Below, one piece after another: positions 1-64,000 of a stretch of 64,000 bases of DNA (the first letter of the stretch is position 1; the number at the start of each line of letters is the position of its first letter). Source of the DNA: Astropecten irregularis (lineage: Eukaryota > Echinodermata > Asteroidea > Paxillosida > Astropectinidae); NCBI GenBank assembly GCA_963971285.1, contig OZ020244.1, forward strand, positions 1,860,001-1,924,000, written 5' to 3'. The notes under the pieces were generated by a model. That model was not told the DNA's origin and made no database searches. It worked only from the letters and a program-made list of their open reading frames with translations. Both the position numbers and the translations under genes were made by a program.

Positions 1-1044
1 TTGCCGCACCTGTGCATTAGAGCCGTAGGATATTATTGCAAAAAACAGAGATCTGACAGTAATTAAAACAGTTCCCTAATCAAATTAGAATCAAATTTAG
101 GCGTTCAAGGGTCAACAGCTTCTGAATACAGTATCTGATGTTGATAATGATTATTGATGAACAGAAACGTCAAATCAACTGTGAATGAAAAAGAGAAAAT
201 TTCATTTTCTACCAATTTGGGCCCATCGGGTTGTTTTGTTTCTGCCAATAACCTTCCCTCTTGATGAGCCGGTAATCTTCCCCAGGCCTTCCCAAACACA
301 GCCCTGTTTGCAGAGCACCAGGCAAACTGACACACTTTTTATTAAAAGATTTAAAGTACCATGAACTTTGTTCTTATCGTCTTCTTGCATTGCCTGCCAA
401 GTGACCGTGCTACAAATCAAAACAAGTCCAGAACCTCCTTCCCCTCCAACTTAATTGATAGGTTGTTGTCTTACTCATCCCCAAAACAGAAATTAATTTC
501 ATCCAAAGTGGGATTTATTGTTTTAGAGAAGGAAAGTGATCTGCTCATAAGGATTAGACTTAGTTGCAATTTTTGGTGGCCACTCAAAAAGCACTGAGTA
601 TGCAGTGCAGATACACGCCTCTGAAAGGGTTTAGCCTCATTTAGATCATTCCAACACCCCAAAGTAAGATCTTAATGTTTTAACTATGATTAACCATGGC
701 GCCTGATGCCATATCAGATTCCAATTAATCCACTGGACCCGGCAGGCTTGGTGGTCTACTGGTATGATATCTGCACTAGTTAGGAAACTGTACATGTAGG
801 TCATGGATTCAAAACTTTGAATCCCACCTGAGCCACCGCATGATTTTTTGGGGGCCATGGGCATTCTAAAGCACTGACCAAGTAGTGCGGATACACGCCA
901 GTGAATGGGTAAACCTGATTTGAAACAAATAAGATAAATGGATGAACACATCATTTGCTGACAGTATTTATACTTTTGTTCATTCCTTTGCAACCCCTGT
1001 TCATATTATTGTTTGCATTTCTTTTCAGCTAAAGTCATAAGATT

Positions 1045-1262
1045 TCAATGTTTCAGTCATTGAAAAGTGCACATAGAAAAATTGACTGCGAGTGGAATTC
1101 AAACCAGCGGCCTCCTGAATACCATATTGGCACTCTTATCCAGCTCTATGTTGGTGATGTCCCTAATAGTCAATTACATTGTGTCTTTGTTCATTTGCCA
1201 GTCAGAAGCCATGAAACCACTCACATACCGCTATATATCCCAAGGATCATTTAAGAAAATAA
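1045..1262 (-). mobile_element. tRNA-derived SINE, reversed
   Basis: On the minus strand: GATCCTTGGGATATAGCGGT, then GGCTTCTGACTGGC, GGGACATCACCAACATAGAG and a box-B-like CTGGTTTGAATTCC. Matches the plus copy at 44276-44460. Confidence 0.65.
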
Positions 1263-1683
1263 GATAAGCGCAGCAACCTGAGAAACAGTACATGGGGATC
1301 ACTCAAAGAGGATGCAGCTTTTTAATCAATTTAATCATCAAATGGCCACAAGGAAAACTGACTGCAAGTTCAGTTTCCCCTGTGGTTATTTTATGATAAG
1401 ATTAAAATTTTGTTAATTAAGACGTTATCATTGTTTGGCACTATAGGCATGATAGAAGTAGAGAACATGTAGGACAGACTTACATAGTATGAATCCTTTT
1501 ATGAATGGTTGACTAAATAGCCTATAATGATAATTGACAGTATTCAATCTATGTGGATAGGCAGTGCAATGGTTGACCAGTTACTTTTTTTTGCACAATT
1601 TATCCCAATTGAAAGCTTAATGCAGACATATGAATATAATCATTGAAACTGAAAATAACATCACCATCTTGGTCTTTCCAGCA

Positions 1684-1900
1684 AGATGGGGTGTGGTTTG
1701 TGACGATATCTCTGTTACATCAGTGAACTCACAACATTCATTATCCCTAATACTTTATAGTGCACATTCACTGTTCATCAAATGAGAATGAAGTCAATCT
1801 GCTCACTTGAATAGGGAAATACACACATGTGCTAATTCAGAAGTCATAGTAACGGAAAATAGGTGCGAGTTCATTGATGTAACAGGGATACCGTCAAAAA
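1684..1900. mobile_element. Foldback MITE, TGTAACAGGGACACCGTCAAA family
   Basis: TCTGTTACATCAGTGAACTC at the left faces GAGTTCATTGATGTAACAGG at the right. The interior ATGAGAATGAAGTCAATCTG is shared with 20668-20898. Confidence 0.7.
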
Positions 1901-2358
1901 TATTAGCAAAATATTATGTTTGTTTTCAATGCTGTCCTTTTCCATCAGAATCAACATTACGTGTACATTTGAACAAATTACAATGAATGGCACGGGACAC
2001 TCTGAGGGACTTTAGAGTTAATTAAATATGGAAGCATTATTTAGGTTAGCAGAAGTAAATTCTTTTGTTCTCTAACCCATTTAACAACAGACATTCGCTG
2101 AAACAAGAATAGAATTCCACAGTAGCAAACAAAAGAGGAGAATAATGCAGGGGAAAGGAAAAACACATTAAAAATGTAATTTGTGAACAGACATGTTTGC
2201 ATTTCTGTGTTGAAAGAAAATGAGTCTATATTCTTGATGAGTATGTATAGTTATTATTGAGTGAGTGAACATGGATCTATTCAAACTATTCCAGGTTTGA
2301 ATGCTTTGAAATGTATCCAAACACATTGCAAACTTTTGCCCAAATAGAATTGTCTTAT

Positions 2359-2571
2359 TTTAAAGGTAGTACTTTGGTAAGAAACCAAAACAGAAATGTT
2401 CACAGATTTACGTATAACTTACAGGGTGTGAAGATGGTGGTGGTAGAAACATACCGTTTTAAAACATTTTTCTGCCTGAAATGGTGTATTTATCCAGAAA
2501 TTAGTAAAACAACGACCACAAATCTTTTTGATCTTTTAAAAGATCAAAAATAAAAGAGAAAAGACTTAAGA
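2359..2571 (+). mobile_element. TIR-A element, left part
   Basis: TTAAAGGTAGTACTTTGGT start and the interior words AACAGAAATGTTCACAGATT, ATAACTTACAGGGT, GAAACATACCGTTTTAA and TGTATTTATCCAGAAA define the family whose fullest copy is at 20259-20640. The right half is missing. Confidence 0.75.
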
Positions 2572-2677
2572 AATACAGTACATGATGCAAAAATGATAGG
2601 TTATTGATAATTAAACCAAAATGCAGATTAGCTTCAAGACCTGCATGTCAGCTGATGATACAGTTCTTTCTATATAC

Positions 2678-2882
2678 ACAGGTGTACACTTCAAAAAGTG
2701 CGCATGCGTGATAGTGCCTCGTTTTGAAGTCACGATCAAAACCGCCAGAGTGTAAACCCGTGTATTGTCTTCGACAATGGACTGGTTTACACTTCGAAAA
2801 GTGCGCATGTGTGGAAGTGCCTCGTTTTGAAGTTGCGATCAAAATCTAAGATGGCCGCCAAGGTGTAAACCCGTGTATTGTA
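2678..2882 (+). repeat. Two direct copies of a 102-bp repeat
   Basis: Both copies carry ACACTTC-AAAAGTGCGCATG, GTGCCTCGTTTTGAAGT, GCGATCAAAA or ACGATCAAAA, and GTGTAAACCCGTGTATTGT. Each copy has inverted ends (GGTTTACACTT / AGGTGTAAACC), so they may be adjacent MITEs. Confidence 0.7.
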
Positions 2883-3379
2883 CACTATAGAACTCACATG
2901 TGGAATCATACATGTGGTTTTTACTGGAAGTGCAAAATATGCTTTAATGCATTGCACTTAGCATTTGTGCGACAGTGTTTAGGTTGTAATTTCTTTGTAT
3001 ATTGATTGAATTAGGTAGTCTCCTCCAGAGCACTGATTGACTTTATTGATTGAAGGTAGGAGGAGTGCATCTACTTTGCTGTATGCATACAATTCTCATA
3101 CACTGTGAAGAACTGCTTACTAACTGTACATGTTTCGTACATGTTATGTGTACACATACAAATCTGGACACATGTATACATCGTGTCCAACGCATTACCA
3201 TTCCTCTTTCCAATGCATGAGTTTTTAAAGAAAACCACTGTCTCTTCTTGTTCTTACAATGCTCTTGTCAAAAAAGCATTGCAGAAGCAGAAAAATCTGT
3301 ACTTATGAGATTCTATTTCATGGATTAGGGATAAATTTTCAGTGTACTTCAACTTTTTCAAGTTACGAAGGATTTCTCA

Positions 3380-3486
3380 CTTAATCAGTTAGTGTAGATT
3401 TTTTTGCGCTAAACCTGTTAGCAAAGAATGAGGATCATGTAAGCACAGCATTGTTCGGTAAGAAGAGCCATGAAATTGGGCCTGGT
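3380..3486. repeat. MITE fragment, TTCTCACTTAATCAGTTAG type
   Basis: Shares TTCTCACTTA-TCAG, AGTGTAGA and AAAGAATGAGGATCAT with 7615-7690 and ends CCATGAAATTGGGCC. Confidence 0.5.
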
Positions 3487-3880
3487 TGAGACCAGATTTG
3501 TTACATGTGTCACTTTTATGAAACACTTGTACTGAAAGGTACATACAAAATACCCATAGGCCTACAGATATTCTGATTAAAAACAACCTCATGAACTGCT
3601 AAATGGCACATTACACCATACACATGTGTGCCATCAGCACTTGACCATGGAGTGACTTTCCCTGTATATTGGTTCATTGTTGACAGATGCAAACCAGGCT
3701 ATGCCAATTTCACAAGTCTGCCATGCATACATGTATGTTTGTGTTGTTTGTACGTTGTCTACATAGTATAGTCAATAGGGATTTTTCATGAATAGTGTGG
3801 ATAAAATGTATGTTTTTGTACTGGAATATGACTGTGGATTAGAGGAAGAACATTGAAACCATTCTTGTCCTCGAACAGAT

Positions 3881-4020
3881 AATGGGAGACTTTGGAGAAC
3901 CGGTCTTTGTGTCAACAGCGCACGTGCACGCACAAAACAATGCGCGCATGCTCACAATTGCGCAAGCATGGTTTGCGCGTGCGCTGTTGACTCAAGACCG
4001 ATTCTCCAAAATCTCCCATT
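3881..4020. mobile_element. 140-bp foldback with alternating CG/CA core
   Basis: AATGGGAGACTTTGGAGAAC faces GATTCTCCAAAATCTCCCAT. Inner arms TCAACAGCGCACGTGCACGC and GCGCGTGCGCTGTTGAC pair. It directly abuts the SINE at 4021. Confidence 0.75.
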
Positions 4021-4192
4021 GACTATTAGGGACACCACCAATGTAGGGCTACATGTAGATAGCTCAGTTGGTAGAGCGCCGGTACGGTACTCTGGAGGTC
4101 ACTGGTCCGAATCCCGCTCCAGTAAATTTTTCTTTATTCAATGACTTAAAATTAACCAGTCAGTTTGTCTTGTGGTAATTTGATAATAAGAA
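4021..4192 (+). mobile_element. tRNA-derived SINE
   Basis: GACTATTAGGGACACCACCA, A box TAGCTCAGTTGGTAGAGCG, B box GGTCCGAATCC, then the tail AATGACTTAAAATT. The A and B boxes are the internal pol III promoter of a tRNA. The acceptor and anticodon arms do not fold as a functional tRNA, so this is a SINE head. Confidence 0.7.
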
Positions 4193-5020
4193 AAGGTACA
4201 TTCTTTTGATGTTTGATCTTAAATTAAAATGCCATGAAGCACTGAATAAACATCGGGAATCAAGTGAACATGTTTGTACAAAGTCTAACTCATCAAGTTG
4301 TCAACACTGTGTCTTCTGAGCATTCTCCTGGGTTGACGCAAGTATGCATCATGAATTTCACAAATTACAATTACATGTTCAGGTACATGAACCAACCCAT
4401 GTATTCTCTACATCCTTTCAAGTCTTGGTATTGAATGTGTGCCATGTGATATACAGCTGCATTTGAACAGCGGAGAAAGAAACCACTCCAAGTGGACATA
4501 TCTAGCCAGGCAAATGTGTGGCCCAGATAACATATTTGCTGTACACTCCGACCTTTTGTAGGACAAAATAAACGTAGGCTAACGTTCGTTAAAACTCACA
4601 GGGGAATGCCGCCTTAACGACCACAGCGGGATCCACATATATTGTCTGTTTGCTCGGTAGGTTTTCATAGTGATTTAAAGAACAATGGTTTGTACACAGC
4701 AATTTGGAGCCAGGCATTTATTTCTGTCATTAACAGATATTATTTCAGTACAAATTCCCAATGCTTAGGTTGGAAAGAACTTGAATTCCTACAAAATACT
4801 GCTGAAGAGTAAACTGCAAAAATAACTGCTGCAAGCTAAAGTAGATAAAGAACTATTGGTCTAACTTCTCTCCGAAGACAGCACATGATGATATGATGAT
4901 GATTAGACACCCAAGACTTAAGAAAAGATCTAAACAATCTTGAGAGCATGAGTTTCCAATTGATAAGCTTATTGCAAGGTTTTTATGTCATGTTCTTGGT
5001 CTTCTTCCTTCTCTCTGTAG

Positions 5021-5134
5021 TCAGTGCCAGCCTGTGAGGCTATGGATGGTTGCCTACATTGCCTTGCCCTGGAGTATCCACACATCAAGTTCTGCTCTGT
5101 CTGTGCAGTGGACGTTAATCTCAGCCAAAACTTT
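5021..5134 (+). CDS. PDCL: Phosducin-like protein 1 (PDCL), internal exon
   Basis: This internal exon encodes 38 residues starting SVPACEAMDGCLHCLALEYP and continuing through HIKFCSV to SQNF. The pattern CxAM, CLxCLAxEYP and KFC is the hallmark of the phosducin family thioredoxin-like domain, helix 2 plus the following strand. The acceptor follows a pyrimidine tract (ttccttctctctgtag) and the donor is gtgagt. Phosducin-like protein 1 acts in the cytosol with the CCT/TRiC chaperonin to fold G-beta and assemble G-beta-gamma. The exon starts in phase 0, so the previous exon, off the left edge, should end just after the HIYED-like strand. Phosducin itself is an alternative, but the tail encoded by the last exon favours PDCL. 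Confidence 0.9.
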
Positions 5135-5405
5135 GTGAGTATCCCCGAATAATCACATTCTTATATCGCAAACCCAGTGCCATCATTTGATCTTTTTCCG
5201 ATTTATCAAACCAATGATTCCTCAAAAGCGCCCTAGGCAATGTAGTTCGAAAGCCTGATGAAACCTTTATGAAAGATGATGAGATGAAGATACAGTTTTA
5301 GAGGTGGGAGGAAAACCCCAGAGTAATATTCTGGGTATAAAACCCACATAGTCAGGTAGGGACTGAAAACCCAATCCACTTGTGGACCGAGCCAGACTCA
5401 AACCT

Positions 5406-5560
5406 GCGGTCGATTTCACGAAGCACTAAGATTTATCTTAAGTGTGAATTCATCTTAATTGCTAAGCAACGTGTGATGTCACAATACAAATCACTATGGT
5501 GATACTGAAATACTCATCTTAAGATTAATCTTAGTGCTTTGTGAAATCCAACCCTGGGCC
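5406..5560. mobile_element. Foldback MITE, GAAGCACTAAGATT arms
   Basis: Left CGATTTCACGAAGCACTAAG pairs with right CTTAGTGCTTTGTGAAATCC; the interior has TTGCTAAGCAACGTGTGATG. Same family as 26299-26452. Confidence 0.75.
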
Positions 5561-6072
5561 GCCAGAGGTGGAAGGCAAGGGAAGAACGACTTCACCAATA
5601 TGAGTGCTCTAAATGATAAATAAATAATGATCATCTAGACAGAATAACCGACCCATGTACAACCTGGAGATGTTTTGTGAAGGCCTTAATGATGAAATCT
5701 GGAGACCTTATTGCCTATGAGGAGCATCGCTCATATAAACAAATGAAGCCATCATGTGCTATATTATTACAACAGTTGGCATTCCCAGTAGCCTCATCAG
5801 GATCTGTGTTGATGGATATAAAGCCATGTATACCATTAGTTGTCATCACTGGTCAGAGTAATGGTGCTCTTTGCTTCTCATATCCAGTTCCGTGTTAATG
5901 TAGCTGGATGCTTGCTCGCTCTTAATGGCCAATGAACTCTGCTGTTGTATTGAGATATAAAAGGGCCTGCAGGTTGACATAAACTTTCATTGTGAAGTTT
6001 ATTATTAAGCTAGTATACTTGACTTGATTGATTGCATTACTTTGGAAATTTATGCTGTTTTCAGTAGTGCTT

Positions 6073-6211
6073 CTTAAAGGTACAGCACAGGATTGGTAAC
6101 ATACCCAAACAGAAATGTTCACAGATTTACATAACTTTCAGGATATGAAGATGCTTCTGGTAGAACATACCGTTAACATATTTCCGCCTGAGATGGTCGA
6201 TTTTGGTCTGT
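6073..6211 (+). mobile_element. TIR-A element, left fragment
   Basis: CTTAAAGGTACAGCACAGGA, then the shared AACAGAAATGTTCACAGATT and AACATACCGTTAACAT words; breaks off after the CCGCCTGAGATGG region. Confidence 0.7.
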
Positions 6212-7436
6212 TTTCCGGACACCTTCCCATGCTAGGTTCATTGATGTCATTTCCTCTTCTACTGTGCGATACAAGGTGATCTTGGGCCGTCCTTTCCTCT
6301 ACCTTGGGGTGTCCATTGAAGGGCTATTCTTGTGTTCAGGCAAGGCTACCACATTATCTCAGTCCTGTTGGGCCTGCTCTATTCCTTTGACATTGTCCTT
6401 TTAGAAAAAAATTTCTTCCAGGTTAATAGACATTTCTGCCATCTTTATCTCTTGAGTGATGGACCACAGCCATCCCCATGCTGGAACTATGTACATTACA
6501 AATGAAACATTGCGCTATACAATACCAACACTTGAGTCATGCTATAGATGTACTCACAGGATGTTTGGTCGGTAGGCTGTGTTTTTTTTTCAAGATTGAT
6601 TCGTTCTACCCAATGCCGTGATTACATCTTTCCGATGCTATCTCCTCTGGAGCATTTAAAGATAAAACATCCAGGGTTTTTTCTTCTTCCTTAACTCGGG
6701 GCAAAATGTTAGATTGCAATCGCTCACTGTGCTGTGTTGCAGGTTTGTGGGAATTTGTTAACAGTCCAGAGTCCGTGCAGTAACAGAATAAGTCTACAGA
6801 TAGCCAAGAATTGAATATTTGGAATAGTTGCCACATTGACATAAACATTCAAGATGTCTGTGTAACCATGACAGGAATGGTTTTATTTCGGGGAGGATCT
6901 GGGTATCCTTTGGACACCATATTAAATAAAGTGCCAAATCCATAAGGTGCTGTGAGGCTTTTTACAATTTGAAATACTGTATGAAATATATGACAACAAA
7001 ATGGCAAGTCAGAAATTGAAGCAGAAGACAATTATTTAAAAATTCATTTAAAAATGCAAAATCTTTGAGAAGACGGTTTTAAAATCTAGCATTGCATAGC
7101 ATTACAATTAGATCATGGATATTATGCATAAAACCTTCCCTACAAATTCTGTTAAAAACTTACAAAGTTCTACCCCGTCCAGATTTGAGACTGGTTTTAC
7201 TCTCAGATCCTCTTTGCTGTTGTTGAATCTTATTTCATCTGCAATTTACATTACAAGGTTTTTGTTACTGATACATTTGAACATTCTGTTTTTTTCTGCA
7301 ATCCAAGCTAAATTTGATAAAATTATATTTCATGAGATGCATGTATGTTGCCTGAAAGCTTGACAGATATTCCTCACATTTTTTGGTTTTGCCTTTCATC
7401 TTGAAATTGAGCCAAAAAGGTTTTTCACTTGACAAA

Positions 7437-7695
7437 CAGGGCCCAATTTCATGGATCTGCTTACCACTAGCATACAGACAACATATGCAGAAACAGACAA
7501 ATTTGTGCAAAGTATTAAGTGCCATATCCTATTTTATGGAATAGGGAGGAATTATCCATTTTGTACATGTACATACTGTATAGTATGTACAATTTATGGT
7601 TCACATAATAAGGGGTTCTCACTTACTCAGCTAGTGTAGAAATTCAGCATTAGCCCTGTATAGTAAAGAATGAGGATCATAAGTACATAATTCTG
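7437..7695. repeat. MITE, GGGCCCAATTTCATGGATCTG left end
   Basis: Starts GGGCCCAATTTCATGGATCT and contains TTCTCACTTACTCAGCTAGT and AAAGAATGAGGATCATAAG, as at 3380-3486. The right end is eroded. The small frames here are not coding. Confidence 0.5.
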
Positions 7696-9287
7696 CAGTA
7701 AGTAGGGCAAGGATGTAAGACCCAGTTATTGAAATGCATGATGTATGCAAGCCAGCATCCATCCCCTAAGACAATGGTCTGAATAATTAAAATAGAAACA
7801 CTTGTGACTCGGCCATCAGATGTATAAGAAGAAACAAGCAGACAGTGTGTTTGCATGTATAGCAATTTGAAGTGCATGGAGCATCCAGGGGCCTTTTGTG
7901 GCATTCAGTCTTCGTTAGTGTTAGCATCGGCCGGAACAGAGAGAGAGATAATCAACATAGATTATTTCACCCTCTATCCCCGAGCACCCATCCAAACAGG
8001 GTTAAAAAATTGGCTGGAGGACCCCAAGGCTCTTCAAGGATGAGAAGTGACTGCCGGTGGGGATAGTAGGGACTCTGACAGAGAGATGCCAAGAGATTGG
8101 CAAATGGGTCTTAGAGTGTGTCTGGTCTGTCTCCGGTTGGTAAGGAGGGAGGTAGTGAATGCATCCGCCCTCTGGCCGGCATGACACAGTTCACGCTTGG
8201 GGGAACAGCATTGATTGCATACAGCTGAACCAATAACATATCCATTAAACACGACTGTTTGCCAGCCCTGAACATATGCATACACTTCAATTCCAAGGTG
8301 TCTGGGGTGTGGCAACAGTAGATGCTTCCATTAAAGAGATTCAGAATGTGTCCATAGAGAGGCATTCACTGAGGGAACCGCTAACATCCTTATATGTCCC
8401 CATGGGCCCTATCTTAGTCCTAGCATCAGTATCACAACAGCATTCCTAGATGTCACATCGTCTTGCCATGATCAAGGATTGTAAACAGCATGGCAAACAC
8501 TCCATACAATCCATCTTTAGACTGACAGTCACTCTCAGACCTTCCTTCCTCCATGCTCAGACTCACAGAGTCTGCCAAGATACAGTGTTTGCACAAATCA
8601 CAAACAACTGGATATATTTGTTCACTGGACGACTCTCAAATCTACAAGGTTTGACCTTAATGCATTGCTGCTGGCCAAACACGAGTCAAAACAGCAATAG
8701 ACTGTCAAACCCTCTCAGAAAAGTCTGGATAACTAGTCTAAATAATTGCCTACTGCCCTATGCACTGCACGATCCTGATCCAGTCTCTCATATGTTGACA
8801 TACTCTGGAATTCCTCAGCATCCAAACAGTCCTTGACCAAACCTACATGTAGATGTTTTAGTTTCTGTATCATCTTCTTGGCCTGCATCATTTTTCCCTC
8901 TGTCATGTCATGTTTGACCTGCCTCCTCCACATAGCCCTGTTATACACCTGCTCCCCCACAAGGCACATGTTTCACAAGTTTCCGCATTATACATTTCTA
9001 CATTGTACATAAAATGTACAAGATCTTACCATGAAACTACTGGAATTGACTTACAATGTACTGTATTGAAATGTACATTTCTATAGTATTCACATATCTC
9101 CTCAAACTTAAATCCACAATAAGGATTCAAAATTAGTAATTGAGATTGCTGATGATGGTGCATCTTAATTAATTGTAACTGCGTCCAATGGTGTAAATAC
9201 TGTGTATGACATCAGAGTGACAACAAACAGTAGTATTAAACCTTGTGCATGTGCTTCACAAGATTGCATTTGCAAGCTGAAAGTTGA

Positions 9288-9335
9288 GAAAGATCCTGCA
9301 AGGACCGAAACACGCCATGCCCTCCTAAAGCATGT
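9288..9335 (+). repeat. Family 2 fragment
   Basis: AAAGATCCTGCAAGGACC, then GAAACACG and a CATGCCCTCCTAA spacer. A solo copy of the GATCC-stem unit. Confidence 0.6.
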
Positions 9336-9651
9336 TCTGTTTTTTCACATTTAACATTTTTAGGTGTCATGAATTGTGGCATATGTACATAAAAATGGAT
9401 GAAATTAACTACCTAGTGTTTCAAAAACATTTGGGGTTTTTTTCTTCATAGCAGTAAAGCAGTACACAAGATGCAACCTAATTGAAGAGGCAAAACCTAT
9501 GAAGCCCCACCTGTTACAAACACGAAACCACCATGAACAATGTTCAAGTGAGAAGTACTGAAAAATATATAGCAGATGGTGGTAGATTATTTTACATTCT
9601 ACATCAGAATTACTGTTATGTGATCATTCTGTAGCTGTTATTATTACTGTA

Positions 9652-9765
9652 AGTAACAGGATCTTTATTGAATTATGAAAGCTAAAATTATAGCCTTCAA
9701 TAAAGATCCTGCTAGGATCGAAACGCATCAGGCCCTCCTAACTCCAAACAATATTCAATGTAATA
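9652..9765. mobile_element. Family 2 foldback copy
   Basis: An inverted partial copy (CAGGATCTTTATTGAATTAT) faces a full unit reading ATAGCCTTCAATAAA, GATCC, TGCTA, GGATC, GAAACGCATC, AGGCCCTCC, TAACTCC. The stem is perfect; the box before it is altered. Confidence 0.7.
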
Positions 9766-9792
9766 GGTTTTTGCAGTAACACCATGAGACAT

Positions 9793-10011
9793 AGACCATT
9801 ACGAAACAGCGGCTCAGTCTCAGGCTCCAGCTCTGACATCCATGCTTCATTGAAACTGAAGCTCTGTTTTCCTCTTCATAACCAGAGAATCTATTTCCGA
9901 ACCGCTGCCAAAAGCATCTATTTTGATATACCCATTATTTGAGAATAGATTCATGAAAATGGAGCCGGAGCCTGAGATGGAGCCTGAGCCTCCATTTCGT
10001 AAACGCCCATA
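9793..10011. mobile_element. Foldback MITE, GGGCGTTTACGAAATGGAG ends
   Basis: ACGAAACAGCGGCTCAGTCT with CAGGCTCCAG at the left faces GAGCCTGAGCCTCCATTTCG with TAAACGCCC at the right. The Gly-Ser-rich minus frame 9847-10047 is read from the GGCTCC words and is not a gene. Confidence 0.75.
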
Positions 10012-12683
10012 ATTTAAACTCTTGTGTGAGTATGGGGTGGCTCTCAAAAGAGCCTGTTAACTCAACGTTCCGGTCAGGATGCTCTGGCCATCTTCTGAAG
10101 ACTGTACTTATGTACTTCCACCATGTAAATCAACCAATATTATCAATTTCTGAAATCTTCAAACCTTCCAATGCCAAACTACATGTAACATCTTTTTGAG
10201 AATGTTATCAATGAAGTAGTATCTCTCAAAATTTGTTCCGGTTCTAAAATGGAAATATTGCAGCGTGAAGAAAATCCAAATTGCTTGTTTGTATGTTTGA
10301 GGTTCCTGTATACCTTGCCTCAGTGCTTCACATTCATCCGCCAGATGGACATCACATTGCCTCTCATACTAGTAATATTCTAAAACAACACATTGAATAT
10401 TTCCTTGGTTGTTCTCCTTTAAGGTTGAATTTCACTTGATAGATATTGACACATATTGCCGTCTCTATAAATAGCCACAATTCCGCAAAATCTCCTCCAA
10501 ATTTAAGAGGGATCATGCAGGGTCTCCATGTTGGAGTGCAGTAGTGTAGTTTAAGACAGGTGTGTATTTATATTCCCAGCAAGGTGTAATCAATCAATCA
10601 AACGAAACACTGTATTCCTTCTCTGGAGTCCTGATATTTGAAGGAAATTTACAATCAGGGACACGTTGCAAGGTTGCTGATCTGAGAGCCTCAAGCAGTC
10701 ATGTTAAATAAGAAGCAGGCTGTTTATCGTCTTAATAAAAGCAGCGCAACTCCTCTCAAATTTCCTCTTTTTGTCCGCCTTTTTTTCCCGCCCAAGCCAT
10801 TGACCTGAACGCCAGCGTTCCGCTTCTCTCAATATTGTTTTATGTCCTGTGCATACATCCCAGCTCGGCTGAATTTTTTCTCCAAAGATCCTTGCGTCAC
10901 TGTGCAACCGGCTGGTGCTACTGAACTGAATGCCTTCCCATAGATCCTGAAATGAAATATGTAACACTGACCAAGAAGAGAAGCCCTTCTCCTCTTACAT
11001 AGACTCTGTTTACCTAGACTTGTTATCATCCCCTTCCCTCTCTTTTGCGGCATTATTTAATAGACGGTGTTGTGTTCTACAACTTTGGGCGAGGGAATTT
11101 GATTTGGACAGGAGCGGAACAAATTTCATGATAATTCCAGGTTTATCCTAAAACATTTTATTTTTGGTTCATGTTCACCTTTAAACTTTCTGTAAATCAT
11201 GTTGATTTCACAAAAAGTGCTCTGTTAATAAACGTTAGTGTTCAGAAAGTTGTAAAGCCTCCCCCCCCCTAATCCGTATCCCGATTATCTTTCTTGACCT
11301 CTCGTAATCCAGGATTATCCTTAATCCCTTCGAGTGCTGGGCAAAGTCGGGTGTTTTCATATCTGGTTACTGATTGCAAAAAAATTCAGGTTAACAGTTA
11401 ACCTATGTAATCACTTGGTGCCCAACGTGCATGATTTATGGTATCTTCTCTAATGTGATCGTCACTTTCGGAATGCTTTTTATGATGCTATTTTCAAGTA
11501 TTTACATGTAGATCAAGTACTTACGATGTTTCTTTTAGATCATGTTGGTGAAAAGCCTGCTTCTTTTTGGCAAAATGGACAAAATAAGTATGTATATTAC
11601 AGTTTGTTAAGCATGAGCCAAACGTTTGTCCCTTTTTTTTTCTTTCAGTTTCGGCTAACAGTTTGCAGAAATTTGTATTCGGATAATTAAACCCGGGTCG
11701 GTTCATCTATAACGGGATAAAAACACCAGCACTGATCCCTTTATTACTCCGATGGAAATGCCTAGTCGTAAAATATGAACACATCCTGATGATGGGACGT
11801 TTCCATGACGTTGCCCATGGTTATAGAATAACAATATTTTGTCCTTCACAAAGGCTCCTAAGATGAACCTTTCATTGAACAGTACAACATTTCTTATGTT
11901 TCCCCTTTTTCTAATATCCCTTTGTGTGGACATGCAGTTCTTTGTTACATCCTTTTAAAAGCATTTTCAAGTGCTTCATCAATCCAAACATTTTATAGTG
12001 TTATTATTATCATTGAATGGTTTTGATACCGAGTCATGTTTGGGCCGAGTTTATCCTTAAATCGATTCTGCATGGTAAATATGGATGGGAGTGCTTGTGT
12101 GTATGATTCATATGCCATGGGTTATTATTGTTCCAGTGGTGAAAAGATAACTGCACAAAGAATCCATTAGTATTCCTTAATTCCGTTATGGGTATTTTCC
12201 TTTCTGCAGGTTTTTGTATCAGTACTTTGTAATGAAATCATTACCCCCTGCAGTGCAATTCAAGGGAAATATGTATTGTACTCGCAGTATTATAGACCAT
12301 ACATGCCGAGAAATTACAGTACATGTACATTGATATTCCATTACAGTTCAGTGAACATACAATGAAATGCCATTGAATTGAACACAAAAACTATTAAGAA
12401 AATTAAAAGTCCATTGTTCCTACACAAGTACGGTGACTTCAATGCGTGATTCACTATAGGTCCAGAGAAATTAACAAGAATATTTTTATTGCAAAGAGTG
12501 CAAATTGACTGAACAGTATGAAACCTCCAACAGTAAAAGTAATTTTAGACTATATTCTAGTTGACGCCCCAAAGAAAATTCTTAATGACACCAATATATT
12601 TTGCAATATTGGATTCATATTTAGCTTGTTCAACCATTTAGCTCAGTCATGTCAGTGGTGCATGTACTTGGTATGACACCTCT

Positions 12684-12813
12684 GTGGATTTCACCAAACT
12701 CATCGTAATTTACTATCAATCATAGGACTTATCATAATGATGCATACGATACGATGGGTTATCCTTTATAACTCGAGTTCGGATCGATTGTAGGGCTTCA
12801 TGAAATTGACCCC
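12684..12813. mobile_element. Foldback MITE, CACCAAACTCATCGTAA / GATCGATCGTAGGGCTT type
   Basis: GATTTCACCAAACTCATCG at the left, GATTGTAGGGCTTCATGAAA with TTGACCCC at the right, with the interior GATACGATGGGTTATCCTT. Four copies lie in the window. Confidence 0.75.
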
Positions 12814-12814
12814 T

Positions 12815-12900
12815 GCACTAGTACATGTAAGCTGGAGGTTGTGGGTTCGAATCCCATCCCAGCCAGCACATGATTTTTTCATGGGCATGCAGAGGCCACA
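12815..12900 (+). mobile_element. tRNA-like SINE fragment
   Basis: AGCTGGAGGTTGTGGGTTCG followed by AATCCCATCCCAGCC contains a perfect B box. It directly abuts the right end of a MITE (12684-12813), and the A-box half is missing. Confidence 0.5.
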
Positions 12901-14503
12901 GAAAATGCAGTGTTGATTTTTGCCAATGAAGACAAGTCTTTACTTAGAATAATTTTACATTCTCTCCAAAATAACAAAAGTACCAAACAAATTGCATATA
13001 AAAATAACCAAAAATCTTATTTTTTAAAAGTTGTGTTGTTCTAAAAAGGAAATTATTTGATTTGGTTTAATAGATAATTTCGATTAATTCTTCCAAAACT
13101 GCAACATTAAGTTTAGAGTCAATTTTCATTAATTGCAAGCCAGAAGCCAAAATTGACATAAATAGTAAGCTACAAAAAAATCTAACAACTTCAAACCTTT
13201 GTTTTTTCATATTATTTCTTGGAAGCTCTTTCTTACTCTATCGTACAAGGAGATATGCATTACAGTGTTTCTTTTAACTGCATTCCTCTTGTAATTGCAC
13301 TGCATGTGGCACCGCATTAGTCTCTGCTTGGCTGTTGCAATCAACCTCATGACAAGGCCAGCAATTTATAAACCTCTGCGTTCCAGTTTTGAAGATAATA
13401 ACAATTTAGCCTGTCCCTGGTAAAGACTAACCAGAAATGTGTTCACACATTGATTGTTATTGGCAATCCACATAGTGTCTGGCTGGACTTAATTAAAGCT
13501 GCACTCTCTGTACCTTTGTTGAAAAACAGAATGCAGAAACAGAAAACATGGTTTACCTGTAGGATTCTCAAATGCCAGAGGTCAGAATGAACTTGGCAAT
13601 TGTACGGTAGCTGGCAAGACCAGTAATACAATGGTTGCATGAGCCGTAAACAAATTTCAGTAGCTCGATGAGTGGTCATATATTGCGAGTAAATGAAATG
13701 ACTTGTGTCCATATTGACGCTAAAATTTGCGCCAGACATCATAGTAATAAATTATTCCAATGAGAATTTTATTTTTCTGGTGTTTTTGGAAGCATTGTCT
13801 GTGTGACTTTGAAAATGAAAGAACTAGTTTCACAGTGCAGAATTAACCCTGCAATTTAGCTTACCAGTAATTACCAACCAAATGATTGTCTCAAGGCCAA
13901 AGATTGGTGGGTTAACCCACCTCACAAGTATGGTTAGAAATTACCCAGCTTAAGTGGGATTTTGTGGCAGTCTGGAGATTTTCTAACCACAAGAAGTGTA
14001 GTGTGAACACTCTCAAAGTTAATTTTCATTAACCCTGAGATAACCCTGATAACAAGCTAGTGTGAAACCCATATGAGACAGTTTGTGCTTTCAAAATTGT
14101 TGTTCTCAGCAGCTCATTAACATTGGTGCCAGTATGCAACTTGTTCAAGTTGTTGTCCTGTTTTCACCGTCACTCTCCAATCCTACAATGAGAACCTCAT
14201 AAACTGCATATTACACTGCAGACAATTAAAAACCTATTTGACTTTTATAGCCATGTTATAGTTACTCCGTAATTGTCTTTAATTAGCCTGTGTCTGTCTG
14301 CTTTTGGCTCATCTCATTTAAATGCTAACCCAAGCACTCTCTAAATTTCTCGTGGAATGTATTCAGTTTTGATCCTGGAATTCAGTTTTAGTGCAGTCTT
14401 TGTTTTTATGTTTGTTAGGGCTTTCTTGATGTCAACATTAGGATGGCCTGACATTTGATTTTAGCAAGATATTTCTCCCGTTTATGTCAGGATTGCAAGG
14501 CAT

Positions 14504-14867
14504 TCCTAACTCTGACCATTTAGCCTTTGAGAAAGATCCTGCTAGGATTGAAACATCAGACCCTCCTAACCATCTAGCCTTTGTAGAAAGATCATGCTAG
14601 GATCGAAACATCAGGCCCTCCTAACTCTGACCATCTAGCCTTTGAGAAAGATCCTGCTAGGATTGAAACATCAGGCCCTCCTTACTCTGACCATTTAGCC
14701 TTTGAGAAAGATCCTGCTCGGATTGAAACATCAGGCCCTCCTAACTCTGACCATTTAACCTTTGAGAAAGATCCTGCTAGGATAGAAATGTCAGGCCCTC
14801 CTAACTCTGACCATTTAGCCTCTGAGAAAGATCCTGCTAGGATTGAAACATCAGGCGCTCCTTACTC
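14504..14867 (+). repeat. 60-bp minisatellite built from family 2 (GATCC) hammerhead-like units
   Basis: Six tandem units of 60 bp. Each reads TTTAGCCTTTGAGAAA, GATCC, TGCTA, GGATT, GAAACATC, AGGCCCTCC, TAACTCTGACC. Stem GATCC/GGATT is followed by GAAAC as in a hammerhead, but the box before the stem is TTGAGAA, not CTGANGA. The array ends about 50 bases before the PDCL exon at 14919. Confidence 0.9.
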
Positions 14868-14918
14868 TAATTTTATACATGTGATATTATTGTGCTTATC
14901 TTTTTGTTTGATTGACAG

Positions 14919-15043
14919 ATATCTAATGGCCTGCCAGCATTGCAGATTTACAAAGGTGGAGCCCTGATCGGTAACTTTGTAAGATTATCGGACCAACTTG
15001 GAGAGGACTTCTACGCTGGTGATTTGGAAACCTTGCTGCAAGA
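14919..15043 (+). CDS. PDCL: Phosducin-like protein 1 (PDCL), internal exon
   Basis: This exon encodes 41 residues plus two bases: ISNGLPALQIYKGG, then ALIGNFVRLSDQLGED, then FYAGDLETLLQ. LPAL-IYKGG is the cis-proline region and final strands of the thioredoxin fold, and GNFVRLxDQLGxDF followed by DLExxLQE is the C-terminal helix region typical of PDCL. The acceptor is attgacag and the donor gtgagt after CAAGA. The exon follows the end of a 60-bp minisatellite by only about 50 bases, so its polypyrimidine tract lies in a very short unique stretch. It joins exon 5021-5134 in phase 0. Confidence 0.93.
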
Positions 15044-15137
15044 GTGAGTACCTTTTTGTTATTCATTTCTGGAAGAATCTTCACCTTTTCCAATTTTCTG
15101 TCTAACTGACCTGTTCAAAGAAACCCAAATTATGGTT

Positions 15138-15445
15138 TTATTTCACACTATCCAAAATCTCGAGGTTGGAACCAGATCACAACCCCGAGATTTGTTTCAA
15201 CCCTTTTAACACTTGAAAAGTTTCAACTCAAAGCTAACCCGGGTGAAACGGCCGAACCAGATCGATATCAACCCTGGTAGGGACCAGGGTTGAAAATCTC
15301 AACCCAGCTTTCAAACTGAATTTGCCCTGATGCGTGTCGTATGAACCGGTTCACCAAAAACGTACATGTAGTGTGAATGTTGCGTCTCTTTGCTCCAGTT
15401 TAAAAACTTACCGGGCTTAACCGGCGTGGATAGTGTGAAAAGGCA
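15138..15445. mobile_element. MITE, TTTCACACTATCC termini
   Basis: Inverted ends ATTTCACACTATCC and GGATAGTGTGAAAAGGC. The interior shares AACCCCGAGATTTGTTTCAA, CTAACCCGGGT and GTAGTGTGAATGTTGC with the copy at 30059-30305. It begins about 95 bases after PDCL exon 14919-15043. Confidence 0.7.
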
Positions 15446-16620
15446 TTGTGTTGACGGCCAATGAAATCATGTGAATTACCTCTATTGTGAGTGTACATTC
15501 ACAATGTTTAGAAAGTAGTCTGCAAATAAGAATGATAACAACAAAGACTGTAGTGTAGCGCAGCAAGAGGTTTCAGCAAAATGAAGTTATAAGGAACCGT
15601 AGTAATGGATGGTGCTTTGCACTGTTACATGACATGGTGACGAATCCTGCTCCAACCATGTGACATGAGCCAATTTTAATAAGATTTGGCCTGAAGCTGA
15701 ACTCCACATTGAGGACACAAGGGTTATGACCTTATAGCCAAGTAACTCTATCATCCATGTAATAAGCTGGTTTTGTGTCAGTCAAACAACCTACTTTCTA
15801 GCTTGGAAAATAAAAAGGATGTAACGCCAAACCAGAACCGATACTGACAAAATGTTGGCACAAGCTGACAAGCCAATTATCTTTAAATCTGTAGCTATCG
15901 CACCGAATGCCCCACAGTGACTTCAGAATCACACAGGGCCCCATAACATGATATCATCACTTCCCAAATGAGCAAGGAAAGATCTTTCATATGTCACATG
16001 TATGACACTTGAGTAGTGCTGCTTCATTTGTACATGTTGAAAGATGAGACTGCATAGCAGGTTTTAATGGAAAAGCCTACAGACCATAACAGAATGTTGC
16101 CTTCAGTACAATCAGCTAGACAACATAATGGCACCTTGTAAAGTTTCAGAACATTAAACAGCAAATTGCAAAAAGAACTTACGACATGTATTTTGCTTAC
16201 GACGTTAAAGAAGATGAGATTTTAGGCTTATCATGATGAAGGTAGCAAGTCGAGAACATCTTGTGGGTGCACCTTGTACATATTTTTTTGTGAGCTTGTG
16301 TGGTTCTGAAAAGAATTGAAGTAAAAGTAATGTTTTCATGATGTTGTTGAGTGCCCTCCTGATAAAATGACTGCAGTGCAGAAAGAAAAAGACAACTTGA
16401 TGTCTAATAGATTATACTCTCCAATTCCAAGTTAGCTTTTAACCCTCTCAATGGACATCTAGCTGCTGATGCAATATTCCCATTCCTAATCTACCCCTCA
16501 TTTGTTTCTAAAGTGACAACATTGCACTCCCGTATGCTGAATAAATTGCACCTTTACCGAGACTAATTTTGCCCTAGTGCCAGTCTTAATGAGCCATTTT
16601 TCATAGGGCACTCTAGCGAG

Positions 16621-16646
16621 GCTGGCTGGCTGGCTGGCTGGCTGGC
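16621..16646 (+). repeat. (GGCT)n microsatellite
   Basis: About six GGCT repeats in the second PDCL intron. Confidence 0.9.
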
Positions 16647-17269
16647 AACTGTCCCATCCTGGCTACAGTCTGCATCTAATGAGTGTCTTTAATAACTCCA
16701 GCCTGGCAATTCAATTCTGTGTGCTGAGTTTGAATGAAGGATTCTGTCTGTATGGGTCACATGCAGTACACCCAAGGCTGTATAGAATGTTTCCACATGT
16801 TGCGGCATACTGTTCTGCTTCAAACATTCTAATAATCAGGGTGTGTTCCTGTGATCCTGCATGTGTCTAATGATCTGTGTAGTTTGCTTTGTCTGTGGAG
16901 GCCGGGGACGAGTTGTGTTGTAACTCCTAAATCCCAAAGGCATGTTGTCCAGGTACTTCATCATACAGTTTCCTATAAGAGCCATTTCCCGTTCTGGCAC
17001 TAAGTTGACATATGAGCTGACCTCTAGATATAGAATAAAATCTCATAAAAATGCATAAAAAGGTACATAATAAAGATACAGACCTGAATTCAGATGTACT
17101 GTAGTGTAAACGTGCACTGGGGAATGTTGTGAGTAACAACACTCATGGTTTCAACACTGTTGAAACTTAAATGCTTCTGTAAAAATCTGCAATCCATCTA
17201 AATACACGTCTTAACATGGCGTGTGATAGATTAAGGGCGCCTACTCTCTCAATGTTAAAGAGTTAAAAA

Positions 17270-17450
17270 GCGGTCTTTGAAGAGTCATATGAGGGACAAC
17301 TCTTTATCGAGTTGTCTTCCACTCATTTTAAAGTGAAGTTTGCATCGTTTTGAGTGATTTTTCACTTTGACCAGAGTGAAAACCACTCCAAAAGAGTGAA
17401 ATAATCACCACTCTTTTTAAGAGCCATATGAAGGACAACTCAATTTTAAC
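17270..17450. repeat. Repeat with paired AAGAGTCATATGAGGGACAACTC words
   Basis: AGAGTCATATGAGGGACAAC (17281) recurs as AGAGCCATATGAAGGACAAC (17421). Between them are inverted GAGTTGTC and AAAGTGA/TCACTTT words; probably an eroded foldback element. Confidence 0.4.
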
Positions 17451-18246
17451 AAGTTTTATTTTTCACTCTTCTGCATTTAGAGAGTAGTTAGCAATTGTAG
17501 ATAATTTCCATAAGTGCAAGAGATTGCTCATGGTACATAGGCCTGTGTTGTACAAGTTAGTTCCACCTGATAAACCTCTAAAGCACATTGTATTTCTCTA
17601 GTGTACCATTTTATGCTCAGATGTACAGTGCATTCTTACAACTTTGGAACATTTTTTTTATAGATTTCCTATGTAATATAAAGCTTTGTGGTGCATTCAA
17701 CTCACAGGTTATGTCAAGCCCGATTATAGGACTATGGATCTCACTCTCGAGTAATGACACTCTGTTACTAATTACGTCTCTCCACCATGAAGTAAAATGA
17801 GTTCCTGTCAGGGTATAGTTAGTCCTTGTTTGAAACGACATATTGCACTTAATGCATCTTGTGTTATAATCTCTCTTGAAAGCAAGATGAGCTTATCTTA
17901 GGAATACTTGAAAGCCTGACGAGCAGAGACAATTATGATGAAGTACTCTCATCATTATCAACAAAATGGAAAGGAAAAAGTACACATAAAACACAGTGTA
18001 ATGACCTATAGTGCATATTTGTTTAGGACACATAGGTACTGGTACTGGCTAGTGGCTACATCTGTACATAAAAAGTGTGAAAGTGCTGGGAAGATTACTT
18101 GTTTCAATCTGAGTAAATGACTGAAAAGCTAACAGTCATTATCCAAAATGTGTGTTTGCTAGGATGAAAACATCAGGCTCTCCTAACTCTGACCATTTAG
18201 CCTTTGAGAAAGATCCTGCTAGGACTGAAACATCAGGCTCTCTTAA

Positions 18247-18477
18247 AGCCCACCGCACACTATACGATCCGACATTCCGACGAGGACCCGACTGGTTTTT
18301 GGAAGGATCGCAAAGCATTCTGGGAGTCTTAACCGTGATTGTTCCCAGTCGCAGACCCACTCTGATGGCCAGTCGGCAGGATTCGACTGTCGAATCAGGG
18401 TTAAGACTCCCAGAATGCTTTGCGATCCTTCCAAAAACCAGTCGGGTCGTAGTCGGATCGTATAGTGTGCGGTGGCC
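18247..18477. mobile_element. 231-bp foldback MITE with TTAA target duplication
   Basis: Flanked by TTAA at 18243-18246 and 18478-18481. The termini are inverted (left AGCCCACCGCACAC, right GTGTGCGGTGGCC), and long inner arms pair (for example GGAAGGATCGCAAAGC with its complement at 18416-18431). It interrupts the 60-bp minisatellite cleanly. TTAA duplication is typical of piggyBac-type transposition. The termini resemble those of the element at 30059-30305. Confidence 0.8.
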
Positions 18478-18740
18478 TTAACTCTCACCATTTAGCCTTT
18501 GAGAAAGATCCTGCTAGGACTGAAACATCAGGCCCTCCTAACTCTGACCATTTAGCCTCTGAGAAAGATCCTGCTAGGATTGAAACGTCAGGCTCTCTTA
18601 ACTCTCACCATTTAGCCTTTGAGAAAGATCCTGCTAGGACTGAAACATCAGGCCCTCCTAACTCTGACCATTTAGCCTCTGAGAAAGATCCTGCTAGGAC
18701 TGAAACATCAGGCCCTCCTAACTCTGACCATTTAGCCTTT

Positions 18741-19158
18741 GGGCAGTTCCAGCGTAACGGACATGACAATTACACAGTTTTTGCCTTATTCAGAGGATCA
18801 TAAAGTAGGATTGGCAGTTTGCAAACAATTTTAATTAGGCTTATCAGACACATTTAACTATCAGTGACATATGTAGTAAATTTTATGTAATTTCATTGAA
18901 CAGTTGTAGAGAAAATGCACTTCTTGTGACCGTAACGGACATGACAACTTAGTGTCATGTCCGTTACGGTCACAAGAAGTGCATTTTCTCTACAACTGTT
19001 CAATGAAATTACATAAAATTTACTACATATGTCACTGATAGTTAAATGTGTCTGATAAGCCTAATTAAAATTGTTTGCAAACTGCCAATCCTACTTTATG
19101 ATCCTCTGAATAAGGCAAAAACTGTGTAATTGTCATGTCCGTTACGCTGGAATTGCCC
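18741..19158. mobile_element. 418-bp near-perfect palindromic element
   Basis: Two arms of 206 bases (18741-18946 and 18953-19158) flank a six-base loop ACTTAG. Reading both arms, the only difference seen is at the sixth base. Termini are GGGCA...TGCCC, with CTTT on both sides as a probable 4-bp target duplication. The word GTAACGGACATGAC occurs four times, at the outer and inner end of each arm. No protein is encoded. The near-identical arms point to a very recent insertion, and a transcript would fold into a long hairpin. Confidence 0.9.
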
Positions 19159-20258
19159 CTTTGAGAAAGATCCTGCTAGGACTGAAACATAAGGCCCTCC
19201 TAACTCTGACCATTTAGCCTTTGAGAAAGATCCTGCTAGGACTGAAACATCAGGCCCTCCTAACTCTGACCATTTAGCCTTTGAGAAAGATCCTGCTAGG
19301 ACTGAAACATCAGGCCCTCCTAACTCTGACCATTTAGCCTCTGAGAAAGATCCTGCTAGGACTGAAACATCAGGCCCTCCTAACTCTGACCATTTAGCCT
19401 TTGAGAAAGATCCTGCTAGGACTGAAACATCAGGCCCTGCTATCTCTGACCATTTAGCCTCTGAGAAAGATTCTGCTGGGATTGAAAAATCAGGCCCTGC
19501 TAACTCTGACCATTTACCCTCTGAGAAAGATCCTGCTAGGATTGAAACGTCAGGGTCTCCTACCTCTCACCATTTAGTCTTTGAGAAAGATCCTGCTAGG
19601 ATTGAAACATCAGGCCTTCCTAACTCAGACCATTTAGCCTCTGACAAAGATCCTGCTAGGATTAAAATGTCAGATCTTCCTAACTCCAGTCAAATGATTT
19701 TGAAAGTGGGTAAAACATTGGAACCTAAAAAAACTGTCAACGTGATTTGTGTGATAATATTCCTACATGAACCCTTGAAGGGACATGAACTACACTCTGT
19801 CCTCGGTGAGTTTCAGATTTCATGAACCTGAAGGCACAAGAATCATTCCTCCACATATTGTATTTGAATGGCCGACATTTATATCCCCATGGAAAAACCA
19901 CCCAGGCAATTTCATAGGGGGACAAGTCAAGTTCCATTCCACCCACTTAGTGTTGATTCTATTGGAGATAGATCATAATGCTGGGCCCTCACCAGGAGAT
20001 AAATTGCTTGCCTGGGACAGGAAGTGAGAGGCCTGAGAAAGATTGGACACCTCTGTGGCCAGATATTAGCTGTTTCTCAATCTGTGCTTTGACCAATTTG
20101 TCTAATATCATTGGAAATAGATTGCTATTTTGAGGGTTTTATTTTTCAGAAAGAAAGGATGTCGACTGAAATATGTCATTTAGGCCTATTGGATAGTGTT
20201 GGGATGATACGTGTTTAAATATTCAGAGGACTGAAAATTGTAGCTTTCTTTAGTTGCT

Positions 20259-20640
20259 TAAAGGTAGTATCATACTTTGGTAGCACACCGAAACAGAAAT
20301 CTTCACAGATTTACCTATAACTTACAGGGTATACGGATGGTGATAGTAGAAACATACCGTTAAATTTCTTCTGCCTGAAATGCTGTATTTATCCAGAAAA
20401 GAGTAAAACCAGTGACCAAAATGATTTTTGATCTTTTATTATTAAAGATAAAAAAATTAAAAGAGAAAACACCTACACTGTACGAAATGCTGTGGCCGTT
20501 TTTCATTGTTTTTTTTCAAAAAGTGGGCACCGTGTGGGACTGCAATTTTCACAGATGACTGTTACTGTATCTTCATTTTTATTTTTGCCCATGAATCTGT
20601 ATTTCTTTGACAAAAACCAAAGTATGATATTACCTCTAAA
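20259..20640 (+). mobile_element. TIR-A element, complete copy (382 bp)
   Basis: Starts TTAAAGGTAGTATCATACTT and ends AAAGTATGATATTACCTCTAA, an inverted pair of about 22 bases. The interior includes TTTTTGATCTTTTATTATTA, AAAAGTGGGCACCGTGTGG and GCCCATGAATCTGTATTTC. No protein is encoded; a non-autonomous DNA transposon. Confidence 0.8.
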
Positions 20641-20667
20641 GACTGGGGTATTGAGATTGATAAGTTG

Positions 20668-20898
20668 TGTCATTCCACTTAAAGGGGCAGGGTTTGTAAC
20701 AGTGTCCCTACATCAGTGAACTCACACCATTCATTATCTCTTACTTGATGGTGCACATTCACTATTCATCAAATGAGAATGAAGTCAATCTGCTCCTTGA
20801 ACAGGGAGATACACACATGATAATTCACAAGTCATACATGTAGTAAAGGAGATGGTACAAGTTCACTGATGTAACAGGGACACCGTCAAAAATTGTCA
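20668..20898. mobile_element. Foldback MITE, same family as 1684-1900
   Basis: TGTCCCTACATCAGTGAACT at the left, AGTTCACTGATGTAACAGGG with ACACCGTC at the right, with the same interior. It lies almost directly after a TIR-A element. Confidence 0.75.
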
Positions 20899-21783
20899 CC
20901 CAAATTTTTGAAAACATGCAGGAATAAGATTCTCTAGTGACTGCACTGTTGATCAAAACAGCTTGGGGAAACCATGAAGATAATCCTTTGAGAATGAGAA
21001 ATGTAACTTGATCCAAGATCCCATTGGGATGTCGTCGATTTCCCCAAACTCAACATACCTGCAAGCATTGATCTGCATCCTAGTGCTCTGACAGGTACAT
21101 ACTTATTCTCCAAGGGCCTCGGCAGGTTTGCCTTGGTAATGGCACTTCTACACGCATGAGAAAACACCAAATTGTACTTAAACATTTCAAGGGGCACCAA
21201 GGCTCAGACAATTGGGCACTCAGGCAGTTCATTCAATGTACCTTACCTTCCTACCCTCCTGGGCTCCTACCTTGCTATTCAACATCACATCAACATTAGG
21301 TTCAGCAAGCACATTATAAGGACAAGACTAAATGTCCTTTAAATTCAACTTTGACTTCTTTGATTCAGATTCAGATAAACATTTATTTCATTCGTGTCAC
21401 ATCTCAATTAAAGATAATATGGTAGAGCAATTTACATAGTTATTGGAAAGACGACAAAGAAAGCACCGTCACATGTATATAAGGCCTAGGGAATCTGTGC
21501 GTGTGTAGAATTGTATTCGATTTGGTGGAATTAGGATTGTTAGGTTTAAAGTAACAATGCTTGGGACCTCTCTTTCACTTTTATACGACTGTTTCATATG
21601 TACACTTGTGTTTCTTTATGTCTAAGACATGTAGGAAGGCTGACTGAGTGGCTGTTACATGTACTGAAACAAATAAATGACTAAGTTCTTTGGTAGGAAA
21701 AGTAGTTTCCACCTGAACTCTATCCTCAAGAAGCTTGAAAATTACATTCGGCAAACATCTATCACATACTTAAGCTGACTTTT

Positions 21784-21905
21784 GTATCATTAAGGGTTAT
21801 TCCACTAAGTCGGGGCAGGATTTGTGACAGTGTCCCTGTTACATGTACATCAGTGAACTCGCACCAGACATTATCCCTTGGTGCACATTAACTTAGAACT
21901 GAAGC
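21784..21905. repeat. Half copy of the same family
   Basis: GTGTCCCTGTTACATGTACA, TCAGTGAACTCGCACC, TTATCCCTTGGTGCACATTA; then the match stops. Confidence 0.55.
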
Positions 21906-22491
21906 CATCATGAGTTCCTTGTACTTCAGAATGATCCTATTAGCAACATGTACGATGTATTCTCTAATGTGACTGGAATTACATGTTCTAATGCTCAGAG
22001 TGCATTGTGAATCAAACTCAGGTGTTTATCCAGCATGTGCAGGTGTGATCATGCATGGATACTGACTATCAAACTTCAGATTAATATCGCCAGCTGTTGT
22101 GCCATGAAAGCCAGGATTAATACAACCCCACATATGCATTTTTCAGTACATTCTATTGAAAAGCAAAATTGAAAGAAAGAACAAAAGTGTGATATAAAAG
22201 ATTCACCGTGATAATGGCCAATGATATCTACCTTTGGCATTTAAGCATTGACAACCGTCATTCTGGAAGAGCTAGGGTTTTTATTAATTTAGCAGAGGAC
22301 TCAAGTAGGGGTAATTCAACTTGGATTGAGAGGACTCTGAGTGGAAAGTTCTGTGTCTCATTAGGGTGGGATTGTCAGTTAGATACAATAGAGGGTATCT
22401 GAACTGCCTAGGAAAGTGCAGTCAGGAAAAGTGTGCATTGGTGATTCTGTAAGGTATTGGCTTGGTTTGTGTGAGGACTGGTCCAAGGGCC

Positions 22492-22540
22492 AATTTCATA
22501 GAGTTGCTTTAAAAGCACAAAATTTGCTTTTAAAAGCATA
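22492..22540. repeat. MITE left end fragment
   Basis: GGCCAATTTCATAGAGTTGC followed by palindromic AAAAGCAAATTTTGTGC-like bases. It directly abuts the family 2 array at 22541. Confidence 0.45.
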
Positions 22541-22937
22541 AACCTTTGAGAAAGATCCTGCTAGGATCGGAACCTTTGAGAAAGATCCTGCTAGGATCGA
22601 AAAACATCAGGTCCAGCGTTTGAGAAAGATCCTGCTAGGATCGGAACCTTTGAGAAAGATCCTGCTAGGATCGGAACTTTTGAGAAAGATCCTGCTAGGA
22701 TTGGAACCTTTGAGAAAGATCCTGCTAGGGTTAGGGTTTGGGTTAGGATCGGGACATCATGTCCATCCTTTGAGAAAGATCCTGCAAGGATCGGAACCTT
22801 TGAGAACGATCTTGCTAGGATTAGAATATCAGGTCCAGCGTTTGAGATACATCCTGCTAGGATTGAAACGTCAGGTATTTTATATATTGCAGGTCATTAT
22901 TTTGGTTGACAGAGCAGTTTATTTCTTGTATGGATTT
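22541..22937 (+). repeat. Family 2 array with shortened 29/30-bp unit, plus element tail
   Basis: About ten tandem copies of CCTTTGAGAAAGATCCTGCT followed by AGGATCGGAA. The unit has lost the AGGCCCTCC spacer, and GAAAC is mostly GGAAC. The last units regain the longer form (GAAACGTCAGG). They are followed by the family 2 tail, GGTCATTATTTTGGTTGAC then AGCAGTTTATTTCTTGTA (to 22937). The open frame over this array is repeat-derived. Confidence 0.85.
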
Positions 22938-24304
22938 TATATCTCAGAGTTTCCCAAGTGGTCCCCTGAGCAATACCATTGTGACATTGCTGTGCTGATC
23001 TGACTTTACATATGTAGGAGATGAATGCCCAAAAATGTTACATTACATGTCAACACCTGATTATGGCCACATATCAGATTCTTGACATTGAGTCAGCCAG
23101 TGCAGTGAGCAGCTGCAAAAATGAAATTTGACCAGGTCAAACACTAAACGCAGCTTGTCCCCCCTCCATCACACACCAGTAGTATATTGCATACTGCCAC
23201 TAGGCATGGACATGCATGTATAATTAATTCACAGTCCTGTCAGTCTGTTTTTGTAGTCCCAGCTCGAAGGACTGGAGTGTCATTTATTTCCTGTCATGAA
23301 TTATCCCAGGACATATTCTCAAGTGCTGCTTGGGATTCTCAAGCTCGGCCATATAATGTAACTCGCATATTGAATTACGTGTACATTGTGCACATTGATG
23401 GGTATGTTAATGGTGTACGAGTGTTGCTATCTGAGAGATTGCAGTTTCATGTTCTAGCCCTTATTCATCATGCCAGTTGCATAAGAACATGAGACCTACG
23501 GAAGATAATATCCAAACAAGTGTATCAAATTGGCGTAATCTGGAAAAGACAAAGAATCAAGATGATGTAATTGCAAAATCCTCTACTACACAGCCTTTGA
23601 ACTTTATAGAGAGGCGCAGTGAAGACCCCCCACTCCTTATCTGGTTACTCCGGCTTAAAAATGTTGCCATGCAGTTCTCATTTTTCTAATGGAATTGACC
23701 TTTAACAACAGGAGTAGTAAGGAGCGCACGCTGTGCTTTCTCAAGAAGGAAACTAAAGGATGACACAGGTCGCTCTGTCAAAAACAATTTTGGATTATTT
23801 CATTGTGCATAGATGCATGTTGGCTGTAGGTGGTTTGTAGTCGAGCAACATTTTAATCTGTCTTAGTTCACAATGTCAATGCATGTTGTCCTGTAGACTC
23901 TGAAATCGAGATGAGTCGGTGCAATTTTGTGTCTGCTCATCTGAAGATGAAACTTCAAAAGCTGTCCAAACATATCTACACAGTTGACTCTGTCTGTTTA
24001 AAGTGGGGTTGCCTTCTTATATTTTCAATGTATTGCATAGCAGTGCATTACATAGTGGTATCTGTGAGACCTACAGTCTACTCAAAGCAGCTCTGTAATC
24101 AGCCATTGTCATTGTCAGTTCCGCAACTGCCTGTCGGACATCAGGAAAGTTGCCGGACTCTTCCCTAAAACTTTGAGCTGAAATTATTTAATTGCACTTC
24201 GTGAAGTGGCTTTTCTGTTTCGAAAGCTGAGGAAGCTTTACTTGAAACTCAGAGAACTCCGGACAGCTAGATAGTTTGAATCGGGAAAGTTTGAACAAGA
24301 CCAG

Positions 24305-24430
24305 ATTGGTTCTAAGCAAGCTCGGGTCTAGCCTCTAGGCAAGCTAGTGCTCAGGCAAGCCTGGGTCTAGATAAGCTAGAGTCCTGACAGTGCTGGGCCT
24401 AGGGCAGCTTGAATCTAGTCAAGCTTTGTG
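24305..24430 (+). repeat. Degenerate tandem repeat of AAGCT-GGGTCTAG words
   Basis: About five imperfect units of 20-27 bases built from AAGCTCGGGTCTAG and GGCAAGCT variants. Confidence 0.4.
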
Positions 24431-26298
24431 TATTAAAGTACACTTTAGTCATTCAAATGGTGAGCCAGGCAGTCTTTAACTAGACACTCATGAGCTGGGC
24501 AATTTTCAAGAAACAAGTGTGTGCATCTTGAATTACATGTATACTCATTGTAAGTTTGAAGTACTGAGAGCCTAAGAGGAAAGGGATGTGGGCCCACAAC
24601 CTGTCATCAGGAGCTTTTAACGCTTTACCAGCTAGATAACCAGACATAAACTAGTTGTCTTCTAGTCTGCCTGTGTATCGTTCACAAGTGAATTCAACAT
24701 GAATGAATGAATACAGTCTATTGAATATTGTAGGAAATATTAAATGAAGAGTGAAGTTGTGAGCATCCTAGCAACATGACCAATGTGGAGGTCCAATTTT
24801 AGCGTACTTTTGAGGTAAAGCTTTGATTGCAATCTTTCATTGCCAATATAAGCCTAAAATTGCAGTCTGTTGCAAGCCTTGAATTTAACGGAGGCCACAG
24901 AGGCGGCCTTCATTGCCCTGGTTCTTGGCCTTCGTGCCCCCTTCAAATGTTTCCATAGACATTATGATTTTCCAATGGAAGTGCCCCTTGCAACGGAAAA
25001 GTGGCCTTGCCCTTTTCAGAACCAAATTCAAGGCCTGTGTTGGATATCTAGATGGCTCTTACTCAAGAACTGCTTCACAGGCATGTATACCAGTCATGTT
25101 TTGCTTACCCATTAAAAAATGACCTAGGTGCTGCCCTCGCTTGACAACTTAAGCTTGCATAAAGTCCCGGTATGCTGTATGTATACATGTGCTCTATATA
25201 GCCACGATGTGGGAACCAGTGATGAAGCATGTAATTCTCTTTGTGTGCACAGCATAATGCAGGTATCCGAGTTGTTTGTTCTCGTAATGCATGTTTACAG
25301 TCAACTTGTTTTCTCCTTCCTGAGTCTTGCTTCGTCACAGCAGCTTGTTTACCAGGGACACCCCTGCTCTCCTGATGGGCAAGCCATCCCAGAGCAGTCA
25401 TTAAGTTACAGAAAGATTCCGGATGGCAGCTCAGGCGCCCCCTCACCCCACCACCCTCCCGGTCAAATGACTTGACATTTACTTTGTTTAACTCTGGTGA
25501 ATCAGCAAGAGCTCTTTACCCAACTGGAACACTCCATCACGGTCTGAGCAAGTGGGCTGCCCCTGGGCCCAGCTATTTCTCAGCCGAATTTTCTGTTGCA
25601 TATGTGGGAGGGTCTTGTCAAAGTTGTTGCCATTCTTTCTCCGCGTCTTCAGGAGATGTAATGGTAGGGGTTGGTTTGGAGACAGGAATTCATCGGAGGC
25701 TTATGGCTTATTTATCCCTCTTAATGGGCTTGGGCACTTTTGGATTTTTGCAGGCCTGTATTTTTATCGGAGCCAGCTAATAGCCACTGAGCCCAGCAAG
25801 GGATAATTGCGCTTACCCCACATCGCCCCACGGTCAAATGAGATCTTAAAAGCATCGGAGAAATCTGATACGTAAAGAAAATAATCTATGATCTTCCAAG
25901 TGCGGCCTTATGACGCTGATCTGTTTTAGGGAGACTTAATGTCCTCTCACACAAAGAGCTTGTAGGACAAAAACTGAAACTCAAAATGGTTTAATATTGC
26001 ATGCATCTGCACATTAACACCAGCTGGCAGCTGAGAGCTATTAGGCATGTGATATCATGCTGTTTTGCATACCACAATGTACTTCCGACCCTAGGTAACC
26101 ACATTTTCCAAAGCAAAACAGCATACTGATTTTATTTCAAACTGTGTTTTAGAAAATTATGATTTTACATAATAATGAATTGATGCTCTTGTTTGTGTAC
26201 TAGCTTTCTTCTCTTTTAATTAACAAAACGAATTCACGCTCCCTTTGTTCTTCTGGCATTGTTTCTCTTGCCGTTCCCAAGTCTCATAAAAGGGCTGG

Positions 26299-26452
26299 GC
26301 TGGATTTCACCGAATGCTAATATTAATCCTAAGATGAGTTGTCAGTCAGTATCACCATAGTGATTTGTATTGTGACATCACATGTTGCTTAGCAATTATG
26401 ATTAATTCACACTTAAGATCAATCTTAGTGCTTCGTGAAATCGGCCCCTGGT
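26299..26452. mobile_element. Foldback MITE, same family as 5406-5560
   Basis: GGATTTCACCGAATGCTAAT at the left, CTTAGTGCTTCGTGAAATCG with GCCCC at the right. The interior ATCACCATAGTGATTTGTAT and TGTGACATCACATGTTGCT matches in reverse. Confidence 0.75.
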
Positions 26453-27016
26453 GACGAGAGTATTTTCCACTCCCATCCCTATCTATGGAACAACCTTACC
26501 CATTCCATCAGACTCAGTGTTCCTTCATTCAAAAATGCTTGATTGATGCCTACGTGTATCTCTTTCCATGATCTTTGCTATCTTCCCCTACTAATCTTTT
26601 CCTTTCTTCTTGTAACCACCTTGTACCCTTGGGCAATGTGGCACTTTATAAATACAGTTGGTATTATGATTATTATAACCTGTGCATACATGTATATTGG
26701 GAACTCAACCAGCATTAACATGTTTCTGTGGCAGTCACAGTTGTGAAATGCATGCTATAATACGGTCTGTCGGGTATAACACCTTGCAGTCCAGTGCTGT
26801 GATGCTTTCTGTATTCTGGTTGGGTCGGAGATCTGGTCCGTGTAGGGTATTAACCGAATTGAAATGCATTGCTTGGGACATGCAAGGTGTGTAACCCAAT
26901 CCCATGAGATGAGACAGAAGTTGCAGAATCAAGTTTAGAGTTACTAAGGCAACCCTTTCCCCACCCCTTCAGTTTCACAGGTGCAATTTCCACAATAGGA
27001 CTTCACACTGCAGTCC

Positions 27017-27168
27017 AAGGGTCAATTTCACCAAACTCATCGTAACTTACTATCAATCGTAGGACTTATGATGCATTTGCAGCCCCACATAGAAGTTCAA
27101 GGATACGATGGGTTATCCTTCGTATCTCGATTTGCGATCGATCGTAGAGCTTCGTGAAATCGCCCCAG
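27017..27168. mobile_element. Foldback MITE, same family as 12684-12813
   Basis: GGGTCAATTTCACCAAACTC to GCTTCGTGAAATCGCCCC, with TACGATGGGTTATCCTTCGT inside. Confidence 0.8.
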
Positions 27169-30001
27169 GTTTGGAACAGCCTACCAGATAATGCAGTTGG
27201 TGACATCTCTGGCTATGGCACCCAGTCCACTTGTGCAGAGTGCATCTATCAACATCTTATTTCATGTGCCTGATGCTTTATGTACCCTTTCACACTAGTT
27301 GTTTCTATTAAAGTAGTTGTGAACAATTTTGATTTGGCCGTCTCGATTTCCTCAACAGTGTCCTGTTGGCTGGTTTTGACCTTGTCATTCCTTATGCGCT
27401 ATTGTTCATTTAAGAATTGTATACAACCAAAATTGTTGAATTAGATTTAAGGCCATGGTGGAAGTACATAAAGTAATTGTTTTTTGCAGTAACACCAATT
27501 TACACTACTCTTTTATGAGGTTTGGAGGCTCTGGAAAGAGCTGGTTAACTTGACATTAATTTCTTGGTTTCTGCGCTTTATCACATGGAATGCTGATTAT
27601 ACACGGTCCAAGGTTCTGTAGGCCAGCCATTGTAATGCATACATGTAGTCCAGTCTAATTACTCTTGGAACTTAATCCCTGGTTGCTGCAAATTGCCAAT
27701 CACTTCAATGGAACCTGCATTGTTTCTAATTACCTTCCTCTTTCATCTTGCATGCCTGACCATCACTGACCTTCAGTACTCAGAAGATCAAACTTTCAAT
27801 ACCTATGCTCCACTGGTCTTGTACAAATTTGTCTGAAAATAAACATGATGGGTGAGATCTAGGTCAGAAGAATACATTGTGTCTAAAAAGCTTCTTGGTC
27901 ATAACAAAATGCTTTACATGGTTATACTTCTGGAAAGACCATCACTTGCCAGTATTTAAATTGCTTTTTCCGTTGCTTTTGACCAGTACTAATGGTAAGA
28001 CTTTTTATGCATGGAGTTTCTGAGGCATCTAAGACAATCCAGGCTAGGAGTGTCAGGGGTCGTGTGGTTCTTCTATCTGTGGCTGGCTAACAAACCATTC
28101 CCAAGTATAAACCTGTGAATAAGTGATGGACTAGCACAGCTAGCGAGAAGCTGACCTATTGCTTCATTAATGCAAAACAGTACTTAAATGGCCATCCAAT
28201 TTGGTCTGCAGTTATCATTGCAAGGCGCCCTACCTAACCACCTTAACCCTAACTGTTTCATTTCCTAGAATAAACCTGTAAATAAATGACTGCCAAGCAC
28301 AGCTACAGTACCAAGAAGCTGACCTATTCCTGATGCAAAACAGTAGCTTTTAGCAATGGCCAACTGTAATGCTCTGTAGTACAGCATTGCAAGGCATGGC
28401 CACTTCCCACCGCTCAGTATTTATATTGCAATATACAGTCGGCAAGTCATTTTGCTGCATAGTAATTGCCTATTGCAATTTGGAATTGACAATGAGACCA
28501 GACAGCCTAGCTTCTGCCTTTCAATTTACTGCAGCTTTCTGTTCCGTGCACGAGCCGCATTTACCACGTCACAATGTATCAATCTTGAATTTATTCCCCA
28601 TACAAGATTGTTTTTCTTCTTTCCAGTCTCTGCATAAATGCTAGCCAGGCTAATATAATGCTAAGGATTTTTTGTTTATCATTGAGCAGAAAGAAAAAAT
28701 TTGTACAATGAAAAATATCTTTTATTCAAGCTCAATTAGCATGCCTAGACATGTACTTGTATTATGAAGGCAGTGGTTGCTCAAAGCCAAGAAATATTGG
28801 TTCAATATTAGAAGTTACGAGTAAATACGGTCCCGAATTTAAGTGATATTTGTGGCTGTGCTTCTGTGAATACAATTCAGTAACATTCATAACTTCATAG
28901 TGTATATTTGACCATTTTGCTGATAGCTGGCCTATTGGATTTTGTTTGCACATTTTTTAACAAACTGTACCACAGCATATTTTTCATACACTTTCACTGT
29001 TCACTTCCGGCCCTCAACAAAAGTTTCTTGACGTGAAGAACTTTGGATCAAGATGGTTCTTTGACTCTAGTTCTTTCTGATCATCTCATTCCTCAGAAGA
29101 GTTCTTAATGCGTTATGCACTGCAAACTTGACTGTACTGTCATCCAAGTTTATTCAGGACAACTTTGTGCAGTCAGTTTCAGACTTAACCATATAATTCA
29201 TGGATACATCTAGGTTAATCTAAGATGCACTAGACATGATACTTAACATTGACTCTCATTAGTTCTTGGATGGGAGATCATTCATTGTACTGATAGTGGA
29301 TGTACATGGTGGAATTCCTAGGATGTAGAGGCATGAAGTTCCCTACAGTTTTCCTCCTTCAAGTTCTGTTTGTGCTGTATGGAGACCATCAGTCTCATGT
29401 GTGGTCTGAGGGAGTATGGCTTCCCCTCACTGTTAGGATGGAATCTTACTGATAGCACTTACAGCCTAACCAATAACAACATTATACGTTTTCATATCAA
29501 CTACTTGCTTCATCAGATGCAACTTCTTAAGAGGTCATTGCTACAAAAGAATATAGAGTTATGGAGTTAAACAAGGCTAGATCTCTATACAGAGATGGAG
29601 AAAATGGTTGGTGTCTTGCTGTGAATAAGGTACATGTGCCTCTAGTCTAGTCCTGTTTATATTATAAATAAAAGACCATCAGGCTCAATTCAGTGTTAAA
29701 GATTTAAATCTCCACGTTTCTTCTACATGTACACTACAGCCCATACCTCTGAGTGGTTACATTTCCTTATTCTAAGTACTTATCATAAAAAATTAAATCT
29801 CTCTTTTCAATTACTCAGGTGTGTATTTTCCATCCATCTTTTATTCATTTACGAGTCTCTGTTCAACAAAACTGAATGCTGATTTTCTTCTATAAGTTGT
29901 TTTGATGATAAAGTGGTTTATTTATTCATAACTTGTAAATGATACATAAATTGAGTGTACTAGTAATTGTTATTTATAATTTGATTCTATAACTTATTAA
30001 A

Positions 30002-30645
30002 GGCTTGGAGATAGGAGGGCCTGACATTTCGATCCTAGCAAGATCTTTAGCCTTTTAAAGGCTTTTCACACTATCCATAATCTCAGGGTTGGAACCAGAT
30101 CGAACCCCGAGATTTTTTTCAATCCTTTTCACACTTCAAGAACATTTTCAACCCCGAGCCAACCCGGGTAGGATAGCCTAGGACAGTTATAAACGTAGTG
30201 TGAACGTTGCTTCTCTTTGATCCGGTTCAAAAACATGCCGGGCTGAAACGGGGTGGATCCGGGTTGGTTTCAACACGGATCGAAAAGGAGATGTGTGAAA
30301 AGGCCTTAAATGACAAGAGGATAAGAACATTCAAGTCAAAGATACACATAAATGGATATGAGGATCAGAACAAAGGGGGACAAAGTGACCAGGGAAACAG
30401 GAATAGCATGAGGGGACATAGAGGTGTTGAGGGTTTGGAAGATCAAATTTATTTATGCTTGGAGTTAAAAGGGCCTGACGCGTTTCAATCCTAGCAGGAT
30501 CTTTCTCCTCGGAGAAAGATCTCCAGGAGAAAGATCCTGCTACATGTAGGATTGAAACGCATCAGGACCTCCTACCTCCAAGCATTTTATATATTTCGGG
30601 TCATTTTGGCTGATGAGCAGTTTGCAGCAGTTTATTACTTGTGTT
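30002..30645. mobile_element. Family 2 foldback element with a nested TTAA MITE
   Basis: The left unit is inverted (30002-30054). The interior (30306-30460) shares ATGACAAGAGG, AAGAACATTCAAG and GGATATGAGGATC with the copies at 40.6 and 54.7 kb. A second inverted unit and a direct unit meet at 30475-30560. The tail follows: GGTCATTTTGGCTGATGAGC, then AGTTTGCAGCAGTTTATTAC and TTGT. A MITE (30059-30305) interrupts it. Confidence 0.75.
30059..30305. mobile_element. TTAA-flanked MITE, GGCTTTTCACACTATCC termini
   Basis: Flanked by TTAA at 30055-30058 and 30306-30309. Termini are AGGCTTTTCACACTATCC and GTGTGAAAAGGCC. The interior holds the AACCCCGAGATT and CCAACCCGGGT words also found at 15138-15445. 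It is nested in a family 2 element. Confidence 0.8.
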
Positions 30646-31116
30646 GACCAAATTTATTTATTTTGAGATATCTCACTGTTGTTGGCACTGTTGGATAAGT
30701 TCAATTTTATAAACAATAAATGAAAATCAAACATTTACACCTTAAATAACCAGGGTTGGGAGAATTTAAGAAGAAGCCATGATGAATAAATTAGAGGTGA
30801 TTAGCCGTCCCATCATGAATGCTACTGTCATATTATGCACATGTTGAGGATGTGCAATGAATACCACACTAGATATTTCCTGTACATAACATTGTACATT
30901 CTCCAGATGTGTGCATGCATACCAATATGCATGTCAACCTGACACTAAAGATTAATGAATTCCCCCCTCCCTCAAAGCACAGGGCTTAGATACTAAGCAA
31001 CCCATCTATCATGCAGATTTTTGCCTGAAATGATGAAATGAATGTCCCTACACATGCCGAAGCATATTTGTGTACTTAAGGAATGCATTTCCCGTTTTGG
31101 TTTTTTCAACTACACA

Positions 31117-31450
31117 CTTAATATCGTATTTTGTTTTTTGTCAAAGAAATACAGTTTCATGGGCATAAATATCAAGGAACATACAATAACACTGTGAAAT
31201 TCCCAGTCCCATACAGTGCCCACTTTTTGAGAAAAGAAAATCTTTTCACTGTTATTTTTCATCTTCCGAAGATCTAAATACTTTTTGGTCATTAGTTTTA
31301 CTCTTTCCTGGTTAAATACAGCATTTCAGACAGAACAATTTGAACAGTATGTTTCTACCATCAACATCTTCATGCTCTGTAAGTTATTTAAAAATCTGTG
31401 GCAATTTCTGTTTCAGTATGCTACCAAAGTATGATGTAGTACCTTTAAAA
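31117..31450 (-). mobile_element. TIR-A element, near-complete, reversed
   Basis: Runs from the altered right end (AATATCGTATTTTG) through TACAGTTTCATGGGCATAAA and GTGCCCACTTTTTGAGAAAA to ACCAAAGTATGATGTAGTAC and CTTTAAA at the other end. Confidence 0.75.
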
Positions 31451-31794
31451 CTGTATGCATGTAGCAATTCGGTTACGGACTGCACATTACTATAGAATAC
31501 TTCTGAGATAGAACTATAGCTGGTCGTTTAAGAGACAATGCACATAGTATAGGCCCTTCACTCAAGCCTGTTTTATAATTCAGATGACAACCTATGCCAG
31601 GCCAATTATGGCGATGCAGTTTTTTATTTATCAATTCATTTACTTATTTATTTTCAGGTCAAAAGATACAATAATATTTTAAACACCAAGATGACTAAGC
31701 CAGCTGTGATCACCTGAAAAGCGAATACACATCACTAAAAGCTTATCCGGGCATTATAAAAAATAATATATTTAAATCTTAATCATCAATAATA

Positions 31795-31905
31795 ACAGGG
31801 AAACTGACTGAATTTTAAGTCATTGATAAGTAAAAAATGAAAACTTGACTGGAGCAGGATTTGAACCAGCGACCTCCAAAATACCGTACCAATATGTCCA
31901 TAGGG
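31795..31905 (-). mobile_element. tRNA-derived SINE fragment, reversed
   Basis: On the minus strand: TACGGTATTTTGGAGGTCGC, B box TGGTTCAAATCC, TGCTCCAGTCAAG, then the TGACTTAAAATTCAGTCAGT tail, matching the copies at 4.1 and 44.4 kb. Confidence 0.65.
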
Positions 31906-32056
31906 GGACTTAGGTGCACCTTGCACACAAGACAAGAGCTGCTTACCACACATTACCACAGTCTATACAGGGGGACTTAACCCTAACCCTCTGCACCTTG
32001 CACACAAGACAAGAGCTGCTTACCACATATTACCAGTCTCCACAGGGGAACTGGAT
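31906..32056 (+). repeat. Two-copy tandem repeat
   Basis: A unit of about 75-80 bp containing GGGGGACTTA, TGCACCTTGCACACAAGACA and AGAGCTGCTTACCACA occurs twice in succession. The first copy directly abuts a reversed SINE fragment. Confidence 0.75.
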
Positions 32057-32871
32057 CATGAACCACATATTACCACATAACCCACACTGTGGTGTATTGT
32101 GGTATTTAGGAATTACACTTGCCACAAGAAAAGCCATGTGTGGTAAACTGTGGTATGGAGGTGGGTTAGCAATTATTACATTAATTCACATTGAAGAATA
32201 ATCTTAGTACTTCATAAAATTGACTGCAAATCTTGGGTCTATTTTGATGTGCACATCTTATGTACATGTACGACTTTTGCTTGAGGTCTAAGGCTTTACT
32301 GTAGATTCTAATGGAGTAGGGTTAGGATTACATTTGGATATGTAAAGTGCACATTAGTGATATAAGTATACATTAAATCATTTTAAAAAATGTTTTAATG
32401 CACATGTCATGTACAACTTATGTTGTAAAAGATCTATATGGCTTTACCATAGACTTTAAAAAAGAAATATGCATGGGAACATAACCCTTAGGCATTACCT
32501 AACAAAGTACTGCCATCAAACAAAAACCAAACTATCATAAATAAAAAAAGGGATTACCTAAGTACTAGAATCTATTTGTGGCAGACTTAACGTCTGTCTA
32601 GAAATACAAAAAGCTCACTTATGGAGACATTTCCAATGATGTATCTCCTCGGGGCTTACATTATTTGTAGTTTCAGCGAAACGTGCTCCCTTAATGTAGC
32701 ATTTATTGTAATACATGTGCATTTACATTAATGGGCTTTATCCTGTATTACTGTCTGAGGTCAGTCACCGCGGTGGACTGGGGTTGTGAAGTCTTATGAA
32801 TATTTCAAGTTTTGTCTGTGTATTTCATTTCTACTTAACTTGGAGCCATTTTGGAGAAAACAAACCTTTGT

Positions 32872-33086
32872 GTGTTTATGAAACGGAGACTCAGGCTCCG
32901 GCTCAATTTCGTGCATCCATTCTGGAATAACTGGTATCAAAATAGAGACTTTTGGCTGCGGTTCAGGGGTAGATTCTCTGGTTTGAAAAGGAAAACGGAG
33001 CTTCAGCTTCAATGAAAAACCTCAACCTATATTTTCAACATATGGAGCTGGAGCCTGAGCTTGCGTCTCCGTTTCGTAAACGCCCT
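32872..33086. mobile_element. Foldback MITE, same family as 9793-10011
   Basis: GTTTATGAAACGGAGACTCA to TTGCGTCTCCGTTTCGTAAA with CGCCC. The interior holds inverted GGCTCCGGCTCA words and AGATTCTCTGGTTTG, shared with the other copy in reverse. Confidence 0.75.
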
Positions 33087-34222
33087 ATGTATCCCCCAAT
33101 TGGTTTGATTGATGTTTTAAGATGTCTGGATCATTCCACCGAGTTGGACTAAGACGGATTCTTGGCTTAAATTTTACTACCCACGTGATGTTCTGCTATA
33201 ATCCACATTAGGTTGAATATTTCATGCCTGTTTTCCAACCGCACAAAGTGTTAGGAGCTGAGATTTGCAACCAGAAACCTGTGTTTTCTACTAAAACAGT
33301 CTCACGGATAAAAGCCAAGAGATTTTGCAGAGTTGACTTAATACCCATTGCGGGAAGAAGTGAAATTTCATCCACCAATGCACCAGAGTAAATATATGTC
33401 CAGTCAACACAGGGTTTTTATCCCGAGCCGTTTCCTGAATGAAAGTGCTGTCATGATGGAAGTAGCTCTTTGCAAAGGAGCATTTTGAGCTGCCTCATGT
33501 TACACCCAAATCTGGGTCTCTTTGGTACGATGTACTTGGACGATGGGCTGTTAATAGCTCCATGTTCCTAGTGCATATGGGTTCAACCCATCTTCTGGGT
33601 TCACTCTGACAGTACATCCTGATCCCACTGGGCAATCTAAGAAAATATGGTCGTCATACAGTGGAGTGTTTGCAAGGGCAGGAGAAAAAACAGGTCAGGC
33701 AGTTAATTCAAGTGGCCAGCCTACATGTTGTATGTGGGCTTCCTCGTCTAATGAAAAAGATGCACAATATGTGGACTGAAATTGCTGGCATGTGTGGGCA
33801 GACTCCCTTGAATGGTGAAGCTCAGCAGAGCGAATATGCCAATCGGTCTCCTCTTTTATTGACAGAAGGTGTTTTGCAAGACACGATTCAGGGCAAGAAG
33901 CTATTTATAAGCTGGTAAACAGATTCCAAGATTACAATTTTCTTTTTCAGAGCTGTTCTGAATTGGTAAACTAAAAAGCCACACAGATTTCGAAATTGAA
34001 GAACCTCACTTAAATCAAGCTGTGAAAGTCATTTACATGCGAGGCTTGAAGTGCTGTAAATTATGCTTGTTCAAACATGAGGCAAATATTTCTGGAGATT
34101 TGGAAAGGATTACTCATTAAGCCAACAGAATGTTGGATATGGCTTGCTGTAGGTCAGTGACATCTAGCAACTTTTCCACACATTTTGTGATGCGGAATCA
34201 CAAGCTACAGGTAGTTTTAACT

Positions 34223-34700
34223 TGTACGTTCAGACAGCTTTTTAAATTCATTAAAACCACAGTTTTATCCTGATTTTTTTTAACAATTTGTGTCTGAATG
34301 TTATAAAACTGTTTTATATTTAAAACCAATCGGTTTTATCTGCCGCTAAAACCCTGAAGTTAAAACTGCTTGGGCTTAAAACCGATTGAGTTTACTACTA
34401 AAGCGCTGTCTGGACAGAATAACTTTTCGACATCCAGTTTCAGTGCAGCCAAGCCTGGCAGCTGGTCACGTAACACTTTTGTGGTGCGCTTGTTTACATT
34501 GCACATGCAGATCAATCCGCACAGTGCGTAGGTGTCAGGGCATAGTGAGTGACCTCTTAAAACCGATAATAAAACCGATCAGTTTTATCTGCAAATAGTG
34601 AAACACTGTATGAACACTGAGTTTTAACTTTACAATACCACCTGCGGTTGCTGGGCACTTTAACTCAATTGGTTTAATTCAAACGTTGTCTGAACATACC
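34223..34700. mobile_element. Foldback MITE, GTACGTTCAGACA ends
   Basis: TGTACGTTCAGACAGCTTTT at the left, AACGTTGTCTGAACATACC at the right. The interior is rich in TTAAAACCGAT and ATCGGTTTTATCTGC words in both orientations. It ends about 130 bases before the 32-bp minisatellite. Confidence 0.65.
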
Positions 34701-34828
34701 CATAGTCTGACCTTTCAAGAGAATACAGGTCAGGAACTTAATTCTCACTGGGGTGATGTAACGTCCCTAGACATAGCGCTGTTGCATGAGAGACACTTGA
34801 ACTCTACCAGGGCACCCAGGCAGTGTGG

Positions 34829-37800
34829 ACAGCTAACCAGAGGCATGGATGCAATGATTACCAGCTAACCAGAGGCATCAAGACAATGATGACCAGCTAA
34901 CCAGAGGCATCAAGGCAATGATAACCAGCTAACCAGAGGCATCAAGGCAATGATGGCCAGCTAACCAGAGGCATTAAAGGCAATGATGGCCAGCTAACCA
35001 GAGGCATCAAGGCAATGATGGCCAGCTAACCAGAGGCATCAAGGACATGATGACCAGCTAATCAGAGGCATCAAGGCAATGATGGCCAGCTAATCAGAGG
35101 CATCAAGGCAATGATGGCCAGCTAACCAGAGGCATCAAGGCAATGACGGCCAGCTAACCAGAGGCATCAAGGCAATGATGGCCAGCTAACCAGAGGCATC
35201 AAGGCAATGATGGCCAGCTAATCAGAGGCATCAAGGCAATGATGTCCAGCTAACCAGAGGCATCAAGGCAATGATGGCCAGCTAACCAGAGGCATCAAAG
35301 GAAATGATGGCCAGCTTACCAGAGGCATCAAGGCAATGATGACCAGCTAACCAGAGGCATCAAGGCAATGATGGCCAGCTAACCAGAGGCATCAAGGCAA
35401 TGATGGCCAGCTAACCAGAGGCATCAAGGCAATGATGACCAGCTAATCAGAGGCATCAAGGCAATGATGACCAGCTAATCAGAGGCATCAAGGCAATGAT
35501 GGCCAGCTAATCAGAGGCATCAAGGCAATGATGGCCAGCTAACCAGAGGCATCAAGGCAATGACGGCCAGCTAACCAGAGGCATCAAGGCAATGATGGCC
35601 AGCTAACCAGAGGCATTAAAGGCAATGATGGCCAGCTAACCAGAGGCATCAAGGCAATGATGGCCAGCTAATCAGAGGCATCAAGGCAATGATGGCCAGC
35701 TAATCAGAGGCATCAAGGCAATGATGGCCAGCTAACCAGAGGCATTAAAGGCAATGACGGCCAGCTAACCAGAGGCATCAAGGCAATGATGGCCAGCTAA
35801 CCAGAGGCATTAAAGGCAATGATGGCCAGCTAACCAGAGGCATTAAAGGCAATGATGGCCAGCTAATCAGAGGCATCAAGGCAATGATGGCCAGCTAATC
35901 AGAGGCATCAAGGCAATGATGGCCAGCTAACCAGAGGCATCAAGGCAATGACGGCCAGCTAACCAGAGGCATCAAGGCAATGATGGCCAGCTAACCAGAG
36001 GCATCAAGGCAATGATGACCAGCTAATCAGAGGCATCAAGGCAATGATGACCAGCTAATCAGAGGCATCAAGGCAATGATGGCCAGCTAATCAGAGGCAT
36101 CAAGGCAATGATGGCCAGCTAACCAGAGGCATCAAGGCAATGACGGCCAGCTAACCAGAGGCATCAAGGCAATGATGGCCAGCTAACCAGAGGCATCAAG
36201 GCAATGACGGCCAGCTAACCAGAGGCATCAAGGCAATGATGGCCAGCTAACCAGAGGCATCAAGGCAATGATGGCCAGCTAACCAGAGGCATCAAGGCAA
36301 TGACGGCCAGCTAACCAGAGGCATCAAGGCAATGACGGCCAGCTAACCAGAGGCATCAAGGCAATGATGGCCAGCTAACCAGAGGCATCAAGACAATGAT
36401 GACCAGCTAATCAGAGGCATCAAGGCAATCATGACCAGCTAACCAGAGTCATCAAGGCAATGATGGCCAGCTAACCAGAGGCATCAAGGCAATGATGGCC
36501 AGCTAACCAGAGGCATTAAAGGCAATGATGGCCAGCTAACCAGAGGCATCAAGGCAATGATGGCCAGCTAACCAGAGGCATCAAGGCAATGATGGCCTGC
36601 TAACCAGAGGCATCAAGGCAATGATGGCCAGCTTACCAGAGGCATCAAGACAATGATGGCCAGCTAACCAGAGGCATCAAGACAATCATGACCAGCTAAC
36701 CAGAGGCATCAAGACAATCATGACCAGCTAACCAGAGGCATCAAGACAATGATGGCCAGCTAACCAGAGGCATCAAGACAATGATGGCCAGCTTACCAGA
36801 GGCATCAAGGCAATGATGGCCAGCTAACCAGAGGCATCAAGGCAATGATGGCCTGCTAACCAGAGGCATCAAGGCAATGATGGCCAGTTAACCAGAGGCA
36901 TCAAGGCAATGATGGCCAGCTTACCAGAGGCATCAAGGCAAGGATGGCCTGCTAACCAGAGGCATCAAGGCAATGATGGCCAGCTTACCAGAGGCATCAA
37001 GGCAATGATGGCCAGCTAACTAGAGGCATTAAAGGCAATGATGGCCTGCTAACCAGAGGCATCAAGGCAATGATGGCCTGCTAACCAGAGGCATCAAGGC
37101 AATGATGGCCAGTTAACCAGAGGCATCAAGGCAATGATGGCCAGCTAACTAGAGGCATTAAAGGCAATGATGGCCAGCTAACTAGAGGCATCAAGGCAAT
37201 GATGGCCAGCTAACCAGAGGCATCAAGGCAATGATGGCCAGCTTACCAGAGGCATCAAGGCAATGATGGCCAGCTAACCAGAGGCATCAAGGCAATGATG
37301 GCCTGCTAACCAGAGGCATCAAGGCAATGATGGCCAGCTTACCAGAGGCATCAAGGCAATGATGGCCAGCTAACTAGAGGCATTAAAGGCAATGATGGCC
37401 TGCTAACCAGAGGCATCAAGGCAATGATGGCCTGCTAACCAGAGGCATCAAGGCAATGATGGCCAGCTTACCAGAGGCATCAAGGCAATGATGGCCAGCT
37501 AACCAGAGGCATCAAGGCAATGATGGCCTGCTAACCAGAGGCATCAAGGCAATGATGGCCAGCTTACCAGAGGCATCAAGGCAATGATGGCCAGCTAACT
37601 AGAGGCATTAAAGGCAATGATGGCCTGCTAACCAGAGGCATCAAGGCAATGATGGCCAGCTTACCAGAGGCATCAAGGCAATGATGGCCAGCTAACTAGA
37701 GGCATTAAAGGCAATGATGGCCTGCTAACCAGAGGCATCAAGGCAATGATGGCCAGCTTACCAGAGGCATCAAGGCAATGATGGCCAGCTAACTAGAGGC

Positions 37801-38456
37801 ATTAAAGGCAATGATGGCCAGCTAACCAGAGGCATCAAGGCAATGATGGCCTGCTAACCAGAGGCATCAAGGCAATGATGGCCAGCTTACCAGAGGCATC
37901 AAGGCAATGATGGCCAGCTAACCAGAGGCATCAAGGCAATGATGGCCTGCTAACCAGAGGCATCAAGGCAATGATGGCCAGCTTACCAGAGGCATCAAGG
38001 CAATGATGGCCAGCTAACTAGAGGCATTAAAGGCAATGATGGCCTGCTAACCAGAGGCATCAAGGCAATGATGGCCAGCTTACCAGAGGCATCAAGGCAA
38101 TGATGGCCAGCTAACTAGAGGCATTAAAGGCAATGATGGCCTGCTAACCAGAGGCATCAAGGCAATGATGGCCAGCTTACCAGAGGCATCAAGGCAATGA
38201 TGGCCAGCTAACTAGAGGCATTAAAGGCAATGATGGCCAGCTAACCAGAGGCATCAAGGCAATGATGGCCTGCTAACCAGAGGCATCAAGGCAATGATGG
38301 CCAGCTTACCAGAGGCATCAAGGCAATGATGGCCTGCTAACCAGATGCATCAAGGCAATGATGGCCAGCTTACCAGAGGCATCAAGGCAATGATGGCCAG
38401 CTTACCAGAGGCATTAAAGGCAATGATGGCCAGCTAACCAGAGGCATCAAGGCAAT
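34829..38456 (+). repeat. Large 32/33-bp minisatellite (about 113 units)
   Basis: The unit is GGCCAGCTAACCAGAGGCAT followed by CAAGGCAATGAT (32 bp). A variant with ATTAAAGG in place of ATCAAGG is 33 bp. The 5' half is rich in TAATCAGAGG, GATGACC and GACGGCC variants; the 3' half in CTGCTAACC, CAGCTTACC and AACTAGAGG variants. From about 37560 to 38240 these form a 97-bp three-unit higher-order repeat (spacings between successive AGCTTACC units of 97, 97, 129, 96, 97 and 97). The unit is not a multiple of three and no open frame crosses it. It lies within the last PDCL intron, about 2.7 kb before the terminal exon. Confidence 0.97.
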
Positions 38457-40110
38457 CACCTGTGATTACTTCCAAGAAGCCCATGCCCAGAGAATAATCT
38501 CTTCAATAGCTTTTGAATTTCTACCTCCGTCCAAATATTACATCAACATTACATGAGATTGGGTTGCAGATACATTTTAATCAAGCATGATGACATGTTG
38601 GTCATGAAGTAGAGTGCTTAGCTTTGTGGCATGTAATCCATTTGGTTGATTAGCATTTGAGTCAGAGGATACATTAATACATGACCATGTTGTAATGCCA
38701 TTCATCTATACAACCTACCGTATTCAAAAAGCATCTATTGAGGGATGTGATGCACAATGCGTTTATGTGTTGGCTAATGGTTTACACTCACTGCACTGTA
38801 ATTCTCATGTTAATCTAGCGGTAATCAGTATTGTGCATTGTGATGTTAATTTAATTTCCTCGCAACAATTAAGTGTATTCACGATTTGATTATTAGATGT
38901 CATGACAAAAATATACGATAAACATGGTACACAATTCTCTAGGCTATGATCCAGTGGCCTGGCTTTATTGATTTTGTTATTTACAAATTTTACATATGTA
39001 AGCAACTCTATTGTACTGAATTTCAGGCCCGAAACCCTGGGCCTGGCCAGGCTTTTCAATGGCTGGGCCTGGCCAGGCTTTTCAATGGCTAGGCCAGACC
39101 AGTATTAAATTTTCTCTCCCTTACATGGAAGCCATTCAGATCGTCCTGTTTGCTACAAACCTAGCACAAGCACAGGAAGTACTGCAGGATACATCATCTT
39201 ATCCTGTATTTATGATGAACATCCGATAAAGTCACTTGAAGTAGATTACCGAATTACCGTGGAAACGTGGATGCAGAGCAAATGGGTCGCATTACAGCAT
39301 CTTAATACCAAGTGTGGCATGTCATAAAAGTGCACCGGGCTTTTCAGAAAGTGCAAATGGAATTTCAGAACTAACATGTCTTCAGGGTATTGTTAAAGCT
39401 TTTGTCAAATTCAAATGCAAAGGTTGTTGTTTTCAGGACAGAAGACATCTTTTCCGATTTACATACAAATTATCAAAACCACATTTTTTCCGGCATTTCT
39501 GAATTGCATATCTGCATTCAGAATTGCATGAGGTTTTCAAGAAGTTAATGGAATTTGAAAATTGCTTGTGGCATTTTGCATTTCTCGTCTATTCTATCAA
39601 TGTATGAATGGAATTTATTCGTTGACCTTAAGATTTGGAAAATGCATTTTGAATCTTCCAATCATGAATTTGTGACATTGAAAAGGCTGCGCTTGTTATG
39701 CTGATTTGCATTCTATGTAAATGAAGCACTTGAGCAGAGCTTTCTGAGACAGGTGGTTTGAGTGTTCAGATAGGATTGGAATTGTAATGTCACGCTTCCT
39801 CATCAGAAGTGCATTTCCCTCAACCGCTGCTACTTTGCAAGTTGTTTTCCCAGAAGTGCAGTAGAGGTTTTCCCTTGCAAATTGCATGTTGGATCTTTTG
39901 AAGATTATTCACTTATCCCTCAAGTACAGACATCAATCGGCACTTGTTATTGGGCAGTTTGTGGTTTGTCATATGAATTTGACTGAGAATTAATGTGAGA
40001 TTCAGTTTTGGTTTGGGGTTTTATTGTGCTTGTTTGTTTGTTAGTGGTGTTTTTATGTGTGGCTTCTCCAAAGTAGCTGCTTTCATGGTGTGAATGGTCA
40101 TGGTGTGATT
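38457..40110. other. Intron sequence after the minisatellite
   Basis: No gene recognised. A short direct repeat GGCCTGGCCAGGCTTTTCAA occurs twice at 39040-39087. Confidence 0.4.
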
Positions 40111-40226
40111 GTTCTCCGGATGATGACTAGAGCAGGCTAGTCGAAACATTGAGACCTTACGAGAAGTGCGAATGAAATACAAGTGCGAAAGTACAAACGA
40201 TTCTTACATGGTGTTTTCTCACAATA
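40111..40226 (+). mobile_element. Family 1 copy with decayed hammerhead core
   Basis: Reads CGGATGA (40117-40123; U4 changed to G), extra T, GACTAG, AGCAGG, CTAGTC, GAAAC (40143-40147), ATT, GAGACC, then the family tail to about 40226 (CATGGTGTTTTCTC). Stem II is perfect, but the core change should inactivate it. Useful for showing which parts the family conserves. Confidence 0.6.
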
Positions 40227-40548
40227 AATATCAATTGACAAACACAAATCAATATGACAGCTCAACAGCTTTCTTTGTTACCTCAAAATAACCAATTCAG
40301 TCTTCTTCCTTCTTTAGAAATGTTCTTTTCTTCGCCAAAACTGTACAGCAATAATGTATGTTACGCAAGGAAAAATTTTCTATATACAGTATATAGACCT
40401 ACTTGTCATTGACCTAATGTAAAAGAGTTATTAGTGGAGTGTGCCTTGATGCCATTGGACTGTGTAAAAAGGCATCATTTGGAACTGACTTTCTGAGTCA
40501 CACTGAATTCCCACCAATTGTCTCATGTCTCAACAGAATGAGGAACAT

Positions 40549-40930
40549 ACAAGTAATATATTGCTGCAAACTGCTCATCAGCCAAAATGACCTGAAATAT
40601 ATCAAATGCTTGGAGTTGGGAGAACTTGACTCGTTTCGATCCTAGCAGGATCTTTCTTAAAGGGTAAATTACAAGGAACAAGAACATGCAAGTGGAAGAT
40701 GCCCATGAATGGATATGAGGATCGGGACAAGGGTATTTTAGGTAAGAGTGGTCAGACAAAGATGGGTCGGATAGGCAAGATCTTAACCAGATAGGCAAGA
40801 TCAAAGGTACATTTGATCTTGCCTATTCATGGGCATCTTCCACTTGCATGTTCTTGTTCCTTGTAATTTAGCCTTTGAGAAAGATCCTGCCAGGATCGAA
40901 ACGCGGCAGGCCCTCCCAACTCCAAGCGCA
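40549..40930. mobile_element. Family 2 complete foldback element
   Basis: Starts with the inverted tail (CAAGTAATATATTGCTGCAA, CTGCTCATCAGCC), then an inverted GATCC unit, then inner arms that pair (TTACAAGGAACAAGAACATG with its complement at 40848-40867), then a direct unit at 40869-40920. In that unit GCCT, TTGAGAA, extra A, GATCC, TGCCA, GGATC and GAAAC are intact, but the cleavage triplet is GGC rather than NUH. It ends about 195 bases before the last PDCL exon. Confidence 0.75.
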
Positions 40931-41123
40931 ATGAGGAACATAGCGCGACAAGTGTCGCATAGGAATATGAAGCTCTTCTCAAGTTCAGTTATGGTGGTAG
41001 AATTTCCACTGATTTTCTACCCTCCCCTATTTCTCTCTCTCTTCATTCTGCCTGATGAACTGAAACCGTCATCTCCCGAAGCCATCATTGACATTCTTGA
41101 ATTGTGTTTGTCTCTCTGTACAG

Positions 41124-41211
41124 ACACAGTCACCTTCCCAGCAAGGAGGAACAAGAAATAATCCGCAACCAGACCCAGGATGACAGCGACAGCGATCTGG
41201 AGTTGGACTGA
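41124..41211 (+). CDS. PDCL: Phosducin-like protein 1 (PDCL), terminal coding exon
   Basis: The last coding exon completes a split GAA codon, then encodes 28 residues, HSHLPSKEEQEIIRNQ followed by TQDDSDSDLELD, and a TGA stop at 41209-41211. The acidic DSDSDLELD end matches the SDLEID-type tail of vertebrate PDCL and differs from phosducin, which supports the subfamily call. The acceptor is tctctctgtacag. A second AG lies six bases further in (acacag) but would break the reading phase. The exon is separated from the previous one by about 26 kb of repeats. Confidence 0.9.
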
Positions 41212-42473
41212 GTCAGTCAGTCACGATCCGCCTTCAAAAAATGCTTCAGCCTGTTTGGGACAAGAAGCCCAAAGGATTTCTTTTTTAATATCCAGCCATT
41301 TGCTAATAGGTGGCATTTAGTTTACATTCAAGAGTGTAGCATTGATGTAATATTCAGCTGCTTCAGGTGTTAATGTAGACCCATGCTGGATATTATGAAA
41401 ATGGCTGAGCATTGAGCCACTGAGTCTGAAAAGAAAATTGACACCTGAGGGTTTATCATGTGACAGTCTGATGTATCAGACAATCACAGGTTGCATATTG
41501 TGTGTACCAAGACCTGGCCACATTGAATGCCTGCCACTAAACAAGAATTGTCATTCAATCCTCATTCGATACAGATTCAGTTATCGGCAGGCAATTCATC
41601 TGTGGACGGTAATGGGATTTCTGAACACTTTCACTTTTCTAGTATGAATCCCAGACCTGAGCCTGTGGGTATTTGATGACGGACCCATTACTTGCTGTGT
41701 AAGGGATTGCACTTTATGCTAGTGCATACAACCCTGGTATGACATAGGACTGTGATTGAGTAGATGCATTTCCACTTGTTGCTTACACAGTAACTATACA
41801 CCATCCAGTACTACACCATGTCCATCAACACACATACCCAAATTAGTATCCATGTGGAGACATGGCTTTGTTCTCAAAATGAACACTCTCTGAAGAGCAG
41901 AATTTAAATCGCTCCCATTTGAACCAGAATCACTTTCCTGGGTTGAAATTTCTAGCGAATGCCCCTTAAATAAAGTATTTTTCTTTGCAACAATTAGTAT
42001 ACCTTGGAAACTCCTGCTTTTTTTTAGTAAACTCCAAATATCAGTTTTGTGAAAACCTTGTGGAGACCTATACACCTTAAGAATTTCCCTATGGAGACTT
42101 ATTCAACCTACTGTCCGCAGTGTCCACAAGGCACCAGATATGCGCCCACACAACCCTACCCACCTGATTACAGTTGACATTTTAAAGAGATGGATGGCTA
42201 TTTATGTGTTGTTTGCTATCCGGGGAGCTACAAAACCATAGTACATGTATTGCGGTAGCCATAAAACGCAGCATGATTTTTTTTAATGTATTTTTAATTT
42301 TTTGAACTTTTAATTTAGTTGATAGTTAATTTCCTGTTATATCAACTACAGATTGTATCTTGAATGTCAAAATTATGTGATGGAAGTTTGAGTGAATAAC
42401 AGTTTGTTGCTCAAAGTCGCTGAATTTTCTCCAGTGATATCACAAGATTTTCAAAGGGCTGGGCACTGTGTAA
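41212..42473 (+). other. PDCL 3' UTR and downstream flank
   Basis: Follows the PDCL stop codon. No open frame resembles a protein. It ends at a foldback MITE. Confidence 0.45.
41969..41974 (+). other. Candidate polyadenylation signal for PDCL
   Basis: An AATAAA hexamer lies about 760 bases after the PDCL stop codon. The stretch 41212-41968 shows no other gene and would be the 3' UTR. The hexamer is common by chance in AT-rich DNA, so this is only a candidate. Confidence 0.25.
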
Positions 42474-42612
42474 GGGGGTCGATTTCTCCAAACTCATTGT
42501 AACATTGGACCATGATGCATTGCAGTCTTATGTAGGATAGGCCCCCTACGATGGGTTATCCTTCGTAACTCGAGTTACGATCGATCGCAGGGCTTCGTGA
42601 AATCCACCCCAG
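42474..42612. mobile_element. Foldback MITE, same family as 12684-12813
   Basis: GGGGGTCGATTTCTCCAAAC to GGGCTTCGTGAAATCCACCC, with CGATGGGTTATCCTTCGTAA and CGAGTTACGATCGATCG inside. Confidence 0.8.
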
Positions 42613-43373
42613 GCGCAGAAATCTTTTCCATTTACATGAGACTTGCTGATTCCAACACGGCTCAAGTCCCAGGAAAGCGTCTCAGGGTTTTTCTCTCAGA
42701 GCTGGATTGGTGAAGATTCAGCAAATTTCCTCACCAAAATGCCCAAGGGGTAAGAGTTAAATTATACATCAAGCAACCGTTGCAGTAATGGCTAACAACA
42801 GTAGCTGGTTCGCTTCTGAACTTTCCAACCCCTATCAAAATTAGTCAAATAACAAAGCAGCAGCAACGCACAAACAAAATCTCTTTTTATTTTAAGCAAA
42901 GCTCTGCAATTATGCCTTGGATTTGTACACAAAATTGACCATTTACTCTAAAGATGTGCCTCACGTAGAGCATATTTGTCAAAACTGAATCACATCTAAA
43001 ATGTATTTTGTAATACTCTATTATTAAGTACTATATAAACAATGTATTGTGGAGGCGTGAATTTGTGCACCATACAGCTTATGTATTATAATGAGTGGGC
43101 TTAGATACTCCTGTAGGATTTCAAAACAAATTTAAATGCAAGTGTGTTTACTCATTGAAAAAAAAACAAGGTTCCGTAAACACAGGTCACTTATATTCAT
43201 TTTCTTGCCAGTATCTTTAAAGCCCAATATTTAAGCATTGGGTGTATTACTTGGTCAATCCACCATTAGTTTAGTACATGTACAGTAAATAGATACCGTG
43301 ATGGTAGATGTGTTAAATACGTGCATGTTGTTCTGGGGCCAATTTCATAGAGCTGCTTAAGCACTAACATTTG

Positions 43374-43688
43374 AAGAAAGATTTGAGGCTTTGCATGGTG
43401 ACAATTGGTATGTGGATCGGTTTGCCTAAACACCATGTAAGAATCATTCATACTTTTGCACTTCTGTTTCGATGTCGCACTTCTTAATTCCAACTTCTCA
43501 TCAGGTCTCTCTAGTTTCGACTAGCCTGCTCTAGTCCTCATCAGGTCTCCTGATGAGGACTAGAGCAGGCTAGTCGAAACGTTGAGACCTTACAATAAGT
43601 GTGAACGAAACAGAAATGCGAAAATATGAACGATTCTTACATGGTGTTTACGCAAACCGATCCACATACCAATATTTGCTTAATCACA
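43374..43688. mobile_element. Family 1 foldback element carrying two head-to-head hammerhead cores
   Basis: The left half (43374-43544) and right half (43550-43688) are inverted copies. Each runs from a hammerhead core through a tail rich in GTGCGAA-like words, CATGGTGTTTACGCAAACCGA and a CCACATACCAAT-like end. The minus core also has CTGATGA and GAAAC but TAGA in place of GTT before GAGACC, so its cleavage triplet is damaged. The element sits inside another MITE (43335-43882). Non-autonomous; no protein is encoded. Confidence 0.7.
43544..43589 (+). ncRNA. Candidate hammerhead ribozyme core, family 1, most intact copy
   Basis: The pieces read in order: GGTCTC (43544-43549, stem I 3' strand), CTGATGA (43550-43556, positions C3-A9), one extra G (43557), GACTAG (43558-43563), loop AGCAGG, CTAGTC (43570-43575, perfect complement of GACTAG, stem II), GAAAC (43576-43580), GTT (cleavage triplet, 43581-43583), GAGACC (43584-43589, perfect complement of GGTCTC, stem I 5' strand). 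All invariant core bases are present. Stem III is only the palindrome ACGT with no loop, so pairing would need two copies in tandem or in trans. One extra base after A9 is known in a natural viroid hammerhead (chrysanthemum chlorotic mottle viroid, plus strand). A second core lies head-to-head on the other strand at 43538-43544. Confidence 0.6.
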
Positions 43689-44275
43689 AATAACCTAGGT
43701 GAATAAAATCAGCATGCCAGCCAAAACTCCTTGTGAATGTTATGCTCAGCAAACAGTGGACGAATTCAAGTCAAAAGCAGTAAACATCACATGAAAATTT
43801 GGTTGATAATCCTGTGTGATCAAGGAAGACTTTTCATGCTTAAGCAATTGTTTTGCTTAAGCAGTTTTTTGAAATTGGCCCCTGGTGTTAACTAATTGAA
43901 TGAGTTTGACATTGATGTTTTGACTTCAGTGCCCTGCTCTATGAATATATGCAGAAATTAAACCACATGTTTTTTTCCAGAGGTTAGGCATATACATAAA
44001 TTTATACAGACAAATCTTCGCTGTAGATTATCATTTCAAAGTACTCTCCCTAAGGCAGAATAATCTATCTGTAGACAATACGTTTCATGTCGATCCAATC
44101 ATGTTTTGAATTGTAATTGCAGGGATTAGTCTCAGATTTATTTATTTATCAGCCTTTTGCTCTTCAGTTCTCTAAGGAAACATATGCCAGAAAATTATTC
44201 TACCTTTGCTTGAACTTAAACTGTTTTGACTTTAATATTTTTTTTACTGTTTCTCAAGTTGCAGCATTGCTGCGC

Positions 44276-44462
44276 GTATCTTAAATGATCCTTGGGATAT
44301 AGCGGTATGTGAGTGGTTTCTTGGCTTCTGACTGCCAAACGAACAAAGATAATTTACTATTGGGACACCACCAACTGCTAAATAGCTCAGTTGGTAGAGC
44401 GCCTTTCATTGACTTAAAATTCAGTCAGTTTCCCTTGTGGTTATTTGATGATAAATTTTCTT
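44276..44462 (+). mobile_element. tRNA-derived SINE, fullest head
   Basis: GATCCTTGGGATATAGCGGT, GTGGTTTCTTGGCTTCTGAC, GGGACACCACCAACTGC, A box TAGCTCAGTTGGTAGAGCGC, then directly the 3' tail TGACTTAAAATTCAGTCAGT. The B-box section is deleted. Confidence 0.7.
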
Positions 44463-44574
44463 GACACTCAGTATGCATTTTAGGGGTTTTTATATTGTTT
44501 TTAGTTTTCATAGGCCATAATGATAATACATGTGATTTATAGGGCACCAAATGCTCACAGTGTATTATGTTATT

Positions 44575-45045
44575 ATCCCTGCTCATTCCTGAAACCATCT
44601 CAACTTCCTGGGGAGTAAACAGCTGCTGTAAAATGTACAAAGGTTAATCAACCACACAAAGCCATCGCTACCCTCACTGGGACTCATTCACACGTGGGTG
44701 AAGAGGAGCAATATTTGACAAAGCATCTTGCCCAAGGATGCAAGCACCACTGCCCATGGCTGGATTCGAACCCACAATCCGTAGATTGACCACAAGATCT
44801 TGAGTATGACATGCCAGGCAACTAGGATTATTATCCCTGGTCATTGGGCTACATACATTCCTGAAACCATCTCAACTCCCTGGGGAGTATACAGTCCTGG
44901 CTACTGCAGAGTGCACAATGATGGCTAGTCAAGCACAAAGCCATCTCTACCCTCACAGGTACCCATTTATACCTGGGTGAAGCGAAGCAATATTTGACAA
45001 AGCATCTTGCCCAAGGATGCAAGCACCACTAGCCTGTTGCTGGTA
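44575..45045. mobile_element. Two direct copies of a SINE-like repeat
   Basis: Both copies (44575-44820 and 44829-45045) contain CCTGAAACCATCTCAACT, CCTGGGGAGTA, AAGCCATC-CTACCCTCAC, CAATATTTGACAAAGCATCT and TGCCCAAGGATGCAAGCACC. The first continues into GGCTGGATTCGAACCCACAA, a reversed tRNA B box, so it is probably a tRNA-headed SINE on the minus strand. Confidence 0.6.
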
Positions 45046-45333
45046 TAAATACGATAGACTGTTCATGGTCATGTCATTTTCAATTTGAGTGAATACTGTG
45101 AAGTTGTTGTTGCTATGGCAGCATTGAATTATCATCGGACCAAGATGCAGCCCCTTGATTCTAGGATTTTGCAGGACAGGTGTTTTCCATGATCAGATGT
45201 TCATTTTGTAATTTCCTCTTTGCATATTTCCCTCCTCCCTGCTGTGGGACATTGTGGTCTTTAGTCACCATTCCACCTGCCACAGCTTGACAGAGACAAT
45301 AAGGATGGGTATGAATGACACTTTCTCTAGACC

Positions 45334-45485
45334 TGGGGCCGATTTCATAAAGCTCTGCGACACGTCACAACTCGATTTGCGACCCGTCATAGCTGTGACG
45401 CGTCGCATCTATGCGGTGAGTCCATAGAGAAAGGATGCGTCTTAACTCTGCGACGCATCGTAAGTTTTATGAAATCCGTACCCAG
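45334..45485. mobile_element. Foldback MITE, GGGGCCGATTTCATAAAGCTC ends
   Basis: GGGGCCGATTTCATAAAGCT faces AGTTTTATGAAATCCGTACC. The interior repeats GCGAC-CGTC and GACGCGTCGCAT words. Confidence 0.7.
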
Positions 45486-45759
45486 CAGTCATCCATGGCC
45501 TTGGGAACCATTGCTGTGTAGTCCGGAACCACACTCGTGCTCATTTGCATAATATTGTTTGTATGTTGATTGGATGAGTGAAACAAGTAAGGATGCCTTG
45601 ATGAGACATTTATTATTTTTTTATGATGCCAGTCAGCTTTGACACTCAGTGCCAAAGCCAGCTGGCCCTAATTTCTTGGAATCCATTACAGCCTATTATG
45701 CAGCTTACAGCCACTGCTACATGCGAAATCTATTGCATTGAATTAGTAAGCAAGACTTT

Positions 45760-45968
45760 GGGAGCTTAATTGGTTAGCGAAGAATTTCTAGGCTAACCAT
45801 GGTTTTTTTTCTGCTAACGCGCTGTCATGTGCATTTTGCAGAAATCCTTGCTTAGCATAGCGAGAAAGGCAACTCTCCTGTGAAATATGCTAACCGTAAG
45901 CAAAAAGTCTGCTACCGTAAGCAAAGAAATTTTGCTTATGGTAACAGATTCCATGAAATTGGGCCCTG
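45760..45968. mobile_element. Probable MITE, GCTAACC/GCAAAG words
   Basis: The right end CCATGAAATTGGGCCC matches the GGGCCC-AATTTCA terminus. The interior has repeated CCGTAAGCAAA and inverted GCTAACCATGG words; the left end is unclear. Confidence 0.5.
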
Positions 45969-46426
45969 TTGCTTGTTGATACAACATTGGGGACCAGTAA
46001 TGCAAAATGCATGTTTAATTTTCTGAATACTGTGCGGTTAGTTCTGCTAAAGTGACTTAATACTGACCTTCATTGTGTTAAGATGGAAATAGAAGACATA
46101 AATGAAATGAAAATGGTGACAGGTAAATTCTAAGCACAATTGAATCAATGAATCATATTTTGCCTCATGGGTTTTGTTTTATAATCCAGGAATAAGCAAA
46201 TGAAAGATATTGTGTGATGATCGCATCCAATTTGGCTGAAAGTTTTTGTTGACATGAGACAAAAGTTCTGGTTCAGAACATTGCTTCTATGAACAGAGTT
46301 TCTCATGTGGTTTCTGTTATAACTTCTTAAGTTTGATATGGTTGATCAAGTTTAAGATGAATACAGTGAAATACTTGCACTCATTATTGTGTACCTTGTA
46401 AGTATTACTCCTGGAGAAATGTATTA

Positions 46427-47168
46427 CCCCCGTTTCAGACAGGCGTTCTAGTGTCGCGCCGAACCAATTAAAAGGCAAGATTTGAATTAAGTACATAGAA
46501 AGTTCGACGTCTGAAACAATTATGAGCGACCAGGCGCGACTGATGCCGAAAGATCGACGGTCTGGGTCGTTCAGAACGGCGATAGAGCAACATTGTTTCA
46601 GACGTCGCTCTAGTCATGAGCCGAACTCAATGCAAATGTATGCAAATGAGCAGAAAACTGCGGTGATATCCCACAATGCATACATACAAAACTTTTTGGC
46701 ATGGAAATCGTCTGCCGGTCGTACATCATAGGGTGCATTTTCAATAGACCTTTGCCAAGGTATACAAAAACAACAAAATTAATCATTTTAAAGGCAAAGT
46801 CAAAGATGGGCTAGGCCTAATAGTAAAAAAACAAAAAATATGACGGCCACAATGCCAGTCGTGACGGTTGTGTATAAACGATGACAACAGTGAAAATCGA
46901 AGTACATTATGCTTAATTTCCATTTCCTCCTCGCAACAACCAAGTCGACAACGTACGGTCTGAAACGTAAACAACACCGCCCCAAAAGTCTTCTACGGAG
47001 CTGTTGCTATGGCCGCAAGTTGTTCGTTTGTTTGTAGGCCTAGTTTTAGGGCTACTCCAATGTATTAAGTTCGCCTGTCTGAAACCAAAATCTGAATTGG
47101 GTCGACCTAGGGTCGCTCCTAAACTATTTAGTTCGGCGCGACCCTGGCACGCCTGTCTGAAATGGGGG
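46427..47168. mobile_element. 742-bp foldback element, CCCCCGTTTCAGACAGGCG ends
   Basis: Left CCCCCGTTTCAGACAGGCGT and right ACGCCTGTCTGAAATGGGGG are inverted. TTA on both sides (46424-46426, 47169-47171) is a probable target duplication. Sub-terminal words GTCGCGCC-GAAC and TTCGGCGCGACC also pair, and GTTTCAGACGTCG recurs inside. Small frames inside are not recognisable as a transposase, so it is non-autonomous. Confidence 0.8.
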
Positions 47169-48063
47169 TTAGTTATTCTGATGTTTCTGGTCACTTTCTT
47201 GTGGTCACCATAATTATCTTGGCGTTTCTGTAGATGGCCAGAGCACATTAGTTGCAATGTCCACTATTCCCAGCTCTGTGTGAATCATCTCTGTTATTCA
47301 CTTGCTGTGTCATGCATTACACAGGTTTTGTTATTCCTTTTGCCACCACCTCCTTTGTAACATGTGCAATGAGATAAATAATAAAACGAGACCAATATAC
47401 ATGTAGATCATATTTGGAAGTTTTCTTTTGCCTTAACCATTATTGCTTTTATAAACATCTTACAGCTTATATAATCATCTGTCTTGTGAACAAACTTGAA
47501 AGTATCACTAGATCCCTTCATCTAGAGCTGTAGGCTATCGGTGTAAGTTACAATGTAAAGTTCTCCAAACATTGTGTTTGTTGGCAACTTGGCACTGATT
47601 CCCACACATGCATTTCCATCTTGAATGTGAAGAGACAAAGAACACACATAGGCCTAATGTCTTTGAACTTGATCAGAATGAGCGTGTTGAAAACCTTCCT
47701 GTATTCTTTCCAAAACTATATGAATAAGCCATGGGATATATGAAGTGACTTCTCTGTAATGTATAATGCTACATATGGACAGTATCAACCAAACTATATC
47801 TACATGAAACCCCGCCCCTTTTATTGGATATTGGAGGAGGGAGTATGATAAACTCTTTGCAAATTGTAGATCCGAGGCATTGGTCTGGGATCCGCCATCA
47901 TCGTGAAATGTCCCTGTTTACTTTTCAATGGTAGATGACCTTTGTGGTAGAATAGAACCAGTGTATTTGCGATGTGCTCAAACTCTGCAGCTTAGTAAAT
48001 CTAGCAATTACTTTTGCCAACCATCTGAAATTTTGCTGCTGCCTACCATTTCAACTATGCAAG

Positions 48064-48312
48064 GGGGGCAATTTCACAGCTCTGCTAAGCACAACAATTT
48101 GCTAAGCATGACATTTCTGTCTTAATAAAAACAGGGTTTGCAACCAAATTTCCATGTGTTGTGTATCACTTGCGATTGCTCTTTGACTGTTCTTCACTGA
48201 CCATGAATATCAAATAAAATTTTAACGGTGGTTTCAGGGTTTTTTTTATTGGGGAAGACATTTTAGTGCTAAGCAAATTTCTGTGCTTAGCAGCTCCATG
48301 AAATTGGCCCCA
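48064..48312. mobile_element. Foldback MITE, GCTAAGCAC type
   Basis: GGGGGCAATTTCACAGCTCT-GCTAAGCACAAC pairs with CTGTGCTTAGCAGCTCCATG-AAATTGGCCCC. Confidence 0.75.
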
Positions 48313-48639
48313 GGTGATGATAAACTGTCTGCAATAAGACATTTTAATCGGTATCACACTGTGCCAGCTTGTATTGCATCTGATGGTATGTTTGTACATG
48401 TACCCAGCTGGTGTATGCCTATAGAGCAGCTCATGATATTGTGAAGATAATCTCTACGGGATAATTGCATTTCTCAAGTCTGTATTTCTTGTTGGGTAAA
48501 GCTGTCAAAATGTCACCATAAGTGGGTTGCGGCTTATTTTATGTCTCAGCCGGGGCTCATAGTCGGTATGTGTTTAACACATGCACCTTCATGGAAGAGA
48601 GACTGCAAAATGAAATGGGTATTCTGGTTTATTCTGAGA

Positions 48640-48912
48640 ATATTGTTCCCACTGATCTCTGTATGAAGACTGGATAGCTCATTGGTCATTGAGACTATAC
48701 TGTATAAACTGATCTCTCTATAAAATCCACTGATTTCTGTGTAAAATCCACTGATTTCTATATAAAGACAGGATATCTCATTGGTCATCGAGACTACTGT
48801 ATCCACTGACCTCTGTTATAGAGACTAGATAGCTCTTTGGGCATTGAGAGAATGAGAGTATTCAGTATTGTATTCACTCATTTCTGTATGAAGACTGGGT
48901 ATAGCTCATTGG
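48640..48912 (+). repeat. Degenerate tandem repeat around CCACTGATTTCTGTATGAAG
   Basis: Variants of ACTGATCTCTGTATGAAGAC and TAGCTCATTGGTCATTGAGA recur four or more times at irregular spacing. The minus-strand frame at 48546-48806 is only the translated repeat. Confidence 0.65.
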
Positions 48913-49610
48913 AAATGTTGTTGTATCCACTCGTAAGTTACCTCTTTTGGGCATATTTGCATGCATTTCAAGGAACCATAAATTGGTATACTTGCTGATG
49001 CCAAAACCTTTTTAAATTGGAGTCCTTCAAGAATGATTGATCAAGGAATAGGTCAAAGTCACTTAAAAGGTGACATACGTTACCGTGGAAATGTCCATTT
49101 AATATATCGTGATGGACCATGCACAATGCTTGTAGTAACTTACAAGCTATAGAGGGTCTTCTTTTTTGGAGTTATCTTAAAACGGACCGGTACACAGTTC
49201 TCATGATACCTGGGATTTTAATTATTTTGTATTAACGATAAACCCAGATTCTGATTTCTTACACATCACGAAGTAGCACTGACTTAAAGATTGGATCATT
49301 AACATGAGAACGTTCAACTTGCAAGATGGTCGAACTTGATTGATATTGACCAGCTGATTATCTATCCCATCTTCAAATAGACATTGGTGTGTGTTGCAGG
49401 TGCGTGTGTCCTAAAATGCGAGGATCCATCCGATATAGCTGTTGATGAAGGCTATACCTAGGTTTGGTGCCACGAACCAAAAAGCGGTGTACCTCAGTTC
49501 CCATACAGATTGACCTCTCATCACAGAACCATCAATCACAGACAAGTAATAAGTCCATGGCTCCAGTTTCCTCATAATACGAATCCTGTGCCTTAAAGCC
49601 TGGATTACCT

Positions 49611-49763
49611 GGGGTCGATTACTCGAAGCCCTACGATCGATCGTAACTCGAGTTACGAAGGATAGCCCATCGTAGATGGCCTATATTCTATGCGGGGCTG
49701 CCGTGCATCAAAGATCCTACGATTGATCGTAAGTTACAATGGGTTTGGTGAAATCGAGCCCTG
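49611..49763. mobile_element. Foldback MITE, same family, reversed
   Basis: GGGGTCGATTACTCGAAGCC to GGTTTGGTGAAATCGAGCCC. The interior TACGATCGATCGTAACTCGA matches the other copies in reverse. Confidence 0.8.
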
Positions 49764-49769
49764 GCGCCA

Positions 49770-49984
49770 TTCGGAGTACGGTACAGCGCATTTGTATTAA
49801 AAACAATATCTAGTTCGGAATTTTTTTTCATCGTTGTGTAAGCACCATACCTTAATGGATCTCTTTCTTGTGAAATAGGGCCTAGAAGTTGAACATTCAC
49901 ACCTGGGAATTCTAGAAAATGCGTCAATTCTGTTTTAATATCACTCGGATTTACTTTCGCAATATGTAGGTTTGCCAAAGGCAT
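49770..49984 (-). pseudogene. Possible retrotransposon ORF1 remnant
   Basis: A minus-strand frame starting MPLANLHIAKVNPSDIKTEL and continuing through THFLEFPGVNVQLLGP and ERDPLRYGAYTTMKKNSELD. The beta-alpha-beta-like pattern (LHIAKVNPSDI..ELTHFLEF..VNVQLL) recalls the small RRM-like domain of CR1/LINE ORF1 proteins. The frame is cut at its 3' end by a MITE (49611-49763). The assignment rests on pattern only and may be chance. Confidence 0.2.
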
Positions 49985-51986
49985 TCATGGGAGATGAACA
50001 GTTAGTCAGTGAATGTCAATGTGGTTGCCTCAATATGCAAAGATTTATTATAATAAACACTGGTTTCAGTCTTACATTGTTTCCCCGACAAAATATCTCC
50101 CTGCATGGGCTGAGATAGTTTTAAGTGAGGTCTGGAGAAATGCTTTTGAGGAGTTGCCAGCTAGCTTCAATGTAGAAATTAAGTTTTAAGATATGTTGAC
50201 AAACGAAGTTTTTAAAGCCATACAAAATTATAATTGGTACTGCGGATAAAATTGTCATTCCAGTTGACTTTTTATGTGTACCTTAAGTCTATTAAAAATC
50301 CTCCGTTCTTTCGGCCAACTATTTTACATTGCATCGCAGCTTAAAAGAGTAAATTATGTGCAATTTGTGTATATTTGCAACCTTTTGTAGATTATGTGAA
50401 TGGAACATGTACATGTAGACTTCTCAATATCTAGTGCTACATTCAGAGAGTAATTATATGGATTCGCCTACAACCTTTCAGATTTTCTTTTCAAAAATGC
50501 ACTGTAGTCGGTTTTATTCTGCGTTCTCACAGTTCAGTACACTGTGAGAGAATAAATACATCATTGGTTTTGTGCATTCCCCCGGGAACCCTCATGTCGT
50601 TTATACTTGGTTCGTTCGTTTAGCTTCCACGAGTCGAAACCAGTCAACCTGGCCGTCACCTTCTCGCTTGTTTTGTGCAGTAAACACGACATTCCCAGAT
50701 CGGGCTGCCCCATGAAAGCTAACCGAACGCACCCACTGATGGCATTGACCTTGTAAATGTGAAGGTTATGGTGACTGATAATGATGCAGTGAGCAATGCA
50801 TTATCCATATACCCATGCTTAGACGTAGGATCCGAGTAACCTTGATGTACATGTACGCATCATTAAGCATCACCATTTACTAGCGCATTATGCATCTTCA
50901 CTGTACATGAACGTCAGTTGTATTTTCCTGACGATATATACATCCAGTGATTGTTTTTCCAAGTATGATGGCCAGTTTATTTTGTCTGTTAATGTCTACA
51001 TTTTAATTCAATTAGTGTGCATGGTCATTTATTAGCCTGATTTCCCAGTGTGTTTGTCCATGTCTGCAATTACTCTGCATGCACATGTTTCATTTTGTGA
51101 AGCCATACTACATCAATCTGGTGACTGGTGAGCAAAGAGTAAAGATGACTACATGTTATGATGATTCAGAATTTTAATCACAGATTCGCCAAACCTTTTT
51201 TCGGAATTGATTGAGCAGACAATTCTGGCTCTATCCATCATTGTGCATATGGAATTTAATATTCAGTCACAAAATAATGAAAAATGCTGCATCATCATGA
51301 ATTAGTAATGTTTAGTAGTGACAATGATACCATTCCTAATCCTCATTTTATGTCGTTCTGATGCAACAAACACCCAGCCCAGCCAGACCAATATACTCAC
51401 GTGTAACGACAGAAAAATGCTAATCGTTTTCACAAATGGCTTGCCGTGCTTGTCGTGGTCTATATTATATTTTATAACCGGTAACCATGGTACCGTTGAC
51501 GCTACATTTGCCTTCTCTCACTGGCAGCGTTGCGTGCATGCATGGAGTGTATTCGTAGAGTGTAGTGTGAGATGGGAATACTGTGTATATGGATGTGCTG
51601 ACTGCTCGGCAAGAATCTGTCATTGCCTTTAAAGATGGATGACAAGAAGGTCTCTAAGTCTTTGATTGGAGCACATTTCACTCCAAGATGCCACCTCCTT
51701 CTATCAAGCTGAAGATATCAATCAACTAGACCTACCTTTCCTTCGCGCTCGCTGTTGGTTTTTACAAGCCTTTAACAGCCTTTGGGTTATCACCCAGAGT
51801 GCTGTTCTGTGCGGTCTAATGACTGCACACTGCCGTCAAATTGTTCCGATATAGTTCAAGTTTTGACACGTTGTGGCGGAAAGAAAAATAGGCCAAATTT
51901 GATTGGGTTTGGAGACAAGCCTGTATTCCTTGGAGGGTTGCTACTTAAAGGTGTATACACTGTTCTCATCCAGTTCTGTTTTATTT

Positions 51987-52346
51987 TAAAATGCTTGGAG
52001 TTAGGAGGGCCTGACGTTTCGATCCTAGCAGGATCTTTCTCGAAGGCTATATGATCAGAGTTAGGAGGGCCTGCTGTTTTCAATCCTAGCAGGATCTTTC
52101 CCAAAGGCTATAAATGGTCAGAGTTGGGAGGACATGATATTTCAATCCTAGCAGGATCTTTCCTAAAGGCTAAATGGTCAGAGTAATAAGAGGGCCTGGC
52201 GTTTCTATCCAAGCAGAATCTTTCTCGAAGACTAAAAGTCCTGCGATGATCGAAACGGCAGGCCATTCTATAACTCCAAGCATTTTATATATTCCATGTC
52301 CATTATTTTGGCTGATGAGCAGTTTGCAGAAGTTTATTACTTGCAC
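51987..52346. mobile_element. Family 2 foldback element with four inverted units
   Basis: Four inverted units follow each other (51995-52050, 52058-52110, 52117-52165, 52185-52230) with spacers reading ATGGTCAGAGTTAGGAGG-like words. They face a degraded direct unit and the complete tail ending at AGAAGTTTATTACTTG. It links the dispersed element with the tandem form seen as minisatellites at 14.5 and 18-19 kb. Confidence 0.75.
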
Positions 52347-52587
52347 TGTTTTATTTTAGTGTCGAGAAACTAGCTAGGGCATTTAAAATCAAGTTCTGCT
52401 TAGATTCAAGTATTCCACTTCGTGAATATGCACGGATCAACAATGGTACATGTACATCATTAGCAATGGCCTTGACTATACGCTGTTCAAATTACTCCTG
52501 CTTTTCTATTCAATGTATTGCTATTTCATTTCACTTGGCATGGCATTGGAAAATAATGAGAGAAACGTGCACAATGAAAGTTCTTTC

Positions 52588-52918
52588 GTAAAGGTACTAT
52601 CACACGTTTGTAGGAAACCGAAACATAAATGTTCACATATTTACGTATAACTTACAGGGTATAAAGATGGACCTGGTACAAATATTTTGTTCTGCCTAAA
52701 ATGATGTATTTATTCCAGAAATGAGTAAAACAAAAGACCGAAAAAAATATATTTCCGAGAGATAAACCCCACAATATTACAATTACTTTAACAATTGCTT
52801 TGTGTTTCCAATTGAACTAAAGATTTCACAGGTTTGTTTTTATTCCATGACAAATCAAATTATGAACAGACCGCAGCTGTTCTCTCGCCTTTACCTAACG
52901 TATTATACTACCTTTAAA
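52588..52918 (+). mobile_element. TIR-A element, diverged copy
   Basis: Ends GTAAAGGTACTATCACAC and GTATTATACTACCTTTAAA. The left half matches the family (ACAGGGTATAAAGATGG, CAGAAATGAGTAAAAC); the right half is diverged. Confidence 0.7.
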
Positions 52919-53164
52919 GAGATGTTTACCATTTTAATGGGTTAGTAAATATGATTGAGCGCTATCTTGCCTTGTAATGACCATAAACAACGTCGATATG
53001 AAATTTCAGATTTAAATCTGAATTTTTGTTTAGCTTTTAACTCAGAATTTCAGAGGTTTTGTATACGCCTGCTCTGTACAAATGTATAGGAATTATCTTT
53101 TAAATTTCAGCTTTTTCCTTGGTGTTTTCAGATTTATTTTTATGTGGCCACTCATATCCCTGAA

Positions 53165-53335
53165 GCAACTATTTGTGATGATAACTAGAACAGGCTAGTC
53201 GAAACGTTGAGACCTAACCAAAAGTGCAACGAAATAAGAAGTGCGAAAGTACGAACGAATATTACATGGGTGTTTCCGCAAACCGATCCACGTACTTATT
53301 GTCACTATGCAAAGCCCCAAATCTGTCTTCATTTC
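53165..53335 (+). mobile_element. Family 1 copy with decayed hammerhead core
   Basis: Reads GTGATGA (53175-53181; C3 changed to G), extra T, AACTAG, AACAGG, CTAGTC, GAAAC (53201-53205), GTT, GAGACC (53209-53214), then a full tail ending around CAAAGCCCCAAATCTGTC. The tail end marks the likely element boundary. Confidence 0.6.
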
Positions 53336-53394
53336 CAATATTAAAACGATTATATTTACCATTGATGAATATTTCAAAGCAGATTTATTAATTG

Positions 53395-53455
53395 CTTAGA
53401 GTTGGGAGGGCCTGACGTGTTTCGATCCTAGCGGGATCTTTATCGAAGGCTATAA
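53395..53455 (-). repeat. Family 2 solo unit
   Basis: On the minus strand: ATAGCCTTCGATAAA, GATCC, CGCTA, GGATC, GAAACACGTC, AGGCCCTCC. The stem is perfect and position 8 is A. Confidence 0.65.
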
Positions 53456-54183
53456 CGATTTATTTAGATTATATTTATTAATTGATTTTAAGGAACATTT
53501 AGATTGAGAAGAAGAAATCAAGTAGTTTGAGTATATACCTTGCTTTATGGTTTGAGGCACGGTGTTATAACCGTACTCCTTCGGGGTTATTGGTTTAACA
53601 AAGCAAAACAGAACACTTTAATTAACAGTCCTCCTCTCCCGCTATGAACCTAATTGTGTTAACTCCTTCCTCCTCCACTCCCCACGGAGCAGCATCATAC
53701 AACAAGATGCTGTCAATGGTATATCAGTGAGCCACTGACTGTACACAGTGTGTAATCTATCAGGTGAACCTGTTAGAACGGGCGGGGAAGACAGCAGCAT
53801 TGATACCCTGGAGAGATATAATGTGAAAGATCGCCTCTGGGTTCACTTCAAGGAGAAAGAATAAAACCCACCGCCAACGACACCATGCTAGAGATATATA
53901 CCTTCCTGTGCTTTGCCGTCCAGCTTAAAGCCACAAATATGCAATATGCCTTTTATTTCTATGTACTCTAACTCCCTAAAGTAGGCTTGAGCGCACGTGT
54001 TACATTTCTGTCTTGGCTAAGCTGGGATGCATAGGCCTAATTAATTAATTGATTAGTGTACCTTTATTTGAAATGCCTTAGCTTTGATTGGCAAGTTAAA
54101 ATAATGAGTCTGTTATGGATTGGTATAATGCGACTGTAGCCGATTGCAATTTGATGTACATGTATATAAGCAGTTAATATTTC

Positions 54184-54245
54184 AATTACTTGGAGTTATG
54201 AGGGCCTGACGCGTTTCGATCCGAGAAGGATCTTTATCAGTTTTT
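54184..54245 (-). repeat. Family 2 solo unit closest to a canonical hammerhead box
   Basis: On the minus strand: CTGATAA (54240-54234), extra A, GATCC, TTCTC, GGATC, GAAAC, GCGTC, AGGCCC. It differs from CTGANGA only at G8 (A). Stem II is perfect. It suggests that family 2 derives from a CTGATGA-containing ancestor. Confidence 0.6.
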
Positions 54246-54587
54246 ATCTTAATTCCAATCAAGAATCTGAGACAAGCAAGCCTACAAATTAAACATTGCT
54301 ATGTTGAGTCTGTTAAAGCTTACAGCCCTCGCGAAATCGCTTACCAATGTAATATATTTATCAATCCATATTCAATATGTCAGCTAGACGCCGCACAATT
54401 AAGCCTACCTGGAAAAACCAGCCGTTTTCCACTCCTCAAATGAGTATAATATCGTCGAGAACCGACTTGCCATTATAAGTCGGTTCAATTTGATCGACTC
54501 ATTTCATGTTAAGTGTTTCTCATTGTCGACAGCCAAGTTCGTAATCGACATTTGTTTCAAGCCAAGTATTTAACTTTTATTCAAATA

Positions 54588-54775
54588 CAAGTAATAAACT
54601 GCTCATCAGCCAAAATGAACTGAAATATAATTATAAAATGCTTGGAGTTAGGAGGGCCTGACACGTTTCAATCCTTGCAGGATCTTTCTCAAAGGCTAAA
54701 TGACGAAGGACAAGAACATGTAAGTGAAAGAAACACACATGAATGGATGAGAGGATCGAAACAAATACATTTTTT
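54588..54775 (-). mobile_element. Family 2 element, tail plus unit plus interior
   Basis: The inverted tail (TACAAGTAATAAACTGCTCA) leads to a unit whose minus strand reads GCCT, TTGAGAA (54692-54686), extra A, GATCC, TGCAA, GGATT, GAAAC, GTGTC, AGGCCC. The interior shares AAGAACATGTAAG and GAATGGATGAGAGGATCG with other copies. Confidence 0.7.
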
Positions 54776-56484
54776 TTTCGATGCTTCCTAGAAAAATTTC
54801 AAAAAGTATATCCACCGGTAGGAATCATTAAAAAAATGACTATATCAATTCCCTTTTCGTTTTTGTGGTATTTTTATAATGTAGAATGCCTTAGATATTG
54901 TCATATCTTTCTCCATGCGGACAGTCTGAACTTCCAATGCATTTTCCATCAAATTAGATGCCCTCATATTTTCATTCAGTAATGACATGTCGAGGATGTG
55001 TATAATACTGTATTGAAGCAGCTAAAGTGAGTTGGCTGTTTACTTTAATGGCGACCTTGGTAGTCAGAAAATGTACGGTGAATTACTCGACTCAGTCTAA
55101 CCATGGAGGAACAATAAACCACTGTGAATCACAGTGAATGGGATCCTTGATAGAAATTGAAATAATTTATAGTGATGTGGGTCAGAAAATCCTGAATGTC
55201 GCCACATTCACAAGAAACGTAGATCCTTTCCGTCAAATCTTTGGAATTCAACTGATTGAAAAGTTGAAATTGCTTGATATATGAGGTCTGTAAAGTAATT
55301 GACTTTAACGCATGATATAATCATGTTAAAGACATCATTCGGTGCAGTTTCACAGTATTGCAGGTTGTTTGGCGAAACCATTATTCCTAAAACCGTTTTG
55401 ACTATAAATCCGGATCGTGCATAAACTAATGATAGGCCTTTATGTATTTAATCGTGAAAATAAGGCAAATTAATCATAAAAATCAATGATTGGGCCTTCC
55501 TTTGAGGATGTATCATCTGAAACACGAGATTAATAACTTGCTTTAATTCCCCAGATTTTTATTCCATAAATAAGTTCGTAATATTGGGACAAAATCTCAA
55601 AAATTGGCAGATATTTCGTTGATGTTTTTAACGATGTTGGAGAAATATGTATTACACAGAAATTGCCATATGTGTCTATATAAAATGTACATTTGTTCTT
55701 TAATCAACCACGAAGAGATGTCATATATTTACCCATTTTCTTAAAGAGTATTGTCACTACTCGTGCCTCGATTTGGTGGAATTACACTTATATTTATTCA
55801 AGCGTTTTCTTTAGTAAGGTTTGACCTCACTACAGGTTTGTCTATGTTTGTTTAGCCATATGGAAATTAGTGGTATTACCTCATTTCTGCAAGCTTATAG
55901 TGCATTGGGACGACCACTCATGCAAACACAAGGGGAAATGGGAATATAGAAAGGCAGCAAGGAAAGTAAAAGGTTGTGTACCCCTGCCAGTGCCTTGAAG
56001 ATGAGTAATGGAATATCAGTGGGATCGAGGGTGTAAAGTGGCTGCTGGCTGCCCAGATGGCAAAGTCAAGCCACATGTCACGCTTCGGTGCACATCAAAC
56101 GTCATTCATATCCCCCTCCTACCATGATCCTTATCTCATCCTGATATATCGCTCTCTCCCCACACGCCATCTTTACATTCCTTGACCTCTGGCATCAAAA
56201 GTCTTAAGCAAATATGGAATAATACCACAATCCACTTAGCGTTAATAAGGTTATAAGCTTATTAGTCTACCAGCCAAAGTGCCCTGCTACTGAGAGACGT
56301 AAGTGGATTTGTTAGCCAATCACGCCCACTCTACATGTCACGTGGGTGTGGGTGTGTGTTTATCCACTAGGAATGGATTGTAATTGAATGCACTTCTTTA
56401 CAAACAGCGTCTACCATGTGTTTTATTTTCTCTCTATTTGACCACTGACGTTAAAATCTGAATGTGATGTTCACGACATCATAA

Positions 56485-56682
56485 GCTGCTTGGAGTTAGG
56501 AGGACCTGGCGCGTTTCGATCTAGCACAGGATCTTTATAGAAGGCTAAAAAGCCTTCGTTTAATATCCTGATTGGATCGGAACGCGTCAGGCCCTCCTAA
56601 CTCCAAGCATTTGATAAATTTCTGGTCATAATTTTGGCTGATGAATAGTTTGCAGCAGTTTATTACTTGTATAATATAAGTT
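56485..56682. mobile_element. Family 2 compact foldback element
   Basis: An inverted unit (56490-56545) faces a direct unit (56555-56605) with the matched spacer GGCCCTCCTAACTCCAAGC, followed by the tail TTTTGGCTGATGAATAGTTT and AGCAGTTTATTACTTG. Confidence 0.7.
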
Positions 56683-57293
56683 GAGACAATTATAACAGCG
56701 TCTATTAAACTGACTTCAATTCACTTCACTTACGCACTTACATTTTCTGTTCACCTGACCAAATACAGATTGTAATATCGCTTGTTCTATCCTATAGTGA
56801 ATTTACATGTCATAAACAAACTGTTTATAAACTGAGAGTCTTGCTAAGAAAACATTGGTAACATTTCTTTCAAATTGAATTATCTCAATATCCTACAAGG
56901 TGATTTGTATTGAGCGGTGCTTGAAGGGACTGTTATGGTCCCGACACCTCGGGCTTTTAAATGTTGAAGTATCACACCTGATTGTACATGTACGATGTTC
57001 ATGTATGACCCGGTATGTGATCGAGTTTATCGATTTAAATGCCACAATACTGCAGTGGATCCTCTCACATGTCGATAATGCTAAGTCCCATGCTGTAATC
57101 TATACACTTAGCACTGTCAAATGACACTGACAACCTTTTTTATATTCATTTATTTATTGATGAATTTTTACACTCTCTGCGTTCTTGTGTTTAGAAATCA
57201 AACACTTTTGTTTACCGTAAATCATGCAAACATGCTTAAAAGACCATCGTGTATTCTTATAGGCCTATGTCGCAATCGTGACAGGTGTTTGCA

Positions 57294-57668
57294 CTTAAAG
57301 GTATAATACATGATTGGTAAAGGTCACAGAACAGCACTCACACTTTGTCTGATCAAACATGTACATGGAATAATAAACCTGCGAAAATTTGAGCTCAATC
57401 TGACATCTGAGTCACGAGAAAATAGCGAAAACTCGACTCAATTTTTCTTCTGAAACATAAAGAATGGTTTTGATATTACCCCGAGATCAAAACTGTTTTC
57501 GGTCTTTGTTTCTAATTTCTGGATAAATACAGCATTTCAGGCGGATATATTTTAACGGTATGTTCTACTAGCACTATCTTAATTATCTTAATACCCTGAA
57601 AGTTATATAGGTAAATCTGTGAACATTTCTATTTGTGGGTATGTTATCAAACCTGTAGTGTATACATT
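57294..57668 (-). mobile_element. TIR-A element, diverged, reversed
   Basis: TTAAAGGTATAATACATGAT at one end. The other half carries GGATAAATACAGCATTTCAG, TTAACGGTATGTTCTAC and GTAAATCTGTGAACATTTCT. Confidence 0.65.
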
Positions 57669-58589
57669 TCAATGTTTGAATGGTCAACGTGTTTAAAACA
57701 TGATGGCATCAGAGTTAAGAATTATTTGAACACTAAACTCATGTTTTTTGCATTAGGCCATAGGTGTTTCCTTCAGTCTGTTTGTCTCTTTGTTGGGCTA
57801 TTGGTTTGATTGTTTGTTGGCTGCTTTCCTATAGGTTGATTGGCTGGATGACCCCGCCCCTCCTCGGTTGGTTAGTTGGTCTGTCTGTTGGTCGTAGGAT
57901 TTGTTTGTTGTGATGCCCATTCGAACTGTTTGTAAAATAAACCCGGTGCCAGATCATCAAACCTAGAAAAACACGCGCACGGGAATAAACACATAATACT
58001 TCATCCTGTGGCCTCAACTGGAAATTGCACGGTGGCGATGTAAGCCATGCTCACTGATGAAACTACATCCTCAAGGTAGAAGAGACGAGTTTATCATCAT
58101 CCAGCATGGATCAAGCTGGCTCTAACAGAGATGCTATACACATCATCGCCATATTTATCTTACGAGAAGGCACTACAAATAATGATCTCCTTCACTCCGT
58201 TCAGTATGTGTATCTTAGTATCTTACTTTCTTAGCGATAGGTATAATGCCTTGATGCTTGGCTTGCTGTTTTACCTTAATCCTTTTCTGGCCAGGCGACA
58301 TCAAAGCAAACATCCATCCGCAAATTAGCGGTGTGCATGGATCTCTGACACCGCACCCTGAGAGAAATCCCCAGGTCATTCAAGCGTGGATGGATTCTTG
58401 TCAGCCATTGGCAGACGTAAGAGCAGCTTGGTGTTAATTGGTTTGGCTTCAGTGATAAAGAAGGCTTAGTGCAGTCTGATGTTCATTTTAAAGAGGTCCT
58501 ATTTTTCTCCTGCTAGTTGAATTGATATAGGCCTATACAAGTAATATTAAATTGCTCCAAACTTTCATCAACTAGGACCTATATAACCT

Positions 58590-58790
58590 TAAAGGTAATA
58601 TCGTACTTTGGTTTTTATCAAATAAATACAGATTCATGTGCGAAAATATCAAGGAAGATAAAGAAACAGTCATCTGTGAAAATTTCAGTCCCATACGGTG
58701 CCCACTTTTTGAGAAAACAATGAAAAACGGCCACAGTATTTCTGAAGTCTTTTCTCTTTTATTTTTGATCTTTAAAAGATTTTATCTTGA
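58590..58790 (-). mobile_element. TIR-A element, half copy
   Basis: CTTAAAGGTAATATCGTACT, then TACAGATTCATGTGCGAAAA, GTGCCCACTTTTTGAGAAAA and TTTGATCTTTAAAAGAT; the second half is absent. Confidence 0.75.
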
Positions 58791-59164
58791 TCAAAATGTT
58801 AGAAAATAAGAATCGCAAGAGATGTTACTGGTTACGTTAGAAACGTTCGAGAAACTTAACGCCACAAATGGCAATACGTGTGAGCTGTTTGATCGCGTGA
58901 GTTGTATTCAGCTCACGTTCAGCAAACAACCATGTGCACTTGACATAACGATTCAATTACTCGTACTGTAACCTTACCCAGAATGTATTAACTCGCTAAA
59001 TACCTGGAAATCATTGATTACGTGTAGCCAGGGTCGCTTTGCCCAAGTTCATGTTGTACTACGGGTACCAGTGCAAATTGATGCATGCTTGCACGTACAG
59101 AACGCTTAGCCACAACTTCCCCACAAGATATAATGTAGCAAGTTATAAGATTAACACTTTGTTT

Positions 59165-59258
59165 TTAAAGGTAATATCATACTTTGGTTTTTGTCAAAGA
59201 AATACAGATTCATGGGCAAAGATATCAAGGAAGATACAGTAACAGTCATCTGTGAATT
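59165..59258 (-). mobile_element. TIR-A element, terminal fragment
   Basis: TTTAAAGGTAATATCATACT, then AAATACAGATTCATGGGCAA and ACAGTAACAGTCATCTGTGA, where it stops. Confidence 0.75.
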
Positions 59259-60179
59259 ATTCTGAGGATTCTATTTTTGTTTCAATAAAGTCTTAAAATG
59301 ACCGTGGCATTGAGTTTGCCGTATATGAGAAAAAACTGATACAATCTGACACTTCTTCTGCATTGAGACGGCTATGCGCGCTTTAAACACTGCCGTACTA
59401 CTGAATATTCAGTATGTATGTATGTGACGTCATAGCACAGTTGGCCAATCATGCGCACGGATTGACAGGCAGCTGATGGTTACGGGCGCGAGTGCAATCG
59501 GTCGCTGGATTTCCCTGCAAAAAAAAAATGTTTTTAAGGACAGAAAACTGTCTCGCAGGACGGAGCCGATAGAGCAGATGGACAGATACCGGTAGATAAT
59601 CCATGATGAGATGAGATGTTGTTTGAATATATTCTGCAAATCTTCCTTAGATATTATTTTGGTTTATTGAGGTAGAATCTACCTCCATGGTTTGATAAGG
59701 AACTACCATACACCTTGCAGAGATAATGAATGGCTGACTGCACACTGACATCGCTGGATATTGAGAAATTAAGCTGATTATGCTAACAATGGCTTCTAAC
59801 GGAAGTGCTTCTGTAATACACACTATGGAAGATAACGGTGAACCGTTATTTTATAATGTACCATTTGGCATTTGATTCCATGATCTGATGGACCAACACT
59901 TGCACTGCTTACAGAGGCTACTGGTCACGTGTGCAGATGCTACTCACCCCTGCCCATCACTAGACTGTGTATATGAGTATCCAGCATTAATAAACCATGC
60001 TGCTTCAAGGACCAAGAATATTATCTAGTTGGACCAACTATACATCAGCAAACCTTGAATAGAGATATTGTTAGTGTTTTAACAATGCACATGTAGGATG
60101 TATATGATCGTGTCATAATGATATGCATAGTGAGTAATTAATACCACGAGCAGTGACTGTATGCAGTATAGTACACGGA

Positions 60180-60622
60180 CTATACACAGTACAGACGTAC
60201 GTGGGTGTGCACGTAGCGTAGCACGGCGTCATCTGCTACGGTGATATGTGTCACTAGGTTTCACTGCACACCTGAACTTGGGGAAATTATCACATAGGGA
60301 GGACGTTCGGCGTTGGCACGCAGGTTTTCTTGAGGGAGTAAAGCATGTCCTCCCATGCATAATCGCCAAGTCCAGGACAACATTACGGTCTAGTGACAGG
60401 GTCATCGAACTTGGTATACACCTGGTTTCTTGTCAGTGTGTTGATGAGGATGCTGCGAGGAGGTAAGGCGGTTATGGACTGTTGTTCCACCCAGTGTTTC
60501 CCGCTAGGATATCAGGCTTGGACTTGGATGGAATGTCATGGTGATTACTAGTGGAGCTGGATCGTACCTTGGTTGCCTACAAGCAGCACCTCACAGCCAG
60601 CTTGTGTGTCCCCTGACCAGGC
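60180..60622 (+). other. GC-rich upstream region, possible 5' UTR exon with splice donor
   Basis: This stretch is clearly richer in G and C than its neighbours and precedes the signal-peptide exon. An AG|gtaagg donor occurs at 60462/60463 and a plausible acceptor (cagcacctcacag) ends at 60596, which would define a short 134-base intron before the exon with the start codon. The open frame 60248-60466 here resembles no known family and is more likely untranslated. The exact start of transcription is not visible. Confidence 0.25.
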
Positions 60623-60965
60623 ATGCTAGTTCCATCCACCGTGCTGCCTCTTACAATGATCCTCGGTCTGCCCTTCACGTCAGCCCGTAGCGACCACCAG
60701 GCACAGTCTGCCCCAACCTCCTTACCTCCTGGGGTCGGGGCAGGCCTCTTCTCAGGCTGCACGGGGGATCAATTCTGGGTGAATGTCACGAGGAGACATG
60801 ATGGCGATGCCTTGATAAGTGCCTGCCCGAGGTGTGGGGATCTATGCCGGCGGGCCCGGGCCATCAGGCTCCGCTGCGATTTGAGGGAATATCCATGTAC
60901 CTGTAGATGCCCGGAAAATCAGACTTTTAGGACCGACATCAACCTGTGTGTAGATTCCTTCTCGG
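60623..60965 (+). CDS. Putative first coding exon of a secreted or membrane cysteine-rich protein (TNF-receptor-like spacing)
   Basis: Starts at the first ATG after an in-frame TGA (60614-60616). The frame gives a hydrophobic leader (MLVPSTVLPLTMILGLPF, then TSARS), a Pro/Ser/Gly-rich linker, then a cysteine-rich module from about residue 50. The Cys order is C-x22-C-PR-C-GDL-C-x9-C-x6-C, then CxC and a last Cys in TDINLC. This resembles an A1-B2 TNF-receptor module, with an N-glycosylation site NVT inside it and NQT near its end. A consensus donor (cgg|gtaagt) follows at 60966, leaving phase 1, so transmembrane or further domains would lie in later exons beyond the window. The frame stays open past the donor to 61150, but that part runs into a TIR transposon and is unlikely to be coding. 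The region is richer in G and C than its surroundings. The family assignment is tentative; any small Cys-rich extracellular module is possible. Confidence 0.45.
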
Positions 60966-61007
60966 GTAAGTCACTAACCCTATGCCTTCTCTTCCTTCCT
61001 CCATGCT

Positions 61008-61274
61008 TAAAGGTAGTATCATACTTTTGTAAACATACCAAAACAGGGTATGAAGATGATGATGGTAAAAACATACTGTTAACATTTGTCTGCCCGAAAT
61101 GCTGTATTTATCCAGAAAGGAGTAAAACCAGTGACCAAAATAATTTTTGATCTTTTAAAGATCAAAAATGGGATAGACATTTTCACAGATGACTGTTACT
61201 GTATCTTCCTTGATATTTTTGCCCATGAATCTGTATTTCTATGACAAAAACCAAAGTATGATATTACCTTTAAA
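61008..61274 (+). mobile_element. TIR-A element, internally deleted copy (267 bp)
   Basis: TTAAAGGTAGTATCATACTT at the left and AAAGTATGATATTACCTTTAA at the right, with a shortened middle. It starts 42 bases after the splice donor of the signal-peptide exon and explains why the open frame continues past the donor. Confidence 0.8.
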
Positions 61275-61675
61275 TCATGCTTATAATCAATCATTTTATC
61301 AGATGAAAACAAAATGAAGAGAAGCTGTTGTTTTTAAAAGGAGTCAGGATTTTTAGGATGGTAGAACCATGGAGGAAGAAATAGAGTCTATTTCTTCCTC
61401 TGTGATAGAACTAGAAGTTAGCTGATGCTACATGAACGCTACAAACTGCTCTCCAATGTGGACGAATTAATTCCTCATAGACCTATTTTTTTTTATCTCA
61501 ATTAGTCTGGATAACTTGCTGAGATTTCCCAAGATACAGTATTAGTAACTGGAGCCCTTTATTGCTACTCGGTATTATATTAACAATTTTGACATGACAT
61601 TCGGCCTTAAATCATTAATAAGGAGTAGTATAGGGCTTCAGTTACTGAATCTAATATTTCCTATGTCTTGAATGT

Positions 61676-61882
61676 AAGAAAGATTTGAGGCTTTTTATGG
61701 TGACAATAACGTGGATGTGTTTGCAGAAACACCATGTAATATTCGTTCGTACTTCGCACTTCTATTTTGTTCGCACTTATTGTCTCAACGTTTTGACTAA
61801 CCTGCTCTAGTCATCATCAGGAGACCGTTCTCGTAAGGTCTCAACGTTTCGACTTGCCTGCTCTAGTCGTCATCAGGATTCT
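61676..61882 (-). mobile_element. Family 1 element, tail plus tandem cores
   Basis: In minus orientation the two cores are followed by the family tail: GTGCGAACAAAATAG-like words, the CATGGTGTTTCTGCAAAC region and an end near GCCTCAAATCTTTC. The tail matches those at 43.4, 40.1 and 53.2 kb. It lies about 700 bases downstream of the putative signal-peptide exon, in what would be its first intron. Confidence 0.6.
61781..61882 (-). ncRNA. Tandem pair of hammerhead-like cores, family 1
   Basis: Read on the minus strand, the upstream unit has CTGATGA (61876-61870), an extra C, GACTAG, AGCAGG, CAAGTC (one stem II mismatch) and intact GAAAC, followed by GTT and GAGACC (61842-61837). A ten-base loop TTACGAGAAC separates this from GGTCTC (61826-61821), which pairs with GAGACC to make a closed stem I. 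The second unit follows: CTGATGA (61820-61814), extra T, GACTAG, AGCAGG, TTAGTC, then AAAAC in place of GAAAC (G12 to A). This is the tandem order expected if two ACGT palindromes pair as a shared stem III. The second unit's defect probably prevents cleavage of this copy. Confidence 0.55.
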
Positions 61883-64000
61883 TGACCGTACTAGCAATTA
61901 TAATAAGCTTTCTTTCAACAGTGGATGATAATAGATATCTGTTTTTCTGTTACTATTACCATAGGTGATAATTAATTATAAAAACGAATTCATTTGGAGA
62001 CATTCTTTACATTGTATTATTTGATAGGTTCCACCTGTTTGGAATCCTAGCAAACCCCATGCAATGATAATACAGTACCTTGACAATGAAAGGTCAGACA
62101 TATATGATTATGAATATATTCTTCCTGCAGTCGTATATATTTTAGCAGGAACTGTGCATATTTCATTATCATATACCTATCTGACTATACCAGTATCTTT
62201 GACTATATAGCAGTATCTGGCCTGGATGCTCTTATAACCACACTTCAAGAAAATGTACGCCTTGACCACAAGGCTGTTAAAATCCAATACTTGTATTGAT
62301 TATGACATCAGTCCCATGCATAATCACCATGGATCATGAGAATGAAAAATTGCTTTGGACTGAGAAATCTGTGGTCTTTTAACCATTGAGCTCAGCTGCA
62401 ATTCATTACAATTCAAATGCTTAAAATAAATGAGTTACTGCTTAGAACTCTCATACATTTATCATAGGGGTACTCCATTGCAAAGTTTTTCTAAATTTCA
62501 TTAAATCTTTCGAAATGCATTGAAAATGTGTGGTAGTGCAGTGTCAACAGTTTCTGGAATGTTTTAAAAGGTTTTGAATAATTTATGGCCACTTTGTGCA
62601 GCAAGCAAATTTTGAAAGGATTTGAAAGGTTAAAAATTAGTGGAGTTAATAACAAATGTCTTTTGTTCCCTTAAATTTTGTGCAAATTCTGACTCTTTTT
62701 CTGTAATATACACTGCTATCCATTTCTCAGTTTACCACCCCCATTATTATAAGAAACTCATAACTGCGATTATTAGAATAAAAATAGAAGTTTAAGTTTT
62801 CGAACCGACTTCACTTAAAAGCTTCGTTTGACGTTCCCGGGGAACAAGCACAAAAAAGCTAAAATTCTCCACCAATTTTTAACAGAGATTTATAAATGAA
62901 TATCTAAATTCCAAAATTATTTTCACAGAAATAAACTGAATGCTATCTCATAACATTGTAGAATCTCATTATAGACAATAAAAGAAATCGAATCCTAGCC
63001 GTATAAAACCGTCTGACGTGCGCCCTTAGGCTAACATATTGTACTGCGTTTCTGATAACGATACTAATAAAGGGACACCTCATGCTAGATGAATTAGTCT
63101 ATTCATGTTGGGATAATAGGGTTGGCTGGCTCAGGCCTAGATAGGTGAACATAATACCACAGCAAAGAAACTCAATCTTGTATTATCACCAGAAAATGAT
63201 AATGAATATAGCAGGGCTTGTTTGCTGAATCAAATGTAAATGTAGGATCTTTATGCGGCAATTTACAGCTATGGAATATATTACGCATTATATTGAGCCT
63301 AGGGTGTAGAATTGAAACATGTTTCAAGACTTGGGTCCTTCCACTAATGACAGTGTCACGCGTAGTAACCTTGAGGTATATGAGCATAACCAATTTCCGA
63401 GCGCGCTTATCAGACAAGGGTATCTTTGCTATGCATGCAGTACGCTGTTTCAATGGTACGGCCTTGCTAAAATGTCAGGTTACACTGGGGGTGACTGTGT
63501 AAGATCCCAATGCTAGCCTAATGGGCGTCAGGGCTGTACAACCCATGCAGCAGTCACATCCATATTGATTCATCATTCTGCTTTAGTTCTCAGCCTCTCA
63601 TCCATCAAATTTCTAAGAACTAGACTTCCAGAAAGAAAATTCAGTTCACAATAACCTGGTTTTTCTCTCAGCAGTACGTAATAACGCCTCGATGGTCAGT
63701 ATGTATGGAAAGATACTAGAGCAAGCCACCTACAATATTGTTCTTGTCAAAATTTGGAATTGTCAGTTGAATTTTAATTAAAATCCTCATGGCCAGAGGC
63801 GGCCTTTTCACCAACATTCCCTGAAATATGGATCACCTCGGATGTTCCGCTCTCCTTAGAGAATGAACAGATTTTATTGCAAGCTGTAAACAAATGTGAT
63901 TTCATCTACAACTTTCGCAGAATTTTATAGGATCTATATAAAATTATGACACGTCGCGATATTAACATGACAAGCTATTACAAGGAATGTACATCATCTC
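61883..64000. other. Probable intron of the signal-peptide gene
   Basis: AT-rich, short overlapping frames on both strands (for example 63172-63453 and 63218-63502), no recognised exon or repeat. Confidence 0.35.

Follow-up and report, generated by a model that had tools for sequence, protein, structure and literature searches.

Introduction

Minimal hammerhead ribozymes are reportedly carried by Penelope-like elements (PLEs), as set out by Cervera and de la Pena in 2014 and by Lunse et al. in 2017. Passages of two reports place such hammerheads, without helix III and in tandem, in the pseudo-LTRs of these elements (PMC7761336, PMC6155905), and a passage of the former notes a stable helix III in the majority of type I hammerheads from invertebrate genomes (PMC7761336). 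A dimeric hammerhead, according to an extract of a further source, needs a palindrome in the loop of stem III together with a tandem arrangement (PMC6466107). For Penelope elements, sections of PMC3846280 describe inverted pseudo-LTRs (pLTRs) of 181-218 bp, mostly in head-to-head order, with palindromes at the inverted junction and, in three instances, target-site duplications (8, 9 and 10 bp); in those sections the authors favour self-priming on an antisense template, a sense template not being excluded. A preference for AT-rich DNA and for an ATT motif is described for one PLE enzyme (PMC11167929).

Here we analyse a hammerhead motif in a 64,000-nucleotide stretch of Astropecten irregularis DNA (the window). 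The locus is, in our judgement, probably a non-autonomous Penelope-type insertion, a head-to-head pair of pseudo-LTR-like units with minimal hammerheads, seated in a MITE, and it was assigned to this class because the locus and its family combine an inverted architecture, a junction palindrome and minimal hammerheads.

Results

Read letter for letter, the forward strand at 43544-43589 contains a hammerhead motif with an intact core. The 5' strand of stem I (GGTCTC, 43544-43549) is followed by the core CTGATGA (43550-43556), an extra G at 43557 (one base after A9) and stem II, whose strands GACTAG (43558-43563) and CTAGTC (43570-43575) enclose the loop AGCAGG (43564-43569); GAAAC (43576-43580) and GTT (43581-43583) then lead into the 3' strand of stem I (GAGACC, 43584-43589), with the cut predicted after 43583. 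Both stems are fully complementary, and in standard hammerhead numbering C3-A9, G12-A15.1, U16.1 and H17 are all present, so that the conserved core and stems I and II of a hammerhead are in place. The exact order of parts, the perfect stems and the complete invariant core given in the original prediction are thus borne out by the letters. An extra base after A9 is tolerated in a viroid hammerhead. Stem III is nearly absent, GAAAC-GTT allowing two possible pairs and no loop, as in the minimal hammerheads of the Penelope type.

The loose pattern CTGATGA-N5..35-GAAAC matched four times in the window against 0.43 expected, and a strict scan (core CTGANGA, stems II and I of at least 5 pairs each, GAAA and UH) returned one site, compared with 2 sites in 200 dinucleotide-preserving shuffles of the whole window (~0.01 per window). 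The search with Rfam models that had been proposed as a check was run on the window and gave no hammerhead family at the gathering threshold over its whole length, and none at E values up to 10 on 43300-43900 or on 43546-43610; the missing stem III and the extra base may explain this miss.

The hammerhead is part of one arm of a perfect palindrome at 43514-43580, detected by inverted-repeat search and hairpin scoring: an exact inverted copy of 43549-43580 sits 3 nt upstream, giving 32-nt arms (43514-43545 and 43549-43580) around the loop TCT, centred at 43547. It is the strongest short-loop hairpin of the window (score 32, next 14) among the five sites, counted after merging those within 30 nt of each other, that have a loop of up to 5 nt and score 12 or more. 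The palindrome forms the junction of two head-to-head units that make up a 297-bp insert (43374-43670). By alignment, the right unit (43544-43670, forward strand, 127 bp) has its hammerhead end inwards and its body truncated at ...CATACCA, and the inverted left unit (43374-43549, reverse strand, 176 bp) extends to TCTTTCTT. The outer parts of the units are also complementary (43404-43471 versus 43606-43673, 93%), and the two units differ outside the 32-bp core. The left-unit hammerhead has TAGA instead of GTT after GAAAC and is predicted to be dead. A second CTGATGA...GAAAC string on the same strand in the left unit (43466-43504) fails the strict scan, and the right unit holds no second hammerhead in the same orientation. 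Set against the architecture described in sections of PMC3846280, 43374-43670 has the head-to-head units and the junction palindrome of the Penelope type. The original description of the motif is correct, but its frame was too narrow, the inverted setting having been overlooked.

The insert lies within a host MITE that spans 43335-43882 (548 bp including the insert) and is bounded by terminal inverted repeats at 43335-43363 and 43854-43882. In a single-subject comparison, 43723-43882 aligned to a sibling MITE at 48064-48311 with 67% identity over 161 columns (E 3e-19). Comparison of the flanks identified two target-duplication-like 8-mers, AACATTTG on the left (43366-43373) and AATATTTG on the right (43671-43678), which are identical at seven of eight positions. 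An earlier empty-site test was poorly scored and uninformative (63 versus a maximum of 64 in 500 random joins). When the test was redone with softer scoring, the joined empty site outscored the filled site against two sibling MITE sequences (33 versus 28 and 32 versus 27), a result equalled by random joins in 66 and 101 of 2000 trials. An automatic target-duplication search ranked TGCTTAAGCAC/TGCTTAATCAC, by our reading a repeat inside the MITE, above AACATTTG/AATATTTG; the latter pair would score 5, and a score of at least 5 was reached in 402 of 1000 random site pairs. Insertion into the MITE is supported mainly by MITE sequence on both sides, and the 8-bp duplication is likely. Insertions without target duplication are also known for Penelope elements, as a passage of PMC3846280 indicates.

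Units of the same family (family A) occupy four loci in the window (40112-40216, 43374-43670, 53170-53331 and 61676-61881) and contain six hammerheads, five besides 43544-43589. Copy A (40112-40216, forward strand) has a truncated body and a hammerhead with U4 changed to G; its stem I has four continuous pairs (5 of 6), and the 5' strand TTCTC, which recurs right after the copy, may be target DNA. Copy C (53170-53331, forward strand) has C3 changed to G and no stem I. Copy D (61676-61881, reverse strand) has tandem hammerheads at 61837-61881 and 61781-61825, the first (D1) lacking stem I and the second with G12 changed to A, for which it is predicted to be dead; only the hammerhead is duplicated, not the body, and the spacer reads GAGACC-TTACGAGAAC-GGTCTC. 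As their extra base the six hammerheads have G, G, T, T, C and T, respectively. Core and UH bases are intact in two of the six (43544 and D1), and the core with both full stems in 43544-43589 alone, which does not support the original prediction; in a second family, described below, none of 46 matches has G at the G8 column. Candidate target duplications of copies A and D (TTCTC, score 5, and TCAAGA, score 6) were rejected, since random site pairs reach these scores in 402 and 192 of 1000 cases, and the automatic search found none at copy C.

A covariance model built from the six family-A hammerheads recovered all six at E below 1e-15, as it must by construction, together with one weak match at 10058-10102 (E 0.028) and nine further rows at E 0.89 to 4.9. 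The weak match, on the reverse strand, is a possible decayed third hammerhead-like copy, with a stem II near GGCCAG/CTGACC, an extra T and the loop AGCATC; it adjoins a histone 3' UTR stem-loop (10014-10059, reverse strand) that scored above the Rfam threshold, and visual inspection of the three reverse-strand frames over 9801-11200 revealed no histone open reading frame (ORF). Across the six copies stem II is paired in 94.4% of cells. Covariation lends the pairing no support, as 0 pairs carry changes in both partners and an equal number of paired cells was reached in 393 of 500 shuffles. Pairwise identity was 0.87 in the hammerhead and 0.82 in the body (9 of 10 pairs, with the Bl/Br pair excluded and copy D represented by its second hammerhead); the difference is small and the pairs are not independent, and purifying selection on the family-A hammerhead was accordingly rejected as a reading of it. 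Three patterns searched against viral_contigs and one against genome_contigs gave 0 matches, and the repeat letters, sought in literature text, gave matches for CTGATGAAGATCC alone, unrelated by title.

Alternatively, family A could be an animal non-LTR retrozyme, a kind of element in which tandem transcripts of a short unit are cleaved by its hammerheads and then circularised. A unit of ~150-200 bp is near the published 150-450 bp, a hammerhead is present, and copy D has two in tandem. However, none of the 12 rows of the window tandem-repeat search is a unit-length family-A array, copy D repeats the hammerhead only, and stem III is absent, in contrast to the stable helix III of most invertebrate type I hammerheads (PMC7761336, in the passage cited above). 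Moreover, the apparent start of the copies is close to CTGATGA and not at the predicted cut site, their exact ends being uncertain. We regard a retrozyme as unlikely.

The long hairpin could instead be the working product of the locus, either as a foldback or MITE-like element or as a dsRNA or miRNA-like precursor, the hammerhead likeness being incidental here. The palindrome is predicted to fold at -76.8 kcal/mol (z -14.2) and the 297-nt insert at -180 kcal/mol, and the hairpin is matched by three microRNA families of Rfam (E 2.7e-8 to 1.6e-6). These matches lie far below the gathering scores and look like generic hairpin matches, however, and copies A, C and D have the same hammerhead but no inverted partner that we could find; we rate this reading a shade lower than the retrozyme. 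A Penelope-type inverted pair remains our preferred interpretation, and the predicted folds bear on whether its hammerhead could act.

In the isolated 46-mer (43544-43589) both stems are predicted at pair probabilities of 0.976-1.0 and the full target structure at 0.21. In all four longer transcripts modelled (43530-43620, 43500-43620, 43374-43670 and 43335-43882) the hammerhead pair probability was 0.0, these predictions referring to equilibrium without proteins. With the 3' end fixed at 43620, stem II was kept for starts at 43544 and 43540, partial (0.38-0.70) at 43535 and at 0.0 for starts at 43530, 43525 and 43520. Because the motif is lost in the longer transcripts, self-cleavage in cis at 43544-43589 is very unlikely in these models, and the ribozyme, intact in sequence, would be silent in cis. 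The hammerhead of the Anolis element is helped by its own protein (PMC11167929).

An active, selected ribozyme at 43544-43589, working in cis or as a dimer, is accordingly hard to credit. This is the one family-A hammerhead of six with the core and both full stems intact, its stems are predicted to form in the 46-mer, and pairing of the right unit with a second copy of itself is predicted at -39.4 kcal/mol, against -36.4 for two monomers. Yet the paired form is duplex-like rather than a clear double hammerhead, the predicted probability falls to 0.0 once the left arm is included, the right unit has no tandem copy, and identity between copies is little higher in the hammerhead than in the body (the 0.87 and 0.82 given above). 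Chance resemblance to a hammerhead can practically be dismissed, since the motif, though short, met with only 2 strict sites in 200 shuffles and belongs to a set of six related copies in which 94.4% of the stem II cells are paired.

The original prediction held that an ACGT palindrome serves as stem III and that cleavage needs a dimer. AACGTT of one tandem unit could indeed pair with that of the next, and the tandem junction in copy D has as its minimum-energy fold a hammerhead-like three-way junction, with AACGTT/AACGTT and GAGACC/GGTCTC paired, CTGATGA unpaired, stem II next and the extra T paired with the mutated position 12. A 58-nt piece of copy D without the complete upstream AACGTT is predicted to form two hairpins only (z -1.3; 18 of 200 shuffles as stable). 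At 43544-43589, by contrast, the models show the motif tied up in pairing with its complement, and the dimer idea, judged by these folds, fits tandem units such as copy D and not this locus.

A second family (family B) gave 48 matches in the window with a profile from four seed units, many of them in 60-bp tandem arrays. Its plan is like that of family A, with stems I and II spaced by 8 nt, GATCC/GGATY as stem II, GAAAC and an AGGC closure. Tandem-repeat and profile searches placed 60-bp arrays on the forward strand at 14504-14868 (hammerhead-like units with a YTGAGAA+A core and no G8), 18479-18738 and 19158-19686. Family-B arrays also lie at 22541-22821 and 51998-52236, the array units measuring 30, 60 and 62 bp, and in one frame such arrays (14504-14868 and others) read as repeats like AFEKDPARIET. 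At 34806-38456 a 32-bp unit is repeated 113.6 times, with 93% matches, in a satellite-like array.

On an alignment that assumes one extra base after A9, the G8 column of family B has 45 A, 1 T and no G in 46 matches, and the C3 column, over 43 matches, has 35 T and 8 C; the C3-G8 pair is U-A in 34, C-A in 8 and U-U in 1 of 43. An alternative alignment, with U7 missing and two extra bases, could also apply. Single exchanges of C3 or G8 reportedly abolish hammerhead activity, and C3G/G8C rescues it partly (PMC11167929). The U-A combination of family B is, from its letters, a possible compensated core variant.

Opposite-strand neighbours of the same family within 1 kb were head-to-head in six of six cases and convergent in none, which under random orientation has a chance of 1 in 64 (one-sided). 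Two convergent neighbours within 1 kb mix families A and B, and a same-family convergent pair, 52236-52269 (forward strand) and 53405-53452 (reverse strand), lies 1136 bp apart, just past the 1-kb cut-off, with one weak partner and a family-A copy in between. Two of the six head-to-head pairs include weak matches (E 0.0029 and 0.002), and inverted arms of at least 6 are present at four pairs and absent at two. Those of family B are at 30466-30573 (18-nt arms, 15-nt loop), 40608-40927 (79-nt arms with 3 mismatches, 114-nt loop) and 56496-56600 (7-nt arms, AAAA loop). The segment 40608-40927 is also a large inverted repeat, with 103-bp arms at 92% identity and family-B units in both arms. Outside the six pairs, arms of 16 nt with a 23-nt loop are found at 9657-9711 and arms of 7 nt with a 1-nt loop at 30049-30063. 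Because the six pairs were collected through hammerhead-like matches, the hammerheads at their junctions are not independent evidence, and the other pairs in the window cannot by themselves show a tie between ribozyme and junction.

No reverse transcriptase or GIY-YIG domain was found in the 20 ORFs scanned among 128 stop-to-stop ORFs of at least 70 aa; a non-autonomous copy needs no Penelope ORF. One ORF (60617-61147, forward strand) matches PF23328, the Shavenoid isoform B N-terminal domain, at E 1.1e-9 and has no similar chain among the sequences of solved structures at E up to 0.1. This Shavenoid-like domain, the histone-type stem-loop and the types of repeat present are taken as signs of an animal host. 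A tRNA scan of the window gave nothing.

Discussion

The motif at 43544-43589 is real and of a known kind, in an unusual local setting that, on the predicted folds, most likely disables cleavage. The original view of a hammerhead-bearing dispersed element holds in part: the motif, with essentially no stem III, does lie in a dispersed repeat without a recognised ORF, but the unit here is half of a head-to-head inverted pair. We propose that one pseudo-LTR-like unit is present twice, as copies of 176 and 127 bp in head-to-head order, and that the pair was inserted into the MITE with an 8-bp target duplication, each unit starting with a minimal hammerhead that would have no usable stem III. Any activity of the family's hammerheads would be expected in tandem transcripts, in which the AACGTT of adjacent units could pair as stem III. 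A transcript with ~16 nt or more of the left arm would form the hairpin instead of the ribozyme, and the motif would persist as a passenger.

For the origin of the junction we infer a reverse-transcription step. A template RNA starting at GGTCTCCTGATGAGG would give a cDNA ending ...CCTCATCAGGAGACC-3'; once reverse transcription had reached the 5' end of the unit, the 3' end of the cDNA could fold back (GG-TCT-CC, 3-nt loop), its terminal CC pairing with GG across AGA, and extension would yield exactly the observed junction. This route would need a sense template only. Snap-back alone would not account for the whole insert, given the divergence of the two units beyond the 32-bp core, and since the arms are identical for 32 nt and then diverge, a template switch or a later change must be added; in our scheme, the self-primed cDNA would switch template after ~32 nt. 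The scheme suits one junction well; of the remaining five, three have arms, with loops of 4, 15 and 114 nt, and two lack arms, for which reasons fold-back is put forward as a proposal.

A stronger version, to which we attach little probability, is that the hammerhead region and the junction palindrome are two results of one fold-back step at the stem I strand GGTCTCC (the GG-TCT-CC mini-hairpin), each head-to-head insertion being born with its ribozyme locked in a hairpin, a built-in off switch. If this were true, a sense RNA template would be allowed where an antisense one had been favoured. The hammerhead lies exactly at the inverted junction, whose 3-nt loop fits fold-back of a cDNA end. 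If fold-back held for junctions found regardless of hammerheads, the ribozyme region would be tied to the making of inverted copies, and one could predict which copies can and cannot cut.

Among known systems, metazoan non-LTR retrozymes, as far as described in part of PMC7229834, share with this locus a short non-coding unit with a type I hammerhead, but no unit-length tandem array occurs in the window and stem III is missing here. The Poseidon element of Anolis, PAc, shares the AT-rich target; unlike this locus, it has a full ORF and an active protein, and its hammerhead cleaved only with the protein present (PMC11167929). The minimal PLE hammerheads, in the passages available from PMC7761336, PMC6155905 and PMC6466107, share the core, stems I and II, the missing stem III and possible action as a tandem dimer, and their thousands of dispersed copies in animal genomes we count as a further likeness. 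Family A may differ in its one extra base after A9 (G, T or C), and 43544-43589 lies in a perfect inverted pair, not in tandem. With endonuclease-containing Penelope elements, in the sections of PMC3846280 that describe them, the locus shares head-to-head terminal units, a junction palindrome, a short target duplication (seen there in some cases, and likely here) and an AT-rich target, whereas no such ORF was found here among the 20 of 128 scanned. The term hammerhead has 0 occurrences in PMC3846280, and antisense-template self-priming is favoured in those sections, whereas fold-back of a cDNA end on a sense template would also fit the junction described here. Motifs like this one have been described before in animal Penelope-like elements.
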